A stretch of DNA of 64,000 bases. Source: Pelagibacteraceae bacterium (GTDB lineage Bacteria > Pseudomonadota > Alphaproteobacteria > HIMB59). Each line of letters starts with the position of its first letter. Positions within the stretch are counted from its first letter, which is position 1. Shown one piece after another: positions 1 to 64,000 of this stretch. The stretch lies in assembly GCA_019651435.1 (NCBI GenBank), contig BOYI01000002.1, forward strand, positions 1 through 64,000, given 5' to 3'. Under the pieces are notes generated by a model that was not told the DNA's origin, did no database searches, and saw only the letters and a program-made list of their open reading frames with translations. The position numbers and the translations under genes are program-made.

Positions 1-1500
1 AATTTAAATTTTTCATTTTTTAAAGTAAAAATTATAAGTATTAAAAAAGTATTATTCAAAACTATTAAAAATTTGAAAAAAAAAAAAATTATAAATCAAA
101 AATATTATTATAATTGAAAAGATATTTTTTAAAAAAAAAAATTTTAAATAAAGATTTTTAAAATTATTAGAAATTTGAAATATTAATTGATTAAAAACCA
201 CCATCAAATAAAAAAAAAATTAAAATAGCTGTGACATAAAAAAATGTATAAGCTCATATTTTTAAAAACCTTTGAAATAAAAAAAAAAGAAAATATTAAA
301 TAAATTAAATAAAATTTGAATAAAAATTAATTATACTTTGAAGGTTAATTATATATTTTTAAAAAAAATAAAAAATTTTTCCCCTTAATTATGGTGTATC
401 AATCATTTTATTAATTTTAATTCTCAAGATACTTTTTTGAATGTTTAGATTTTTTAATTTAACATCCTTCTTAAAAACTCAATTGTGAATTATTAGTTAT
501 AGATGCAAAACAAGATAATACAATTAATATTATAAAAAAAAGGGACTGGGTTGGAATTAGTTAATATTTTTATCAAAATGATCAAAAAGTTTCAATTTAG
601 GTGCAAAAAGAAAAAGGAAAATATTTTGAGTTGACTCAAGGTCTTTAATACCAAATTTTTAAACTCGAATGTCATTTTTTTTTTGAAAATAATAAAATTA
701 TTTCAATTTTGGGGGGGAAAATGCTTCCTTAAATAAGAACAAAATAAAAGCTTTATCAAAATATCATTTCTTTTAAATGCGGGTTTTAAAAGTCAGATGA
801 AGAAAGGATTTGAAATGTTTATTTGGGTTTTTTTTAGAGGGGGTTTTTAAACCTTAGGGATAGATGAGATATCTGGATTTAAATGAAAAAAGATTTAAAT
901 TACAGATTTTTTAAAAAAATTAAAAATAAGCTTTTTAAAATTTAAAAAAATACATACTTAACAGAAACTTTTTTAAAGATTTTTTTTGACGATGTATGGA
1001 ATGGGGCAGCTAGATCGGGTTTTTTTAAAAAAAATTTTTAAATTTAGGATTATTGCATTTTTAATTTTTTATTTAATGATTTTAATTATTATTTTATTTT
1101 CAATATTCATTAAAAATTTAGCTTAATTTATAATATTTGTCCAATATTTATTTTATTTATTTTTTTTTTAAAAGATCTTAAAAATACAATGTAGAAAAAA
1201 TTTTTTTCAAAAAAAAATTAAAATTTTTTTCTATAATAATTTGGGGATTTGTATTGGGTAAAAAGGGTTTTTTTTAGTTTTTTTTTCAAAAAAAAAATAA
1301 ACTAAATTAAATATCATTTTTTTTAAAAAATAGATTGACTAGGAAAAGCAAAATTTAAACCTATCTTTCTATTTTATTTTAAATTTTCATTCAAATCTTC
1401 CAATTTTCAAAAAAAATCCCATCATTTGTTGAAGTAAACAATAAATTAATATATCTATAGAGCTATCATTAATTTATCAAGTCTAACAAAGGCTTTGGTT
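1..1500. other. AT-rich low-quality stretch, no gene recognised
   Basis: I see no supportable gene here. The sequence is dominated by A and T runs, with sporadic G runs and short words that do not hold a reading frame on either strand. The style of error matches the damaged gene remnants just to the right, so coding sequence may once have been readable here, but nothing can be assigned. Confidence 0.6.
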
Positions 1501-1504
1501 TTTA

Positions 1505-2330
1505 TTAACAAAAAATTCTACTTTTATTTAAATAATTTGAAACAAAATCTGTAAATTCTTTATTTGTTAAAAGTTGAATATATTCTGCCAATAATCCAAT
1601 TAATTCTTCGATTTGTTCTTTTGTGTAATTAATATCGGGGCTTCTGCAAATATATAATTAGGAAAGGGAATTGGGGTAGAGTCAAACTTTCTAATTAATG
1701 TGAGCAAACTTATACTACCCTTCGTATGGCCCGGGAAAACCCAATCCCTCCCCAAAGAAATCTTTTTTTAAGCAAAAACATTATCCAGATATTAAATTTT
1801 AAATAAATTTAGGCCCAAGGGGAAAGCACACCAAAAAAACCCAGTCCTGCAATAACTGGTCCATTAATTCCCATACTTCCCAAAACAGCAACTATTCCTA
1901 AAAATATAATTAAATATTTTAGGATCTAACCAAAAATAAAGTTTTGGTTTAAAATTTTTCTAATTTTGAAAAAAAATTTGAAAATGGAATTAAAGCCTGA
2001 TGAATTAACCAAAAAAAAATATCGTAGCTAAAGTATTATTTATTTTCTGAAAATATAAACCCAGTGGAGCTGAATGCACAGAGTAAACAGCCAAAGTGCT
2101 TTTAAAATCATTGATAATAACTTAGTGTGGGATTAGGTTAAAACATCATCATCTACTTGTATAGTAGTCTTTACAATTTTTTTAATTTATGACAATAAGC
2201 TGGCAAAAATACTTATATAAAGGAAAACTATTGATATAAAAATTATACCTAAATCTAATAAACTTTATACCAAAACCTGAACATCATATCAACAAAGAAT
2301 ATTTGCATAAAAATTTGTTAGTAATTGCAT
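1505..2330 (-). pseudogene. Remnant of an unidentified membrane protein gene
   Basis: Read on the minus strand, separate short stretches look like real protein but lie in different frames. A hydrophobic segment near 1860-1920 reads LGSMGINGPVIAGLGFF, and another near 2040-2100 reads AVYSVHSAPLGLYF. A soluble acidic C-terminus near 1505-1640 includes TKEQIEELIGLLAEYIQLL and ends at a TAA at 1505-1507. The pattern suggests one multi-pass membrane protein with a short helical tail, broken by many indels. I do not recognise the family. The start is not visible; the right limit is approximate. The damage resembles the homopolymer errors elsewhere, so this may be an intact gene badly sequenced. Confidence 0.35.
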
Positions 2331-2346
2331 CGAGGTTTATTAAATT

Positions 2347-2374
2347 AAAAAAGCCACGCTAAGTTGGGCTTTTT
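2347..2374. terminator. Bidirectional-looking terminator after groEL
   Basis: An A-run followed by GCC, an 11-base loop and GGC followed by a T-run forms an A/T-flanked hairpin that works on either strand. It lies about 30 bases beyond the groEL stop at 2402, so it should end the groESL transcript. Confidence 0.6.
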
Positions 2375-2401
2375 AAATTTTAATTTTAATGAGTGTTATT
2401 A

Positions 2402-4050
2402 TTACATCATGCCTGGCATACCGCCGCCCATGCCACCCATTCCGCCCATATCAGGCATTGCTGGTGCAGACGACTTATCTTTCTGGCTTATCTGTAATCA
2501 TTGCTTCAGTTGTAAGTGGAACAAAGCAGCAGCAGATAACAGTGACTTATCGAAGCGGGTCTTTAATGACTTAGCTGGATCTACGTGATACCCGCTTTTA
2601 CTAAGTCACAGAACTTTCTCGATTGGGCATCGAAACCATAACAGAATGACTTGCTTTCAATGATTTACCCACCGCACCATCACGACCTCCGCATTTTTGT
2701 GTGATTTGCTTGAGAGGGGCAGAAAGAGCTTCTAACTATATCAACACCATATCTTTGATCATCGTTTTCAACTTTAAGTTTTGAAGAACATCAGTTGCGT
2801 ATAAAAGAGCAGTTCCACCACCAGTAGATCCTCTTCAACAGCAGCTCTTGTTGCATGCATAGCACTTCACACTGGCCCTTTTTCTTTTACTTAACTCTGT
2901 AGTTCACCTACTTTAATTACAGCAATACCAAATTCTGTGTTTACAGCAAGCCTTTCCTGTAATTTTCTCTGTCAGTCCAGTTGTTTTTCCAATTTGCTTT
3001 AATTTTGATTCACAACGTGCTTCTATTATCTTTTCTACCAGTATCACAACATGGTTGAGTTTTTCTTATTTAAATGTCAACCCTTGCGTTGTCAAGCATA
3101 TCCATTGTTATTGACTCAGCTTAATAATTAATTTTCAATGATCACTCAATTCACCAGTTAAAAATATTAATTCTACATTGCTTTTCGATCACTGAAACCG
3201 GTGAAGTTTTACTGCAGCAATTTTTAAACCGCCACGTAATTTATTAACTATTATGTCGCAAGAGCTTGCCTTCAATATCTTCTGATATAATAAGAAGGGT
3301 TTGGTTGATTGTACCACAGACCTAATAATGGTAGCAATTGGTTGTAGGCTAGATAGTTTTTCTCGCAAAAAGAATTAAACAGTCATCCATTTCAGCCTTC
3401 ATTTTATCAGCATTGGTAACAAAATAGCTTAAATATCCACGATCAAACATCATTCCTTCAACAACATCTAATTCAGTATCTAGGCTCTTTTGCTTCTTCA
3501 ACGGTAATTACGCTTCTTTGCCTACTTTTTTGCATTGCTTCAGAAATCATTCCACCAACTTCTGTATCACCATTAGAGGCAATAGAGTACCCACTTGTTG
3601 CACTTCATCAGATTTTACTGTTTTTGAATTCTTATGAAGCTCTTTGATGATTGCATCTGCTGCATTGTGTCCATACCTCTTTAAGATCCATGGGATTTTA
3701 ATCCAGCGCCGCAACAGCTTTCATACCTTCGGTAGCTATGTTTGGCATAATACAATGATGTTGTAGTACCATCACCTGCAAGGTCATTAGTTTTATTTGC
3801 AACTTCTTTGATCATCTGGGCGCCCATGTTTTCAAATTTATCTGCTAACTGATTTCTTTTGCAACGGTAACACCATCTTTTGTAGTTCTTGGAGAGCCAA
3901 AAGATTTATCGATAACAACGTTTCTTCCTTTTGGACCTAATGTAACTTTTGACAGCGTCTGCAAGTATGTTAATACCTTTAAGCATTTTAGCTCTGAGTG
4001 TCTGTTAAATTGAACTTAATTTGCTTGAGATTGAAATTTTCTTTCAACAT
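2402..4050 (-). CDS. groEL: 60 kDa chaperonin GroEL, frameshifted
   Basis: GroEL forms the ATP-driven double-ring folding chamber in the cytoplasm together with GroES. Although many indels break the frame, the minus strand carries stretches that are clearly Gro[19 protein letters not shown] near the N-terminus, [31 protein letters not shown] with the ATP-binding GDGTTT region, and the Gly-Met tail [14 protein letters not shown] just before the TAA at 2402-2404. The span of about 1.65 kb fits a full-length protein of about 545 residues. The exact start is blurred by errors: [10 protein letters not shown], typical of residues 4-13, is readable around 4010-4030, and an ATG at 4050 is the outermost candidate. 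It sits directly behind groES in one operon controlled by CIRCE. Confidence 0.93.
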
Positions 4051-4325
4051 TAATAATTCCCATGATGTCAGACTCCTTCATAAATCAGTTTTTACTTAAT
4101 AATTTTAACTTATACAATCACTTACCAAATAAAATTCTGTCAGCTCTTTTACAGTCTAAGGCAACTATTTGGCTGTTTTCATTTCTGGCACCACCACCCA
4201 CAGCAAGGACTTTCCTCCATAGGTTTTTTCTTGAGCTGTATCAGGGATAATAATACTGCCTTTTGTCTTATCTTCAGAATTGACTTTTCAACTAAGACTC
4301 GATCGTGTAAGGGTTTTAAATTCAT
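4045..4325 (-). CDS. groES: 10 kDa co-chaperonin GroES, frameshifted
   Basis: GroES is the heptameric lid of the GroEL chamber. The ATG at 4325 opens [14 protein letters not shown], the standard GroES N-terminus. Later fragments in shifted frames match the rest: [12 protein letters not shown] (the mobile-loop region), [17 protein letters not shown], and the C-terminal [11 protein letters not shown] at about 4050-4080. At least four indels interrupt the frame, several in A or G runs. The stop is not resolved, because the GroES tail and the GroEL start merge at 4045-4050. An AGAGG ribosome site precedes the ATG. Order groES-groEL and the upstream CIRCE are as expected for a heat-shock operon. 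Confidence 0.9.
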
Positions 4326-4350
4326 TTTGTACCTCTATATATTTTATCAA

Positions 4351-4377
4351 TTAGCACTCATTAACCTTAAGTGCTAA
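4351..4377 (-). promoter_or_regulatory. CIRCE operator (HrcA site) of groESL
   Basis: TTAGCACTC, nine bases, then AAGTGCTAA: this is the CIRCE inverted repeat with one mismatch in the right arm (A for G). It lies 26 bases upstream of the groES ATG on the minus strand. A TATATAC at 4383-4389 on the minus strand is a plausible -10 box. By family knowledge CIRCE binds the repressor HrcA and de-represses on heat; hrcA is not in this window. Confidence 0.92.
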
Positions 4378-4487
4378 AGCTTGTATATAAATAGTCATCT
4401 ATGCCCACTATGATTCAAGAGCTAAATAATAAAAATCATATTAAATATTGGACTTTTCATTAGAATAATTGATTATTCCTATTAGTT

Positions 4488-5056
4488 ATGGCGATAAACA
4501 AGCTCTCAACTGGGCAACAGACTATCTTTGCTCGAAAAAGGAAAATATGACTTGGATGAGTTATCACTAAATCTGGTGTATCAAAATCTATCCTATCTCA
4601 GATTGAAAGAGATTTGTCTAATCCTACTGTGACTACATCTCCAGAATAGCTGAGGCCTTGATGAAAAGCTATCAGATTTTTTTTAAAGATTGAAGTAGAA
4701 GAAACTAGCTCAATTGAAAGTTCAAAAGAGACTCCTTCATAACCTCTAAAGATGGTTTATGTGAGTTAAATATTTTAGGGCTGGGGAAACAGTTAACTGG
4801 CTTCAATGGTATATCTTAGAAATGAAACCAAAAGGAGTATTGAGATCTGGTCTCATGGTCCAAAAACTTTTGAAAATTTAACAGTGATTGATGGTCAAAT
4901 TGAGGTGAGTGTGGAGAAACAAAAGAAAAATTATCAAAAGGTGATACTTTTCGTTTTCAATCAAATCAGAGAACATATTTTAAAAATATCTCAAAACAAA
5001 AAACTCAAGTATTGATGATAAATTATATAGATCCAGTTAATGGATCATTCAATTAA
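4488..5056 (+). CDS. XRE-family regulator with cupin-like C-terminus, frameshifted
   Basis: The N-terminal third is a helix-turn-helix of the XRE/Cro class; LDELSLKSGVSKSILSQIE and NPTVTT are readable in pieces at about 4555-4640, broken by missing bases. The rest, GLGKQLTGF then IEVSVEKQKKNYQK, GDTFRFQSNQRTYFKN and a VLMINYIDPVNGSFN ending at 5056, fits the small beta-barrel (cupin-like) sensor domain common in this regulator type. Start chosen at the ATG at 4488; the first 20 residues are uncertain. It is divergent from groESL and ends 2 bases before the selD fusion, so it may control that gene, but this is inference from position. The ligand is unknown. Confidence 0.75.
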
Positions 5057-5058
5057 GT

Positions 5059-7258
5059 TTGCAACAAACTTATTTTAACAAACAATTAGTTTTGATTGGT
5101 GGTGGGCATGCAAATGTTCAAGTTTTAAGAAAGCTTTGTATGAATGAGTACCGGGGTCTCAATGTAATTTTAATTAGTGAAGGCTATGAGGCAATCTATT
5201 CGGGAATGACTCCAGGTTATATTAAAAAATTTTATTCACTTAAAGATATATCAATTGATTTACAAAGACTTTGCTTTAATGCGGGTGCAACTTTTATAAA
5301 AGATATAGTCATAAATCTAGATACTCAAAATCAAAAGGTTTATTTAAAAGATAATCCATCAGTTTCATTTGATATCCTGTCAATTAATTCAGGCTCAATA
5401 TCAAATAATCGAAATATTAATTTTAATAATGAATCAAAAGTTATACCTGTTAAACCTATCAGCTCCCTTGTATCAAACTTAAGTCTTATTGATAATTTGG
5501 TTAAAAAATCCTCTCAGAAAAAAGTAAGTATCGTTGGCGGTGGCGTAGCTGCTTTCGAGTTAAGTTTTGCATTATATAAAAGATATAATGGCAATATTTC
5601 TTTAAATATCATCTCATCACCGTTACTAGCAGAAAAAAATTTAAATATATCAACAATCAATAGACTTAAAAAAATAGCTAAAAATTTGGGTATTAATTTA
5701 ATTTCAAATAAAGTTATCACTATCAATAACTCAGAAATTGCTCTTGATAATGAGAATAAAATACAAAGCGACTGTGTTTTATTATCAACTGGGGTCATTA
5801 CCTGACTGGCTAGAAAAAGTGATTTAGAAAAGACAGAGAATTTCATTGCCGTTAATCATCAACTTCAATCTTTAAATCATAAAAATATATTTGTTACTGG
5901 TGATGCCGCTACAATTAAAAATTACAAAAGACCAAAATCTGGAGTAATGGCAGTTAGACAGGGAGAAGTGTTAAAAGAAAATCTATTTCTTTTTTTATTA
6001 AAAAAACCATTAAAAAAATTTAAACCTCAAAATAATTGGCTATATTTAATTGGAACTCATAAAAATTCAGCTGTCTTAAACTACTTTAATTTCAGCTTTA
6101 GTGGAAACTGGTGTTGGCAATTAAAGGAAATAATTGATTTAAATTTTATGAGAAAATTTTCTTTTTCAGAGCAAAATGACATGAATAAGAAAATTTATAA
6201 TCTAAATAATTTTAAAGATGATACTCCTAAAATGTATTGTCAGGGCTGTGGATCTAAAGTTTCTAAAAATACTTTAATCAATTTTCTATCTAATCAAAAC
6301 AATAACAAAGAGCTTTCAGACTCAACAGAAATCAAATTTGAGCAAAATGCTGTTCTTCAAACTATAGACCATATAAAGTTATTTAAATCAATTAATCCTT
6401 ATGACTTTGGAATCATTAGCTATTTGCATTCTCAAAATGATATTTTATCTGCTGGTGGCTCAGTGCATTCTCTAAGTGTTTCGATTGGAGTTCCGTTTAG
6501 TGAAAATTTAGTTGAGAGTTTTTATTTAGAATACTTTATGCGTGGAATTCAAATTGAAGCTTCTAAAGATGACGCTTATTTAGCAGCTGGTCATAGCTAC
6601 CAAACCGAAGAGCCAGCAGTTACTATTACTATGAATGGAAGTATAAAACAGAAATCAAAAAAATATTTAGCAAATGAAGGTAATTTAATCTACCTATCAA
6701 AACCCTTAGGGACTGGATATTTATTAGCAGCTTATTTTCAAAATTCTCAATTATTATCTATCTCTGATTTTGAAAAATTACTTAGATATCTAAAAACAAG
6801 TAATGACTCTGCTGCAAAATCAGGGTTTTCTTATGGATCTCAATTAATGACCGATATTAGTGGATTTGGATTAGCCTCTCATTTAGGAGATATTTGTCAA
6901 AGTTCAAATTTATCTGCTCAAATTAATCTTAAAAATGAAATTCTCATCAATAACAAATTAGAAATTTTGAAAAATTATGAAAGCAGTGGATATAAAAATA
7001 ATCATTTATCTTCTTTTGACTCAATAGACATTAAAGAAAATCATCCTTTAATAAAGATTATCTTTGACCCTCAAACTAATGGTCCCACTATTAATGGCTA
7101 TTGATAAAGAAAAGAAAAATGAATTTGAAGAGGATTTTAAAGAAAATTGCCTCTCACAACCATTGCTTATTGGAGAATTTATTAAACAAAAGAAAAACTT
7201 ATTTATTTCGAATAGCTATTTAAATTTTTTTCTAAAAAATCAAAATAAATATTACTAA
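5059..7258 (+). CDS. selD: NDH-like oxidoreductase fused to selenophosphate synthetase SelD
   Basis: SelD makes selenophosphate from selenide, ATP and water, the Se donor for selenocysteine and 2-selenouridine. The first half (about 1-380) is an FAD/NAD-dependent pyridine-nucleotide-disulfide oxidoreductase: GGGHANVQVL is the FAD-binding fold, VGGGVAAFE the second Rossmann fold, VTGDAA the C-terminal flavin motif. The SelD half begins at MYCQGCGSK (about residue 391); it keeps the essential Cys and Lys, with Ser instead of the second Cys, and later reads FDPQTNGP. Such fusions are known in cyanobacteria and marine proteobacteria. Frame breaks: GGGG for GGG near 5795 and AAAAA for AAAAAA near 5818 compensate each other and restore LPDWLEKSDL; another single-base break lies near 7085. 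The start is a TTG at 5059. selA, selB and a selenouridine synthase are not in the window. Confidence 0.9.
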
Positions 7259-7906
7259 TAGTATAATTATACTTATTGGAATTAAGTACTCTGGTTTAGC
7301 AATAAGTGCAAAACTTAAGATTTTGGTCATCAATAAAAATTTCTTCTAATCCCTGCCCTATACTTGCAAATATTAATGCCCATGGAGAAAGACCAATAAG
7401 AGTAGTAAAAAAAACTTTGAACTTTTAGCTCCAAGTCCTGCAAGAATTAAATTTTGAGCAAAAAAGGAATACCTGGAATAAGTCTTATTAAAAGCATTAG
7501 TTCTAATTCATTTTTTGAAGTATTGTTTTATAAATGAATATTTATGAAGTAATTTTTTTGATATGTAATCATGAAATAATAATTTAGCGAAATAAAAAAC
7601 AACAAAAGCTCCTATTGTACCACCAATAATGATGCCTATACCTCCAATCCAAGTTCCATATAAGAAACCACCAATTAAAGATAAAACTGAAGCAGCTGGG
7701 AAATTACAAACAATTAAGAAACAGTATGTGAATATGAAGATTAAAAACGAGATATAAAAATTGTTGGATATATAATTTTGAATTATCTCCAGATAAATAA
7801 ATAAAGTTTTAAGTTCAAAAAAATCTCTATTAAAAAAATAAATTACCCAAAATGAAAAAATAATTAATAAAAAAATCCCTAGAAATAATTTGTGTTTATT
7901 AATCAC
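7232..7906 (-). CDS. TVP38/TMEM64-family (SNARE-associated) membrane protein, frameshifted
   Basis: About 225 residues, mostly membrane segments. The N-terminal part (GTG at 7906) holds FPAASVLSLIGGFLYGTWIGG, split here into FPAASVLSLIGG and FLYGTWIGG, and GGTIGAFVVFYFAKLL, the typical core of the family. After a frameshift near 7500, LIRLIPGIPFF, the conserved proline motif, and LGAKSSKFF continue; then LSPWALIFASIGQG follows after another indel. The TAG at 7232-7234 lies inside the 3' end of the convergent selD, so the two genes overlap tail to tail. The GTG overlaps the ccdA stop (TAGTG), which suggests coupling. The molecular role of this family in bacteria is not settled; lipid scrambling has been proposed for relatives. 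Confidence 0.82.
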
Positions 7907-8635
7907 TAGATTAACAGCATTTCTAGTGAGGGAAGTATTGAGTTAAGTTGGAAACCAAGTGATTGGATAGTTCCATTTAATATTAAGATACCAGTTATCA
8001 ATAAAATTAAACCTGTCAAAATCTGAAAATGTCTTGAAAATTTGGCCAAATTTTTAGACAAAATTATTAATTTCCCCATCATTAAACCAACAATTAAAAA
8101 AGGAATGCCAAGACCAATGGAGTAAATAGTTAACAACAAAGTTCCATTGACGCTATCATTAATTGCTATGGCTAAAACTGATCCTAAAATAGGTCCAATG
8201 CAAGGACTCCATCCAAAAGCAAATGCCATGCCAATTAATAAAGGAAAAAATGAAAGATTTTGTAATTTATCAAAATTAAGTTTTCTTTCTAAATCCAAAA
8301 AAGGAATCTTTAAAATTCCTAAAAAAAATAAACCAAGAAAAATAATTAATACTCCTGAGAATATATTCATCTCTTTTTTTAAGTCATAAAAAAAAATCAC
8401 TTAAAAAATCTATTGATGCTCCCATGATGATAAACACGATAGAAAAACCAATAATGAATAAAATTATCAAAGGAAGTAGTTTAAGATTTTCTTTTTTAGA
8501 GCTATTTTGTATATCACTAAAGGATTTACCAACTATGTAAGATATAAAACCTGGAACAATAGGAAGAACGCAAGGAGATAAAAAACTAAAGACACCTGCT
8601 AAAAAAGCGATTGTAAAAGGAATTTCTTGGGTCAT
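7906..8635 (-). CDS. ccdA: CcdA/DsbD-type thiol-electron transport membrane protein, frameshifted
   Basis: CcdA-like proteins carry reducing equivalents from cytoplasmic thioredoxin across the membrane to periplasmic thiol proteins, for cytochrome c maturation or disulfide repair. Two Cys-Pro motifs in membrane segments are visible, SFLSPCVLPIVPG near residue 20 and FGWSPCIGPILG in the second half, matching the redox pair of the family. About six membrane helices, about 240 residues, as expected. A single frameshift near 8390, in a run of A, splits the gene; joining the frames gives a continuous protein. It overlaps the next gene by one base. No cytochrome c biogenesis genes are adjacent, so the partner is unknown. 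Confidence 0.88.
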
Positions 8636-8675
8636 TTTATTATTATAGTATATTACTCAAATATCTATAGCCCAG

Positions 8676-9278
8676 ATGTTTGATCGTCAAATCCAAAAAT
8701 ATACTCAAAAGCCTTTACAATACGTCGCCAAATTACTTTTAAAATTTATTTCTCCTAATAGCATGACCTTCATCGGTTTTAGTTTTGGAGTTTTGATGTG
8801 TGTTTCAATAATTATTGATCAATATTTAACAGCTATAATTTTTTTATTTTTGAATCGGCTCTCGGATGGGCTAGATGGTGTAATGGCTAGATTGCAAACT
8901 CCCACTCCTTTGGGAGGTTACCTAGATATTGTCTTAGACTTTTTAATTTATGGAGGTTTTGTTCTTTCCTTTGGTATCACTGAGCAAAATAATACTTTTT
9001 TATCAATGGTCTTATTATTTTGTTACATAGGAACAGGGAGTACTTTTTTAGCTAAGGCTGCGATACTGCCATCGTTAACTAATCAAAAATTAAATGAAGA
9101 AATACCTAAGAGCTTTCATTATGCTGTAGGATTAATTGAAGGGACTGAGACAATACTATTCATGTTTTTATGTCTTCTGTTTCCAAGTTTATTTACATAT
9201 TTAGCTTCAATATTTATTGTATTATGTCTAATAACTACAATTTTTAGAATTATTGTTTTTTATAAAGAACTTAATTAA
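8676..9278 (+). CDS. CDP-alcohol phosphatidyltransferase family protein
   Basis: Intact, 200 residues. The family motif DGLDGVMAR followed by LGGYLDIVLD (residues about 69-88) gives the D-G-x2-D-G-x2-A-R-x8-G-x3-D-x3-D catalytic signature that binds Mg and the CDP-alcohol. Five or six membrane helices fill the rest. It transfers a phosphatidyl group from a CDP-activated lipid or alcohol, or makes a related phosphodiester, in the inner membrane; the acceptor (glycerol phosphate, inositol, serine and so on) cannot be read from the sequence. It faces the minus-strand 128-aa membrane protein and overlaps its 3' end by 8 bases. Divergent from ccdA with 40 bases between. Confidence 0.88.
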   Translation: MFDRQIQKYTQKPLQYVAKLLLKFISPNSMTFIGFSFGVLMCVSIIIDQYLTAIIFLFLNRLSDGLDGVMARLQTPTPLGGYLDIVLDFLIYGGFVLSFGITEQNNTFLSMVLLFCYIGTGSTFLAKAAILPSLTNQKLNEEIPKSFHYAVGLIEGTETILFMFLCLLFPSLFTYLASIFIVLCLITTIFRIIVFYKELN

Positions 9279-9657
9279 TAAAAGCCAAATAGGCTTCCAT
9301 AAAGAGCTTAGCGATAGATAAAGTTATTAGAAAAAATACTAGTTTTAATACTATTCTTATAATCCTGCCAGGCTCTAAACCTGCATAGTAAGCTTCAAAT
9401 ATATTAAATCCATTAAAGAGATTATCGATAATTATTTTTTTGGATTTATGAAGTAAAAAAGCTAGTGGCTTACAAATTAAATGATAACCAAGAACAACAA
9501 ATATAATGACAATAATAAGACTAATGTTCATCATGAATGACCAAATTACTAAAGACAATATCCAGTAGCCCAAAAAACTCATTCTCTCAGCTTGGTCAGG
9601 TCTTGTAAAAAGTTGGAAGTAATTCAAGTTATTGAAATCCTTGTTCGGCAAGCTCAT
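9271..9657 (-). CDS. Hypothetical 128-aa membrane protein
   Basis: Intact frame with three hydrophobic segments at about residues 25-65 and 100-125, and a short polar N-terminus (PNKDFNNLNYFQLFTRP). The middle, HKSKKIIIDNLFNGFNIFEA, is cytoplasmic-looking by charge. I do not recognise a family. Its start lies inside the 3' end of the dehydrogenase gene upstream (29-base overlap), so it is probably translated from the same mRNA. No catalytic residues stand out. Confidence 0.7.
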   Translation of the reverse strand: MSLPNKDFNNLNYFQLFTRPDQAERMSFLGYWILSLVIWSFMMNISLIIVIIFVVLGYHLICKPLAFLLHKSKKIIIDNLFNGFNIFEAYYAGLEPGRIIRIVLKLVFFLITLSIAKLFMEAYLAFIN

Positions 9658-10663
9658 TTGAAGAGACTGTACTTAATTGGTTTTTATTTTTAGATAAAGA
9701 CAAAATATTCTTTAACTGATCCTTAATGCCTATTAGTTTTTTTTTTGCTTCTGGTTCATCATACTCCATGTCTTCTTTGATACTAGATCGAAGTGCAAGG
9801 ATTATTACTCCTCCTGCATTTACACAATAATCAGGGCAATAGGTAATACCCTTATTAAATAATTTTTGTTCAATGTCATTATCAGCTAATTGATTATTGG
9901 CAGCACCTAAAACACAATCTACTTTTACATTTTCACTGAAGTTTAAAAATTCTTGATTCAAATCTCCTCCTGTCGCACATGGAGAAAAGATATCAATTTG
10001 ATTAAAATTAGTGTCTTGATAATTTTCTAAATAAGCAAAACCATCATTTTCAATTAAATCTTTCTTTGATTTAAAATCTACAACCTCAACCATAGCTCCA
10101 GAATTTTTACAAAATTGAGCCAATCGAGCTCCTACTTTTCCATATCCTTTAATTAATATTTTTTTGTTTTCTAAAGTACTTTGTTGATTTTGAAATTCCT
10201 CATAGCCAATCATTGCATTAAAAACACCAAAAGCTGTGCTGAGACCTGAATCTGACCCTTTTGTGCTACAAACATATGGAGAGAGTTTTTTTAATTCAAT
10301 AAGATCCTCATCTATCATTCCAATATCTCCAGCTGTGATATAGGTACCATCTAAAGCTTTCAAAACTTGAGCAAATAATTCATAAAAATTATCTTTAGTG
10401 ATTTTTGCTTTTACTGTCGCTTTTCCTCCACCAAAATCTAAGTTTGCCAAAGAGTTCTTATAAGTCATAGCTTTAGATAGCTTTAAAACATCAGTTAACT
10501 GATCATCATGAGATTGATAAGCAAAGTATCTACAACCTCCTAAGGCAGGTCCTCTTTTAGTATTGTGGATAGCAGTAATTGAATGAAAGCCTATTAACTC
10601 ATCTTGAGCAAATAAAACTCTTTCATAATTATCATGTTTTAAATCTTTAAATATTAGAGTCAT
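9629..10663 (-). CDS. Leucine/valine/phenylalanine-type amino acid dehydrogenase
   Basis: Intact, 344 residues, cytoplasmic. NAD-dependent oxidative deamination of a branched or aromatic amino acid to the 2-oxo acid. The substrate lysine sits in FGGGKATV (about residue 80), the glycine-rich KGPALGG-like region reads TKRGPALGGCRYF near residue 37, and the NAD Rossmann motif is KGYGKVGARLAQF (about 170). VNAGGVI near residue 285 is also typical of the Leu/Phe/Val group, as opposed to glutamate dehydrogenase. The ATG at 10663 overlaps the end of mutT. Exact substrate preference cannot be assigned. Confidence 0.92.
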   Translation of the reverse strand: MTLIFKDLKHDNYERVLFAQDELIGFHSITAIHNTKRGPALGGCRYFAYQSHDDQLTDVLKLSKAMTYKNSLANLDFGGGKATVKAKITKDNFYELFAQVLKALDGTYITAGDIGMIDEDLIELKKLSPYVCSTKGSDSGLSTAFGVFNAMIGYEEFQNQQSTLENKKILIKGYGKVGARLAQFCKNSGAMVEVVDFKSKKDLIENDGFAYLENYQDTNFNQIDIFSPCATGGDLNQEFLNFSENVKVDCVLGAANNQLADNDIEQKLFNKGITYCPDYCVNAGGVIILALRSSIKEDMEYDEPEAKKKLIGIKDQLKNILSLSKNKNQLSTVSSNELAEQGFQ

Positions 10664-11071
10664 TATTTAATAATTTGTTAATTATTTTAAAATCACCTTC
10701 TAAGAAATCATAATCACTCAAATTTGAAATATCAATCCATTTCAATTGTTGATGAACTTTAGTCTGAATTTCTCCTCAAATTGAAAAATATTAAAAAAAA
10801 CAAGTTTCAATTTTTTGGATAGCTCCTTGTATTCATATAAATATTCATCGAAAAAAATCATTTCATTTATTTCAATATTCAATTCTTCTTTTAATTCTCT
10901 GTTTAAAGCCTCCTGGTTGTCTTCAAGATCTTTGACCTTTCCTCCTGGAAATTCCCATTTTAAGGGATGATCACCTTCTTCTTTTCTTTGACAAATAAGA
11001 ATTTTTTTATTTTGATAAATTAGTCCACCAACGACAACTTTAAGTTGATTATTTATTTTTGGCTCGAGCAA
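10647..11071 (-). CDS. mutT: MutT-type Nudix hydrolase, frameshifted near the C-terminus
   Basis: Probable 8-oxo-dGTP diphosphatase that cleans the nucleotide pool of oxidised dGTP. The Nudix box is GGKVKDLEDNQEAL then RELKEELNI, with Asn where Gly is usual. WEFPGGK precedes it, as in MutT. After residue about 100 the frame is lost at a run of A near 10772; the shifted frame continues as VHQQLKWIDISNLSDYDF, the normal MutT ending, to a stop at 10647-10649. The start is a TTG at 11071 inside the end of the upstream transporter gene. The reading suits a translationally coupled cluster. Confidence 0.88.
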
Positions 11072-11918
11072 TATAAATACCGATTAGAATAAGTATGCAT
11101 CCAAAAATTGAATTAAATTTAGTTTTCTTGAAAAAATAAATAACCAAGTATCGTAGCGGCTATAGGCTGTATTAATAATGTAAGAGATGATATTGATGCT
11201 GACAAATAAGCCAAGGCATAAGTGATAAAGGCTTGACCTAAAAATTGGCATATAAATGCTAATAAAAACAAAACAATAATTGAATTAATTGTCTGGGGAA
11301 TAAGTTGTTGTTCAAAAATTAAAGAAATAATAATCAAAATTATAGAAGTGATAATTCCAGAGATAAACATAATTGATGTAGTGTTATATTTTTTTCTTAA
11401 TTGACTAATAGTGATTATATAACTTCCATACCAAACAGCTGTCAAAACACCTAACAAATCTCCAAGAAATTGCTCTTTATTAAATTGGAAACTTTCACCA
11501 AGGAGAAGAGTCATGCCTCCTAGAGACAAACCTGCTGCAATATAGAAAAATTTTGTAAACTTTTCTTTTAGAAAAAATATGAAAATAAAATGACAACAAC
11601 TGGAGCTAAATTAGATAAAAAGTTGCTTTGGATACTGTTGTTAGTTTTATGGACCAGTGCCAACAAATCAAATCTAAAGCAAAAAATAATCCAGAGAAAA
11701 AAAAGACTAAATAATAAGTTTTTTACTTCAGGAAATTTTATTTTTTCAATTATTCCAAATGATGAAAAAAATAAAAAAAAAGGAAGGCTAAGGAAAATTC
11801 GATAAAAGGCAGTCATAATAGGATCAACATCAGAAAATCTTACAAAAATAGGAGAAAAAGCTATTGCCAGTGCTCCTAAAATAAGAACGAAAAATGGATT
11901 GATTTTATATTTAAGCAA
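11049..11918 (-). CDS. EamA/DMT-family transporter, frameshifted
   Basis: Ten-helix drug/metabolite transporter of about 285 residues. Two EamA halves are visible: ILGALAIAFSPIFVRFS at the N-terminus and QFLGQAFITYALAYLSASI in the second half; LAPVVVILFSYFFLKEKF spans a frameshift near 11575, and a second lies near 11690. The C-terminus GCILILIGIYIARAKNK runs into the mutT start. Start is a TTG at 11918 that overlaps the MFS gene by 8 bases. Substrate unknown; relatives export amino acids or purine-like metabolites. Confidence 0.87.
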
Positions 11919-13106
11919 AGACTTCTTCGGATTTTTCTTTTTCGACTATAGGAAAATGAATAACAGCAGAAAACAATGATATTATGATAGCCATGATCCA
12001 AGCTAAATCTAAAGATCCATAAATATCAATAACCAGACCTCCAACATAAGAACCAACAAAAGCTCCACACTGATGAGAAACCATCACTATACCAAAAGAG
12101 TTGATAAATATCTTGTTCCAAAACGATTAGCGACTATTCCAGATGTTGGTGGAACAGTAGAGAGCCAAAGCAATCCTATTAAACAACTAAAAGTAATTAT
12201 AATGAAATTATTCGTAGGTAGTGTCAAAAGTAAAAAAATTACGATACTTCTTGTAAAATAAATAAAGGATAAAACATATTTTTTTTTGACAATACCTGAA
12301 ACACGGCCAGATATTAGAGTGCCCATCATATTAAAGATACCAACCAAGGTTAAGCCAGTAGCCGCTATAGTGGTTTCTAGACCTTTTATATTAGCGAAGA
12401 CAGGAAGATAATTTGATATCAAAGCAACATGAAGACCACACACAAAAAAACCTAAGATTAAAAATTGATAACTTTTGTCTTTAAAGGCAGTTTTAATAAC
12501 ATCTGAAATCTTTCTAGGAGTGTAAACTTTTTTATTTTTATTTACTGGTTTTGGTATCAAAAAAATTAATGACATTGGAATAAATAATAAAAAGAAAACA
12601 GAGACTATTTGAAATGATACACTCCATTGAAAAGTAGAAACCAAAAACTGATGGATAGGTGTAAATATAAACATCCCAGTTGCAGCAAGTGACATCAATA
12701 TTCCTGTTACAGTGCTTCTAGTTTTGTCATCTTCAAAATATTTCGAGACACCACCAATGATAACTGGAACAGAAATAATGCCCGCTGACAAACCTCCTAT
12801 AACTCCTAAACCAAAAAGGAAATGGAGAGGGTTTATAGCAAATGAAGTAATATAAAAACTGAGCGAAATACCAATAAAACCTATTATCAAAGTTTTAACA
12901 TAACCTTTTTGTTCCGCAAAAGCTCCCGCAATGGGGGACATGCATCCCCATAATAAGTTGAAAATTCCGTAAGTTAATCCAATCATTGATGCTCCAAAAA
13001 TTGTGGAACTTAATAAATCTGGAACATAAATTCCTAATGACATTCGAAATCCATTTCCTACAGAGAGAATTAAACCTGCAACTAGAATGAGGAAGAATGA
13101 TTTCAT
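11911..13106 (-). CDS. MFS transporter, frameshifted near the C-terminus
   Basis: Major facilitator protein of about 400 residues with twelve hydrophobic segments. GNGFRMSLGIYVPDL in helix 1, GLSAGIISVPVIIGGVSKYF in helices 4-5 and ISNYLPVFANIKGLE in helix 7 resemble the oxalate/formate or monocarboxylate antiporter branch. A frameshift near 12090 separates the last two helices (VMVSHQCGAFVGSYVGG then a tail ending in KSEEVFA). Start chosen at the ATG at 13106 (MKSFFLILVAG); an in-frame TTG at 13133 is less likely. First gene of a minus-strand run with the DMT exporter, mutT and the dehydrogenase. The transported acid is not known. Confidence 0.85.
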
Positions 13107-13179
13107 TGGCTTAAAATATATTAAAGTAATCAAAAAAATATGTTTATTTTTTTAACCAAAATCACTATAGTGCCTCGCT

Positions 13180-13263
13180 ATGGGATATCCAAAAAAACAT
13201 CGTGGACGCAGAAAAATTGGTTCACGTAAACGTCGAGCTAAAAGAAGAGCTAAAAAGAAATAA
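13180..13263 (+). CDS. 27-aa highly basic microprotein, possibly ribosomal (bTHX-like)
   Basis: A clean 27-codon frame, too short for usual gene finders: begins MGYPKKHRGRRKIG and ends RAKRRAKKK, with 17 Lys/Arg/His and no acidic residue. Length, the MG start, a central R-x-K-I and the KKK end resemble bTHX ribosomal proteins, but basic composition makes chance similarity easy. TATAGT at 13166-13171 sits 8 bases before the ATG and is a good -10 box, which would give a leaderless or nearly leaderless mRNA; no Shine-Dalgarno is seen. It stands alone between the MFS gene and the TPR gene. Binding to RNA or DNA is the only function I would infer. Confidence 0.55.
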   Translation: MGYPKKHRGRRKIGSRKRRAKRRAKKK

Positions 13264-13295
13264 CATTTCAACAAATCATAAAGTTCTTTTATTCA

Positions 13296-13790
13296 TTAAC
13301 CCGCTACCATTAACCTGTCAAAAGGATCTAGCTCAAGATACTCTTCGCTATCTTTACCAGCTATCCTAACCTATCTCGGCCTCTTCAAGCCTGTCAGTTT
13401 CAAAGTAAAGTTCGCCTAAATATTCTAAAGCACCAATATGATCCTCATTTAAGGATAATGCTTTTAAGTAATAGCCTTCGGCATTATCAAAGCTAGGGTT
13501 TTTCTGTTTTCTGGATGCAAAGCCCATATAATTATACAAATCAGCTTTTGTGTATCCAAAAGGTTTTTCACTTTCAATATTTTCAAGTATTTTCAAACCT
13601 TTTTCATATTCTTTTTTGTAAATTAGTTTTTTAGCTCGTTGATAAACTCAATTATTTACATCTGGAGAATTGGTCATTTGATGATGAATAACCTCCGTTA
13701 GATGAGGAATTACCACCGCTATCAGTGCCAGCAGAATAAGAAAGCGTATAAGATAAAGTAAAAATTAATGACAGTATCTTTTATATTCAC
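13296..13790 (-). CDS. Secreted TPR-repeat protein, frameshifted
   Basis: Reconstruction from a GTG at 13790 gives MNIKKILSLIFTLSYTLS as a signal peptide if one A is restored to an A run, then a Ser/Gly-rich linker (GGNSSSNGGYSSSNDQ), then tetratricopeptide repeats: YNYMGFASRKQKN, NAEGYYLKALSLNEDHIG and ALEYLGELYFETDRLEEAE. Further frame breaks lie near 13380, 13650 and 13780. The last residues DSEEYLELDPFDRLMVAG end at 13296. About 160 residues. Proteins of this layout are common in alphaproteobacteria and act as periplasmic scaffolds; partners are unknown. Confidence 0.72.
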
Positions 13791-13893
13791 ATTGTTATAC
13801 TCAGTATTAAGTGATAATTAAGTATGATAAAAATAGATCGTAGATCTTTTATTATCCTTTCATTATAGTATATTTTTTGGAGCAAAACCTTTA

Positions 13894-14289
13894 ATGTCCA
13901 TAGAAAAACTAGAATTAACTGACTCAGAGTGGCAAGCACGTTTAAGTGATGAAGAATATTATATTTTAAGAAAAGAGGGAACCGAAAGACCAGGAACCAG
14001 TGTTCTCAATAATGAAAAAAGAAAAGGTATTTACCATTGTGTAGGATGTGAACAACCTCTGTTTAGTTCAGATATGAAGTTTGATAGTGGAACTGGTTGG
14101 CCATCATTTTTTGATTACCTTCCCAATGCTTTGGAGTTTAAAACTGACTTTAAACTTGTTATACCTCGAAAAGAGTATCACTGTTCACGATGCGGGGGAC
14201 ATCATGGGCACGTTTTTAAAGACGGACCAGAACCCACAGGACTACGATATTGTAATAACGGTTTAGTGCTAAACTTTATTCCGGATTAA
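13894..14289 (+). CDS. msrB: Peptide methionine-(R)-S-oxide reductase MsrB
   Basis: Intact, 131 residues, cytoplasmic repair enzyme that reduces methionine-R-sulfoxide in proteins. The zinc-binding pairs CVGC (about 49-52) and CSRC (about 98-101), the motif FDSGTGWPSFF and HHGHVF are all present. The catalytic Cys lies in LRYCNNG; the residues after it differ slightly from the common CINS. The start ATG at 13894 gives the normal length. Its stop overlaps that of the convergent bioY by two bases. Confidence 0.96.
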   Translation: MSIEKLELTDSEWQARLSDEEYYILRKEGTERPGTSVLNNEKRKGIYHCVGCEQPLFSSDMKFDSGTGWPSFFDYLPNALEFKTDFKLVIPRKEYHCSRCGGHHGHVFKDGPEPTGLRYCNNGLVLNFIPD

Positions 14290-14835
14290 TTTTTTTTTAT
14301 TAATAAGTAAACAGCAAAAATTGCAAGGCCAATTTTTAAAAGTTCACTATATATAAATGGCATCAAAGCCAGCGATTATAGCTTTTTCGATACCTATAAA
14401 ACCAGCTAAGTGAATAATTCCACATGTAAATGTGATTAGGGCGCCTACAAAAACTGCAAAAGAAATTTTGAGTATCTTCTTATTAAATAAACCTTTTGAA
14501 AAATATGCTATTGCCAATGAAGCCAAAACCATTCCATATAAAAAGCCAAATGTTGGTGACATAACATAGCCTATACCACCGCCAGCAGCAAAAATTGGAA
14601 GACCCATTAAACCTAAAATTACGTAACTCAAAGTAGAATAAAAACCAATCATACCCATTGATGCAGCAATAAAGTAAACAACAAAAGTTTGAAAAGTCAT
14701 AGGCACAGGATAAAAAGGTATAGATACTTTACTGGAAACAGACAAAAGAATTATACCTAATAAAAAGAATGCTATTTTGGAAATATTACTAGAGGAGTAT
14801 TGGTCAAGGACCGAGATATTGGTTCTAAATTTCAT
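14286..14835 (-). CDS. bioY: BioY biotin transporter substrate-binding membrane protein
   Basis: BioY is the S component of an ECF-type biotin importer, able in some bacteria to work alone. The protein has six hydrophobic segments; the conserved PFYPVPMTFQTFVVYF and MSPTFGFLYGM regions are clear. The last 25 residues are shifted by one base at about 14365 and then read MPFIYSELLKIGLAIFAVY, to a stop at 14286-14288. About 182 residues, normal. No bioM/bioN (ATPase and coupling subunits) are adjacent. It lies 38 bases beyond transaldolase on the same strand. Confidence 0.92.
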
Positions 14836-14873
14836 AACTTATATTTATATTTTTGGTACGGTTTTGGCAATAT

Positions 14874-15834
14874 TTATAATTGAGCTTGTATTAAATCTTT
14901 AAGTTTCAACATATCTTTATTAAAGAGTCTTATTCCTTCAGCCAATTTAAAAGAAGCCATTTGATTTTCATTTAAATGCCATCGAAATGAATTTTCATTA
15001 ACATTTATTCTAGGAGAGTCTATTGAAGCTGCTTTTTCTAATGTTAATTTTGGCTGCAGTTCTTCCTTAGATTGACTAAGTTCTTCTAAAAGAGCTGGGC
15101 TTATGGTGAGTTTATCACAGCCAGCTAGGTTGATTATTTCCTCTTTATTTCGAAAAGATGCTGCCATCACAACGGTTTTAAAATTGTATTTTTTAAAATA
15201 GTTATAAATTTTTTCGACACTTTCGACACCTGGGTCATTAGAGGAGTCATAGTCTCTAGATGTATTGGCTTTAAACCAATCTAAAATTCTTCCAACAAAA
15301 GGAGATATTAAATATGCTCCTGCTTCAGCGCAGGCTACTGCTTGAGTTAATGAAAAAATTAGAGTGCAATTACATGAAATTCCCTCAGCCTCTAATTGTT
15401 TGACTGCCTGTATTCCTTCCCAAGTTCCAGCTATTTTTGATAAGAATTCTATTTCGACCAATACCTGATTGTTCATAACTATTGATAATTTGCTTTGCTT
15501 TTTCTACTGTAGCATTTGTATTAAATGAAAGGTCTGCATCGACCTCAGTTGAAACATATCCAGGAACAATCTTTGTTAGCTCAATTCCAAAAGCAATAGC
15601 TAATTGGTCAGATATGTAATCAATTTGATCAGTATTTTTATTAAACTTTCTACTTTTTGAGTTCGAAATAACTTCTGAAACTAATTTATCATATTTTCCT
15701 GATTGAACAGCTTTATAAATCAGTGATGGATTAGTTGTGCAATCATCAGGACTAAATTGCTGAATACTATCAATGTCACCTGTATCAGCAACTACGGAGG
15801 ATAATTTTTTGAGACTTTCTAATTGAGTTGTCAT
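14874..15834 (-). CDS. tal: Transaldolase (TalB type), one frameshift
   Basis: Moves a dihydroxyacetone unit between sugar phosphates in the non-oxidative pentose phosphate pathway. [16 protein letters not shown] and DDCTTNPSL form the N-terminal strand and phosphate region; VDADLSFNT follows. The Schiff-base lysine is in RILIK, right at the break near 15440-15450, where the frame moves to [27 protein letters not shown] and [12 protein letters not shown] follow in the second half. Joined length is about 318 residues, as in TalB. The ATG at 15834 starts [12 protein letters not shown]. Confidence 0.95.
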
Positions 15835-15889
15835 GAAAATAAATAATCTTTCTTAATATATGTAAACCTATATATTAATAAATCTTAAT

Positions 15890-16395
15890 ATGCAAAAAAC
15901 AATTATCATTTGTGGTTTGGCTGATATTCAGAATTGTGTTGATAAATACAACCCGGATAAAATGTTGACTATCATTAATCAAAATTTTTCTCCGATACTC
16001 CAAAAGGTATGGATGAGAACAGACATTTAAAAATGCTAATTGACGATATTTCTGAACCTAGGGAAGGTTTTATTTTACCTCAAAAACACCATGCTCAGGC
16101 TTTATTAGATTTTACAAATGACTGGGATACTACTAAGCCGTTATTAGTTCATTGTCACATGGGTATTAGTCGCTCCACGTCAACTAGTCTTGGAGTGGCG
16201 GCAAAATATGATCCAGATAATATTGAATTAATTATTGAAAATTTAAAAGAAATCGCACCACATGCTAGCCCTAATAAGATTATGACCAGATATTATGATG
16301 AAATACTTAATTTAAATAATCGATTATTTGGTTCTCTTGCATATTTTGACCCTGAACCTATAGATGAAAGCCGAGTGGTTGAATTAAAGTTTTAG
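15890..16395 (+). CDS. Dual-specificity/tyrosine phosphatase-like protein, one frameshift
   Basis: The P-loop signature HCHMGISRST (H-C-x5-R-S) is intact in LVHCHMGISRST at about 16150-16180, so a phosphocysteine mechanism is expected. The N-terminal part from the ATG at 15890 (MQKTIIICGLADIQN) joins after a single-base break near 15995 to the long frame with DISEPREGFILPQKHHAQAL. The Asp of DDISEP could be the general acid. About 168 residues, cytoplasmic. Substrate unknown; small bacterial members act on phosphotyrosine or phospholipid head groups. A Cys4 miniprotein follows 8 bases downstream. Confidence 0.85.
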
Positions 16396-16403
16396 ATTAA
16401 TTT

Positions 16404-16565
16404 ATGGCTAATCAAGAATGTGAAGTATGCAAAAAAAAAATTAATGAACCCCTGTATTGGGCTGATCCGAAATTCTATGACATTCCAAAAAAAATCTTTT
16501 TCTGCAGTGCGCAATGTTCTTTAATTTACTACGAAAAAATTAAAAATTTATTCAAAAATCCCTAA
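16404..16565 (+). CDS. 53-aa Cys4 zinc-finger miniprotein
   Basis: Intact frame: MANQECEVCKKKINEPLY at the N-terminus and KIFFCSAQCSLIYYEKI near the end. The C-x2-C and F-C-S-x2-C pairs, spaced about 30 residues apart, form a treble-clef or TRASH/YacG-like zinc site; the protein is otherwise Lys-rich. It starts 8 bases after the phosphatase, so it is likely co-transcribed. YacG has a shorter spacer and a different tail, so I do not call it that. Metal binding is well supported by the Cys pattern; any partner is unknown. Confidence 0.75.
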   Translation: MANQECEVCKKKINEPLYWADPKFYDIPKKIFFCSAQCSLIYYEKIKNLFKNP

Positions 16566-16659
16566 TATATTAGGTTTTAGCTATGCTTAAATTGCACACC
16601 TGCCTTTAAATAAGTGCTATTTGCTTTTTTATTAAAAATAGGTATAAAACATCAATCTT

Positions 16660-16713
16660 AAAACTAGCTCCAACCTTATTCCTATCCTTACTTATTCCTC
16701 CGGGGCTAGTTTT
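16660..16713 (+). ncRNA. Long-range hairpin upstream of sbcB, possible leader or small RNA
   Basis: AAAACTAGC at 16660-16668 pairs exactly with GCTAGTTTT at 16705-16713; three further pairs (TCC with GGG, one of them G-U) extend the stem to 12 pairs with a 30-base loop. It lies in a 213-base gap, ending 65 bases before sbcB. There is no T-run after it, so it is not a simple terminator. Function is inferred only from structure. Confidence 0.35.
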
Positions 16714-16778
16714 ACGATAATTTCCTTTCAGTTTACTTTCCACTTATATAACTTGCTAATAGAGATTTTATTAAAAGC

Positions 16779-18206
16779 ATGAGTGATCAGTTTATTTTTT
16801 GGGATCTGGAAACAACAGGTCGAAACGATAAGTATGATCAAATCACTCAAGTTGGTGCGGTTCTAACTGATAAAAACTTCGAGGTAAAAGATAAATTAGA
16901 AATTCATTCAAAGCTACGTGAGGGAAAGTGGTTTGAACCAGGTGCTCTTATTACTACTGGTGTTGATCCAATAAATCTTTTTAAAAATAATTATCCAAAC
17001 TATTACGAGGCTAGTGAACAACTCTATGAAACATTTCAACAGTGGTCTTCGCCGTCAGCTATTTTTATTGGTTTTAACAATATAAACTTTGACGAACCTT
17101 TTTTAAGACAAGCCCTCTATCAAAATTTGATGCCTGAACTATATATGACGGTAACTAGCAATAATACCAGAATGGATGTTTTTGAAATTTTAAGACTTGT
17201 ATCTGTTTATAGTCCTGAACATATAAAATTTAATCAAGATGATCAGGGCTATCCCATTTTAAAACTTGATCAAATTTTTAAATTAAACAATATTTCCATA
17301 AGTTATGAAGCTGGTCCGCACGATGCTGTCTTTGATAGTTTAGTTACACTTGAGCTTAATAAAATTTTAAGTATTCGTTGTCCTCAGATATGGAACGCTG
17401 CATATGATTTTCGATTAAGAGAAACTCCAAAAAAATTCATGATGAGTAATTCTGTTTTTACAAACACAACGTTTTGGGGTAGAAGACCAACAATTAAAGC
17501 TCAAACCCTAATTGGAGGTATACCTGGTAAAAATCATCATTATTTAGTCTATAACTTACTTTTTGACCCAAAAAAACTTCAAGATTTAGATGATAAAGAA
17601 CTACTCAAGAAAATGAACGATGGTGCAAAAAGAATTTGTGAGGTATTCGATGGCTCTAAATCAAAAACTTTGCTCAGTGAAAGTTACTGTTTTAAGGATA
17701 GTAAATTTGCAGAAATTGGGATTGATGAGCTTAGACTGAGAGCTAATTTTATTAAGACTAATGAAAAATTCTGCTCAAGATTAATTCAACTTCACTTGGA
17801 TAATCAAAAACAGTGGCCAGAACCTTTTAATATAGAAGAGAGAATATTTGAAAACTTCCCCTCACCTCAAGATAAAAAGTTGATGATAGAATTTCATACT
17901 GCACCAAACACAAAGAAATATGAAGTTTCAAAACAATTTAAAGATGAAAGATACAAAGAATTAGCGATAAGAATTATATTCGAAATAGCTCCTCAGACTT
18001 TGCCTGAACAAGAAAGAAGAAATTATGAGTTAGAAATACAGGAAAGATTTAATGATGATGATAAATCTAAGTGGAACTCTAAAAATAGAATATTAGCAAG
18101 CCTAGAGACAGATTTAAACAAAATGATTGAAGATGAAAACGAAAGAGTACAATTTAAACAAAGAGTAATAACTTTTTTAAATAATGAATCAGCTAAGTGG
18201 GGTTAA
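16779..18206 (+). CDS. sbcB: Exodeoxyribonuclease I
   Basis: Degrades single-stranded DNA 3' to 5' in recombination and mismatch repair. Intact, 475 residues, as in E. coli ExoI. The DEDDh exonuclease motifs are FWDLETTG (about residue 7), GFNNINFDEPFLR (about 97) and GPHDAVFDS (about 181, containing the His and last Asp). The ExoI SH3-like and C-terminal domains follow from about 200. The start at 16779 keeps the first motif close to the N-terminus as usual. The last 22 bases overlap the glycerate kinase gene, so it heads the run that contains the glucosylglycerate genes. Confidence 0.96.
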   Translation: MSDQFIFWDLETTGRNDKYDQITQVGAVLTDKNFEVKDKLEIHSKLREGKWFEPGALITTGVDPINLFKNNYPNYYEASEQLYETFQQWSSPSAIFIGFNNINFDEPFLRQALYQNLMPELYMTVTSNNTRMDVFEILRLVSVYSPEHIKFNQDDQGYPILKLDQIFKLNNISISYEAGPHDAVFDSLVTLELNKILSIRCPQIWNAAYDFRLRETPKKFMMSNSVFTNTTFWGRRPTIKAQTLIGGIPGKNHHYLVYNLLFDPKKLQDLDDKELLKKMNDGAKRICEVFDGSKSKTLLSESYCFKDSKFAEIGIDELRLRANFIKTNEKFCSRLIQLHLDNQKQWPEPFNIEERIFENFPSPQDKKLMIEFHTAPNTKKYEVSKQFKDERYKELAIRIIFEIAPQTLPEQERRNYELEIQERFNDDDKSKWNSKNRILASLETDLNKMIEDENERVQFKQRVITFLNNESAKWG

Positions 18207-19050
18207 AAAAAAAGATGAAATAATATTCATCCAAAAAATACTAAAAGAAATAACCAATCAAGATCTTCATATAGAATATATTAAAAAAACTTATTTAAAG
18301 ATTCTATTAAAATTAAAATCTAAAAACAAAATAATGATTGCTGGATCTCAAGGGTCTGGAAAATCATCATTATCAAAATTAATTAAGCTTTATTTAGAAA
18401 AATTTCAAAATAAAAGTGTCATTATAATTAGCATTGATGATTTTTATTTATCCAAAAAAAATAGGATGCAACTTTCAAAAAATAAACATCCCTTGTTCCT
18501 CACGAGAGGAGTTCCTGGCACCCATGATTGGGAGGCATTAAATCAAAAAATAAAACAAATTTTAAATAAAGAATTTCCTGTATATTTGCCAATTTTTGAC
18601 AAAGTCTCAGATACAAGAAAAAGTACTTATAAGAAAGTTTTGAAAGCTGATGTTATCATATTTGAAGGATGGTGTGCTGGAGCTCAGCCAGTTGCTCAAA
18701 ACTATCTTCAGAAAAATTTCAATAATCTTGAAAAGTGTGAGGATAAAAATTTTATTTGGAGAGAAACATATAATGAGTATTTAAATCAATACCAAAAAAT
18801 ATTCTCACAATTTAATTATTTTATCTATTTTCAATTTAATCAGTGGGATCATGTTCTAAATTGGAAATATAAACAGGAATTAGAATTAAGAGATAAAAAA
18901 AAGGACTTGGCACTTAAAAAATATCTAAAAGATTTTATTCAATACTATGAAAAAATATCTAAATGGATGCATTTAAAAGTTCCTAAATATTGTAATATTC
19001 TAATTAAACTAGATGCTCATCAAAAAATTAAATCGATAAATTTGAAATGA
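18184..19050 (+). CDS. D-glycerate kinase, P-loop (GLYK/Tda10-like) type
   Basis: Intact, 288 residues. P-loop GSQGSGKSSLSK at about 56-67, IISIDDFYLSKKNR (the Asp-Asp region), TRGVPGTHDW and VIIFEGWCAGAQP are the hallmarks of the phosphoribulokinase-like glycerate kinases of plants, fungi and some bacteria. The plant enzyme gives 3-phosphoglycerate. The start overlaps sbcB by 23 bases, and the stop overlaps the next gene by 4. Because the next two genes use 3-phosphoglycerate to make glucosylglycerate, I infer that this enzyme feeds or recycles glycerate for that pathway. The product (2- or 3-phosphate) is not proven by sequence. Confidence 0.86.
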   Translation: MNQLSGVKKKDEIIFIQKILKEITNQDLHIEYIKKTYLKILLKLKSKNKIMIAGSQGSGKSSLSKLIKLYLEKFQNKSVIIISIDDFYLSKKNRMQLSKNKHPLFLTRGVPGTHDWEALNQKIKQILNKEFPVYLPIFDKVSDTRKSTYKKVLKADVIIFEGWCAGAQPVAQNYLQKNFNNLEKCEDKNFIWRETYNEYLNQYQKIFSQFNYFIYFQFNQWDHVLNWKYKQELELRDKKKDLALKKYLKDFIQYYEKISKWMHLKVPKYCNILIKLDAHQKIKSINLK

Positions 19051-19883
19051 AAAGTTTTTTAATTTTTTCAGACCTAGATGGTTCATTTTTACATCATCAA
19101 AATTACTCATATGGTAAAAATGATCTAGTTATTGAAAAACTAAAAAAGAATAATCATCAAATAATATTTAATTCTAGTAAAACCTACTCTGAAATAAGAA
19201 TAATTTTAAAAACACTTAAATTAACAATGATGCCGTTCAGCTGTGAAAATGGTGCAACTTTATATTTCCCAAAGACAATATTTAAAAAAATAAAAAAATC
19301 ACAAAGCTTTGAAGATTATTGGAAAATAAATTTAACAAATAAAAATTCACTTAAATGGTACAATATTTTAAAAGAATTGAAAAAAGATTATCATTTCGAA
19401 ATAATTTGTGATCTATCAAAAAAAGATATTTTAAAATTAACCAATCTCAGAGATATCAAACAGATGCTTAAAAGAGAAGCTAGCCAACTTATCATTTGGA
19501 AAGACAACAAAAAAAATTTTAATGAATTTTCAAAAATGATTAAAATCAATTGCAAAGGCTCATTAAATCAAGGCGGAAGGTTTATTCAAATATCATCCCC
19601 ATGCAATAAAAGAATAGCTACAAAAGAAATATGTCATATTTATCATGAATCATTTGGTGATAAGTTTTATCAATCAATTATAGCCATTGGCGATAATAAG
19701 AATGATAGAGATATGTTAAATTTAGCAAAATACTCATGTGTAATTAAAAATAAATATTCCGCACCTATTAAGCTTAATTACTTAAAAAAAAATGTTTTTT
19801 ATTCTCAAACAGATGCTCCATTGGGTTGGGAGGAATCTTTGAAGCATCTTAACAAAAAACTCAATGGAAAAATCTACCAATGA
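19047..19883 (+). CDS. gpgP: Glucosyl/mannosyl-3-phosphoglycerate phosphatase, HAD-IIB
   Basis: Intact, 278 residues. HAD motifs: FSDLDGSFL (nucleophile Asp, residues about 6-14), NSSKTYSEI (motif II, Ser/Lys), and AIGDNKNDRDML (motif IV, about 215-226). The cap region has CENGATLYFP, typical of the mannosyl-3-phosphoglycerate phosphatase family. It removes phosphate from glucosyl-3-phosphoglycerate to give glucosylglycerate, a compatible solute. ATGA overlaps on both sides tie it to the kinase and the synthase. Whether the native sugar is glucose or mannose depends on the synthase; the neighbour favours glucose. Confidence 0.87.
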   Translation: MKSFLIFSDLDGSFLHHQNYSYGKNDLVIEKLKKNNHQIIFNSSKTYSEIRIILKTLKLTMMPFSCENGATLYFPKTIFKKIKKSQSFEDYWKINLTNKNSLKWYNILKELKKDYHFEIICDLSKKDILKLTNLRDIKQMLKREASQLIIWKDNKKNFNEFSKMIKINCKGSLNQGGRFIQISSPCNKRIATKEICHIYHESFGDKFYQSIIAIGDNKNDRDMLNLAKYSCVIKNKYSAPIKLNYLKKNVFYSQTDAPLGWEESLKHLNKKLNGKIYQ

Positions 19884-21094
19884 GCGATTTTCATCAAAAC
19901 GGAGTTATAGCAACACTTCATAATTTCAAAGAAAAAAGTCTAGATCAAATAGAGTCAGATTTATTGAAATTTTCCTCAAAAAATCCCATGACATTGATTT
20001 TACCCTCTCTTTATTCTGAACTCGAGAGGCCTGCTCTTACTTACATTGTGAATACTCTTAAAAAAATCAAATACATCAAAAATATTGTTATTGGATTAGA
20101 TCAAGCAACTAAAAGTGAATTTAAAAAAGCGAAAAAATTTTTTCAAGTTTTGCCACAAAATACGTATATTCTTTGGAATGATGGACCTCGTTTAAAAAAG
20201 ATTCATCAAAGTCTTCAACAATTAAACCTATCTCCTGAGGAAAAAGGTAAAGGAAGGAATATTTGGTATTGTATGGGTTTTGTTATTTCTCTTAATGAAG
20301 GTGGCGCTGTTGCTATGCATGACTGCGATATCGTTACCTATGATCGAACTCTACCAGCAAAACTCTTTTATCCCGTAGCCAATCCAAATTTTCATTTTGA
20401 CTTTTGCAAAGGTTACTACCCTAGAGTTGCCCAACAAAAAATGAATGGTCGAGTAACTCGATTGCTTGTTACTCCTTTATTAAAATCTCTTCAAAAAATC
20501 GTTGGTCACAATGAGTACCTTCTTTTTTTAGATTGTTTTAAATATCCGCTAGCTGGAGAATTCTCATTTAAATATGATCTACTCAGTGATATTCGAATTC
20601 CTCACGATTGGGGATTAGAAATAGGAATTCTCTCAGAAATGTACCGAAATTTTGCTAGCAATAGAATTTGTCAAGTCGATATAGCTGATACATATGAACA
20701 TAAACATCAAGAAGTGTCAAAAAATAATAGAAATAAAGGTTTATCAAAAATGACAATTGATATTTCTAAAGCTATTTTCAGAAAACTTGCAACCCAAGGT
20801 CATGTTTTCTCAAACGAAACTTTTCGTTCTTTAAAGGCAACCTACTACCGTATGGCCCTGGATATGATACAGATTTATAAAAGTGACGCTGAGATGAATG
20901 GATTAAAATTTGATGTACATAAAGAAGAGGAAATGGTTGAGCTATTCGCTCAAAATATCATTGAATCTGGTAAAATATACTTAGAGTCCCCTACTGCCTC
21001 ACCCAATATGCCTACTTGGAGAAGAATAGAAAGCGCGGCGCCGAGTATTTTAAAAGATTTAAATTCCAGCGTTCTGGCTGACTTACAAGATTAA
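19880..21094 (+). CDS. gpgS: Glucosyl-3-phosphoglycerate synthase (GT81-like)
   Basis: Intact, 404 residues, cytoplasmic. Transfers glucose from an NDP-glucose to 3-phosphoglycerate. MTLILPSLYSELERPAL near residue 36, VIGLDQATKSEF near 90, and GGAVAMHDCDIVTYDR near 151-166 with the D-x-D metal motif (DCD) match the GpgS family; GEFSFKYDLLSDIRIPHDWG holds the acceptor-side residues. Marine picocyanobacteria use this enzyme to make glucosylglycerate, especially when nitrogen is short. Last gene of the run; its stop overlaps that of the convergent rmlA by 4 bases. Confidence 0.9.
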   Translation: MSDFHQNGVIATLHNFKEKSLDQIESDLLKFSSKNPMTLILPSLYSELERPALTYIVNTLKKIKYIKNIVIGLDQATKSEFKKAKKFFQVLPQNTYILWNDGPRLKKIHQSLQQLNLSPEEKGKGRNIWYCMGFVISLNEGGAVAMHDCDIVTYDRTLPAKLFYPVANPNFHFDFCKGYYPRVAQQKMNGRVTRLLVTPLLKSLQKIVGHNEYLLFLDCFKYPLAGEFSFKYDLLSDIRIPHDWGLEIGILSEMYRNFASNRICQVDIADTYEHKHQEVSKNNRNKGLSKMTIDISKAIFRKLATQGHVFSNETFRSLKATYYRMALDMIQIYKSDAEMNGLKFDVHKEEEMVELFAQNIIESGKIYLESPTASPNMPTWRRIESAAPSILKDLNSSVLADLQD

Positions 21095-21966
21095 TTTACC
21101 TCACCTAAGTAAACATCTTTAATGTATTGTCCATAGTCTGATTTGCTAAATTTTTGAGCAATTTTTAAAAGCCCTTCTTTATCAATAAATCCTTTTTCAT
21201 AAGAAGCAATTTCATAAGATCCCATTTTAATTTTATTATCCATTTCATAGTTTTTTACTTTTTGAGCCGCTTCAAGCAAAGCATCTGCATTTCCTGTATC
21301 ATGCCATATAATAGTTTCATCAAGTCTTTGAAGGGCTAGTTTATTTTGAGATAAATAAATTTGAATTAAGTCAGTAATTTCTAATTCTCCCCTATCTGAA
21401 GGTTTAAGTGTTTTGGCGTATTCACAAGCATTAGAGTCAAAAAAATACATTCCAGGAATTATTAAATTACTTTTTGGCTTTAAAGGTTTTTCTTCTATCC
21501 CAATAATGTTTTCATTGTTATCTAATTCAATAACTCCAAATTTTTCTGGATCAGGAACCTGGAACACTACCCCAATTTTTCATCTTGTTGAGTGCTTGTT
21601 CAGCGTATGAAAAATAATTTTTCCTAAAAATATATTATCGCTCAATGCTAAAACTGAAGAGGATCCATTTAGATAATCTTCTGCAATAAAATAAGCATCA
21701 GAAATTCCTCTTTGAACTTTTTGTATTTTATAAGAAAAATTTAAACCAACCTCTTCTCCAGACCCAAAAGTTTTTTGAAAAATTGGTAGATCATCTTCTT
21801 GGACAATAAAAAGAATTTCTCTAATGCCAATACGCACTAAAGTCTCCAGGGGATAATAAATCATTGGCTTATCATAAAGAGGCAATAGAGGTTTAGACGC
21901 AGGCAGAGTTGCTGGCATTAATCTTGTGCCCTTACCAGCGGCAAGAATGATACCCTTAGTTTTCAT
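21091..21966 (-). CDS. rmlA: Glucose-1-phosphate nucleotidylyltransferase (RmlA-like), one frameshift
   Basis: Makes dTDP- (or UDP-) glucose from glucose-1-phosphate. The N-terminal loop GIILAAGKGTRLMPATLP, with the Lys at SKPLLPLYDKPMIYYP and ALSDNIFLG, is typical of RmlA, not of GalU. The second half (VPDPEKFGVIEL, RGELEITDL, WHDTGNADALLEA) belongs to the same enzyme after a single break near 21575. Joined length about 292. It faces gpgS end to end, and no rmlBCD are near. I infer that it may supply the sugar nucleotide for glucosylglycerate. ATGA overlap couples it to the CBS protein upstream. Confidence 0.9.
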
Positions 21967-22454
21967 ATCCAGCCAAATGAATTAACTAGAAATACTATCG
22001 GAATAATCATGCATATAAATGTAATTAAAATTATATTAAGTTTTGTGCTATCTCTAACAGAGCTTATGAGGTCTCTATGAGAAATAAAATTTATTAATCT
22101 ATTTTGATCATCTACTACTGGTAGGTGCCTTATGTTATTTTCACCCATAATTTTTATTGCAATTTCTGAGGAAGTTTTTAAGTCTACGGTTATAATTTCT
22201 GATGTCATAATATCTGATGCTGTGACTAAATCAGGATCTCTTCCATCTTTGACACATTTTCTAACTATGTCTCTTTCCGAAACGACACCAAGTAATATTT
22301 TTTGTTCATTTAGTATAGGAACAGCTCCTATATTTTTTAAATCCATACTATCTGCAATTTCACTTACTATAGACTCTGGTCCAAAAAATATATATTCATC
22401 ATTAAACTTAATTTTTTTAATGTCCTTAATGCTTGGCATTAATTTATTATACAA
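21963..22454 (-). CDS. Two-CBS-domain protein with C-terminal membrane anchor
   Basis: Intact, 163 residues. Two CBS motifs are visible: residues about 20-75 (IGAVPILNEQKILLGVVSER, then DIVRK) and 80-138 (DIMTSEIITV and NIRHLPVVDD with LINFISHRDL). CBS pairs bind adenosyl ligands such as AMP or ATP and report energy state. After them, LNIILITFICMIIPIVFLVN is a single membrane helix, unusual for small CBS proteins. It overlaps the rmlA start (ATGA), so it may regulate or localise sugar-nucleotide synthesis; this is inference. Confidence 0.85.
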   Translation of the reverse strand: MYNKLMPSIKDIKKIKFNDEYIFFGPESIVSEIADSMDLKNIGAVPILNEQKILLGVVSERDIVRKCVKDGRDPDLVTASDIMTSEIITVDLKTSSEIAIKIMGENNIRHLPVVDDQNRLINFISHRDLISSVRDSTKLNIILITFICMIIPIVFLVNSFGWI

Positions 22455-22543
22455 GCACAGGAGGATTTAAATAAATTAAGCGTATTGTAGCACTTTTAGG
22501 TCTTCAAAAACTTTAATTTTTCAATTATTGTTTCAAAAATAAC

Positions 22544-23539
22544 ATGTTTAGATTTTTTAACTCAAGAAAATGGTTTCTATGGGCATGGGCAGGGTCAGCT
22601 GCCATATTAGGCAGTCTTTGGGTGCAAGTAGAAATCGATGTCAGGATCAATGAGTGGTTTGGTACTTTCTATGATATGATTCAAAAGGCTCTTGCTGAGC
22701 CAAATTCAATTACAATTGAAGAATATTGGGCGGGCTTACTATCATTCATAACACTTGCAGGTATATATGTAGCTATTGCAGTTTTGGTGAGTTTTTTCAC
22801 AGCACATTTCTTGTTTAGATGGAGAACTGCTATGGTTGAGTGGTATCACAGTGTTTACAACTATGCCCGTACAATCGAAGGTGCTGCTCAAAGAGTTCAA
22901 GAGGACACCATTAAGTTTGGTAGAATTATGGAGGGTCTTGGTACAAGCTTAATTGAGTCAGTAATGATAATTGTACAATTCCTTCCAATCTTATTAGGAC
23001 TTAGTGCTGGTATTCCAATATTCTTTTTTGGTGATTGGGAGTATGGTTTAGTTGTTGGTGCATTAATTTGGTCAGTTGGTGGAACAATTTTTTTAATACT
23101 GCTTGGAATAATTCTCAGACTTGTTGGTGTAGAGTACGATTTACAAAAACAAGAAGCAGCTTATAGAAAAGTTTTAGTTATTGCTGAGGATGATGAAACT
23201 GTACGTCCAAAAACAATAGAAGAATTATTTGATGATGTAAGAAAAATTCATTTTCTATCATATATAAGATACTTGTACTTCAATATAGGAAGAATTGCTT
23301 ATTTGCAGGCAAATGTTTTAAGTGCTTATGTATTTTTAGCTCCTGCAATCGTTGCAGGTGTTATCACCTTGGGTGTTATGCAGCAAATTATTCGTGCCTT
23401 TGGTAGAGTTGAGGGATCAATGCAGTACTTGTTAAAGTCATGGCCAACTATTATAGAACTTGCAAGTGTTTACAAAAGATTAAGAGAGTTTGAGAGGAAA
23501 CTGAAAATTACGACAGATACTGCCAGGGCGCCTGAATAA
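22544..23539 (+). CDS. SbmA/BacA-like peptide transporter
   Basis: Intact, 331 residues, shorter than E. coli SbmA (about 406). ABC-transporter-like membrane domain without ATPase: VRINEWFGTFYDMIQKAL, HFLFRWRTAMVEWYHS, IEGAAQRVQEDTIKFGR and GRVEGSMQYLLKSWPTI are the family's marker stretches. It imports peptides and modified peptides using the proton gradient; the alphaproteobacterial BacA also affects very-long-chain fatty acids. Start at the ATG at 22544, after an 89-base divergent gap. Natural substrate in this organism is unknown. Confidence 0.9.
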   Translation: MFRFFNSRKWFLWAWAGSAAILGSLWVQVEIDVRINEWFGTFYDMIQKALAEPNSITIEEYWAGLLSFITLAGIYVAIAVLVSFFTAHFLFRWRTAMVEWYHSVYNYARTIEGAAQRVQEDTIKFGRIMEGLGTSLIESVMIIVQFLPILLGLSAGIPIFFFGDWEYGLVVGALIWSVGGTIFLILLGIILRLVGVEYDLQKQEAAYRKVLVIAEDDETVRPKTIEELFDDVRKIHFLSYIRYLYFNIGRIAYLQANVLSAYVFLAPAIVAGVITLGVMQQIIRAFGRVEGSMQYLLKSWPTIIELASVYKRLREFERKLKITTDTARAPE

Positions 23540-23551
23540 AAATCTTAGACA

Positions 23552-23647
23552 TTACATAAACTGCATTATTGCAATAACTAAAATAACTACCCAAACCCAT
23601 TTATTTTTGCTTTCGTAGTTCTCGCCATTATTATTTGCATCAGCCAT
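23552..23647 (-). CDS. 31-aa single-pass membrane miniprotein
   Basis: ATG at 23647 to TAA at 23552-23554: a polar N-terminus MADANNNGENYESKNK, then WVWVVILVIAIMQFM, one short membrane helix. It lies tail to tail with the SbmA-like gene. No clear ribosome site, so the call rests on the clean layout only. Function unknown. Confidence 0.4.
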   Translation of the reverse strand: MADANNNGENYESKNKWVWVVILVIAIMQFM

Positions 23648-23674
23648 GACTCTAAATAATACAAAATTTAAAAA

Positions 23675-24093
23675 TCAATTAGGGCTTTTTGAAAAACGAG
23701 TTCTAGAAATTTCTTCATAATTTTTAAAAAGTTTTTGTGCTAATAAATTACTTTTTTTTTCTACACCTCTAATACCAAATCGAGTTTCTTTCTTAGAAAT
23801 TGGATCAATTTTATTTACCAAAGCACGCGACCAATTTTCCTAAAATCTGGCAATACGAACAAAACATCAAGCTCAATTATTTTGATAATAAGTTTCGTTT
23901 ATTTTTGCAACAATAATGCCCATGAATTTGTCAGCTTTTGCTGCAAAAGCAAAAAATCTTCCTGAAAAATATTGTTCCAAAACATATCAAAATTAATATT
24001 TTCATATTGGAAATTATGAGAGGGAAGCGATTGTTCGATTATATTTTTCCAGCTTTTTATGTGGATTTGTTTTGGTTTTTCAATAGAAAACAT
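23675..24093 (-). CDS. GNAT-like acetyltransferase, frameshifted
   Basis: Start at ATG 24093 (MFSIEKPKQIHIKSWKN). Breaks near 23960 and 23850 must be repaired; then FFAFAAKADKFMGIIVAKI, a beta-bulge typical of GNAT strand 4, LDVLFVLPDFRKIG, the acetyl-CoA-binding loop region, and a C-terminal helix ending FSKSPN can be read. About 140 residues. By family it moves an acetyl group from acetyl-CoA to an amine; the substrate cannot be told. It is divergent from cysE, another acetyl-CoA user. Confidence 0.55.
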
Positions 24094-24190
24094 GAAATTT
24101 AATATTATCAATTCTAAGATGACACTAAAAGTATTTAATATTGAGTATCTTTGATCTTAACGATATAGTCCCCACTTCTCTATAAAAGAC

Positions 24191-24786
24191 ATGCTTGAAC
24201 AGCTGCAAAAGTATTTTGAGCTTTCAATCCTCAAATCTCGTGACCCTGCAGCTACGTCTTTGTTTGTGCTACTAACATACCCAGGTGTAAAAGCAGTTTT
24301 TCATCGAATTGCTAATTTTATTTGGGGTTTAAATTTAAAGATTCCTGCCAGGGATTTTCACAATTATCTAGGATTTTTAACTGGAATTGAAATTCATCCA
24401 GCTGCCAAAATTGGTAAAAAATTTATTTATTGATCATGGTATGGGTGTTGTTATTGGTGAAACAGCTCAAATAGGAGACAATGTAACATTATTCTCATGG
24501 AGTAACCTTAGGCGGCGGTCGCTCGCAATTAAATCATCAGAACAAGTAGGCATCAAAAGACATCCAACACTTGAAAACGATGTGATCGTTGGTTCGCGCA
24601 AATATTGGGACCTTTGTTATTGTAAAAGATTGTGCTCGCATTGGATCTAATGCTGTCGTTACAAAAGCATGCCTAAAGGTGGAATTATGGTGGGTATCCC
24701 TGCTAAAAATATTAAAATTGGGAATAAAAAACCCTTGATGCAAGTTTTGCACCTTACGCGGTTACTAAAAATAAAATTTGTATTAA
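24191..24786 (+). CDS. cysE: Serine O-acetyltransferase CysE, frameshifted
   Basis: Makes O-acetylserine for cysteine synthesis. The N-terminal helices include [19 protein letters not shown] and [11 protein letters not shown]; the hexapeptide left-handed beta-helix follows: [32 protein letters not shown] with the catalytic His, and [14 protein letters not shown]. There are breaks near 24420, 24500 (a garbled GVTLGG), 24600 and 24660. The end is inferred as a TAA at 24784-24786 that overlaps the ATG of the next gene; about 200 residues, the short CysE class. Next to a YeeE-type sulfur importer, which supports a sulfur-assimilation role. Confidence 0.88.
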
Positions 24787-25217
24787 TGAACATAGTAAAT
24801 TTTACACCAATAGAGCTCCTTCTTGGTGGTCTAATCATTGATTAGCTGTGGCACTATATTTAATGAGAGGTAATATTTTGGCATTAGCGAAATCTATTTT
24901 AATGTGATATCTGCCAATAAAAACGGATTGAGACTTTTATTTGTAATTGGTTTGATGGGGTCCGGTTATTTTGAGTTTTTTTTTTCTTATAAAGATTTAG
25001 GCTTTGAAATGGTAAATGCCAATCCAATTATTATCATTTTAGTGGCTTACTGTTGGGTATGGGGCACAGTTGGGTTTAGGTGTACTTTTTGGACATGGTA
25101 TCTGTGGAGTTGGAAGACTCCTCAATTAGATCAATCATAGGTACTAGTGTTTTTGTTGGCCCCCAGGAGTCTTGACTGTACTTTTAACCAGAATTTTTGG
25201 GATGGGTGGTGCTGTAA
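24786..25217 (+). CDS. YeeE/YedE sulfur-transport protein, first half, frameshifted
   Basis: Start at ATG 24786: [17 protein letters not shown], then AVALYLMRGNILALA, matching the first helices of the YeeE/YedE (sulfur transport) family. Later, VNANPIIIILVAYLLG and, after restoring single bases, a GAQLGLGCTFGHGICG motif, which carries the conserved Cys that passes thiosulfate in YeeE. Breaks lie near 24838, 24895, 25050 and 25115. The stop TAA at 25215-25217 overlaps the next ATG. About 145 residues: one of the two-gene split type, working as a pair with the next gene. Confidence 0.75.
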
Positions 25218-25642
25218 TGATGAAGAATGTTTTAATTTCCTTTGACAAGCGGTAAAATTTTTTTGGAATTGGATTAGTGATTGCTGGGGGAAAAAACCCC
25301 CTAAAGTCATGGGTTTTTTAAAAGTTTTTGGAAAAATGGGATCCATCACTAATGTTTGTGATGGGGGGGGGCTATAATCGTGGTATCCCAAAATTTTTAA
25401 TTTTAGGTAAGAAAATGTCAGCTCCATTGTTTAATAAAGAGGAAAAGGGTTTTAGCCCAACAGTTAAAAAAGAATATTAATAGCCCCTTTGATTATAGGT
25501 TTTATCGATGTTTTGGGTGGATGGGCCCCTTGTGGGGGTTTTTTCCCTGGTCCTGCGATTTCTGCTTTAACTCAAGTTGACGGGGAAAAATTTTTTTTTT
25601 TTTTCATCGCCATGTCTATTTGGGAAAGTTAGTAAAAAATAA
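25217..25642 (+). CDS. YeeE/YedE (DUF6691-like) sulfur-transport protein, second half, frameshifted
   Basis: MMKNVLISF at 25217, then FFGIGLVIAG and NPLKVMGFLKVFG (after repair), MGGA-like GGG, and finally PLIIG, WAPCGGF and GPAISALTQVD. This is the partner half of split YeeE/YedE transporters, with the second conserved Cys in a GFCPGPA-like position. Damage is heavy, with G runs expanded. End approximate. Joined to the first half by a TAATG overlap and following cysE, it likely brings thiosulfate or a related sulfur species into the cell. Confidence 0.68.
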
Positions 25643-25774
25643 TTTAATTTAAATATTTCAATAAATATCTTTTTTGGTTTTTATCTTAGCAACTTGACCT
25701 TTTTTTAAATTTTTCCCCCCTTTACACTCTAGGGGGTGAGGGGGTAAGATTTATATCCAATATTAATTAAAACT

Positions 25775-26792
25775 ATGAGTGATGTAAAAAAAAAATACAA
25801 AAAATTTTTATAAAATTTTTGGGGAAGGGGGCCCCGGGGGCAGTTTTTTTGAAATTGTAAAAAAAGGCATATCTAAAAAATGAACTCTTTGAAAAAAATA
25901 ATCATGTCCTAGGGGTTTAAAAAATATTAATTTAAAAATCTACCCAAAATCTATCCCAAATGATAATGGGGCTTTCAGGTTCGGGGAAAAACAACCTTTT
26001 TAGACATATAAACAGACTTATTGAACCTACCTTTTGGGTGATCACCGTCGACGGTGAAGATGTTTTAAAAATGAGTGAATTGGAAAAGGAATTTTAGAAG
26101 GTCTAAAAAATGCAATGGTGGCCAAAAATTTGGCCCGCTTCCTCATAAAAAACCGTTTTTTCAAAATACAGTTTTTTGGGCTTCATATACAGAATCGCAA
26201 CCCTGAGGAAGCAAAAAAAATTTCACTTCGTTGGGTCAACGTGTAAGGGCCCATCTGGCTATGAAGATAAATATCCGCAGCATTTGTCTGGAGGAATGCA
26301 ACAACGTGTGGGGCTTGCAGGGGATTAAAAAATGATGGGATATTCTTTTCATGGATGAAGCATTTAGCGCTCTTGATCCCCCTAATTCGAAAAGATATGC
26401 AAGATATCTTACTTGAACTACAAGCGGAGCTTTATAAAACAGTTATTTTCATTACTCATGATTTGATGAGGCATTAAAAATTGGTGGGTCGTATCGCTAT
26501 TTTGAAAGATGGTATTATGGATCAAGAAGGCATCCCAGCGAAATTTTCTCCCCCCACAAACCAATATTAAAGATTTTGTTGAAGATTTTAATCGAGGCGG
26601 TTATTAAAAGCAAAGCATATTATGTCTGAAATTAATGGACAAGATATTAGTAAGCTATGAATAACAAGATGATTTTAGACAGATTTATTGATAAGGAAGC
26701 TGGGAAACCGAAAATTTGTTAATTCAAGACAAAAAAAAAAAAACGTTGGAATCATAAGTTCAAAAAGATTATCTGAAATCTTAAAGAGATAG
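25775..26792 (+). CDS. proV: Glycine betaine/onium ABC transporter ATPase ProV, frameshifted
   Basis: ATPase of a ProVWX/OpuA-type importer. From ATG 25775 (MSDVKK): Walker A GLSGSGKT at about 25980, IEPTFG, the LSGGMQQRVGLA signature at about 26285, and Walker B ILFMDEAFSALDPL at about 26345. ITHDFDEALKIGGRIAIL and KDFVEDFNRG follow, then a CBS-like tail ending SSKRLSEILKR at 26792, as in ProV, where the CBS domains sense ionic strength. At least ten single-base breaks. The 3' 430 bases occur again at 28327-28776 in diverged form. proX and proW lie further downstream. Confidence 0.87.
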
Positions 26793-26816
26793 TTTTAAAA
26801 AAATCAAATTTTATCA

Positions 26817-27127
26817 ATGGCCATTGAGAAAGGGGGCGGGTCAATTAAAAATATAAACCCCTCTGATACTTCCGACATAATCGATGAATATACATCCTGC
26901 ACCGCGATCAATTTGAAATAGCAGTTCAATCTGAAACTGGGGCTCAAAAAGAATGGCAGCAAGTTGGTATTGAAAAAAAAATCCCAAATTCTTCTAAAAT
27001 TGGGGATGAAATTATCTCCCGATCAAAAATTGGGTTACTTTCGGGGGAAGGAAAAACCCATCTCAAGGGGAAATTTTAAAATCAATGGCTGGACAATATT
27101 TTCATACTTTCGGTAATATTTATTTCA
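26817..27127 (+). pseudogene. Truncated aldehyde dehydrogenase, N-terminal fragment
   Basis: After repair of single bases the plus strand reads INPSDTSDIIDEYTSCTA, FEIAVQS, TGAQKEWQQVGIEK, KIGDEIISRSK and GEILKSMAGQ. This is the first 100 or so residues of an aldehyde dehydrogenase (normal length about 490). The frame cannot be followed past about 27125, where the convergent dioxygenase gene ends, so the catalytic Cys domain is absent. It is either a real truncation or an assembly junction. If the full gene exists elsewhere, a betaine- or trimethylaminobutyraldehyde dehydrogenase would suit the neighbours. Confidence 0.6.
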
Positions 27128-28236
27128 CTAGGGAAAAATCAATATTTTAAAAAAATTTTGACGGGATTCATTTCTCTCGATCAAATTAAAACCGAAGGTC
27201 CCATTACCAGAATTCATATCAATCTTTTCTTCCATGAGGACCCTGCGATTATTAAAAAAAAAAATTTCCCACCCATTTTAAAATTTAGACAAAATTGATT
27301 AGAGTGTAAAAACCTTCCAAAAAGTCGTGTGCATCATAAAAATTTATCCATCACCCGGGGGGCGTCCTTTTCGCCCTCGTTGCAATGCTATAGCGAATAT
27401 CCTTAAATTTCCGTTTTGATCTATGAAATCTCTGGGCATGAAAAACCTTTTTTTTTTTGAGTATAATCTTGATCGATAAATTTGACAGGGGCTTTAGTTA
27501 AAACTTTATAAGCATTTGGGGAGTTATCTTTCATATATTTTGCAACTGCAAAACCATCTGATGCAAAAGACTCTCCCCCATTGGCTGAATTAATTAAACA
27601 ATGGAGAAATTGATATCCGGGTGGTGATTCAAAGTAAGGAGATCTGTGTGATTTCTTAGGCCTAATGCAGTGTAAGCAGAGGTATTAGGTTTGGCGAGAC
27701 TAATAACATCAAAAGGCGTTTTAAAAAATGTTTCTCGAGTATGACTTATTCTTCTAAGTAACGGGAAGGCAGACTCTTTTTCAGTGGGGCAGTTTTTTAC
27801 AATTGCAATACCTTTTATATAAAGTAGGTCTAACCATTTTTTAAACCCTCATCAGAGTCCATAATCTCTTGAAATTCAATTTTAATTGCATTGATTTCTA
27901 ATTTTGATCCCAGAGCTCATAAGGAGAGAGATACTTTTTGTTACTGCTTAAGGTGTAGCATTTTTCTCTAAGCCACTCATAGGAGTATTTACTTTGATGC
28001 CCCTCATGATTCCAAGTTACGGTTAAAATTTTATTTACTTGATCAAGTGCATAATTATTTGGATGAAAATGGTCGGGTAGATCTAATAAGTTAAACATTC
28101 GATGATTTGTATTGGTATCTTTTGCGGTTGAGCAGTTATCTCTCAACCAAAGAAAATTGTAATGAGATTTAACATTATCACTCCAAATCACTCGAAATGA
28201 TTTTTCAAGTCTTTCAATGGACGTAATTTCTGCCAT
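27128..28236 (-). CDS. Gamma-butyrobetaine/trimethyllysine dioxygenase-like enzyme 1, frameshifted
   Basis: Fe(II)/2-oxoglutarate dioxygenase of the BBOX/TMLH group. The N-terminal domain (from ATG 28236) has FLWLRDNCSTAKDTNTNHR, with the Cys/His zinc site typical of the family, and YSYEWLREKCY. After a break near 27895 come GIAIVKNCPTE, the iron ligands HTDLPYFE and GYQFLHCLINSANGG. Close to the end FNNRRVLHGR holds the last His and the oxoglutarate Arg. Breaks near 27845, 27640, 27460, 27350 and 27225. Length about 369, as expected. By family it hydroxylates gamma-butyrobetaine to carnitine or a close analogue. Confidence 0.85.
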
Positions 28237-28326
28237 TTAGATAAAATTTTAAAATATTTTAAACATATAATTTTATTTTTAACTTGAAAATCATATTTAA
28301 CAATGTTTTTTATAAGAAAGGGGAAA

Positions 28327-28776
28327 ATTTTAGCGCTTTTGATCCACTAATTGAAAAATTGAAATATTTTTATTTTGAACTACAAGGGAGCCATAAAACA
28401 GTTTTTTTTCATTACTAAAGGATTTGGGATGAGGTTTTAAAAGTTTGGGGATCATCGCTATTTTGAAAGATGGTATTATGGATCCAAAAAGGCATCCCCG
28501 CTGAAATTCTTCCCCACCCCACAAACGCAATATGTCAAAGATTTTGTTGAAGATGTTAATCGAGCGCGGTTAAATTTAAAACAAAGTTTTTATGTCTTTA
28601 AATTAAGGACAAGATATTAGTAATGCTATGCCAATCAACCCAAAATGATTTTATTGACAGATTTATTGATAAAAAAAATTCTGAAAAACCAAATTGTATA
28701 ATAGTAAAAATAAGGGAAGATAAAAAAAGTTGGATATTTATCTTCAACTCGGCTAGCTGAGGTACTTAAAAGATAA
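28327..28776 (+). pseudogene. Second, 5'-truncated proV copy
   Basis: Matches the 3' part of the first proV (26362-26792) in order: TTTAGCGCT, the ILKDGIMD region, KDFVEDVN, DRFID and a final LKR stop. It differs from it at many bases and several residues: the tail reads SSTRLAEVLKR after repair, against SSKRLSEILKR. The Walker A and signature parts are missing, since the segment to its left is the dioxygenase gene. It is followed 250 bases later by proX, the gene that normally follows proV, so this fragment may be the true 3' end of the operon's proV. Confidence 0.7.
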
Positions 28777-29028
28777 TTAAGAAAAAAATCTGTTTCATTT
28801 AATTCATTATAAGTAGATACACATTTGTCACACAACAAAAGATTGTTTTATGCATATTGGTCTCAATTTTCTTAAATTACCCTATAATTTTAGCTTATTT
28901 GATAAATTTTATTAACTTTTTTCCCCTTTTATTAGCTCGAATATCATCGAAATGTCGAAAAATTAAAACTGTAAATGCTTACTAAGAATGTTAAGTGTAG
29001 CGCAAAAAAATGTAATCGGAGGAAGTAT

Positions 29029-30024
29029 ATGAACTTCATAAAAAAAATAATTCGAGTTCTGTTCTTTTATTTGGGCTTGAATTCAGTGCAAAAGCTTGAA
29101 TTGTGGTACAATCACAATTGCTGAAATGAACTGGGCATCTGCAGAAATGTTTGCTCATGTTGATAAATTAATTTTAGAAAATGCCTATGGATGTGATGTT
29201 GAGCTTGTTCACGGTGACACAATGCCTACTGCTACATCAATGATGGAAAAGAGAGCGAGCCAGATGTTGCTCTGGAATTATGGATCAATTCTGTTCGTAT
29301 AGCATTAGATGCAGCCACTGCTGAAGGAAGACTTCATTACGCTTCCACTGAAATTTTTATCTGATACAGGTGAAGAAGGATGGTGGATTCCTCAATATTT
29401 GGCTGATGCAAATCCAGACATCGTCACAGTTGAGGATGCTTTAGCGAGACCCTGATTTATTTCCTCATCAGAAGGTGATGGTGCTGCTCTTATGCTTGTC
29501 CATCAGGTTGGAACTGTCAAATTACTACTGGTAACCTCTTTCCAAGCATTTGACGGTGAGGGAAAAGGTTTTAACCTTGTAGATCGCAGTTCAGGTGGAG
29601 CTCTTGCTGGTTCTATCGCTGAGGCTTATGAAAAAGGTGAAGGTTGGCTTGGTTATTACTGGGCGCCAACAGCTATTTTAGGTAAGTATCCAATGAAAAG
29701 TTAGATTTTGGTGTAGCACACGATATGAAGAGTGGAATACTTGTACAGCTATAGAGGTTGTGCTGATCCTCCAGAAGAATTCATGGGTTGTTTCCTCTGT
29801 GTTTACAGTTGTTACAGATAACTTCAAAATTCAACTGGACCAGGAATGGATTATATCTCTAGAGAGCATTACCTAACTCAGTTGCTTGGCTTGAACTATT
29901 AGCATGGAAGGATGATAATCAGGCATCTGGTGAAGATACAGCTATCTATTTCTTGCAAAACTATGGTGAGTGGAAAAGCTGGATACCTTTTGATGCTCAA
30001 TTAGAAGTTCTAAACGCACTGTAA
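29029..30024 (+). CDS. proX: Glycine betaine/onium-binding protein ProX (OpuAC type), frameshifted
   Basis: Periplasmic binding protein for the ProVW permease. ATG at 29029 has a strong ribosome site, GGAGG at 29018-29022. A signal peptide (MNFIKKIIRVLFF) precedes ITIAEMNWASAEMFAHVDK; ELWINSVRIAL, GEEGWWIPQYLADANPDIV, EKGEGWLGYYWAPTAIL and SSVFTVVTDN follow. The Trp-rich segments GWLGYYW and EEGWWIP fit the aromatic cage that holds a quaternary ammonium or sulfonium head. Ten or so breaks; the stop TAA is at 30022-30024. About 330 residues. Substrates likely include betaine, DMSP or carnitine. Confidence 0.9.
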
Positions 30025-30040
30025 TAATTATTTCATCTAA

Positions 30041-30062
30041 GAAGTGGGCTTTTGCCCACTTC
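30041..30062 (+). terminator. Perfect hairpin between proX and proW
   Basis: GAAGTGGGC, loop TTTT, GCCCACTTC: nine perfect pairs, 16 bases after the proX stop and 26 before the proW ATG. No T-run follows, so it is more likely an mRNA 3'-stabilising or attenuating hairpin that keeps binding protein in excess over permease. Confidence 0.65.
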
Positions 30063-30087
30063 CTGAGAACCCCTGCTAAAAAATTTT

Positions 30088-30974
30088 ATGGAAAAGTTAT
30101 TTTTATCAGAATTTACGCAGATTAAGTCGAGAAACTCTTCGTTTTATAAAAAAGGGTTTTGACCATCTTACAGGGCTTTTCAAGAGAATATGGTAGTACT
30201 ATTGAGGCAGTTTTTGATCCAGTGCTATATTTTTAGTCTGGTTTGAAAAGAGTATTACAAAATTCACCTTGGCCTTTAGTTCTAATTTGTTTTTGGCTAT
30301 AATTTATTTTGGTAGCAAAAATATCAGTAACTGTAAGGTTCTTTATTTTGCTTTTCTTTTAATTGATTTTTGGAATGTGGGAAGACACCATGTCAACTGT
30401 TAGTATTATTGGTGTTTACCCTACTATCTATTGGGATTAGTATTCCGGTTGGCGTGCTGATGGCAAAATCAGGGAACGTGCTCAAAGGATCTGTACTCCA
30501 ATAGTAGATGTTATGCAGACGATGCCAAGCTTTGTGTACTTAATTCCTGTCGTTATGTTATTGGGTATTGGTAAAATTCGGGTTTATTAGCAGTGGTTAT
30601 TTATGCAATACCTCCTATTAGACTTACTAATTTGGGAATAAGAAGTTGATAGCGAGTGTTAGAAGCGGCGGATGCTTTTGGTGCTAATCCTAGACAAAAA
30701 TTATTTCAAATTCAGCTACCTTTGGCCCTTCCAACAATTTTTGCTGGAATAAACCAAGCTATTAGCAGTGGCACTAGCGATGGTTGTTGCAAAACTCTAT
30801 GATTGGTGTCAAAGGTCTAGGCCAACCAGTTTTAAAAGCTATTACAAATCAATACTTTGCAATGGGATTTATTTAATGGTTTAGCGGTTGTTTTTGTTAA
30901 CGATAATTTTTGATCGAGTATCGCAATCATTTGGTCATCGTATCCAACAGCATAGAACCGGTGCAAGAGACTAA
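30088..30974 (+). CDS. proW: Glycine betaine/onium ABC permease ProW, frameshifted
   Basis: Membrane subunit of the ProVWX importer. From ATG 30088 ([16 protein letters not shown]). Readable core: [75 protein letters not shown] (the EAA loop that docks on ProV), [14 protein letters not shown] and [13 protein letters not shown]. Breaks occur throughout, several in T runs. Stop TAA at 30972-30974. Placed after proX and directly before dmdA, suggesting that the imported compound includes DMSP. Confidence 0.88.
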
Positions 30975-30977
30975 CAC

Positions 30978-32122
30978 TGTTTTTAAAAATAATAAATATT
31001 ACCTAACATTCTTGAAATTTTCTTTAGCTAAAGCGCTCGACACGTTCAACACCTTTTACTGAATTGATTGAATCTTATGGAGTGGAATCTATACCGTCTA
31101 CAATCATGCTGCTGCCCGCTTCATTTAAGGGGGTTGGTGAAGATTATGAGCATTTAAAGAAAAAGCGTTCAGCTTCCAATGGGATGTTTCTGGGGAGCGA
31201 CAAGTTCAAATTAAGGGCCTGATGCATCAAGACTAATTCAGTTGATTGCCTGTAGGGATCTATCAAGTGCCCAAAAAATATTTGTTACTATTTGCCCTAT
31301 TGTTGATGAAAAGGGAAAGATACTAAATGACCCTCTTTTAATGAAAATTAGTGATGATACATGGTGGGTATCCATAGCTGACTCAGATGTATTGCTCTAC
31401 GCCAAGGGCTTTCATTAGGTTTAAAATTACAATGTGAAATTACTGAACCCAATACTATAAACCCCCTTGCTGTTCAAGGTCCTTTTCATTTGATTTAATG
31501 CAAAGAATATTTGGTGAGGAGATTTTTAAATCTAAAGTTTTTCCATTTTCAAAATTTTATCAAAAACATCCGCTTGACGATTGCTGAATCAGGATGGTCA
31601 AAACAAGGTGGCTTCGAAATTTATGTAGATAATGATGACTTGGGTGTTGAGCTATTTAAAGAATTAATGATCAAAAAGGTCAGGATTTAGATGTTCGTCA
31701 CTTGGTTGCCCTAATTTAATAGAACGTATAGAAGGAGGATTGTTATCGTATGGTAATGACATGGATATGAGGGATACGCCTTTAGAGTGTGGTTTAGAAC
31801 GGTTTGTGTCATTTAATCCAAATATACAATACTTAGGTAAGGAATATTTACTGAAACAGTCTAAAGAAGGAATACAGCAATCCCTCATTGGACTTAAACT
31901 TGAGCGAGACCATCTCTCTATAACTAAACATTTACCTATTTACTATGAAAGAAAAAATCGGCGAATTGCGATCGGGTTGTTACAGTCCTACTTTTAAATG
32001 CTGCTTAGGTATTGCATGGTTGATAAAACTCATCAAACTCTTTGATCAAGATCTAAAACTACAAATAAATGGCATTGAAAATCACAAATGACAAACTACC
32101 TTTAAAAATAGGTATTGCAATC
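30978..32122 (+). CDS. dmdA: DMSP demethylase DmdA-like protein (GcvT family), frameshifted
   Basis: Tetrahydrofolate-dependent aminomethyltransferase-fold enzyme; DmdA demethylates dimethylsulfoniopropionate to methylmercaptopropionate. Readable parts: RSTRSTPFTELIESYGVES near the start after repair, GEDYEHLKKK, ARDLS-like CRDLSSAQK, DTWWVSIADSDVLLYAKG, AESGWSKQGGFEIYVDND, GCPNLIERIEGGLLSYG and DTPLECGLERFVSFN. These motifs suit DmdA better than glycine-cleavage T protein or dimethylglycine demethylase, by memory of SAR11 DmdA. About 370 residues. Start not resolved; the left limit lies 4 bases after proW. Many breaks. Confidence 0.72.
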
Positions 32123-32147
32123 CCATTTTAAAGGTTTAACTAAGCCT

Positions 32148-33392
32148 AATGTTTGGAACGATTATAAATTCTTGGGCCTTATTTAGTGGCTTTGGTATGA
32201 TCATGCTCGCTCATGCTCTTCAAGGTACACTTTAAATATCAATGCAGTTGTTCTAATTTTCTGATTTTGAAATAGGTTATTTTTTACAGGTTATTTTGTT
32301 GGTTTTATTTAGTTCCGTCAATGTCCAAAGCTTATAAAAATGTGGGCATATTCGAGTTTTTGCAGCTTTTGCATCACTGGCTCAATGCTATCCTCTTCAT
32401 TGGGTCATTGTTCATCCTTTTGCTTGGCTAGCTTTTCGAATGATTACTGGCTTTTCATTTGCGCAATCTATATCGTTTGTGAAAGTTGGCTTAATGATCG
32501 TGCGATAATCAGTCAAGAGGTCAACTTATTGGCTTTATATGATTGTCTTATTTCTCACAAGGCAGGAGTGATGCTTGTTAATTTAAAGACAACAACTGAA
32601 GCTCATCTTTAATTTTAACATCCTTATTATTTCATTGCATTGTTCCAATTCTTTGAACAAAAACCAGCTCCAGATTTTACTACTCCTAAATTTTTATCAT
32701 TAAGAGAGCTTTATACAAAATCACCTATGGCTTTCGTTGGTTCTTTTGCTATTGGAATGATCTATTCCGCATTGTTTGGTTTGATTGCTGTATTTGGTGC
32801 TAAAATTGGCCTAAGTATTTTTCAAATCTCTATCTTAGTTTTTGTAAATACATTTGTTGGAGCTATTTTTCAATTTCCTATTGGAAAAATCTCTGACAAA
32901 TTTGATCGTCGAACAATTCTTCTTGTTTTAAACCTTATTGCTATCGGATCTTTAATCTTTGCCTTTTTGTTTGGGTCTATTTCTTTTTATGTTTTGCTGG
33001 TATTTATAGGAATTCACTCTGCTGTGTCACTTCCTTATTATGCTGTTGTGATTTCACACATGAATGATTTTTAGAAAAAGAAGAAATAGTTTCAGCTAGT
33101 TCAACACTTACTTTAGTTAATGCTTTAGGAATGGTAGCAGGTCCGATGCTGGCTTCTGGATTTATGGCTTATTTTGGTGCTTATGGTTATTTTATTTACA
33201 TGATTGTCGTTTATGCAATCGTTGCTCCTTACAACTTTGCTCGTATTCGAGTTGGTCGATCTAGTGATATCTATGAAGATAATACCCTTCCATGATTGTC
33301 CAAGGACAGCTTCTCCTGTTGGAATGCAGTTGGCAACAGATCAAATTATTAATAAAATTGAAGAGGAAGAAGATAACTCGAATGAGCGTTGA
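32148..33392 (+). CDS. MFS transporter (YcaD/sugar-porter-like), frameshifted
   Basis: About 410 residues in twelve hydrophobic segments. N-terminal half is fragmented: MFGTIINSWALFSGFGMI, LQGTLISINAV, FTGYFVGFIF, and ITGFSFAAIYIVCESWLND after repair. Second half is cleaner: MAFVGSFAIGMIYSALFGLI, FQFPIGKISDKFDRRTIL (the conserved loop), HSAVSLPYYAVVISHMND, then MVAGPMLASGFMAYFGAYG. The CESWLN motif is typical of the YcaD group. It ends 10 bases into ridA. In this setting it might export or import an onium breakdown product, which is inference. Confidence 0.8.
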
Positions 33393-33840
33393 ACAAAATC
33401 TTGAAAAATTAGAACTACAATTACCTAATCCAGCAAAACCTGCGGGAAGTTACAAACCTTGTGTGATGTAGATAACATGGCTTACATTTCAGGCCAAGGT
33501 CCCCTTTTAGAGGATGGAACCTTTGCTCAAGGGGTTGTGGGAAAAGATTTAACTCTTGAAATAGCTCAAGAGCATGCCCAAAGATGTGGTCTTGCTATTT
33601 TAGCTGCTCTAAAGAATGAGATTGGAGATTTAAATAAAGTCACCCAGCTTATTAAATTAACGGGCTTTGTGAATTGCACCAATGATTTTACTAAGCAACC
33701 ATTAGTCATTAATGGATGTTCTGATTTGATGAAGAATGTTTTGGCGAAAAAGGCGTTCATGCTCGAGCGGCAGTGGGAGTAAACTCTACCTCTTGGTTTT
33801 TCTGTAGAAATAGAAGCTATTTTTCAAATTCAAATATAAT
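33382..33840 (+). CDS. RidA/YjgF-family protein, two frameshifts
   Basis: RidA-type enzymes hydrolyse reactive enamine/imine intermediates of pyridoxal-phosphate enzymes. From ATG 33382: MSVEQNLEKLELQLPNPAKP, then after a break near 33465 DNMAYISGQGPLLEDGTF, VGKDLTLEIAQEHAQRC and KVTQLIKLTGFVNCTNDF. A break near 33745 restores VHARAAVGVNSLPLGFSVEI, the usual ending with the conserved Arg, and the stop at 33838-33840. About 152 residues, the longer RidA subgroup found in alphaproteobacteria. Overlaps the MFS gene, so co-translated. Confidence 0.87.
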
Positions 33841-33907
33841 TTCTAGATTGACAACCAAATTATTTTAGCAAAATATCTTTGAAGGAATTATATTTGAGGG
33901 TGGTGCC

Positions 33908-35000
33908 ATGGAGGTTCAATTTCAAAACAACTCACTCAGTGTGAGTCATCAAAATAAAATCTATCAACTACATCCAGTCTGGCTAAGAGAGCGTTTACCT
34001 GGCGATGAGTACTTTGATATAGATACCCATCAACGTTTATATGAGCCCTCTTCAATAGATTTAGATCTGCAAATTTCATCAGCTACTCTTTCTGATCATT
34101 TGCTTAATATTGAATTTAATGACGGTGTGAAGGGTTCTATAATATGAATAATCTTTTATTAGAAATGGATGATGAAAAAATAAACGTGGTCCTTACCAAA
34201 AAGAATTTTATGGAACTCAAACTTAAGTCAATTTCCAGAAGCGCATTTTGAAGAAGAAATGGCAGAAAAAAAATCAACGTACGATCTCTTGATTGATTTT
34301 TATAAATATGGATTTGTCATTATTAAAAATGTGCCCACTGAAGACAAATATCTTCTCAAGTTTGTAAACTCCATTGGTCCAGTAAAAATACAAATTTTGG
34401 AGAATATTTTGATGTGATGTCAAAACCAAACCCCAATGATTTAGCCTATAAGCCTATTGCATTACCTCCTCAACAGATAATCCTTATCGAAAACCAACAG
34501 CACCTGGTATTCAATTTTTACATTGCCTTCAAAATGAAGTTAGTGGTGGTTTTCAACGCTGTTGATGGTTTTGCGTAGCTGAACATATCAAAACCAACGA
34601 TCCTGAGGCCTTCCAATCACTGACGACAACTAATCTTCGATATCAATTTCAAGACAAAGATATTGTTTTAGAAAACTTGGGAGAGCTAATTGAATTGGAT
34701 GATGATGGAGATTACAAACAAGTCCGCTAAGTACTCGAGTTGACTATGTTCCCCCATTGATACTGAAAAACTTAATACTTTTTACCGTTCTCGAAAGTTA
34801 TTAAGTGAGCTTTATTCTGCATCAGATTTTGAGCTCAAATTTAAATTCAGCCAGGGGATATTATGATGTTTGATAATCACCGCCTTCTCCACGGTCGAAC
34901 TGCTTATGACTCCAATGAGGGGATGCGTCACCTTCAAGGATGTTATTTAGAGTTTGATGCCACTGATGGGAAGCTTCGCCACTTAGCTCGAAAGCTTTAA
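33908..35000 (+). CDS. Gamma-butyrobetaine/trimethyllysine dioxygenase-like enzyme 2, frameshifted
   Basis: Second Fe(II)/2-oxoglutarate dioxygenase of the BBOX/TMLH group, clearly different from the one at 27-28 kb. N-terminus: NKIYQLHPVWLRERLPGDEY, whose WLRER is typical but lacks the Cys of the zinc site. After several breaks, YGFVIIKNVP, then HTDNPYRKPTAPGIQFLHC (His restored by one base near 34476), and FDNHRLLHGRTAYDSNEG followed by HLQGCYLEFDATDG at the C-terminus. About 365 residues. The loss of the Cys and the different neighbours suggest another substrate than enzyme 1, perhaps trimethyllysine, but that is a guess. Confidence 0.83.
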
Positions 35001-35007
35001 ATTTTCA

Positions 35008-36146
35008 ATGGCCGAGTTAGATATCATCTCGGCAGAAGTGTTTGCTGTAAATCAAATGCCCTCAAATTATTTGGGCAAAAGATATGTCTCCAATGTTTGA
35101 GGCTAATATCATCGTCAAACTAACCACTGAGTCTGGTATTGAATGTGTGGGAGGAGTTCTTATTCCAACAGAGCATCATTATGATCACTCTGTTGTCGAG
35201 GCCTGTCGAAATTTATTTCCTGAAATTCTGGAAAAATCTAGAACAACGATCTAAGCTTACTGAATTTATGTTAACTCGTTGTGTTCCACTCAATCCCTCT
35301 TGCTGTTTCTTCTATTGATATTGCATGTGGGATGGATATGCCAAGTCAATTCGATAAACCTCTTTGTGATATTCTGGGAAGAAAAAGAGATAGTATTTCT
35401 CTTATGCTCTACTCCCCTTTTTCATAGCATCGATGAATATATAAACTTTGTTAAAAAATTAGAGGTCAACATTTCCATACCGTCAAATTTCATACATGGT
35501 GTGATGTTGAATTTGATCTTCAAATGGTCTCAAAGTCTGTCCGCTATTTCCAATATGAAATTTATGATTGATTGTGAGCAGCGATATAATCGTGAGGATG
35601 CACTCATTCTAGGTAAAAATTAGATGAATTAAATTTTATTTGGTTTGAAGCACCTTTTAATGATTTTGATTGGGAAAGCTATCAATGGCTTCGACACAAA
35701 TTAAAACACCTGTTATTGGTGCAGGAAACTCCATACTCAACCCCTTCCAAATTGAGCAGTCTCTCAAATTAGATGTTTTTCATCATGCTAGAGTAGATAC
35801 TACCTATGTAGGCGGTATTACAAAAGTCCTAGAAGTGATGAAAATAGCGAAGAATTTCAATAAAAATACTGAGCTTCAGTCTTGGTCCTACCCCTTAGGT
35901 CAAGCAGCGAATTTACATATTATGTTGAGCCATGATAATTGTGATTATTTTGAACAAGTTGTCCCTTTTGAAGACCACGAGCATGGAGCAAAAACCTTTA
36001 TTCGTACAGATCATAAGGGTGAAGTGACCGTGAACCCTGATCCTGGTCTAGGGATAGAAATAGACTGGGACGTAGTTCATCGAGATTGGTATTCGCATCT
36101 AAAACTAGGTCCAAACGGGCTTGAATCAGAAATCCGATCAATCTAG
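35008..36146 (+). CDS. Mandelate racemase/muconate-lactonizing-like enolase-superfamily enzyme, frameshifted
   Basis: From ATG 35008 (MAELDIISAEVFAVNQM). SSIDIACG-like segment near 35310, LGRKRDSISLMLYS, then VKFHTWCDVEFDLQMV carrying a Lys-x-Lys/His position, FIWFEAPFNDFDWESYQWL with the metal Glu, and in the clean C-terminal frame TPVIGAGNSILNPFQIEQ, ARVDTTYVGGITKVLEV and ELQSWSYPLGQAANLHIM. These follow the barrel order of the superfamily: proton abstraction from a carboxylate substrate. About 378 residues. Substrate unknown; its place after a dioxygenase and RidA suggests a hydroxy-acid in onium breakdown. Confidence 0.82.
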
Positions 36147-36172
36147 TTTCCCATCATCAAGTATAAAAGGTC

Positions 36173-36678
36173 ATGAAGTGGCTGATTCAAATTATAAGCA
36201 TCATCACAATTATGACAGAAACAAGTATGGCACAAAACCTCTATAATTTTTCTATTAACGATATTGATGGAATGTAATCAATTTTAATGAATTTCAAGGA
36301 AAACCTATTTTGCTAGTGAACACTGCAAGTCGATGTGGTTTCACCAAACAGTATGCTAATCTCTCCAATCTCATCGGAGTATTTTGATAAAAACTTATTA
36401 TCTTTAGACTCCTTCCAATTCTTTTAAGCAAGAATTAAGTGAGGAGGAAGACGTCAAAAATTTTGCTCAAATATCAAACAAAATTTTTTTTAAACCCGAG
36501 ATCATGATGTTAAAGGAGATAATGCCACCCTCTTTATCAATGGTGAATGACTATGGGAAACCCCACAATGGAATTTTTATAAATATTTATTATGGCCCGG
36601 GGGAACTAGTGAAAATGGGCGTCGATGAAAAGCCTGATAGCAAAAAAAATTTCAGATCAAATTGATCGATTAATTTAA
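36173..36678 (+). CDS. Glutathione peroxidase-family protein, frameshifted
   Basis: From ATG 36173 a signal-like segment MKWLIQIISIITIMTETSMA, then QNLYNFSINDIDG and LLVNTASRCGFTKQY, with the peroxidatic Cys (not Sec) in the usual NTASxCG. The rest is heavily broken: EEDVKNFA, DYGKPPQWNFYKYL-like text after repair, and a tail SDQIDRLI. About 165 residues. Reduces peroxides with thioredoxin or glutathione, here probably in the periplasm. The stop is approximate. Confidence 0.75.
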
Positions 36679-36715
36679 TTTTTAATTTTAATTTTACCTA
36701 TGATTTTTTTTAAAT

Positions 36716-37033
36716 TTAAATTTTTATTTTAGAGTCGTGGTGGGTACTCCAACTATATAGCGATTGAAGAACTGGAATAGCTGACTTTCCAAAATCCGTT
36801 AAAGAGTATTCCACACTCGGTGGCATCACACTGAGAACTGTTCTTTTGACAAGCCCATCATTTTCCATTTCTTTAAGCTGTTTTGAGAGCATTTGTTGGG
36901 TAACCTTGGTTAATCGACTTTTAAGTTTGCCAAATCGATGAGGCTTTTCATTTAAGTGATGAATGATGGGTATTTTCCACTTACCTCCTATTACTTGAAG
37001 AGCTTGTTCTACAGGGCATTTTTCAGTTTTCAT
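36716..37033 (-). CDS. HxlR-family transcriptional regulator
   Basis: Intact, 105 residues, winged helix. MKTEKCPVEQALQVIGGKWK is the family's N-terminus, with the single conserved Cys at residue 6 that senses quinones or electrophiles in YodB/HypR-type members. RFGKLKSRLTKVTQQMLSKQ is the recognition helix region. It is divergent from azoR-pirin, 87 bases apart, so it very likely represses that pair and relieves on Cys oxidation. A CATACAGTATG palindrome covers its own start codon. Confidence 0.93.
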   Translation of the reverse strand: MKTEKCPVEQALQVIGGKWKIPIIHHLNEKPHRFGKLKSRLTKVTQQMLSKQLKEMENDGLVKRTVLSVMPPSVEYSLTDFGKSAIPVLQSLYSWSTHHDSKIKI

Positions 37034-37078
37034 ACAGTATGATTTTATATACTACTATGTTTTTATTGTCTACTAGTA
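37031..37078. promoter_or_regulatory. Candidate HxlR operators between hxlR and azoR
   Basis: Two palindromes: CATAC-A-GTATG at 37031-37041, overlapping the hxlR start codon, and TACTAGTA at 37071-37078. TACTA is also repeated at 37050-37057. Placement suits autoregulation of the repressor and control of the azoR promoter. The site assignment is inferred. Confidence 0.45.
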
Positions 37079-37120
37079 ATTTTCATATCAAAGCTTACAT
37101 AACACTCAAGGAGAAAAACA

Positions 37121-37730
37121 ATGAGCAACATTTTATTTTTAAAAACGAGCCCTAAAAACGAAGGCTCAATTTCAACAGAATTAGGTGAATACCTTGTCAA
37201 TCAATTAACCAGTGTTTCAAAAAGTACTGTAACTAAAAGACAACTTGATGAGGAAATTCCATTTATAAATCAACAGATAATCAACGGGCTTTATGTTGAT
37301 GATAGTCAAAAAAACATTTGAACAAAAAGAAGCTCTAAAATTGTCCGATACCATTGTAGAGGATGTAAATAACCACGATACTATTGTAATCAGTACTCCA
37401 ATATACAATTTCTCTGCACCAGCTGTTTTGAAAGCCTGGGCTGATATGGTAGCCAGAGTAAACAAGACATTTTCCTATACTGAAAATGGGCCTGTAGGAT
37501 TATTAAAAGATAAAAAAGCTTATGTTGTTATTTCCTCTGGGGGAACAAAAGTTGGTAGTGAAATAGACTTTTTTACTCCTTGGATGAAACACTTCCTCAA
37601 ATTTATTGGTATTACTGATGTTGAATTTATTTCTGCCGATCAACTTATGAGTGATGATGGTACTAAGCTTCAACTTGTAAAAAACCAGATCGACGAGCTA
37701 TTCGTAGATGATAAAAAGGAAGTAGCTTAA
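37121..37730 (+). CDS. azoR: FMN-dependent NADH-azoreductase/quinone reductase, one frameshift
   Basis: Flavodoxin-like enzyme that reduces quinones and azo compounds by two electrons. ATG 37121 has AAGGAG seven bases upstream. ILFLKTSPKNEGSISTEL is the phosphate-binding start, then after a single-base break near 37310 DTIVISTPIYNFSAPAVLKA, WADMVARVNKTFSY and KAYVVISSGGTKV continue. About 202 residues, normal. TAATG overlap links it to the pirin gene. With the HxlR regulator and pirin it forms an electrophile-defence unit. Confidence 0.93.
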
Positions 37731-38401
37731 TGATTACTATAAGAAAAAGTGAGGAGAGAGGTCCAAGTAATTTTGGATGGCTTGATAGCAAGCATACTTT
37801 TTCCTTTGGCCATTATTATGATCCTCAAAATATGGGATTTGGAAATCTTAGAGTTATTAACGATGATCGAGTAGACGGGGGAAGAGGCTTTGATGCTCAT
37901 CCTCATAATAACATGGAAATTATTTCTTATGTTATTGAAGGTGCCTTGGAGCATAAAGATAGCATGGGAACTGGATCGGTTATCAAACCAGGAGATGTAC
38001 AACATATGAGTGCTGGAACCGGTGTTGTTCATAGTGAATTTAATCACTCTCCTACTGAGAAAGTGCATTTCTTACAGATATGGATTGTGCCCAAAGAACG
38101 TGATATTGAGCCTAAATACAATCAAAAATATTTCAGTGAAGAAGATAAGCTCAATAAATTAGCTAAAATCATATCTCCTGATGGATCTGATAATTCGATT
38201 GAAATAAATCAAGATACAACGATATATGCCTCGATAGTCGATAAAGACGGCGAAGTTATATTCACTCCTTCTAAAGATAAAGATTATTGGATTCATGTCG
38301 TTCAAGGGGATGTTAATTTTCAAGATTACAATTTAAATGAAGGTGATGGCGTAGCTATCACTAAAGGGGAGTTATCAGAGATGATTTTTTCAATCTTCTA
38401 A
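37730..38401 (+). CDS. Pirin family protein (quercetinase-like bicupin)
   Basis: Intact, 223 residues. N-terminal cupin with GFDAHPHNNMEIISYVIEG (metal His pair) and SAGTGVVHSEFNHSP; FLQIWIVPKERDIEPKY is the pirin signature. Bacterial pirins of this type can oxidise quercetin or act as redox proteins with a bound Fe. The C-terminal half is a second, worn cupin. Coupled by TAATG to azoR. An FeS- or flavin-free role in quinone removal is inferred from the operon. Confidence 0.93.
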   Translation: MITIRKSEERGPSNFGWLDSKHTFSFGHYYDPQNMGFGNLRVINDDRVDGGRGFDAHPHNNMEIISYVIEGALEHKDSMGTGSVIKPGDVQHMSAGTGVVHSEFNHSPTEKVHFLQIWIVPKERDIEPKYNQKYFSEEDKLNKLAKIISPDGSDNSIEINQDTTIYASIVDKDGEVIFTPSKDKDYWIHVVQGDVNFQDYNLNEGDGVAITKGELSEMIFSIF

Positions 38402-38430
38402 TAAAGGAGAGTTTTTATTATTTAAAATAA

Positions 38431-38456
38431 AAAAAGGCCCCCCAAAGGCCCTTTTT
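38431..38456. terminator. Terminator between convergent pirin and amtB
   Basis: AAAAAGGCC, seven bases, GGCCC and a T-run of five: an A-stem-T hairpin that works for both strands. The C/G runs differ by one base between arms, in keeping with a homopolymer error. Confidence 0.75.
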
Positions 38457-38470
38457 AAATGGCCCATTTT

Positions 38471-39760
38471 TTAAATATTAATTAACTCAGGATAAGCAAC
38501 GGTATTTTAATTCAGTTTTTCCCTAATCCTACTGCTTCAGTTTCTTCATCTACTCTTAGGCCAATTTTTTGCCTTTAGAATGTTAAAACCTTTTGCCCAA
38601 AAAGGAACAAAAGAACGCTCCCCGCTAAGATACCACGATTTGAACCAGGGGGTTTCCCGCCACCAAAAATCCGGGAAAATAATGTTCCCCAAATACCTAA
38701 AAACCAAAAAAATTGAGCAGAAATCGCCCAATTTCATCATCAATTTTCATTTTTCTAAAAATTGGGATCGCAAAATTTTTACACGATCCTCCATGGCCCA
38801 AGATCTTTGAAGTAAAGTGATTGGTTAAATCAGGACCGCTTTTAATACCCTAGCCCGGAATTCCCCGTTGGGGGCAATGGATAAATCAATTTTCCCTTCC
38901 AACATGATTTGAGATAAGATGATTGCCCCCCCCCAACACCACCACATGCTGCAATTTTTTTTACAACAACAATAAAATTAAAACTGCGTCAAAGTGCGTT
39001 TCCCTGGGCTTTGAGATCCACCTTAAACCGAACCAACCAAACCAAAAGAATAAAAGTACCAAAAAGCAGAAAGAGGCATATTTCTCACCCTATTGGAAAA
39101 AATCTTCCGTCTTTGTTATTTCCGCTCTTGGACCTAAAAGAGACAACCTACAACAGCTCCCCAAACCCCTACAGAGTGAACATTGTTGAACCAGAAAAAT
39201 CAGAAAAGCCCATTTCAGCTAACCAACCGCCGCCCCATGTCCATGAACCATAGATTGGATAGATAATTCCAGTCATAATGGCTGCAAAAATCATAAAGGG
39301 CCCAAAAACTTTAATCCTCAGCACATGCACCAGATACAATAGAAATCGCTGTTGCACAAAATACCATTTGGAAGAACCAGTCAGATGCAACTGAATAACC
39401 TGTATCTGCAATTGCAGCAAACATTATCGGCACCGTCTGGGAAGGGCGAGTTCGTCAGATGAGGGATTAAGAAGGCCCCTCCCTAGCGATCCGATCAACC
39501 TGATACGTCTAAAACTTTAAAGCTGAAAGGAAACTGGGTAAAACATAATTCCGGCAATAGAGTAAAGTGCAATTTTTTTTTAATAAAATAGCGATGTATT
39601 TTTCTTCAAAAAAAAACCTGTTTCCCAACTTTCAAAACCTAAAGCCATAAACATGACAAGAATTCCCCAAATATAAACGGGGGAATGTTTGGGGGCAAAA
39701 GCTGTCCCCTCGGGACATTTCCCCATTTTAAATTCCCAAACAACAAAGATGGAATTAGAA
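38471..39760 (-). CDS. amtB: Ammonium transporter AmtB, heavily frameshifted
   Basis: Trimeric ammonium channel. One clean section at about 39190-39420 reads [36 protein letters not shown] and [12 protein letters not shown], the core of the family including a Trp-rich pore segment. N-terminal parts ([12 protein letters not shown] and KKNTSLFY, near 39600-39670) and the C-terminus ([13 protein letters not shown], then VAYPELIN, stop at 38471-38473) can be pieced together. In between the frame is lost every few dozen bases. The start is not resolved. Order glnK-amtB is the normal nitrogen operon. Confidence 0.85.
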
Positions 39761-39775
39761 ATGATAATTTTTTTT

Positions 39776-40136
39776 TCAGGGGATCTCCTTTTTTTGCTTC
39801 CCCCGCGCTCCCTTTCGAATACGAACAACTTTCTTTACATCGGGGAAAAATAAATTTTTCCCCCACCAATCTTCCTGATTTTAAAGCTTTAGAAATTGTT
39901 GTGAAAAATTTTTTGACATCAACCCCCAATTTTACGAGAACTTCTGCTCTTGATTTTGGAAAAAAAGTGTACCTCATATTCCGCGCCCCCCTTTTCAATT
40001 CCCGTGTGGCCTTTCTGGCCCCCCCATATCCTTTGCCTCAACCCCAAAAGTTAAAACCTTGAATGTCAACACCAGTCAGTGCTTGTCTTAAAGCTTCCCT
40101 TTTTTCGGGCTTGATAATTGCTGTTACTAATTTCAT
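39776..40136 (-). CDS. glnK: PII nitrogen-regulatory protein (GlnK/GlnB), frameshifted
   Basis: From ATG 40136: MKLVTAIIKPEKREALRQAL then VDIQGF. After breaks the T-loop region reads KGYGGxKGHTG-like text and GAEYEVHFFPKSRAEVLVK; then TTISKALKSGRLVGEKFIF and VVRIRKG, the standard C-terminus. PII binds ATP/ADP and 2-oxoglutarate and blocks AmtB when nitrogen is plentiful. The T-loop tyrosine position is too damaged to judge. The stop is inferred near 39776. About 115 residues. Confidence 0.82.
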
Positions 40137-40292
40137 TTTTACCTCACTAATAATTTTTGGGAAAAAAGGTTTATAGGATGAATCAGAAAAAAAAAAATTA
40201 AGTTTTAGAGGGCTATGCGTAAAAGGGAAAAGTTTAAAAAGTAACTTAAATTTCAATTTTTTTATATTTTTTGATTATAAAAATTAAAAATT

Positions 40293-41000
40293 AAAAGTTT
40301 TTTTTTTTATTTAATAAAACATCAACTAAAATAGCTATTAACAATTGAGATTGTAATCCCACAGATAATGATGAAGTAAAAAAAATATATCCCAAAACCC
40401 ACCAATAAATATTGAATGGTAACTGAAATTTTTTTTCCCCCGGAAGGGTAAAAAAAATTTTAAAAAACCCGGAAATAAGTAATCTCTGTAAACCCCCCGA
40501 CTTGGGGAAAATCCTCATAAATAAAATTGATCCAATTGGAAATTTAAAAATAAAGGGGTTTTAAATAAGGGAAATAGACTTACTAAAAAAAAAAAGTTTC
40601 AGATTGTTGGGAGTGCCTCAATAATCATTTTTAATTCTGGAATGACAGAAATTAAATTTTTAAAACACGAAATACTCTTAGGAAATCGTAATAAAAAAAA
40701 GCGAAATTAAAAAGGGGATGGGGAATTTGAGATACAAACTATTATTGTATCAAAAAATTCCATCCCACTTTTGAAAAATTGGATTTTTTTTGGGGTCTCC
40801 CATAAAAAGGATTGTGATTTCTATTACAAAAATATGGTTTATTGAATAATCAATTTGGTTTTAAATTTAAATTTTTTACTAAAATCGATAACTCTAAGTA
40901 AAAGACGCCGATGGGAAAGGCAAAATTTAAAAAAAATAATAGTTATAACTAGGAGTTGAAAAAACCTACTTTCTTTGATTTTAAAAAATGCTGTACTCAT
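40293..41000 (-). pseudogene. Remnant of an unidentified minus-strand membrane protein
   Basis: Only the last part is readable: GSILFMRIFPKSGGLQRLL, ISGFFKIFF, LPFNIYWWVLGYIFFTSSLS and LQSQLLIAILVDVLLNKKK, ending at about 40293. It has several hydrophobic segments and looks like protein rather than noise, but I do not recognise it. Further left on the minus strand (40560-41000) there are scattered hydrophobic words in three frames. The stretch is as error-rich as amtB next door, so an intact gene may hide here. Confidence 0.35.
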
Positions 41001-41057
41001 GGGTTTGAGAATAAATTTTTAATCTATTATATTTTCCATGAAATCAAACAAATTAAG

Positions 41058-42206
41058 TTAAACCCTAAATAATAAGCTACTTAAATCTTTAATATCTTCA
41101 TTCCAAAAAACATCATTTTTAATACGATCAAACTCTACATCAAAAACAGCTGACATCGCAGATGCATAAACAGATCTGGAGTCAATGGTGCTTAGTAAAT
41201 CACGTCCTTGAAATAAGTTACCTTTTTTTAATCCAGGCCAATCTGTAAATACTTGAGATTTTTTTAATAAACCCCCTGCCATTAGAATCGCTGATCCATA
41301 TCCATGTTCTGTCCCATTACCTCCATTTTGCTCAACAGTTCTGCCGAATTCTGTAAGTGTAAGAATTAAAGTATTATCAAAATCACCTCCCATACCAGCA
41401 TGGAGGTTTTTGATAATTAAATCAACATCTTGAAGGTTTTCAGCATGTTCTCCGTTATCTGTTCCTTGAGCAGTATGAGTATCAAAACCCTCTAAATCAA
41501 ATACAGCTACTTTAGGCCCAAGAGGATCTTTTAGGATTTGAGCCGTTCTTTTTGAAAGACTGTCCAAAGTCTCATCACCACCTTGCATCGTGAGAGGTCT
41601 ATTCATAATCACATTATATACCTCTTGGAGTTTATCCTGCTCAACCCCATCATAGGCTCGTGTTATTCTTTCAATAATTTCTCTTTTTGGAAGAGACATC
41701 CAAGTGGGAAAATAATTATTATTCTTTTCTACCCCTCTCAATAAAAGTGGCATTGGTAAACTTAATGCTAGACTAGATCCATAAAGTCCTGCAGATTTCA
41801 TTCCCCTTCCTAGCCATCCTGTTTTTTCGGTATAAGCTTTGAGTGCCCCTGTTTCCATAATATTTTGTCCATCAAAATGTGATCTTTCAGTATAAGGGAT
41901 ATTTGTTGCATGAACGACAGAAGCTAAATTTTGAGACCATAAGTTGTGAAGTGTTTGTAATTTTGGATGTAATGAAAAATCTGAATTAAGTTTTAGTTTA
42001 TTTTTTAAAACCAAATCAGATCGATATTTTCCTATAAGGCTATCGTTTACGGGAACAGCAGTTAATCCATCCATACCTCCGCGTAGACTGATAATGACAA
42101 TATTTTTTTTTGGGTTTTGAATAGAACCATAAAGAGGAACATTGAAGTTTGAAAAGAAAATAGTAGCTAGACTACCCTTAAGAAAACTTCTCCTTGTGCA
42201 ATTCAT
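41058..42206 (-). CDS. DUF1501 secreted protein with Tat signal
   Basis: Intact, 382 residues. The N-terminus has a twin-arginine signal, TRRSFLKGSLATIFF, so export is folded via Tat. SLRGGMDGLTAVPVND, GFDTHTAQG, TEFGRTVEQNGGNGTEHG and YGSAILMAGG are typical of DUF1501, which belongs to the alkaline-phosphatase/sulfatase-like fold. Enzymatic role is not established. It overlaps the DUF1800 gene by 4 bases; the two families nearly always occur together. Confidence 0.92.
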   Translation of the reverse strand: MNCTRRSFLKGSLATIFFSNFNVPLYGSIQNPKKNIVIISLRGGMDGLTAVPVNDSLIGKYRSDLVLKNKLKLNSDFSLHPKLQTLHNLWSQNLASVVHATNIPYTERSHFDGQNIMETGALKAYTEKTGWLGRGMKSAGLYGSSLALSLPMPLLLRGVEKNNNYFPTWMSLPKREIIERITRAYDGVEQDKLQEVYNVIMNRPLTMQGGDETLDSLSKRTAQILKDPLGPKVAVFDLEGFDTHTAQGTDNGEHAENLQDVDLIIKNLHAGMGGDFDNTLILTLTEFGRTVEQNGGNGTEHGYGSAILMAGGLLKKSQVFTDWPGLKKGNLFQGRDLLSTIDSRSVYASAMSAVFDVEFDRIKNDVFWNEDIKDLSSLLFRV

Positions 42207-43671
42207 GCTCTCATCACCTCAGGGCTATTAGCAAATACAGCAAATCGATCAGCGCTAAAATTCGTCTCTCTTACTAGCTTTAATAAATTTTCTGGATGAT
42301 CAAAATTTTTTTCAATTACATTTACAAAATAATCTTGGTTATAATCCACGTTAGGGTTTGCAATGTCATCCCATCTTCGAGCAGCAGCTAGTCTGCGAAT
42401 AATCAATTCGGGTGATAACCATTCATCCTCTAAATCAATATAACCATTTGGTTGTTTAGCACGATAAATAGGGTGACCAATTTCCCATAAAATATCTTTT
42501 ACCAATTTTTGCGACCTATTTGGATTTGATCCATTGAATTCAAAGCCTTTTGGATACTTATATAAATAATGTAAATCTAGTATTTTTGCGTTCTGTAATA
42601 GCCATAATTCAGGCATTGAAAATTTTCTATGATTAAGTCCATACTGGAATACTGTTTCCATAGTTGCTTTATGAATTTCAATTAAATTTCCATCATTCTT
42701 CTCCCATGCTTTTACGATAGGAAGCTATCATTTCATCAGTCGGCTCATCACAGACGAAATGCTGACAAAGTTTTTTAGCTATATGCTTTCGAGTAGATGG
42801 ATGGTTGGCTAGGTCCTTAATAACAATCTTTAACTCTTTTCCTTGATTAACTGTATTGAAGTCTTTGATGTCATACACTTTTCCTAAAATTTTATAAGGT
42901 CCTTGTTCATGATATTCAGGCTGAAATTTAACGGGACCAGCCTCTAATTTTTTTTGACTCCATACATGACGCCAACCTGTCATTACTTTTGCCATCTCAA
43001 CAACATCCTCTTGAGTATAATTAGCTTCTGGCGATAAAGTATGTAACTCAAGTAATTCTCTTGCATGATTTTCATTGAGACCTACTTTTCGTTTGTCGTT
43101 GTCAGAATTTTCCCTTACTCCTTCTTTAGAGTTTGGTCCTATATTCTCTGCATTATCTAAATGATGAAGCATGCACCAAGAAGTTGTGACTGCATACACT
43201 AAATCCTCAAAGGTATTGACCATATTAGGACGAATAATTTCTCTTTGATAAACGCCTGTAGAAAAACTAGCTAAAAAATCTTTTTCACTGATAGCAAAAA
43301 AATTTCCCCAAAAATGCCACATCCTCTCAAATGCTGGTGAGTCAGATGCTAGTGCAGTCGTGTGCCTCACAGACAATTCTAAAGACTCAAAAAATCTCTC
43401 CCCTGTTATTTTTCTAAGATGGTCTTTTTCTTTTTCATATGCTAATCGATCATTTTTATGTTTTTCTCTTAGGACTTCTCTGTCCTGATAAACCCAATGG
43501 CCATATCTGTCTCTTTGCTCGTCTAAGGTTGGTAATTTTTTTTCCCATATAAAATCAGGAACGGTATCAAATTGATTTTTTGCCCAAACTAAAGGATCGC
43601 TAGGCATACTTTCATCCACACTAATGCCAAAAGCGGACTTTTCTGAGATAATCCCTATTCATTGTTTTCAT
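42203..43671 (-). CDS. DUF1800 protein, partner of DUF1501, frameshifted
   Basis: About 488 residues. ERMWHFWGNFFAISEKDF, VGLNENHARELLELHTLS and EDVVEMAKVMTGWRHVW are the family's strong motifs; HFVCDEPTDEMIASYRK leads to a break near 42680, after which MPELWLLQNAKIL and WLSPELIIRRLAAARRWDD continue to the stop at 42203. Start taken at ATG 43671, with another break at 43640-43660. Function unknown; DUF1800/DUF1501 pairs are common in marine bacteria and may handle extracellular polymers. Confidence 0.87.
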
Positions 43672-43695
43672 AGTTTAAAAAACAATAATGATTTT

Positions 43696-44271
43696 TCAAT
43701 TATTCCAGTTAACTAAATACATTGCTTCATTTCTTCTAAAATTTGGAAGCGTAAAAGGCCCATTATAGGTGGCTTTTATGGGTGGTTCTTTGAACTCAAT
43801 ATTCTCTTTTTTCAAACTATTTTTTAAAATTGAAGCATGCTTGAAGAAGTTTTTATCTGAAGCAAATCCTGAGTAACGGATAACTGCAAAATATCCTGCT
43901 TTGATGCTGGCCACCTCTACTGAATCATTCAATGGAATAGGGGCATTTTTTTGATCAAAACGGTCTGGTAAGTAAAATTGCATGACTTGTTGATTGCCTG
44001 AAGCATATTGAGTAACAGGTGTGGTCATTTCTATTTTTTCAGATTTTTGATTTTTTCCTGAAATATAGTTAAACAGTTTTTGAAACCCCCCATCTTCATT
44101 ATTATAGCGAACTTGTATTACATATCGCTCTTGATAAGAGCGGATTTCAAAATTTTCAAATTTTTGAACTACCTGATAATTAGCTTCCTCATAGGCCATG
44201 GTGTTTTTTACCACGAAAAAAAATAGGAAAATATATTTAATCAAAATCTTGCTGGATTTCTTTAGGGTCAT
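43696..44271 (-). CDS. SOUL-family heme-binding-like protein, exported
   Basis: Intact from ATG 44271: signal-like KKSSKILIKYIFLFFFVV, then YQVVQKFENFEIRSYQERY, the family's hallmark, and EKIEMTTPVTQYA and VIRYSGFASDKN. About 191 residues. SOUL proteins bind heme or related tetrapyrroles; here probably periplasmic. The longer frame to 44325 only adds sequence inside the upstream gene. The start overlaps the SH3-like gene by 35 bases. Confidence 0.9.
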   Translation of the reverse strand: MTLKKSSKILIKYIFLFFFVVKNTMAYEEANYQVVQKFENFEIRSYQERYVIQVRYNNEDGGFQKLFNYISGKNQKSEKIEMTTPVTQYASGNQQVMQFYLPDRFDQKNAPIPLNDSVEVASIKAGYFAVIRYSGFASDKNFFKHASILKNSLKKENIEFKEPPIKATYNGPFTLPNFRRNEAMYLVNWNN

Positions 44272-44765
44272 CTCCCCAAACACGATTATCACGCGGTATC
44301 CATCCTTTAATTTCTTTTCGATCACTAATGCTGATGCTAACTTTTAACATCTCTGGAGTTACTTCCAATAAATCAACAGTTTTTGGAGCTAGTATCTCTC
44401 CTTTGAGAATTGTTAACCAAGAGTCAGGATCATAAGAATTTAAGGCATAGAGTTCTGTATCTTCTAATACCAACAAAGTTCTTTTTCGGGTTAATTGATT
44501 GTGATAGATCCACCTTTAATGCCATTGAATAATTCAATTCGTACCAATCAATATAATTATTTCCAACGCTTTGATACTCTTCAATCACTTTGACGGGCAT
44601 TCCTTTGTGTGTCAGAAAAAATTTTTCTGTTTGTTCTTTGAAATCTCTTAAATCAGGATAGTGGCGAAGCCAAGACTCTGATTTAGATAGCGATTTGTAA
44701 TAAGGAACATGTTTATCTGCAAACGCAAAATAAGGAATGAGAAGAAGTATAAGAAGACGTAACAA
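44237..44765 (-). CDS. Exported bacterial SH3-like (DUF1058) protein, frameshifted
   Basis: Signal peptide MLRLLILLLIPYFAFA, then two SH3b-like repeats: LTHKGMPVKVIEEYQ with IDWYELNY, and after a break near 44470 RTLLVLEDTELYALNS, then GEILAPKTVDLLEV and KGWIPRDNRVWGDD. About 176 residues. Small SH3b proteins bind peptidoglycan stem peptides or act as scaffolds. Stop at 44237. Confidence 0.8.
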
Positions 44766-44798
44766 GTTAAATAAATAGTAATTTCATTATTATTCAAT

Positions 44799-46247
44799 TC
44801 AATGAGATTTTCGACTTCCATGTTTTAAAAATACTGATTTTGCTAATGTTTTATGATTTATCATTTTCCTGATACCGTAAATGGTATCCTTTGCTTTTTT
44901 GGATGATTGACTGACATTAACAATCGGGTTCTTCCATGTAGGTGGGAGCAGTTGTTGCTCAAAAGGAGTTACCGTCTCAGGATAATGTAATAAGTTTTTT
45001 GGAACGTTTTTATAACTTGGAATATTGTTGATAATAAAATGAGCTTCCGGGTCTTGTTCTTCAGATTGTTTGTAAGGATTGTACATTCTGATGGCATTGA
45101 TGCCCGTTGTCCCTGATTGCATTTGAATTTGGCTATAATGAATACCCGGTTCAAAATCTGTAAAAAGTGCTGCTAGAGGAGGAGCATAATATCTCCAGTC
45201 TAGCCATAAATTATAAGCAGCAAAAGATGCGAGCATCGCCCTCATTCGAAAATTAATCCACCCATGATTTCTTAAGTAAATCATGCAGGCATCCATAAAT
45301 GGAATACCTGTTTCTCCTTTAATCCAAGATTGAAGTTTTTCTTCATCTTGATCACGAATATCATCATAAAGAGGGATGAAACTTTTCAGCTCAATACTGG
45401 GCTCATCTTCTAATTTTTGTATAAAATGTGATCTCCAATATAATCGTGAAAGAAAGGCATTGATGGATTTGGCAAAAACTTTATTAGTCGATTGTATCTC
45501 AAATCTTTTTTTCTCTGCGAGCTGAAATGCTTGTCGTAGTGAAAGAGTCCCATGAGCAAAATGAGGAGAAAGGCGAGAACAGCTATGCTCAGCTGTAATA
45601 GGACTAGACATTTCTCTTTGATAGTTCTCTCCTCTTCTTTCTAAAAAGGTCTCCAATAAATCATGTGCTTGATGGCTGCCCCCTTTTTGTCTGAAAGGAC
45701 ATGGGGTTTTATCATAAAAATTGATAGGTTTTTCATGCTCATCAAAATCTAGGATTAAACTTTGATTGATATATTTTTTCATATTTATCAGTGGTTTTTT
45801 AAAGATTTGTTGAATAGATCCAGCCCAATGATCTCGATTATGATTACCTCTTTTTACTCCGAAATAAGGATACTCAATCCAATTGACATTTAAGTTGTTG
45901 AATAATGATTTTAGCTTTTTATCTCGCTCAAAAGTCCAATGGATACCCGTTTCTTGCTCGCTGATTACTTCGGTGAAGCTATATTTTTGATGAAGTGTTT
46001 GAAATATCTCTGAAGCTTCTCCAGAGAGAATGTTTAAATGTAGGTTATGCTTTGCTAAATCTGTTTTTAATGATGATACACTTTCCCAAATAAAATCCCA
46101 TTGCCTTTGAGACATATCTTTTTGTAACCAAAGTTCTGGTTCAATAATGTAGAGAAGAATTGAAGAAGAATTATCTGTCTTTAGTAAGATTTCGTTATCT
46201 TGAAATCGAAGATTCTTTTTAAACCAATGAATTCGATAAGGCATCAA
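44799..46247 (-). CDS. Photolyase/cryptochrome-family flavoprotein
   Basis: Intact, 482 residues. IHWFKKNLRFQDNEILL is the N-terminal photolyase domain; SRLSPHFAHGTLSLRQAF, LYWRSHFIQKLEDE, GIPFMDACMIYLRNHGW and INFRMRAMLASFAAYNLWLDW make the FAD-binding domain. The C-terminal QMQSGTTGINAIRMYNP differs from CPD photolyase (usual QW..G..G.D..P.FRIFNP) and matches a separate alphaproteobacterial branch. Repairs light-induced DNA damage, or senses blue light; which one is not settled here. The ABC permease gene ends one base upstream of its start. Confidence 0.9.
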   Translation of the reverse strand: MMPYRIHWFKKNLRFQDNEILLKTDNSSSILLYIIEPELWLQKDMSQRQWDFIWESVSSLKTDLAKHNLHLNILSGEASEIFQTLHQKYSFTEVISEQETGIHWTFERDKKLKSLFNNLNVNWIEYPYFGVKRGNHNRDHWAGSIQQIFKKPLINMKKYINQSLILDFDEHEKPINFYDKTPCPFRQKGGSHQAHDLLETFLERRGENYQREMSSPITAEHSCSRLSPHFAHGTLSLRQAFQLAEKKRFEIQSTNKVFAKSINAFLSRLYWRSHFIQKLEDEPSIELKSFIPLYDDIRDQDEEKLQSWIKGETGIPFMDACMIYLRNHGWINFRMRAMLASFAAYNLWLDWRYYAPPLAALFTDFEPGIHYSQIQMQSGTTGINAIRMYNPYKQSEEQDPEAHFIINNIPSYKNVPKNLLHYPETVTPFEQQLLPPTWKNPIVNVSQSSKKAKDTIYGIRKMINHKTLAKSVFLKHGSRKSH

Positions 46248-46248
46248 A

Positions 46249-47009
46249 TTAATATTTAATTTTGTACCCTTTTGAAAATATATAAGCGATAGCTGATAAA
46301 TTCATTACACAAAAAATTGTAATCATCGAGAGACTAATCGCTATACTGACATCTGCCATATTATAAAAACTCCACCGAAAACCACTTACTAAATATAAAA
46401 CTGGATTGGCTAAAGATACTTTTTGCCAAAATTCTGGAAGCCAGGCAATGGAATAAAGAGAACCCCCTAAAAAAACCATTGGTGTAATGATGATAGTAGG
46501 GATAAGAGATAATTGCTCCCAATTAGTGGATACAACTCCAATTAAAAACCAAGTAAACTAAATGTCAATGCTGTTAAAACAAGCATAAGGATCATCACCA
46601 AGGGATGAGCTATGGAGATTTCTACAAAAACACTTGCGGTGCCCAAAATCAACACACCTAGGATTATAGATTTTGATGTGGCGGCACCCACAAAACCCAT
46701 CACAATTTCCCAAGAAGATAAAGGGGCGGCATAAATTTCATTAATAGTGCCTAGAAATTTAGGAAAGAAAATTCCTGAGGCGGCGTTTGATAAGCTTTGA
46801 GTTAAAAGAACCAACATCATCAGTCCAGGAACAATAAAAGATCCATAACTCACATCCTCAATTAAAGGGATACGAGAACCAATAGCAGAGCCAAAAACTA
46901 CAAAATATAAAGATGTTGAGATTACTGGAGAGAGGATACTTTGAATGATCGTTCTTCTCATTCTGTCCATTTCATGAAGATATATTGCTTTTACGCCAAT
47001 CCAGTTCAT
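46249..47009 (-). CDS. ABC-2 type exporter permease, one frameshift
   Basis: About 253 residues in six hydrophobic segments. LSPVISTSLYFVVFGSAIG, GSFIVPGLMMLVLLTQSLSN and NEIYAAPLSSWEIVMGF belong to the NodJ/YadH-type permease domain. After the break near 46545, FLGGSLYSIAWLPEFWQKVS and LANPVLYLVSGFRWSFY finish it. The start ATG at 47009 overlaps the ATPase stop (ATGA). Substrate is not known; related systems export lipid-linked or small hydrophobic compounds. Confidence 0.9.
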
Positions 47010-47938
47010 GCGCTCTCCTTTAATAATTGTTCAAATATATTTTCTAATGAAGTCTGATCGGACTTAAGATCTTTGAGCTTCAGACCAGAGTTTTTCAACT
47101 CTTGAAGTAAAGTAGTAATTCCTGTGGTTTCAGCCTGAGAGTTGTAGGTAAAGCATAATGCTTGTCCTTCACTTGTAATTGTTAAGTTAAATTTTTTAAG
47201 GAGTCTGGGATTGTTTCTATCTTTTCTTGTAGTTCAATGGTTAAAAGTTTATGTCCCATTTTTTGCATCAGATCATTTTTATTCTCAGTTAGAATAATTT
47301 CACCGTGATTGATAACAGATACTCGATCAGCGATTGCTTCCGCTTCTTCTATATAGTGAGTTGTTAAAATAATAGTCACGCCTTTTTCTTGTAATTGTTT
47401 TACCACTCTCCACATATCTCTTCGTAGATTAATATCAACTCCTGCTGTTGGTTCATCTAAGAATAAAATTTGTGGTTCATGGCTAAGTGCCTTCGCAATT
47501 AATGCGCGTCGCTTCATACCTCCTGAGAGCTCACGTAATCGATTATCTTTTTTATCCCATAGACTTAAGTCTTTTAAAATTTTTTCGATGATTTCTGGAT
47601 TAGCTCTTTTACCATATAACCCTCTAGTATAAGAAACATTTTGAAATACCTTTTCAAATGCTTCTAATTGAAGTTCTTGTGGGACTAAACCAATCATCGA
47701 GCGAGTTTTTTGAAAATCTTTAATGACATCAAATCCATCAACACTGATACTTCCTGAAGTAGGAATCACAACACCACAAATGGCATTAATAAGAGTTGTC
47801 TTGCCCGCACCATTGGGGCCAAGAAGAGCTAGGATTTCACCTCGTTTAATTTCAAGATTGACTCCCTTTTAGGGCTTCAAATTTACCCGCATAGGTTTTT
47901 CGAACATTATCAATTTTGATTAAAGTGTCAGATGTCAT
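47006..47938 (-). CDS. ABC-2 type exporter ATPase, frameshifted
   Basis: DrrA/NodI-type ATPase of about 310 residues. From ATG 47938 ([18 protein letters not shown]) the Walker A region [13 protein letters not shown] is readable after one repair near 47865. [29 protein letters not shown] and [19 protein letters not shown] follow in a clean frame. After a break near 47180 the end reads [16 protein letters not shown], then [13 protein letters not shown]. It pairs with the permease by ATGA overlap. Confidence 0.92.
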
Positions 47939-48000
47939 AGGCTAGATGAGGTAACTTATATTATAAGACACAAAGGGCAATATTCTTTAGGGAACTGACT

Positions 48001-48885
48001 TCACTGTTTTGGCCGATTTACCTCTTCAATCAAATACGTACTAATCATCACTGCAATTAAAGCCACAATGATTTTGTAGGTAATCTGTTCTCCTAAGAAT
48101 ATGTAGCCAAATATCAGACCAAATATTGGGATGATGTATGCAACTTGAGACTGAAAAACAAGGCCATTATGCTTTAAAAGATAGAAACGTAGTAACCAAG
48201 CAATCGCTGTTGCCACGATACCTAAGTAAATTAATGAAATAGTTGGAATTAAGGCAGGTCGTATCTCCGTTGGATTTTCTAAAATGAACAAAAACGGTAA
48301 CAAAACAATAACGCCCCATACAAGACAGCTTGACGTCAGAGTTTCATTTTTGACGTGTTTTAGTCGAAGAGTGAATAGTCCTCCCAAAGTATAACAGAAC
48401 GGTCCTAAGATAATGATCAAAGCATATAAAAAGTTTGATTGGTTGATCAAAATATCATCGGAGAATAGATAAACTATCCCAAGAAAACCAATGACTACTC
48501 CAACTAATTTTGAAGTATTAATTTTTTCATCTTGAATAAATAGCTGTCCTAAAATAGTAGCGTAGATTGGAGCCGTCGACATTAAGATAGCACCAAGGTT
48601 ACTTTGAACTTTGACCATTCCAAAAGAAATAAAGAAAAAAGGTAGAACTAAATTAACCGTACCGATTGAAAAATACCAAAACCAATGCTCGCCAAAAGGA
48701 TCGATCTTAATTCCTTTGATCCAGCAATAAAATACTAAAACCAACGCGGCAAAAAATATTCGACCAAATGCGATGGACATAGGGGTAAAGGAGTCAGAAG
48801 CAATTTTAATATTGAAAAAAGCACTTCCCCAAATCGCAGCTAGGGCGATTAGTAAAAGAAAGTCTTTAAGAGAGGCTTTATGCAT
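48001..48885 (-). CDS. EamA/DMT-family transporter
   Basis: Intact, 294 residues, ten hydrophobic segments in two EamA repeats: LIALAAIWGSAFFNIKIAS at the N-terminus and SLIYLGIVATAIAWLLRFYL in the second half, with QVAYIIPIFGLIFGYIFLGE, the usual last hairpin. Likely an exporter of an amino acid or related metabolite. Start ATG at 48885 overlaps the stop of alaX by one base. Confidence 0.92.
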   Translation of the reverse strand: MHKASLKDFLLLIALAAIWGSAFFNIKIASDSFTPMSIAFGRIFFAALVLVFYCWIKGIKIDPFGEHWFWYFSIGTVNLVLPFFFISFGMVKVQSNLGAILMSTAPIYATILGQLFIQDEKINTSKLVGVVIGFLGIVYLFSDDILINQSNFLYALIIILGPFCYTLGGLFTLRLKHVKNETLTSSCLVWGVIVLLPFLFILENPTEIRPALIPTISLIYLGIVATAIAWLLRFYLLKHNGLVFQSQVAYIIPIFGLIFGYIFLGEQITYKIIVALIAVMISTYLIEEVNRPKQ

Positions 48886-49566
48886 TAATCAAGGGTAAAC
48901 TGAACACGCTTATTCATTTTTCCCTTACTCTCATATTTTATAAATTTAAATTCCCCAATCTCTTTTGTGTTGGCAACATGGGTACCCCCACAAGGTTGTA
49001 AATCAATAGTTCCAATTTTAACCAATCGAATTTGTCCGTTAGTTCGAGGGGGCTGAACAGAAAGGGTGCGAACGAGTTCAGGTTGTTGATCAAGCTCTTC
49101 GCTGGTAATCCACTGATATGAAATCGGATGGGCTTGTTGAATAAAATCATTGATAATTTGATTAAGGGTCTCAAATTCAAAAGTCTCCTCTCCCAAGTCA
49201 AAATCAATTCTACTTTTCTCCAAACCAATCGAACCTCCCGTGACATAATAAGGAAGAGCTGCACATAATAGGTGCATCGTCGTATGCATCCGCATTAAAC
49301 GGAAACGATGATCCCAATCAATACTGCCCTGGATATCGCCGGAAGCGCCTTCAATAACATTTTCAAGAACATGAGCGATCCCTTTTTCGTGCTTAATTGT
49401 GTTGATAACATTGACTTTTTGGCCATTGACTTCCACGACCCTTTGTCTCCAGGCTGTCCTCCACTTTGGGCGTAAAAACAGCTATCCGCAGTGATAATTT
49501 TTCTTCCTCCACCGCCACAATGGGAGCATGGAATTCTTTAATATAGCTATCTTTTAAATAAATCAT
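48885..49566 (-). CDS. alaX: Trans-acting alanyl-tRNA editing protein AlaX, frameshifted at the N-terminus
   Basis: Hydrolyses mischarged Ser- (or Gly-) tRNA-Ala. From ATG 49566 (MIYLKDSYIKEFHAPIVAVE) breaks near 49455 must be repaired, restoring a GGQPGD-like stretch. The long frame has RMHTTMHLLCAALP with the H-x3-H zinc motif and LQPCGGTHVANTKEIG with the Cys and His of the other pair. About 230 residues. Overlaps a 58-aa gene by ATGA. Downstream DMT exporter also overlaps. Confidence 0.93.
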
Positions 49567-49739
49567 TTTTCACTCTCTTCTATTTTATAGTCGACACAAG
49601 CCTCAATCCCACCTTGAGAATTGCTTTCCATTTTACACTCTTCATAAAAACCATAATACTCAAAAGTAGAAGCCACATAGAGCGCAATTCCCATGATCGT
49701 AAAAACCGTAATGGCATAGATGATTTGTTTTGCTTTCAT
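49563..49739 (-). CDS. 58-aa single-pass membrane protein, hypothetical
   Basis: MKAKQIIYAITVFTIMGIAL is an N-terminal membrane helix, followed by YVASTFEYYGFYEECKMES and a polar tail with a second Cys (EACVDYKIEESEK). Two Cys in the exported part could form a disulfide. Start overlaps the helicase stop (TAATG), end overlaps alaX (ATGA), so it is part of one transcript. No family recognised. Confidence 0.7.
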   Translation of the reverse strand: MKAKQIIYAITVFTIMGIALYVASTFEYYGFYEECKMESNSQGGIEACVDYKIEESEK

Positions 49740-51038
49740 TAGATTAATCGGTCCTGAAATCCTATCAGTTGTTTGTTGACGATCACATCAGATTTTTTCA
49801 AAGGTCGAAGTAACTCAATTCCCTCTAAGCTAATGCATCGACTCAATGCAACATATAGTTGTCCGGGAGCAAAAGAACCCTGGCTCATATCTATAATAAC
49901 TTTTTCAAATGTTTGGCCTTGGCTTTTATGAATAGTAATCGCCCAGGCAAGTCTCATGGGATACTGCTTAAAAGAACCCGTCACATTTTCTAACACTTCT
50001 TGTTGATCATCGTCATAGGAATATTGAATACGATCCCACTTCTCCTTTTTGACCTCATAGATTTTATGATTAATTTTAACCTTGATCTTTTTCTCAGCAA
50101 TATCATGAATGGTTCCAATTGAGCCATTAACCCATCTCTTCTCAGGGTCATTTTTGATCATGATCACTTGAGCTCCCTTTTTGAGTTTGAGCACTTCATC
50201 CGTTGGGAAAAGTTCTTTGTAAAATTGTCCAGTGGCTTGAGCTCGATAAGAGAATTCTTCGCTGCTTAATTGTTTGAGGTAATTTTGATTAATTCCACTC
50301 GCACGAGCATTGGTTGTGGTCAAAATGATCTTCCCCTCATCCATTTCAAAGTTATCTACTAATGAGTCATTAAGATTATCAATTTGAGAATTGGTAATAG
50401 ATCCATCGCGCACAGCATTTAATAGGTAAATGAAATGATCATCGGTTTGACGATAAATGCTTTGTAATTCAAGGGTTTTAAACTGCGCGTCTTGAAAGAT
50501 ATTAGAATGAAAGAAAAATTGACCATTTGGATAAATTCTCTCAAGTAAACTAGACTCATCCATATTGACAACTGGGGGTAATTGAAAAAGGTCTCCAAAA
50601 ACGATGACTTGTACTCCTCCAAAAGGTTGGGTTAGTTTTTTACGATGGACGCGAAGAGAATAATCAATGGCATCGAAGACATCAGCTCGGACCATGGATA
50701 TCTCATCAATAATTAAGGTTTCGAGATTTTGAAGTAATTCTATTTGTCTTACTTTTTTAATATGTCGTGTTTGAATTACTTTTGGTGGAAAACCAAAAAA
50801 TGAATGTATGGTTTGTCCTTTAACTCGAATAGCCGCAACTCCAGTTGGCGCAAGGACGGCGGTGTTTTTGGGTAACTGACCGAAAATAAGCTAAGAGTGT
50901 AGACTTACCACTCCCTGCTTTTCCTGTAATATAAAAATGGTCTTTGGTGTTCTCTAACTGTTCAACAATAGACTCAAATTCCTCTGAAAGAACAAAGTCA
51001 TCAGGTAAAAGACTGTTATAATTTTTTTTATATGCCAT
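49739..51038 (-). CDS. PIF1-like superfamily 1 DNA helicase, frameshifted
   Basis: About 435 residues. ATG 51038 gives MAYKKNYNSLLPDDFVLSEE, then Walker A ITGKAGSGKSTLLAYFR. After breaks near 50880 and 50825, APTGVAAI, GQTIHSFFGFPPKVI, DEISMVRADVFDAIDYSLR (Walker B) and GDLFQLPPVV are read; the C-terminal RecD/PIF1 motif is RLAWAITIHKSQGQTFEKV, with LYVALSRC. It unwinds 5' to 3' DNA, perhaps G-quadruplexes or R-loops. It overlaps cinA by 11 bases. Confidence 0.9.
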
Positions 51039-51507
51039 GAATAATATCACTAGCCAATTGGAAACATTCTTTGACAGTCGCTTTTTGTATTTGCAATCGA
51101 GATAGTTTTGGAGAAAACTTCAGTTGTTCAATATAAATATTTTTATCAAAGCAAATGCCAATGAATACTAAGCCAACAGGTTTGCCTTTAGTCCCCCCAC
51201 CCGGACCAGCTACCCCAGTAGTTGAAAAAGTCATTTTGCTTTTAGTTATTTTATGAAGATTAAAGCACATTTGAGAGCAAACCTGCCTACTCACTGCTCC
51301 CTGACTTTTGAGCGTTGATGGGGAAACTTTAAGATATTTGATTTTTGCCTCATTGGAGTATGTAATCATCCCACTTTGGTAAATTTTGGAGATACCTGCT
51401 TGAGCTGTAAATTTTGATGCTAGCATTCCCCCTGTGCAAGACTCAGCAGTAGAAACAGTTATTTTATTTTCCATTAGATATTGAATAATTTTGGATTCCA
51501 CGCTCAT
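51028..51507 (-). CDS. pncC: CinA C-terminal domain nicotinamide-nucleotide amidohydrolase
   Basis: Intact, 159 residues from MSVESKIIQYLMENK (ATG 51507). TVSTAESCTGGMLASKFT holds the catalytic Ser and GVAGPGGGTKGKPVGLVFIG the glycine loop. It deamidates nicotinamide mononucleotide in NAD salvage. The longer upstream frame to 51567 lacks a convincing ribosome site. First gene in the run with the helicase, the 58-aa protein, alaX and the exporter. Confidence 0.92.
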   Translation of the reverse strand: MSVESKIIQYLMENKITVSTAESCTGGMLASKFTAQAGISKIYQSGMITYSNEAKIKYLKVSPSTLKSQGAVSRQVCSQMCFNLHKITKSKMTFSTTGVAGPGGGTKGKPVGLVFIGICFDKNIYIEQLKFSPKLSRLQIQKATVKECFQLASDIIHGI

Positions 51508-51569
51508 TAGATAGTTATACTTATTATAATCACCTAAAAATAACAACGACCGTTTAGATATCCACAAAA

Positions 51570-51651
51570 TGCATATATTTTTGATTTATTCACTATTTTT
51601 TTTCAATAAATTTGGGATTTTTAGTTTTTAAATATGCATAAATTGCATATT
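51570..51651. promoter_or_regulatory. ATGCAT repeats and a palindrome upstream of a microprotein gene
   Basis: AATATGCA, five bases, TGCATATT at 51631-51651 is a perfect 8-base inverted repeat; another ATGCAT lies at 51570-51575. It sits in the cinA/microprotein divergent gap, 31 bases before the ATG, where a repressor site would overlap the promoter. The TGCA core resembles Fur/Mur-type boxes of alphaproteobacteria only loosely. Confidence 0.45.
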
Positions 51652-51681
51652 ATTTACTCTAAAGAATCACGGAGGTAGAAA

Positions 51682-51765
51682 ATGGCAGATATGTTCTCAG
51701 GTTATTACCCCTTCCTTATCATGATCATTTGGCTAGTTGTAGGCATCATAGGTGCCCGCATGTAA
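51682..51765 (+). CDS. 27-aa single-pass membrane microprotein
   Basis: ATG 51682 is preceded by a perfect GGAGG at 51671-51675, six bases away. The product MADMFSGYYPFLIMIIWLVV continues GIIGARM: one membrane helix with a small polar head. A palindromic operator-like site is upstream and a hairpin is downstream, so it is a self-contained transcription unit. No family recognised; small membrane proteins of this size often regulate a larger membrane enzyme. Confidence 0.62.
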   Translation: MADMFSGYYPFLIMIIWLVVGIIGARM

Positions 51766-51775
51766 TGATGAAAAT

Positions 51776-51807
51776 TTGAGGGTAGCTTCCTTACAGGTTA
51801 CCCTCAA
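51776..51807. terminator. Hairpin between convergent microprotein and acyl-CoA synthetase genes
   Basis: TTGAGGGTA, 14 bases, TACCCTCAA: nine perfect pairs. It sits 10 bases after the microprotein stop and touches the stop of the minus-strand gene. No long T-run, so terminator strength is uncertain; it may serve both strands. Confidence 0.6.
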
Positions 51808-53459
51808 TTACTGACCAAACTCTTCGCTTTTTCTCTTAATAAATATTTTTGAATTTTACCTGTTGAGGTTCGGGGAATTGTTTCGAAAAAATAATACTTA
51901 GGTACCTTAAATGATGCTAATTTTTCTTTACACCACAATCGCGCTAAACCCTCCTTCCATTGATGATTAGTTTTCATTTCAATAAAAGCACATGGAACTT
52001 CGCCCCATTTTTCATCTGCAACAGCAATGACAGCAGCTGCACTAACTCCTTCATTCTTTAAAAGGGTTTCTTCTATTTCGATAGAGGATATATTCTCACC
52101 CCCAGAAATAATAATATCTTTTGAACGGTCTTTTAATTGCAAGTATCCATCAGGGTGCATCACAGCTAAATCACCAGAGTGGAACCACCCTCCCGCAAAA
52201 GCTTTTTCATTGGCTGTTTTATTTTTAAGATATCCCTTCATTACAATATTTCCTTGAAACATTACTTCCCCAATTGTTTTCCCATCAGCAGGAACAGGTT
52301 TAAGAGTATCAGGGTCAAGCACTTGCAAATGTTCCAAAGGAAGATATCTAACTCCTTGGCGGGCTTTCAGTGAGGCTTGAGAGGTCATATCTAAACCATC
52401 CCAATCGTTGTTCCATTCATTAATAACCGCTGGTCCATAAGTCTCTGTTAATCCATAAAGATGGGTAACTAAAAATCCTGCCTCTGACATTTGCTTTAAT
52501 ACACTCTCAGGGGGAGGGGCTGCTGCAGTAAAAAATTGAACTTGATGTTCTGGTTGATAATCTTGTTGGTTTTCCAATGAGAGAATTATGGACATGACAA
52601 TAGGAGCTCCACATAAATGGCTAACTTTGTGGTCTTTTATGTTTTGCCAAATAGGTTCTGCTCGCACTTGTCTGAGACATATATGAGTTCCAATAATTGC
52701 AGATAAAGTCCAAGGAAAACACCACCCATTACAATGAAACATGGGAAGTGTCCAAAGATAAACGGAGTGTTTGGGCATAGAAGCGACAAGGGCATTTCCT
52801 TGGGCTAGTAAATAAGCACCGCGATGATGAGAGACGACTCCTTTAGGGTCGCCCGTCGTTCCTGATGTATACCCTACAGAAATTGCATCCCATTCATTTT
52901 CTGGCATCAACCATTTATAATCTGGATCTCCTAGTTGAATAAATTCTTCATAATCAATGACACTATGAGAGTTTAAGATATTGTCTTTAGATGGGTCTTT
53001 TGTATCCACTTGCTTGTCTTGGTAGCAAACCAATAAGGGTTTTACTTTACACAATCCTAAAACTTCAAGAATGACTGAAGATAGTTCATGATCAAATAAC
53101 AAAATTTTTGAGTCAGCATGATCTAATTGAAATGCAATAGTTGCTGGATCCAATCTTGTATTAATGGCATGGATAACTGCACCACACATAGGGATACCAT
53201 AATGAGCCTCAAGCATAGGTGGAGTATTCATTAATAGAGTGGAAACCGTACTCCCTCGGGTCATTCCACGTTGAGAGAGAATTGAAGCTAATTGTTTAGA
53301 GCGCGTATAAAATTCTTTATATGTAAATTTTTGTGATCCATGAATGATGGCGATAAAATCAGGGAAAACATCTGAGGCCCGTTCTAGAAAGGATAAAGGA
53401 GTAAGAGGTTGATAGTTAGCAGGATTGGGGTCGAGGTTTTGATTGTAGGGGTTAACCAT
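51804..53459 (-). CDS. Acyl-CoA synthetase (AMP-forming)
   Basis: Intact, 551 residues. YTSGTTGDPKGVVSHHRGAY is the AMP-binding core, YGLTETYGPAV the acyl pocket motif, GWFHSGDLAVMHPDGYL and DRSKDIIISGGENISSIE the hinge, and RTSTGKIQKYLLRE carries the catalytic Lys. Converts a carboxylic acid, ATP and CoA to acyl-CoA. Resembles medium/long-chain and plant-AAE type ligases. Given DmdA elsewhere in the window, a methylmercaptopropionate ligase role is possible but not shown. Followed upstream by enoyl-CoA hydratase and OsmC. Confidence 0.93.
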   Translation of the reverse strand: MVNPYNQNLDPNPANYQPLTPLSFLERASDVFPDFIAIIHGSQKFTYKEFYTRSKQLASILSQRGMTRGSTVSTLLMNTPPMLEAHYGIPMCGAVIHAINTRLDPATIAFQLDHADSKILLFDHELSSVILEVLGLCKVKPLLVCYQDKQVDTKDPSKDNILNSHSVIDYEEFIQLGDPDYKWLMPENEWDAISVGYTSGTTGDPKGVVSHHRGAYLLAQGNALVASMPKHSVYLWTLPMFHCNGWCFPWTLSAIIGTHICLRQVRAEPIWQNIKDHKVSHLCGAPIVMSIILSLENQQDYQPEHQVQFFTAAAPPPESVLKQMSEAGFLVTHLYGLTETYGPAVINEWNNDWDGLDMTSQASLKARQGVRYLPLEHLQVLDPDTLKPVPADGKTIGEVMFQGNIVMKGYLKNKTANEKAFAGGWFHSGDLAVMHPDGYLQLKDRSKDIIISGGENISSIEIEETLLKNEGVSAAAVIAVADEKWGEVPCAFIEMKTNHQWKEGLARLWCKEKLASFKVPKYYFFETIPRTSTGKIQKYLLREKAKSLVSN

Positions 53460-53468
53460 AAACGAAAA

Positions 53469-54260
53469 CTACTCCTCCCACTGGGGAGTTCTTTTTTCTA
53501 AAAAGGCATCAATACCCTCTTTGGCATCTTGCTCCAGCATATTTTCTACCATTACCTTAGAGGCGTAATCATAAGCTTGATCCAATGGCATTTCGCTTTG
53601 ACGATAATAGGCCCCTTACCTTTTTAAGAGTTTTAGAGATTTAGAGGCTATTTTATTAGCTTTTTCTAATACATGCTTTTCTATTTCGGTGCTTTCTAAT
53701 GACTGAGTGATAATTCCCTTTTGTGCAGCTTCGGTAGCAGAAATAGGATCTCCTGTTAAAAGCATCTCCATGGCGTGCTTGGAAGAGGCATTGCGTGATA
53801 AAGCTACCATCGGTGTCGAGCAAAATAATCCGATATTTACACCTGGTGTCGCAAAGACAGAATTAGAGCTGGCATAAACTAAATCACAACTCAAAGCTAA
53901 CTGGCAACCAGCAGCGGTAGCTACACCCTCCACTTGAGCAATCACTGGTTTGGAATGGTTAACAATAGATTGCATCATGGTAGAGCATTGTTTGAGGATT
54001 TTTTGAAAATACGCATGACCTTGATCAGACTGAGATCGAGCAGTTTTTAGTTCCTTTAAATCATGACCTGCTGAAAATACTTTTCCTGTTGAGCTTAGAA
54101 TAATTACTTTACTTGGTCCTTGTTGGAGCTCATCAAGAGCCTGTTGTAGTTCACCAATCATTTTTTCAGAGAGAGTATTTTGAGTATCAGGTGAATTTAA
54201 TTGAATGTTCACTACTCCCTTATCTAGATCATTAATTTGGATAAGAGAATAATTGCTCAT
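53469..54260 (-). CDS. Enoyl-CoA hydratase/isomerase family protein, one frameshift
   Basis: Crotonase fold. SAGHDLKELKTARSQSDQGH carries the first oxyanion-hole region, EGVATAAGCQLALSCDLVYA the second, and NIGLFCSTPMVALSR follows; these match the ECHDC3-like branch rather than the classical E...E hydratases, so catalysis is uncertain. A break near 53615 moves the frame to GAYYRQSEMPLDQAYDYAS and KEGIDAFLEKRTPQWEE at the end. About 263 residues. Four bases separate it from osmC. Confidence 0.92.
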
Positions 54261-54263
54261 GAT

Positions 54264-54716
54264 TTATAAACTTACCTCAAACTCTACTTCCTCAGAAAGG
54301 GAGTTAGCAATAAAACAATAACGATGAGATCGATCATGCATCTCGTTCATCTCTTGTTCGCTCACAGTAAACCCATCACTAAATTGAACAGAAGGATTTA
54401 ATCGAATTTTAATTACGGCCATTTGGCCTTTGGAATTTTTTCCAAGGAAAGCCTCAGCTTTATCTTCATAAGAAGATACTGGCCATTTCGCTTTGGAGGC
54501 AAGTGCTAGAAAAGTCATCATATGGCAACTACTAATAGAAGCAGCCAGAGCCTGCTCAGGATTTGTGTTAGCTATATCACCACCCCAATCTGGTGCTGCA
54601 TCAGCTGTCAGTTTAAATTGATCATTGTAGGTAATCTCGTGGCTATTAGAGTACTTACCTTGAACCAGCTCTCCTTCTCCAAGCTGCCATTTTAATTGAA
54701 TGGATAATTCAGACAT
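54264..54716 (-). CDS. OsmC/Ohr-family protein
   Basis: Intact, 150 residues. PEQALAASISSCHMMTFLAL holds the peroxidatic Cys, and HRYCFIANSLSEEV the second Cys. Members reduce organic hydroperoxides with dihydrolipoamide-type thiols. Start ATG at 54716 gives normal length. It may guard the acyl-CoA genes next to it against lipid peroxides. Confidence 0.93.
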   Translation of the reverse strand: MSELSIQLKWQLGEGELVQGKYSNSHEITYNDQFKLTADAAPDWGGDIANTNPEQALAASISSCHMMTFLALASKAKWPVSSYEDKAEAFLGKNSKGQMAVIKIRLNPSVQFSDGFTVSEQEMNEMHDRSHRYCFIANSLSEEVEFEVSL

Positions 54717-54878
54717 AACTCAAAATAGTACGATTGAGCCAAAAGACCACCATAAAATCATTATAAATGAACCATTTTTCAGATAATTTAAATCACCAAA
54801 AGTACGTCATAATTGCGCTTGCTCAGTATTTCGAGAAGGAATAGAGTTTTCCTATAAAATGAGTTTCTTGGAGGAAGC

Positions 54879-56192
54879 ATGAGTAAGCCGAATAATCTTG
54901 AGTCTTTATGGATGCCCTTTACGCCTAATAAGACCTTTAAAAAAGATCCCCGCATTATTGTTAAAGCGAAAGATATGCACTTTACCAGTGATGATAATCG
55001 TCAAATTCTTGATGGCACAGCAGGTCTATGGTGTGTGAACGCTGGTCATGGTCGAAAAAAGATACAAGAAGCGGTTACTCAACAAATTGAAGAACTTGAT
55101 TACTCTCCTCCCTTCCAATTCGGTCATCCTAAACAGTTTGAACTAGCTAATCGTCTAGCAGAAATATTCCCCGAGGGAATGAACCATGTTTTCTTTTCTA
55201 ACTCGGGATCCGAAGCTGTCGACAGTGCCTTAAAGATTGCACTTGCGTATCAACGGGCACGAGGTCACTCCTCAAAAACAAGATTGATTGGCCGCGAGCG
55301 TGGTTATCACGGTGTTGGCTTTGGCGGTATTAGTGTTGGTGGTATGGTGAAAAACAGAATGTATTTTGGCTCGATGCTAAGTGGTGTGGATCATTTACGT
55401 CATACTCATAATCCAAGTGTCAATGCGTTCTCTCAAGGTCAACCAGAACATGGCGCTGAACTCGCCGATGATTTGGAGCGCCTAGTTCAACTCCATGATG
55501 CCTCAACAATAGCAGCCGTAATCGTTGAACCGATTGCTGGATCTACAGGAGTACTCCCCCCGCCTCAGGGATATTTAAAAAGACTAAGAGAGATTTGTAC
55601 CAAACACGACATTCTTCTGATCTTTGATGAAGTAATTTCAGCTTTTGGAAGATTAGGAAAAGCAACAGGTTCTGATTACTTTGGAGTTACTCCAGATATT
55701 ATTACTTGCGCAAAAGGCTTAACTAACGCGACTATTCCGATGGGCGCTACTATTGTTCAAGATTATATTTATGAGTCCATGTTAGAAAATGCGGATGCTC
55801 CTATTGAGCTCTTCCATGGCTATACATATTCTGGACACCCCGTTGCTTGTGCAGCTGCACTAGCAACATTAGACATCTATAAAGAAGAGGGATTATTTGA
55901 GCACGCGGGTGAGCAAGCCCCAAAGATTGAAAAAGCGGCTCATTCTCTCAAAGGAACCAAACACATTATCGATATCAGAAACCTCGGTGTGATCGCAGCC
56001 CTCGAATTAGAACCTAGAGGAAATGCTGTGGGTGCTCGCGGTTTTGAAGTCATGAAAAAAGCCTGGGATATGGGATTAATGGTAAGAGCTAATGGTGATA
56101 CGCTAGCTTTCTCCCCACCGTTGATTGTTCAAGATAGTCAGATTGATGAGATGTTTACGACAGTAAAATCAGCCCTGGAGCAAGTAGACTAA
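54879..56192 (+). CDS. Class III omega-amino acid:pyruvate aminotransferase
   Basis: Intact, 437 residues, PLP-dependent. GTAGLWCVNAGHGRKKI, VFFSNSGSEAVDSALKIA (phosphate-binding), RGYHGVGFGGISVGGM, LLIFDEVISAFGRLGK with the PLP Asp, and ITCAKGLTNATIPMG with the PLP-Lys. Matches beta-alanine:pyruvate aminotransferases. GGAGG at 54870-54874 gives a strong ribosome site; TATAAA at 54853-54858 sits too near it for a usual -10 unless the leader is short. Moves amino groups from beta-alanine, taurine-like or polyamine-derived amines to pyruvate. Confidence 0.94.
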   Translation: MSKPNNLESLWMPFTPNKTFKKDPRIIVKAKDMHFTSDDNRQILDGTAGLWCVNAGHGRKKIQEAVTQQIEELDYSPPFQFGHPKQFELANRLAEIFPEGMNHVFFSNSGSEAVDSALKIALAYQRARGHSSKTRLIGRERGYHGVGFGGISVGGMVKNRMYFGSMLSGVDHLRHTHNPSVNAFSQGQPEHGAELADDLERLVQLHDASTIAAVIVEPIAGSTGVLPPPQGYLKRLREICTKHDILLIFDEVISAFGRLGKATGSDYFGVTPDIITCAKGLTNATIPMGATIVQDYIYESMLENADAPIELFHGYTYSGHPVACAAALATLDIYKEEGLFEHAGEQAPKIEKAAHSLKGTKHIIDIRNLGVIAALELEPRGNAVGARGFEVMKKAWDMGLMVRANGDTLAFSPPLIVQDSQIDEMFTTVKSALEQVD

Positions 56193-56460
56193 AAACATCT
56201 CCGCTACAACCATTATCATAATTAAAAGCGCCGTTGGGTTGGTAGAAGCCACATAACATAATCCACCTATAAAAGAAGACGATGCCAGGGACGACCATAA
56301 TGGCGTTTATAATAAAAAAAACTACAGAGGTTAGAACCCGCATTGCTAGCTTCAATTTCATATAGGCGTTATAAAAAATACGAATAATCAGGCCTGTGGT
56401 CACCGCTGACAATAATAAGAAAGGTGCATCTAAGTGAGTGACTAGAAATTCGTAATACAT
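56155..56460 (-). CDS. Hypothetical 101-aa membrane protein
   Basis: From ATG 56460: MYYEFLVTHLDAPFLLLSAV, then FYNAYMKLKLAMRVLTSVVF and NAIMVVPGIVFFYRWIML; three hydrophobic segments and a Cys-containing tail (YDNGCSGDVFSLLAPGLILLS). An upstream in-frame ATG at 56508 adds 16 basic residues and is less likely. It overlaps the 3' end of the aminotransferase gene by 38 bases on the opposite strand. No family recognised. Confidence 0.6.
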   Translation of the reverse strand: MYYEFLVTHLDAPFLLLSAVTTGLIIRIFYNAYMKLKLAMRVLTSVVFFIINAIMVVPGIVFFYRWIMLCGFYQPNGAFNYDNGCSGDVFSLLAPGLILLS

Positions 56461-56552
56461 AAATTCTATCTTACACAGGTATCCTTTTTTTGTATAACAA
56501 CGTTTCAAGTAAGATGATTGACACCCTCAAAATAAAAGATACTCCTTTCTAA

Positions 56553-57587
56553 ATGAATGGATTTTGGTTCGGAATATCATTAATTATTGGTATTTATCTC
56601 GCAATTTTGTTAATCAGTGAGCCCTTAGCTCAGATGATTGGTTTTGCTGCAATACCAGTCAGTCTCTTGTGTCTTATTATAGGAATAATTATTGGCAATT
56701 TAGTCTCCCTTCCATCCAGCTGGGTGCGTGGAACCAACTATGTCAAAAAAAATATTCTTCAAATTGCAATAGTTTTTTTGGGTTTAAAAATCAGTTTGGT
56801 TCAAGTCTTGAATGTAGGGTTTAATTCCCTAACGCTCATTATTAGTGTTTTTTTAATAGTCTTTGTTTTAGGATTAATCTTACAGAGAATATTTTTTAAA
56901 GAAAAAGAGCTCATTGCTCTTATTGGAATTGGAACAGCTATTTGTGGTGTTACCGCAATCATGGCCTCATCATCCGTCATCAAATCAAAAGAACAAAATG
57001 TGGCTATTGCTATTTTAATTGTTGTTTTATGGGGGAGTATTGGTGTTTTTACCTATCCTTTTTTTGTAGAATGGTTCTTTTCTACTGAAATCTCTAAAGG
57101 TTTATTTTTAGGAGTAGGAATTCATGATACAAGCCAAGTCCTCGCTGCCTCTCTTATTCATTTTGATATCAATGGAAACTCTGTTGTTCTGGAAACCGCC
57201 ACTTTGACAAAATTAATCAGAAATCTATTCCTGGCTTTGCTTATTCCTTATCTTGCTATCAAAGTTCAATCAAATAGCCTTAACCAAACAGGCTTATTAA
57301 AACAAGTATCAAAAAATATCCCTTCATTTGTTTATGGATTTATATTTTTCATTTTTATTCGAACTATTTGTGATCAGATATTAGTCTCTTCTTCCATTTG
57401 GGATCAAATACTTGTTTGGAACCATCAACTAGTCTCAGCGCTCTTCGGGTTTGCGATCATTGCTTTAGGTCTGTCGATTAGAATTAGAGAATTAAAAGAT
57501 CTCTCCAGCTCATCAATTATAATTGGATTGATATTTAGTCTCGGAGTTCTCTTATTTGGGATAATCATTATTCCGATCATTGGTTAA
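56553..57587 (+). CDS. YeiH/UPF0324-family putative sulfate or anion exporter
   Basis: Intact, 344 residues, about ten helices. GIGTAICGVTAIMASSSVI and GVGIHDTSQVLAASLI are the two signature stretches of the family; GLSIRIRELKDL lies near the end. YeiH-type proteins are proposed to export sulfite or sulfate-like anions. Sulfonates such as taurine yield sulfite after deamination, so its place beside an omega-aminotransferase is suggestive; this is inference. Confidence 0.92.
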   Translation: MNGFWFGISLIIGIYLAILLISEPLAQMIGFAAIPVSLLCLIIGIIIGNLVSLPSSWVRGTNYVKKNILQIAIVFLGLKISLVQVLNVGFNSLTLIISVFLIVFVLGLILQRIFFKEKELIALIGIGTAICGVTAIMASSSVIKSKEQNVAIAILIVVLWGSIGVFTYPFFVEWFFSTEISKGLFLGVGIHDTSQVLAASLIHFDINGNSVVLETATLTKLIRNLFLALLIPYLAIKVQSNSLNQTGLLKQVSKNIPSFVYGFIFFIFIRTICDQILVSSSIWDQILVWNHQLVSALFGFAIIALGLSIRIRELKDLSSSSIIIGLIFSLGVLLFGIIIIPIIG

Positions 57588-57649
57588 ATTTTAGGATTTA
57601 CGAAAATATAATTCTAGATTAGCATTTTCTTGGAATTAGGAGTAAGGCG

Positions 57650-58726
57650 ATGTTTATAGTCGATTGTGATTGCCATAATTATTGGTGTGATGCCCGAGTG
57701 CTCGAACCCTATATGGACGGGTTATTTAAAGACATGTTTGTTCGAGGTGAAAGAACTGGACCTCCGGGAGCTTTTCCGCACGCACATCGACCTTGGTTTC
57801 ATCCCGAAGGGTTTGCTCGAAAAGACATCAATCCCGTAAATGAAGACGATAATTACTTGATAATGAAGGAAAAACACCTCGATCTACATAACATTGATAT
57901 TGCTATCCTAACAGGCGATGAGCCTATAGAAGTCTCTACTCTTGCCAACCCTTATTACGCCTCAGCTCTTTGTAAGGCTTATAATGATTATATGATTGAT
58001 TACTGGATCCCAAAAGATCCTCGCTTCTATGGATCGATTGTTGTAGCACCCCATGATCCGATTGGTGCAGCTGAAGAGATTAGACGTGTGGGTGGTCATG
58101 AACGAGTAATCCAGGTCCTCGTTAGTCACGGCGCTAGTCGACCTTATGGCGACCCGTTTTATCATCCCATCTATGAAGCCTGTCATGAAATGAATTTACC
58201 TTTTGCCTTGCACTTAGGTGGACAAGGAGGAGTTAATGCTAATCCGATTGGAGCTGGACCAACAACTTTCTTCTGGGAAACACATGCCCTTCTACCTCAA
58301 TCAGCCATGACCCATATGGCTAGTTTGATTGCCCAAGGTGTCTTTGAGAAATGGAATGATTTAAAAGTAGTCATCATTGAATGTGGCGTGGCTTGGGTAC
58401 CATCTGTTTTATGGAGGCTCGATGCTAATTACAAAGCTCTTCGAAAAGAAACTCCTTGGCTAAAACAACTTCCCTCAGAATATTTTAAATCGAATATTCG
58501 TATGTCAACCCAACCCCTTGAACAGCCAGCAGATGTTAGACATCTGTGGGCTACTCTAGAGGCGATGGATGGAAAAAATACTTTAATGTTTGCCTCTGAT
58601 TATCCTCACTGGGATTATGATGCAGTTAATAAAATTAATATTCCTGATGACTGGAAGGAAAATATCTACGGCAATAATGCTCTAGAGGTTTATAAAAAAA
58701 TCAAGCGACAAGAAAAAGCAGCATGA
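57650..58726 (+). CDS. Amidohydrolase-2 (ACMSD-like) metal hydrolase/decarboxylase
   Basis: Intact, 358 residues. VDCDCHNYW is the first metal motif (D-x-D-x-H variant of H-x-H), HLGGQGGVN carries the barrel His, and FASDYPHWDYDAV the catalytic Asp. Members hydrolyse or decarboxylate ring-derived acids. GTTGGAATTAGGAG lies before the ATG at 57650, a usable ribosome site. ATGA overlap with the Rieske gene shows they act together. The substrate is unknown. Confidence 0.9.
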   Translation: MFIVDCDCHNYWCDARVLEPYMDGLFKDMFVRGERTGPPGAFPHAHRPWFHPEGFARKDINPVNEDDNYLIMKEKHLDLHNIDIAILTGDEPIEVSTLANPYYASALCKAYNDYMIDYWIPKDPRFYGSIVVAPHDPIGAAEEIRRVGGHERVIQVLVSHGASRPYGDPFYHPIYEACHEMNLPFALHLGGQGGVNANPIGAGPTTFFWETHALLPQSAMTHMASLIAQGVFEKWNDLKVVIIECGVAWVPSVLWRLDANYKALRKETPWLKQLPSEYFKSNIRMSTQPLEQPADVRHLWATLEAMDGKNTLMFASDYPHWDYDAVNKINIPDDWKENIYGNNALEVYKKIKRQEKAA

Positions 58727-59085
58727 GAGATTTTCAGTACTTGTGCGATATTCAAGAAGTTCAAGAGGATAAAGCCACAATTGTTCAAATAGGAAAAAGA
58801 TCCATTGGAGTTTTTAAACTTAATGATGGAAGTATTCATGCTTTACTAAATCTCTGTCCTCACAAAGGTGCTGCTCTTTGCGAAGGGCCAGTATGCGGTA
58901 CTACCAAAGAGACGAATGATTATGAGTTTGAGTATATCCAGAGAAATGAAATTATTCGCTGTGCCTGGCATGGCTGGGAGTTTGATATCAAAACCGGTGA
59001 ATTCATTGTTGATCGAAAGATTAAAGCGAGAAAATTTCTAACTGAGATTAAGAATCAAAAAGTCTATATTAAGCTTTCCTCTTAA
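58723..59085 (+). CDS. Rieske [2Fe-2S] ferredoxin-like protein
   Basis: Intact, 120 residues. CPHKGAALCEG and CAWHGWEFDI are the two C-x-H / C-x2-H cluster ligands. A stand-alone Rieske subunit passes electrons to an oxygenase or acts on the amidohydrolase product; no oxygenase is near. Coupled to the amidohydrolase by ATGA. Ends one base before the stop of the convergent dppF. Confidence 0.94.
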   Translation: MRDFQYLCDIQEVQEDKATIVQIGKRSIGVFKLNDGSIHALLNLCPHKGAALCEGPVCGTTKETNDYEFEYIQRNEIIRCAWHGWEFDIKTGEFIVDRKIKARKFLTEIKNQKVYIKLSS

Positions 59086-59086
59086 T

Positions 59087-60037
59087 TTAAAGAGGGTGAA
59101 AACAACTAACAAAAGGCAATTTTTTTGTTGAATTTATTGGTGTTTTGGTATTTTGACACTTCTCGGATCCATAAGAACAACGGGAATAAAATGAACATCC
59201 TAATGGCGGATTAGCAGGATCAGGTAATTCTGTGTTCTTATTGGATATATCAGCAAACTGTTTATTAAGCTCAGGAACACTGCCGACCAATAACTCGGTA
59301 TAGGGATGGCGAGGTTTTTGAAAGATTTCCTTTGAGGAGTTGTGCTCGACAATATCTCCAAAATACATCACTGCAATTTCATCACTGATATTCTCCACCA
59401 CCGCCAAATCATGACTAATCACAATAAAGGAGAGGTTAAATTTTCGCTTCAGGTCATTGAGAAGATTGAGGACCTGCGACTGGATCGAAACATCAAGAGC
59501 TGAGACAGGCTCATCGAGGATAAGAATTTTAGCATCAGCCAAAAGCGCTCGAGCGATACCAATTCGCTGCGCCTGGCCTCCAGAAAATTCATGGGGATAG
59601 CGATCGAGAAACTCTTCTTTTAATCCTACTTCACCCATTACTGATAACATCTTCTCTTTGATAAGAGAATTATCTTGTTGATGGAGATATTTTAAAGGCG
59701 CTGCTAATGATTGGTAAATAGTTTTTCTAGGATTAAGACTACTTAAGGGATCTTGGAATACGTATTGGATGACCTGACCTAATTCTTGACGTTGGTACTG
59801 TTGAATATTTTTATTTTGAAGGTTAATGGTCCCTGAGCTGGGCTCTAGTAATCCAACGAGCATTCGAGCTAAGGTTGACTTTCCACATCCTGACTCTCCG
59901 ACGATACCTAGTGTTTGATTTTCCTTCAGAGTAAAACTGATATCGTTAACCGCTCGGATATTTTTTTTGTTCTTTAAAAAAAACCCGTCTGTATCGCTGT
60001 AGGTTTTCGAGAGGTTTATGGCTTCTAAAGCATTCAT
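59087..60037 (-). CDS. dppF: Oligopeptide/dipeptide ABC transporter ATPase (DppF/OppF)
   Basis: Intact, 316 residues from [13 protein letters not shown] (ATG 60037, overlapping the fusion gene stop). Walker A GESGCGKSTLAR, signature FSGGQAQRIGIARALL, Walker B ILILDEPVSALD and the C-terminal CSFYSRCSYGSEKC Fe-S/Cys loop typical of Opp/Dpp ATPases. The longer frame to 60064 is less likely. Second ATPase of the importer. Confidence 0.94.
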   Translation of the reverse strand: MNALEAINLSKTYSDTDGFFLKNKKNIRAVNDISFTLKENQTLGIVGESGCGKSTLARMLVGLLEPSSGTINLQNKNIQQYQRQELGQVIQYVFQDPLSSLNPRKTIYQSLAAPLKYLHQQDNSLIKEKMLSVMGEVGLKEEFLDRYPHEFSGGQAQRIGIARALLADAKILILDEPVSALDVSIQSQVLNLLNDLKRKFNLSFIVISHDLAVVENISDEIAVMYFGDIVEHNSSKEIFQKPRHPYTELLVGSVPELNKQFADISNKNTELPDPANPPLGCSFYSRCSYGSEKCQNTKTPINSTKKLPFVSCFHPL

Positions 60038-61905
60038 GCAGTACCTCCCACGGGATAGAAACATTTATAAGATCGATTATCTTTAGAGCTGACAGGCACC
60101 GACCCCTTCAGGCATTGATCTTGTTTATACTGGCATCGATTAGCGAAAGCACATCCTTCAGGTAGTTGGTTTAAAGAAGGAGGGTTTCCAGGAATACTGT
60201 GCAGAGCATGCTCCTTATTGCCGAGTTGAGGAACGCACTTGATAAGTTCACTGGTATAAGGGTGAGCAGCTTGTTGAATAATATTTTTTACAGGGCCCTC
60301 TTCTACAATTGAGCCGGCATACATCACAATCACGCGGTCACAAAGTTGAGAAATAACACCAAAATCATGGGAAATAAAGAGAATGGAGAGCTTTCGTTCT
60401 TTTCGAAGACTATTAAGAATATTAAGAATTTGAGCTTGAACGGTGACGTCCAATGCAGTGGTGGGTTCATCAGCAATAATCAATTCTGGGTTATTGATTA
60501 AAGCCATAGCGATACATACACGCTGGCGCATCCCTCCAGAGAGTTGATGAGGGTAGACATCCCAGACATTATCAGGGTTGGGGATTTGAACTGACTTCAA
60601 TAAATCCTTGGATTTTGAGATGGACTCTGAGATGGAGAGTTTGGAGTCATGTGCTTGCAAGGCTTCTAAGAGCTGATCTCCAATCGTGTGCAAAGGATGT
60701 AGAGTAGTCAGAGGATCTTGAAAGATATAAGAGATTTTATTACCTCGAATAGATCGTAGCTTCTCATAAGGCAGGGCCAGAAGATTTTCGTTTTTGTAAT
60801 TTACCGATCCTTTTTTAATTACTCCAGGTGGCGAGGCGACAAGACTAGTCACTGATAGGGCGGTGACGGATTTTCCTGAGCCACTCTCTCCAATTAATCC
60901 TAAACATTCGCCCTCTTGAATTTCAAAAGAGACATCATTGGATGATTGATAGACATCTTGGTTAACATGAAACTGTGTAGATAGATTTTGGACGGATAAT
61001 AATTTAGTGGAAGGTGTAGGTTGAGTATCTCCTCCTTCATAAATGGTTTGAGGAAGAGGTCGGATGAGACTTCCTTTTTTTAGTCGAGGGTCAAGTGCAT
61101 CCCGAACGCCGTCACCAAATAAATTAATACCAATGACAATGCAAAAGATCATAATACCTGGAACAAATGATGTATGGGGATTGGTAATGAGTGCGCTTCG
61201 AGCCTCACCCAGCATCGATCCTAGATCTGCTTGAGGGGGTTGGGAGCCCAATCCTAAAAAGGAAAGACCTGCTGTCTCTAAAATCATCCAACCCACGGTA
61301 GTGGACATAGCAATGACGATCATTGGAAGCAAATTTGGGAATATCTCAACAATGAGAATTCTCAGATTACTCATCCCTGATAGTCTGGCTGCCTCAATGA
61401 ATTCTTTATTGGCCAAGGTGACGGTGACACCTCGGATATTTCGGGCAAAGAAAGGGATATTCACGAGAGCCACGGCTATCAAGGCATTAAACAATCCTGG
61501 ACCCAGCGCTGCCACAATGGCAAGAGCTAAGAGAATATAAGGAAAAGCCATCAACATATCGATGAAGCGCATGATTATATTGTCAGTCTTTTGGCCATAA
61601 AACCCAGCAATGGCACCTAAAATCGAACCAAAAGTGGCCGCAATGAATGCCGCTGCAAATCCAACTGCCAAACTCAGCTGTGTTCCCCATAAAAGTCGAG
61701 ATAGTAGATCTCGTCCTAAGTGATCAGTTCCTAAAATATGTCCACCCTCAAATGGGACCATAAAGCGATCTGCTGTATTGGTGATGTTCGGTTCCTTGAG
61801 AGGTAGAATAGGAGCTAGGATGGAAAGGGTTAAAATAATTAAAAGGAGAATTCCTCCAAAGGCAGCGAGTCTGTTCTTGGCTACGATTTTAAGAAAATTG
61901 ATCAT
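60034..61905 (-). CDS. dppCD: Fused ABC permease-ATPase (DppC-DppD)
   Basis: Intact, 623 residues. Residues about 1-290 are a DppC permease: [36 protein letters not shown] (EAA loop) and [14 protein letters not shown]. Residues about 310-623 are a DppD ATPase: [46 protein letters not shown], and the C-terminal [14 protein letters not shown] loop. Such fusions are known in alphaproteobacteria. Linked by 4-base overlaps to dppB and dppF. Confidence 0.94.
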
Positions 61906-62843
61906 CGAATTCTAGGGTCCAGTACCCGCTGTAACACATCGACAGCAATATTAAAAAAGACATAACAGATGGAGACAAAGACCACCCCTCCTTGTACTAA
62001 AATGATATCGCGCTTTAAAATAGCATCGACGAGCATTCGACCTACCCCTGGCCACTGAAAGACAATTTCAATATAAACAGATCCGGATAAAACAAAACCT
62101 GCTTGAAGACCAAGCACAGGCAAAATAGTGACGATAGCTACACGCAGCACATGAGAAATTAAAATTGATCGCTCCTTCACCCCTTTAGCGCGAGCAGTGC
62201 GAACATAGTCTTGTCGAAGAATTTCTAATACTGCGTTTCTCGATATTCGAGCAACCACACCTGTGGCTACTATTGCCAGTGCGATTGAAGGCATGACGAG
62301 GTGATTAATTAAATCGGGTAAGTCTCCTCCACCCCAGATTGCATACATCCCCGAGACGGGAAAGAGCTTGAGCCGAACGGCAAAAGTTAAGATCATCATC
62401 ATTCCTAAAAAGAAAGAAGGAATAGAGATGCCGATTAAAACAATAAAGGTAATAAACTTATCAGTGAGTGTATATTGACGGGCTGCAGAAATCGTCCCAA
62501 CTAAAATACCAAAAAAGGAGCAAAGAACAAAAGCGGTCCCAGAGAGAATAAGCGTGGCGTTGAAACGCTCCATGACCTCATCAATGACAGGACGGTTCAA
62601 GGAAAATGATCGTCCAAAGTCTCCTTGGATAATATTCCCGAGCCAGATCAAGTATCGCTCGGGTAAGCTCTTATCGAGACCTAAATCTTTATTGATTTTC
62701 GCCACATTTTCAGGAGTGGCGTACGATCCAAGGATAGCTGTTGCTGGGTCACCGGGGATTAGAGAGATAATTAAAAAGACAATAATCGTAATACCTAAGA
62801 CGACGGGGATCGCCGATAGTAATCGGTTCATCAAATATCTCAT
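61902..62843 (-). CDS. dppB: Dipeptide ABC transporter permease DppB
   Basis: Intact, 313 residues, six helices. VVLGITIIVFLIISLIPGDP, NKDLGLDKSLPERYLIWL, EILRQDYVRTARAKGVKERS (EAA loop) and VFQWPGVGRMLVDAI are typical. The start is MRYLMNRLLSA at 62843. It forms the channel together with the permease half of the fused protein. Confidence 0.94.
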   Translation of the reverse strand: MRYLMNRLLSAIPVVLGITIIVFLIISLIPGDPATAILGSYATPENVAKINKDLGLDKSLPERYLIWLGNIIQGDFGRSFSLNRPVIDEVMERFNATLILSGTAFVLCSFFGILVGTISAARQYTLTDKFITFIVLIGISIPSFFLGMMMILTFAVRLKLFPVSGMYAIWGGGDLPDLINHLVMPSIALAIVATGVVARISRNAVLEILRQDYVRTARAKGVKERSILISHVLRVAIVTILPVLGLQAGFVLSGSVYIEIVFQWPGVGRMLVDAILKRDIILVQGGVVFVSICYVFFNIAVDVLQRVLDPRIR

Positions 62844-62867
62844 AGGCTACGAAAAAAAAGATCTAAA

Positions 62868-62887
62868 CGAGCCGCCGAAGCGGCTCG
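62868..62887 (-). terminator. UUCG-tetraloop hairpin between dppA and dppB
   Basis: On the minus strand CGAGCCGC, loop TTCG, GCGGCTCG: eight GC-rich pairs closed by the very stable C(UUCG)G, followed a few bases later by a run of eight T. It sits 16 bases after the dppA stop. As a partial terminator it should leave much more binding protein than permease. Confidence 0.85.
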
Positions 62888-62902
62888 CAGAATTAAAGAT
62901 TA

Positions 62903-64000
62903 CTAGTTCTTCTCGACGTCTTTTAGAAGTAAGAAGAATGAAGGCTGCAAGTTGAAGTTCTTGACGCTGCTATTAGTAACGGCATTCTGTTTCCAGTTTG
63001 CAACGAAGACCCAAGGAGCGTCATCTTGAACGATGACTTGCATTTCCTGATAGAGACGAGCTCTTTCTGCTTGATCTGTTGAAGAACGAGCAGCGTTAAG
63101 AAGTTCATCTACTTTAGGATTAGAATAATAACCGGAGTTAAATCCACCCTCTTCTGGCCATGATTGTGTACGTAGCGCTAAGAACGGAAGAGTGTCTGGA
63201 TCATTTGTCATCCAAGCCATCTCTGCCATGTCTGCTTTACCTTCAAGACCTGGGTTCACTTCCCCAAGGAAAGAGTTCCACTCATAAGTCTCGATCTTCA
63301 CATCAAAACCAACTGCTTCTAAGTCAGCTTGAATCGCTGTACCCATCGCAACAGGATCTAACATACCTGAACCACCTTCAGTCACAAAGAATGTAAGCTC
63401 TGCACCTTCGGCACCTGCTTCAGCGATTAGTGCTTTTGCTTTATCAGGGTCATATGGATATGGCTCAAGATCATTATTGTAAGCCCATGCAAACGCAGGA
63501 GGAGTTGGTCCCGCTGCGACTGCAGCTGTTCCTTCTAACACGTCATTCACAATAGCTTCTTTATTAATCGCGTAGTTAGCCGCTTGACGGACTTTCTTGT
63601 CCGCAAAAGGTCCCTCTTTCGCATTTAAAATCAAGAACCAAACGTGAGGTCCAGCTTGTTCAACAACGCTAAATTCAGAACCACTGAACTCGCTTAGTGA
63701 TGTTGGAGGAACTTCCACCATTAAATCGATACCGCCAGCAAGCATTTCTGCTACACGAGTGTTACCGTCTGTCAGTGGTCTAAAGATCACTGCATCTACA
63801 CCAGCTTGTCCATCCCAATGGTCAGCATTACGAGTTACAACAACACGCTCATTAGATTTCCACTCATTAAATTGGAAAGCACCTGTACCAGAAGGATTTC
63901 TTCCGAAATCTTTTCCGTGCTTCATTACTGCATCTGGAGACACGATCAAACCTGTTGGATAAGCTAAGTTTGATAAGAATGGAGCATAAGATGCGTTCAG
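62903..64000 (-). CDS. dppA: Dipeptide/oligopeptide-binding protein (SBP family 5), partial
   Basis: The frame is open to the right edge of the window, so the N-terminus is missing; 365 residues are present. GTGAFQFNEWKSNERVVVTR, QAANYAINKEAIVNDVLEG, PYPYDPDKAKALIAEAGAEG and APWVFVANWKQN are the family-5 binding-protein motifs. Periplasmic. First gene of the dppA-B-CD-F operon. Ligand (peptide, nickel, opine or other) is not readable. Confidence 0.94.
   Translation of the reverse strand: MNASYAPFLSNLAYPTGLIVSPDAVMKHGKDFGRNPSGTGAFQFNEWKSNERVVVTRNADHWDGQAGVDAVIFRPLTDGNTRVAEMLAGGIDLMVEVPPTSLSEFSGSEFSVVEQAGPHVWFLILNAKEGPFADKKVRQAANYAINKEAIVNDVLEGTAAVAAGPTPPAFAWAYNNDLEPYPYDPDKAKALIAEAGAEGAELTFFVTEGGSGMLDPVAMGTAIQADLEAVGFDVKIETYEWNSFLGEVNPGLEGKADMAEMAWMTNDPDTLPFLALRTQSWPEEGGFNSGYYSNPKVDELLNAARSSTDQAERARLYQEMQVIVQDDAPWVFVANWKQNAVTNSSVKNFNLQPSFFLLLKDVEKN

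Follow-up and report, generated by a model that had tools for sequence, protein, structure and literature searches.

A gene for a basic microprotein

We analyzed a stretch of 64,000 nucleotides (hereafter the window) from the genome of an alphaproteobacterium of the HIMB59 genus. It contains a short open reading frame for a microprotein of 27 residues, MGYPKKHRGRRKIGSRKRRAKRRAKKK (Table 1). Eight lysines, eight arginines and one histidine make 17 of these residues basic, and neither aspartate nor glutamate occurs. A preliminary description of this DNA had noticed the same clean, basic frame without acidic residues. The gene stands alone: on one side it is flanked by a divergent MFS-family gene, on the other by a TPR-type frame, which is followed by a gene of the SelR/MsrB family. 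No tRNA was found in the window by ARAGORN, and no Rfam match in it reached the gathering threshold. The TPR gene is a single frame of 146 amino acids in genome G030 (locus L028, 5137-5577); in the window (13366-13740, minus strand) only a fragment of 76 amino acids is present and the gene seems to be interrupted.

Table 1. Features at the microprotein locus (positions in the window).
Feature	Position	Strand	Remarks
MFS-family gene, divergent	12087-13133	-	
A-tract and TATGTTTATTTTT block, upstream promoter half	13132-13151	+	conserved in genus
-10 hexamer TATAGT, 8 nt before ATG	13166-13171	+	TATAnT/TATTAT exactly 8 nt before ATG in 20/21 distinct genus upstreams
GC-rich GCCTCGCT between -10 element and ATG	13172-13179	+	leader about 0-3 nt, inferred from sequence
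Microprotein CDS MGYPKKHRGRRKIGSRKRRAKRRAKKK	13180-13263 (including TAA)	+	conserved frame, synonymous variation
TPR-type frame	13366-13596	-	
SelR/MsrB-family gene	13894-14289	+	

Conservation and selection

A profile search (match: E up to 1) in a group sample of 60 genomes, the source genome included, detected the microprotein or a near copy in 50 of them. Within the genus, 29 of 37 genomes matched, again including the source (28 with an identical peptide, one at 96% identity). The sister family f2 followed with 21 of 23 genomes and peptides that are 78-81% identical. All 17 genomes of the genus and f2 with a completeness of at least 90% gave a match. Six of the 10 group genomes without a match were searched again by pattern, and no true copy was found in them.

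For the analysis of selection, 159 bacterial locus records were available, some of which describe one and the same place, and these were reduced to 122 distinct coding sequences. The exact peptide of the window is encoded by 18 distinct coding sequences, which vary at 6 first, 0 second and 22 third codon positions. Across all 122 sequences, codons 3-15 show variation at 5 first and 2 second positions, and at all 13 third positions. This shows that purifying selection acts on the microprotein. Since the frame is kept in relatives, variation concentrates on third codon positions and the promoter is conserved, the frame is more than a chance occurrence and represents a real gene, as the preliminary description had assumed. 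A lack of conservation in related genomes, named there as the finding that would speak against the frame, was not observed.

Promoter and translation start

The TATAGT hexamer, which had also been pointed out before, lies at the position described and is kept in the genus at the same distance from the start codon (Table 1). A Shine-Dalgarno (SD)-like site is found neither before the ATG in the window nor in any of the 21 distinct upstream regions of the genus, which confirms the earlier observation of a missing ribosome site. Because of the -10 element at 8 nt and the lack of an SD-like site, the microprotein mRNA is probably leaderless or nearly so in this genus. The earlier suggestion of a leaderless mRNA is therefore supported, with a transcription start that is deduced from the position of the promoter.

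In f2, SD-like sites are likewise absent (0 of 11 upstream regions); inspection by eye revealed a TTGACTT element and, about 11-14 nt ahead of the ATG, a TATA element. In f25 none of four upstream regions has an SD-like site, and a TATAnT-type element is mostly located 22-23 nt away. SD-like sites occur in 71 of 77 upstream regions of f99 (2 in the control stretch) and in all four from the phylum of the Gemmatimonadales (control: 1).

A scan of 391 starts in 464 kb of the genus, consisting of the window and 400 kb of genome G030 (L256-L275), gave a peak of TATAnT-type elements 6 nt before the first ATG, with 9 starts, the mean at other distances from 2 to 39 nt being about 2.7 starts. At 8 nt, the distance of the microprotein gene, 4 starts were counted, which is no clear excess. 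SD-like sites precede 88 of the 391 starts compared to 30 in the control stretch. The peak at 6 nt and the small number of starts with SD-like sites make it likely that leaderless genes form a class in the HIMB59 genus. The microprotein gene would fit into this class with a leader of about 2 nt. The string AAAATATGTTTATTTTT was found once in the 464 kb scanned.

Distribution among bacteria

The class-wide sample comprised 385 genomes and gave 13 strong matches, which belong to the four families f1, f2, f25 and f99. The weak matches of this search (E 0.0018 to 1), few of which were inspected, were judged to be chance. The order of f99 was searched separately: 35 of 38 f99 genomes match, and none of 40 genomes of the sister family f174 carries the microprotein. 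It is also absent, by pattern as well, from the f99 genomes G734, G739 and G783, which are 97-99% complete. In view of f174 and these three near-complete genomes, the microprotein is not indispensable everywhere and the gene can be lost or replaced. A phylum-wide sample of 269 genomes from the phylum of the window yielded the source genome only.

A scan of GTDB contigs gave at least 238 confirmed places. Of these, 80 were kept, most of them named Pelagibacteraceae, and from these names we take f99 to be the Pelagibacteraceae. The peptide of one kept locus, L065 (HIMB59 MED-G104), equals that of G026, which belongs to the same genus as the window. Another locus (L117) lies in a metagenome-assembled genome of the Gemmatimonadales with a GC content of 64% and encodes a version of 33 residues preceded by an SD-like site. 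In the corresponding phylum 6 of 279 genomes matched. Five of these matches are real (G440, G457, G575, G632 and G643), and the sixth (G682) was judged to be chance. All five keep the motif YPKKHRGRRK-x-GS, and the microprotein thus crosses phyla. The core string was not fixed in the profile searches of the group, the class, the order of f99 and the Gemmatimonadales phylum; the pattern of the GTDB and IMG/VR scans itself contains YPKKHRG(R), so that invariance among those hits is partly given by construction.

Across the bacterial families no conserved neighbors were seen, where genes beyond the window were judged by eye, and in 157 of the 159 bacterial locus records a search within 1.5 kb showed no tRNA.

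Copies on viral contigs

The scan of IMG/VR matched 47 stretches, from which the gene was confirmed on 24 uncultivated viral contigs with peptides of 28-40 residues. A further scan, whose pattern did not contain YPKK, matched 94 stretches; 5 were confirmed, and each of these lies on a contig already found. With tblastn, neither the plasmids of PLSDB nor the phages of INPHARED gave a match, a weak negative because the low-complexity filter of BLAST may mask such basic queries.

Representatives of each group of viral contigs were annotated. In group B (12 contigs) the gene is part of a capsid module, with genes for a holin, GroES and a virion protein on L214 and for terminase, portal and major head protein on L249. 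A neighbor gene in this group is related to genes of the Pelagibacter phages HTVC023P and HTVC027P (40-56% identity). Groups A (6 contigs) and C (3 contigs) have it in a replication-type module. The genes nearby code for a DnaA-C-domain protein, an HNH protein and an integrase on L212, and for an exonuclease, a DNA methyltransferase and a partial terminase on L208/L236. On L201, a contig apart from groups A to C, the genes nearby code for a DNA polymerase, a thymidylate synthase and a 2OG oxygenase. In residues 1-25 the peptides of group C are identical to the peptide of the f2 hosts, which suggests host-matched copies.

In two contigs, L228 (IMG/VR 3300005253_000596, 1-10664) and L238 (3300037483_000361, 1-12738), the microprotein gene lies inside a tRNA/tmRNA array, with 13 tRNAs and a tmRNA in 18.7 kb and 26 tRNAs and a tmRNA in 20 kb, respectively. 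On L238 it follows tRNA-Ser(GGA) at a distance of 18 nt; the array there also contains a gene with an RF-1 domain and an RNA ligase. Both contigs are related by gene order and represent one phage lineage. Among the remaining 22 viral contigs, 21 have no tRNA in the examined stretches and one has a single tRNA.

The capsid modules of HTVC023P, HTVC027P and 023Pt_psg01 (L251-L253) contain several other small basic frames before GroES. The peptide itself was not among the small basic frames in the examined stretches of these three phages, EXVC032P Baldr and DSL-LC04.

Such neighborhoods would fit a peptide that binds DNA for compaction or packaging, both in the cell and in the virion. The high basicity of the peptide, the position of the group B copies beside terminase, portal, major head protein and GroES, and the other small basic frames of related phages at this place are in line with it. 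However, generic compaction does not need a fixed core with Y, P, H, G and S, and the copies of groups A and C are found in replication modules and those of one lineage in the tRNA array. We therefore consider this function improbable.

Arginine-rich peptides that each bind a single RNA hairpin are known from phages. A regulatory RNA-binding peptide of this kind, e.g., an antiterminator or a riboregulator that phages and hosts exchange, would account for the occurrence in both, but hardly for a standalone gene that is near-identical across the genus and has no conserved neighboring target. Moreover, Rfam revealed no RNA element in the window. This role is very unlikely.

Relation to known protein families

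Fifteen members of the family gave no match in Pfam and NCBIfam at E up to 10, three members gave none in PHROGs, and a search of PDB sequences with the peptide and two profiles returned 0 matches at E up to 10. Neither the core string YPKKHRG nor any description of the peptide was found in the literature searched. The family is thus not represented in Pfam, NCBIfam, PHROGs and PDB sequences as searched.

The preliminary description had proposed bTHX of the small ribosomal subunit, since the microprotein is as long as Thermus bTHX (27 amino acids), begins with MG and ends with KKK. None of the 15 members matched the Thx models PF17070, TIGR04560 and NF011339 at E up to 10, whereas Thermus bTHX, the positive control, passed the cut-offs of all three. 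For six peptides aligned to bTHX, 173-777 of 1000 shuffled sequences scored as high, and the MGKGD start of bTHX is missing. In addition, the genomes G440 and G457 have, besides the microprotein, a Thx that passes the Pfam cut-off and is encoded elsewhere; in the 21 alphaproteobacterial carriers scanned no Thx above the cut-off was found. The proposal was rejected because of the silent models, the shuffle-level scores and the coexisting Thx. It appears largely refuted and would now be extremely surprising.

A special case of a ribosomal function would be a bS22 that has diverged strongly. bS22 is the peptide in the h2/h27/h44/h45 pocket of the small subunit, a relative of mS38 and an analog of eL41. 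Size, basicity and the standalone gene are similar, the predicted helix would agree, and no competing bS22 was seen, with COX24_C above cut-off in 0 of 23 carriers. The last point says little, as 0 of 372 sampled alphaproteobacteria pass this cut-off. Similarly, none of the 15 members matches PF08213 or NF047430, but this silence is weak evidence, since the solved bS22 of Borrelia and Bacteroidetes also fail both cut-offs. In alignments of six peptides with five solved bS22, 141-696 of 1000 shuffles score as high. Profile-profile comparison by hhalign produced uninformative one-column alignments, for which 155 and 135 of 200 shuffles score as high. The most conserved part of the microprotein, YPKKHRGRRK, has no counterpart in bS22. 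Homology to bS22 is possible but not demonstrable by these comparisons, and we regard it as rather unlikely.

Proposed function in translation

On balance, the microprotein probably binds RNA as a constitutive part of the translation machinery; a small ribosomal protein missed by annotation is most likely. An invariant, non-repetitive core, in which Y, P, H, G and S stand among basic residues, is found in unrelated genomes. In the predicted structure (mean pLDDT 79.9, pTM 0.38), residues 1-12 are mostly non-helical and residues 13-32 form a helix. An invariant core with a looser basic tail that is predicted to be helical would be expected for a peptide in one RNA pocket. This character, the tRNA array of the phage lineage and the precedent of phage-encoded bS21 and bL12, which enter E. 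coli ribosomes (PMC6375957), together argue for ribosome binding. They also favor the earlier, more general view of a nucleic-acid-binding, possibly ribosomal protein.

Several observations speak against a ribosomal protein. The contigs with tRNA arrays belong to a single lineage, nearly all other viral contigs show no tRNA, and the other viral groups examined have capsid or replication neighbors. Since the bacterial neighborhoods also differ and nearly all lack tRNAs, the link to translation comes from this lineage, the character of the peptide and the precedent. Similarity to known ribosomal proteins does not exceed that expected from composition, and the gene is absent from f174 and three near-complete Pelagibacteraceae.

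If the microprotein is ribosomal, an extended arm formed by its first 15 residues (MGYPKKHRGRRK-x-GS) could be threaded into one specific pocket of the rRNA, and the C-terminal part, which is basic and looser, could lie along the RNA as a helix. In HIMB59, its own promoter would give rise to the leaderless or nearly leaderless mRNA. Some phages might load their own copy onto the ribosomes of the host, in the way known from phage bS21, possibly to their benefit. Tentatively, one may go further and see in it a new ribosomal protein family of abundant surface-ocean bacteria, unrelated to bS22 and bTHX and traded between phyla and phages, with phages inserting their own version into host ribosomes along with their own tRNAs, tmRNA and a release-factor-like protein.

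SAR11 bacteria have been called the most abundant microorganisms of the sea (PMC10308909). If ribosomal, the microprotein would be a part of the SAR11 and HIMB59 translation machinery that has so far been unseen. By our reasoning, ordinary proteomics could hardly detect it, because it is very short and trypsin yields pieces of at most 5 residues. With the phage copies, which in one lineage lie within a tRNA/tmRNA array, the idea that marine phages take over ribosomes can be tested directly. As the gene is common to HIMB59 and Pelagibacteraceae, not to f174, it also provides a character for the disputed kinship of these groups; this sharing may reflect phage-borne transfer instead of kinship.

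Comparison with known systems

bTHX (PF17070, TIGR04560), a small-subunit peptide of the 30S head, has the length and basicity of the microprotein, which differs in matching no bTHX model, in its start and in occurring alongside a true bTHX in two genomes. With bS22 (Mycobacterium, Cutibacterium, Flavobacterium, Borrelia; mS38/COX24_C) it has in common about 30 highly basic residues, a standalone gene and, in the sequences compared, the lack of acidic residues. In contrast, the similarity of the two is not above composition, and bS22 lacks the YPKKHRGRRK core. Borrelia bS22 is described as having been unannotated until a structure showed it, and as the sole ribosomal protein missed by mass spectrometry (PMC10618245). 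The phage-encoded bS21 and bL12 are other proteins; like them, the microprotein is a small host protein with phage copies, here on 24 IMG/VR contigs. The viruses encoding bS21 are described as mostly aquatic (PMC6375957), and by analogy to phage bS21 and bL12 the viral copies of the microprotein may likewise enter the ribosomes of their hosts.
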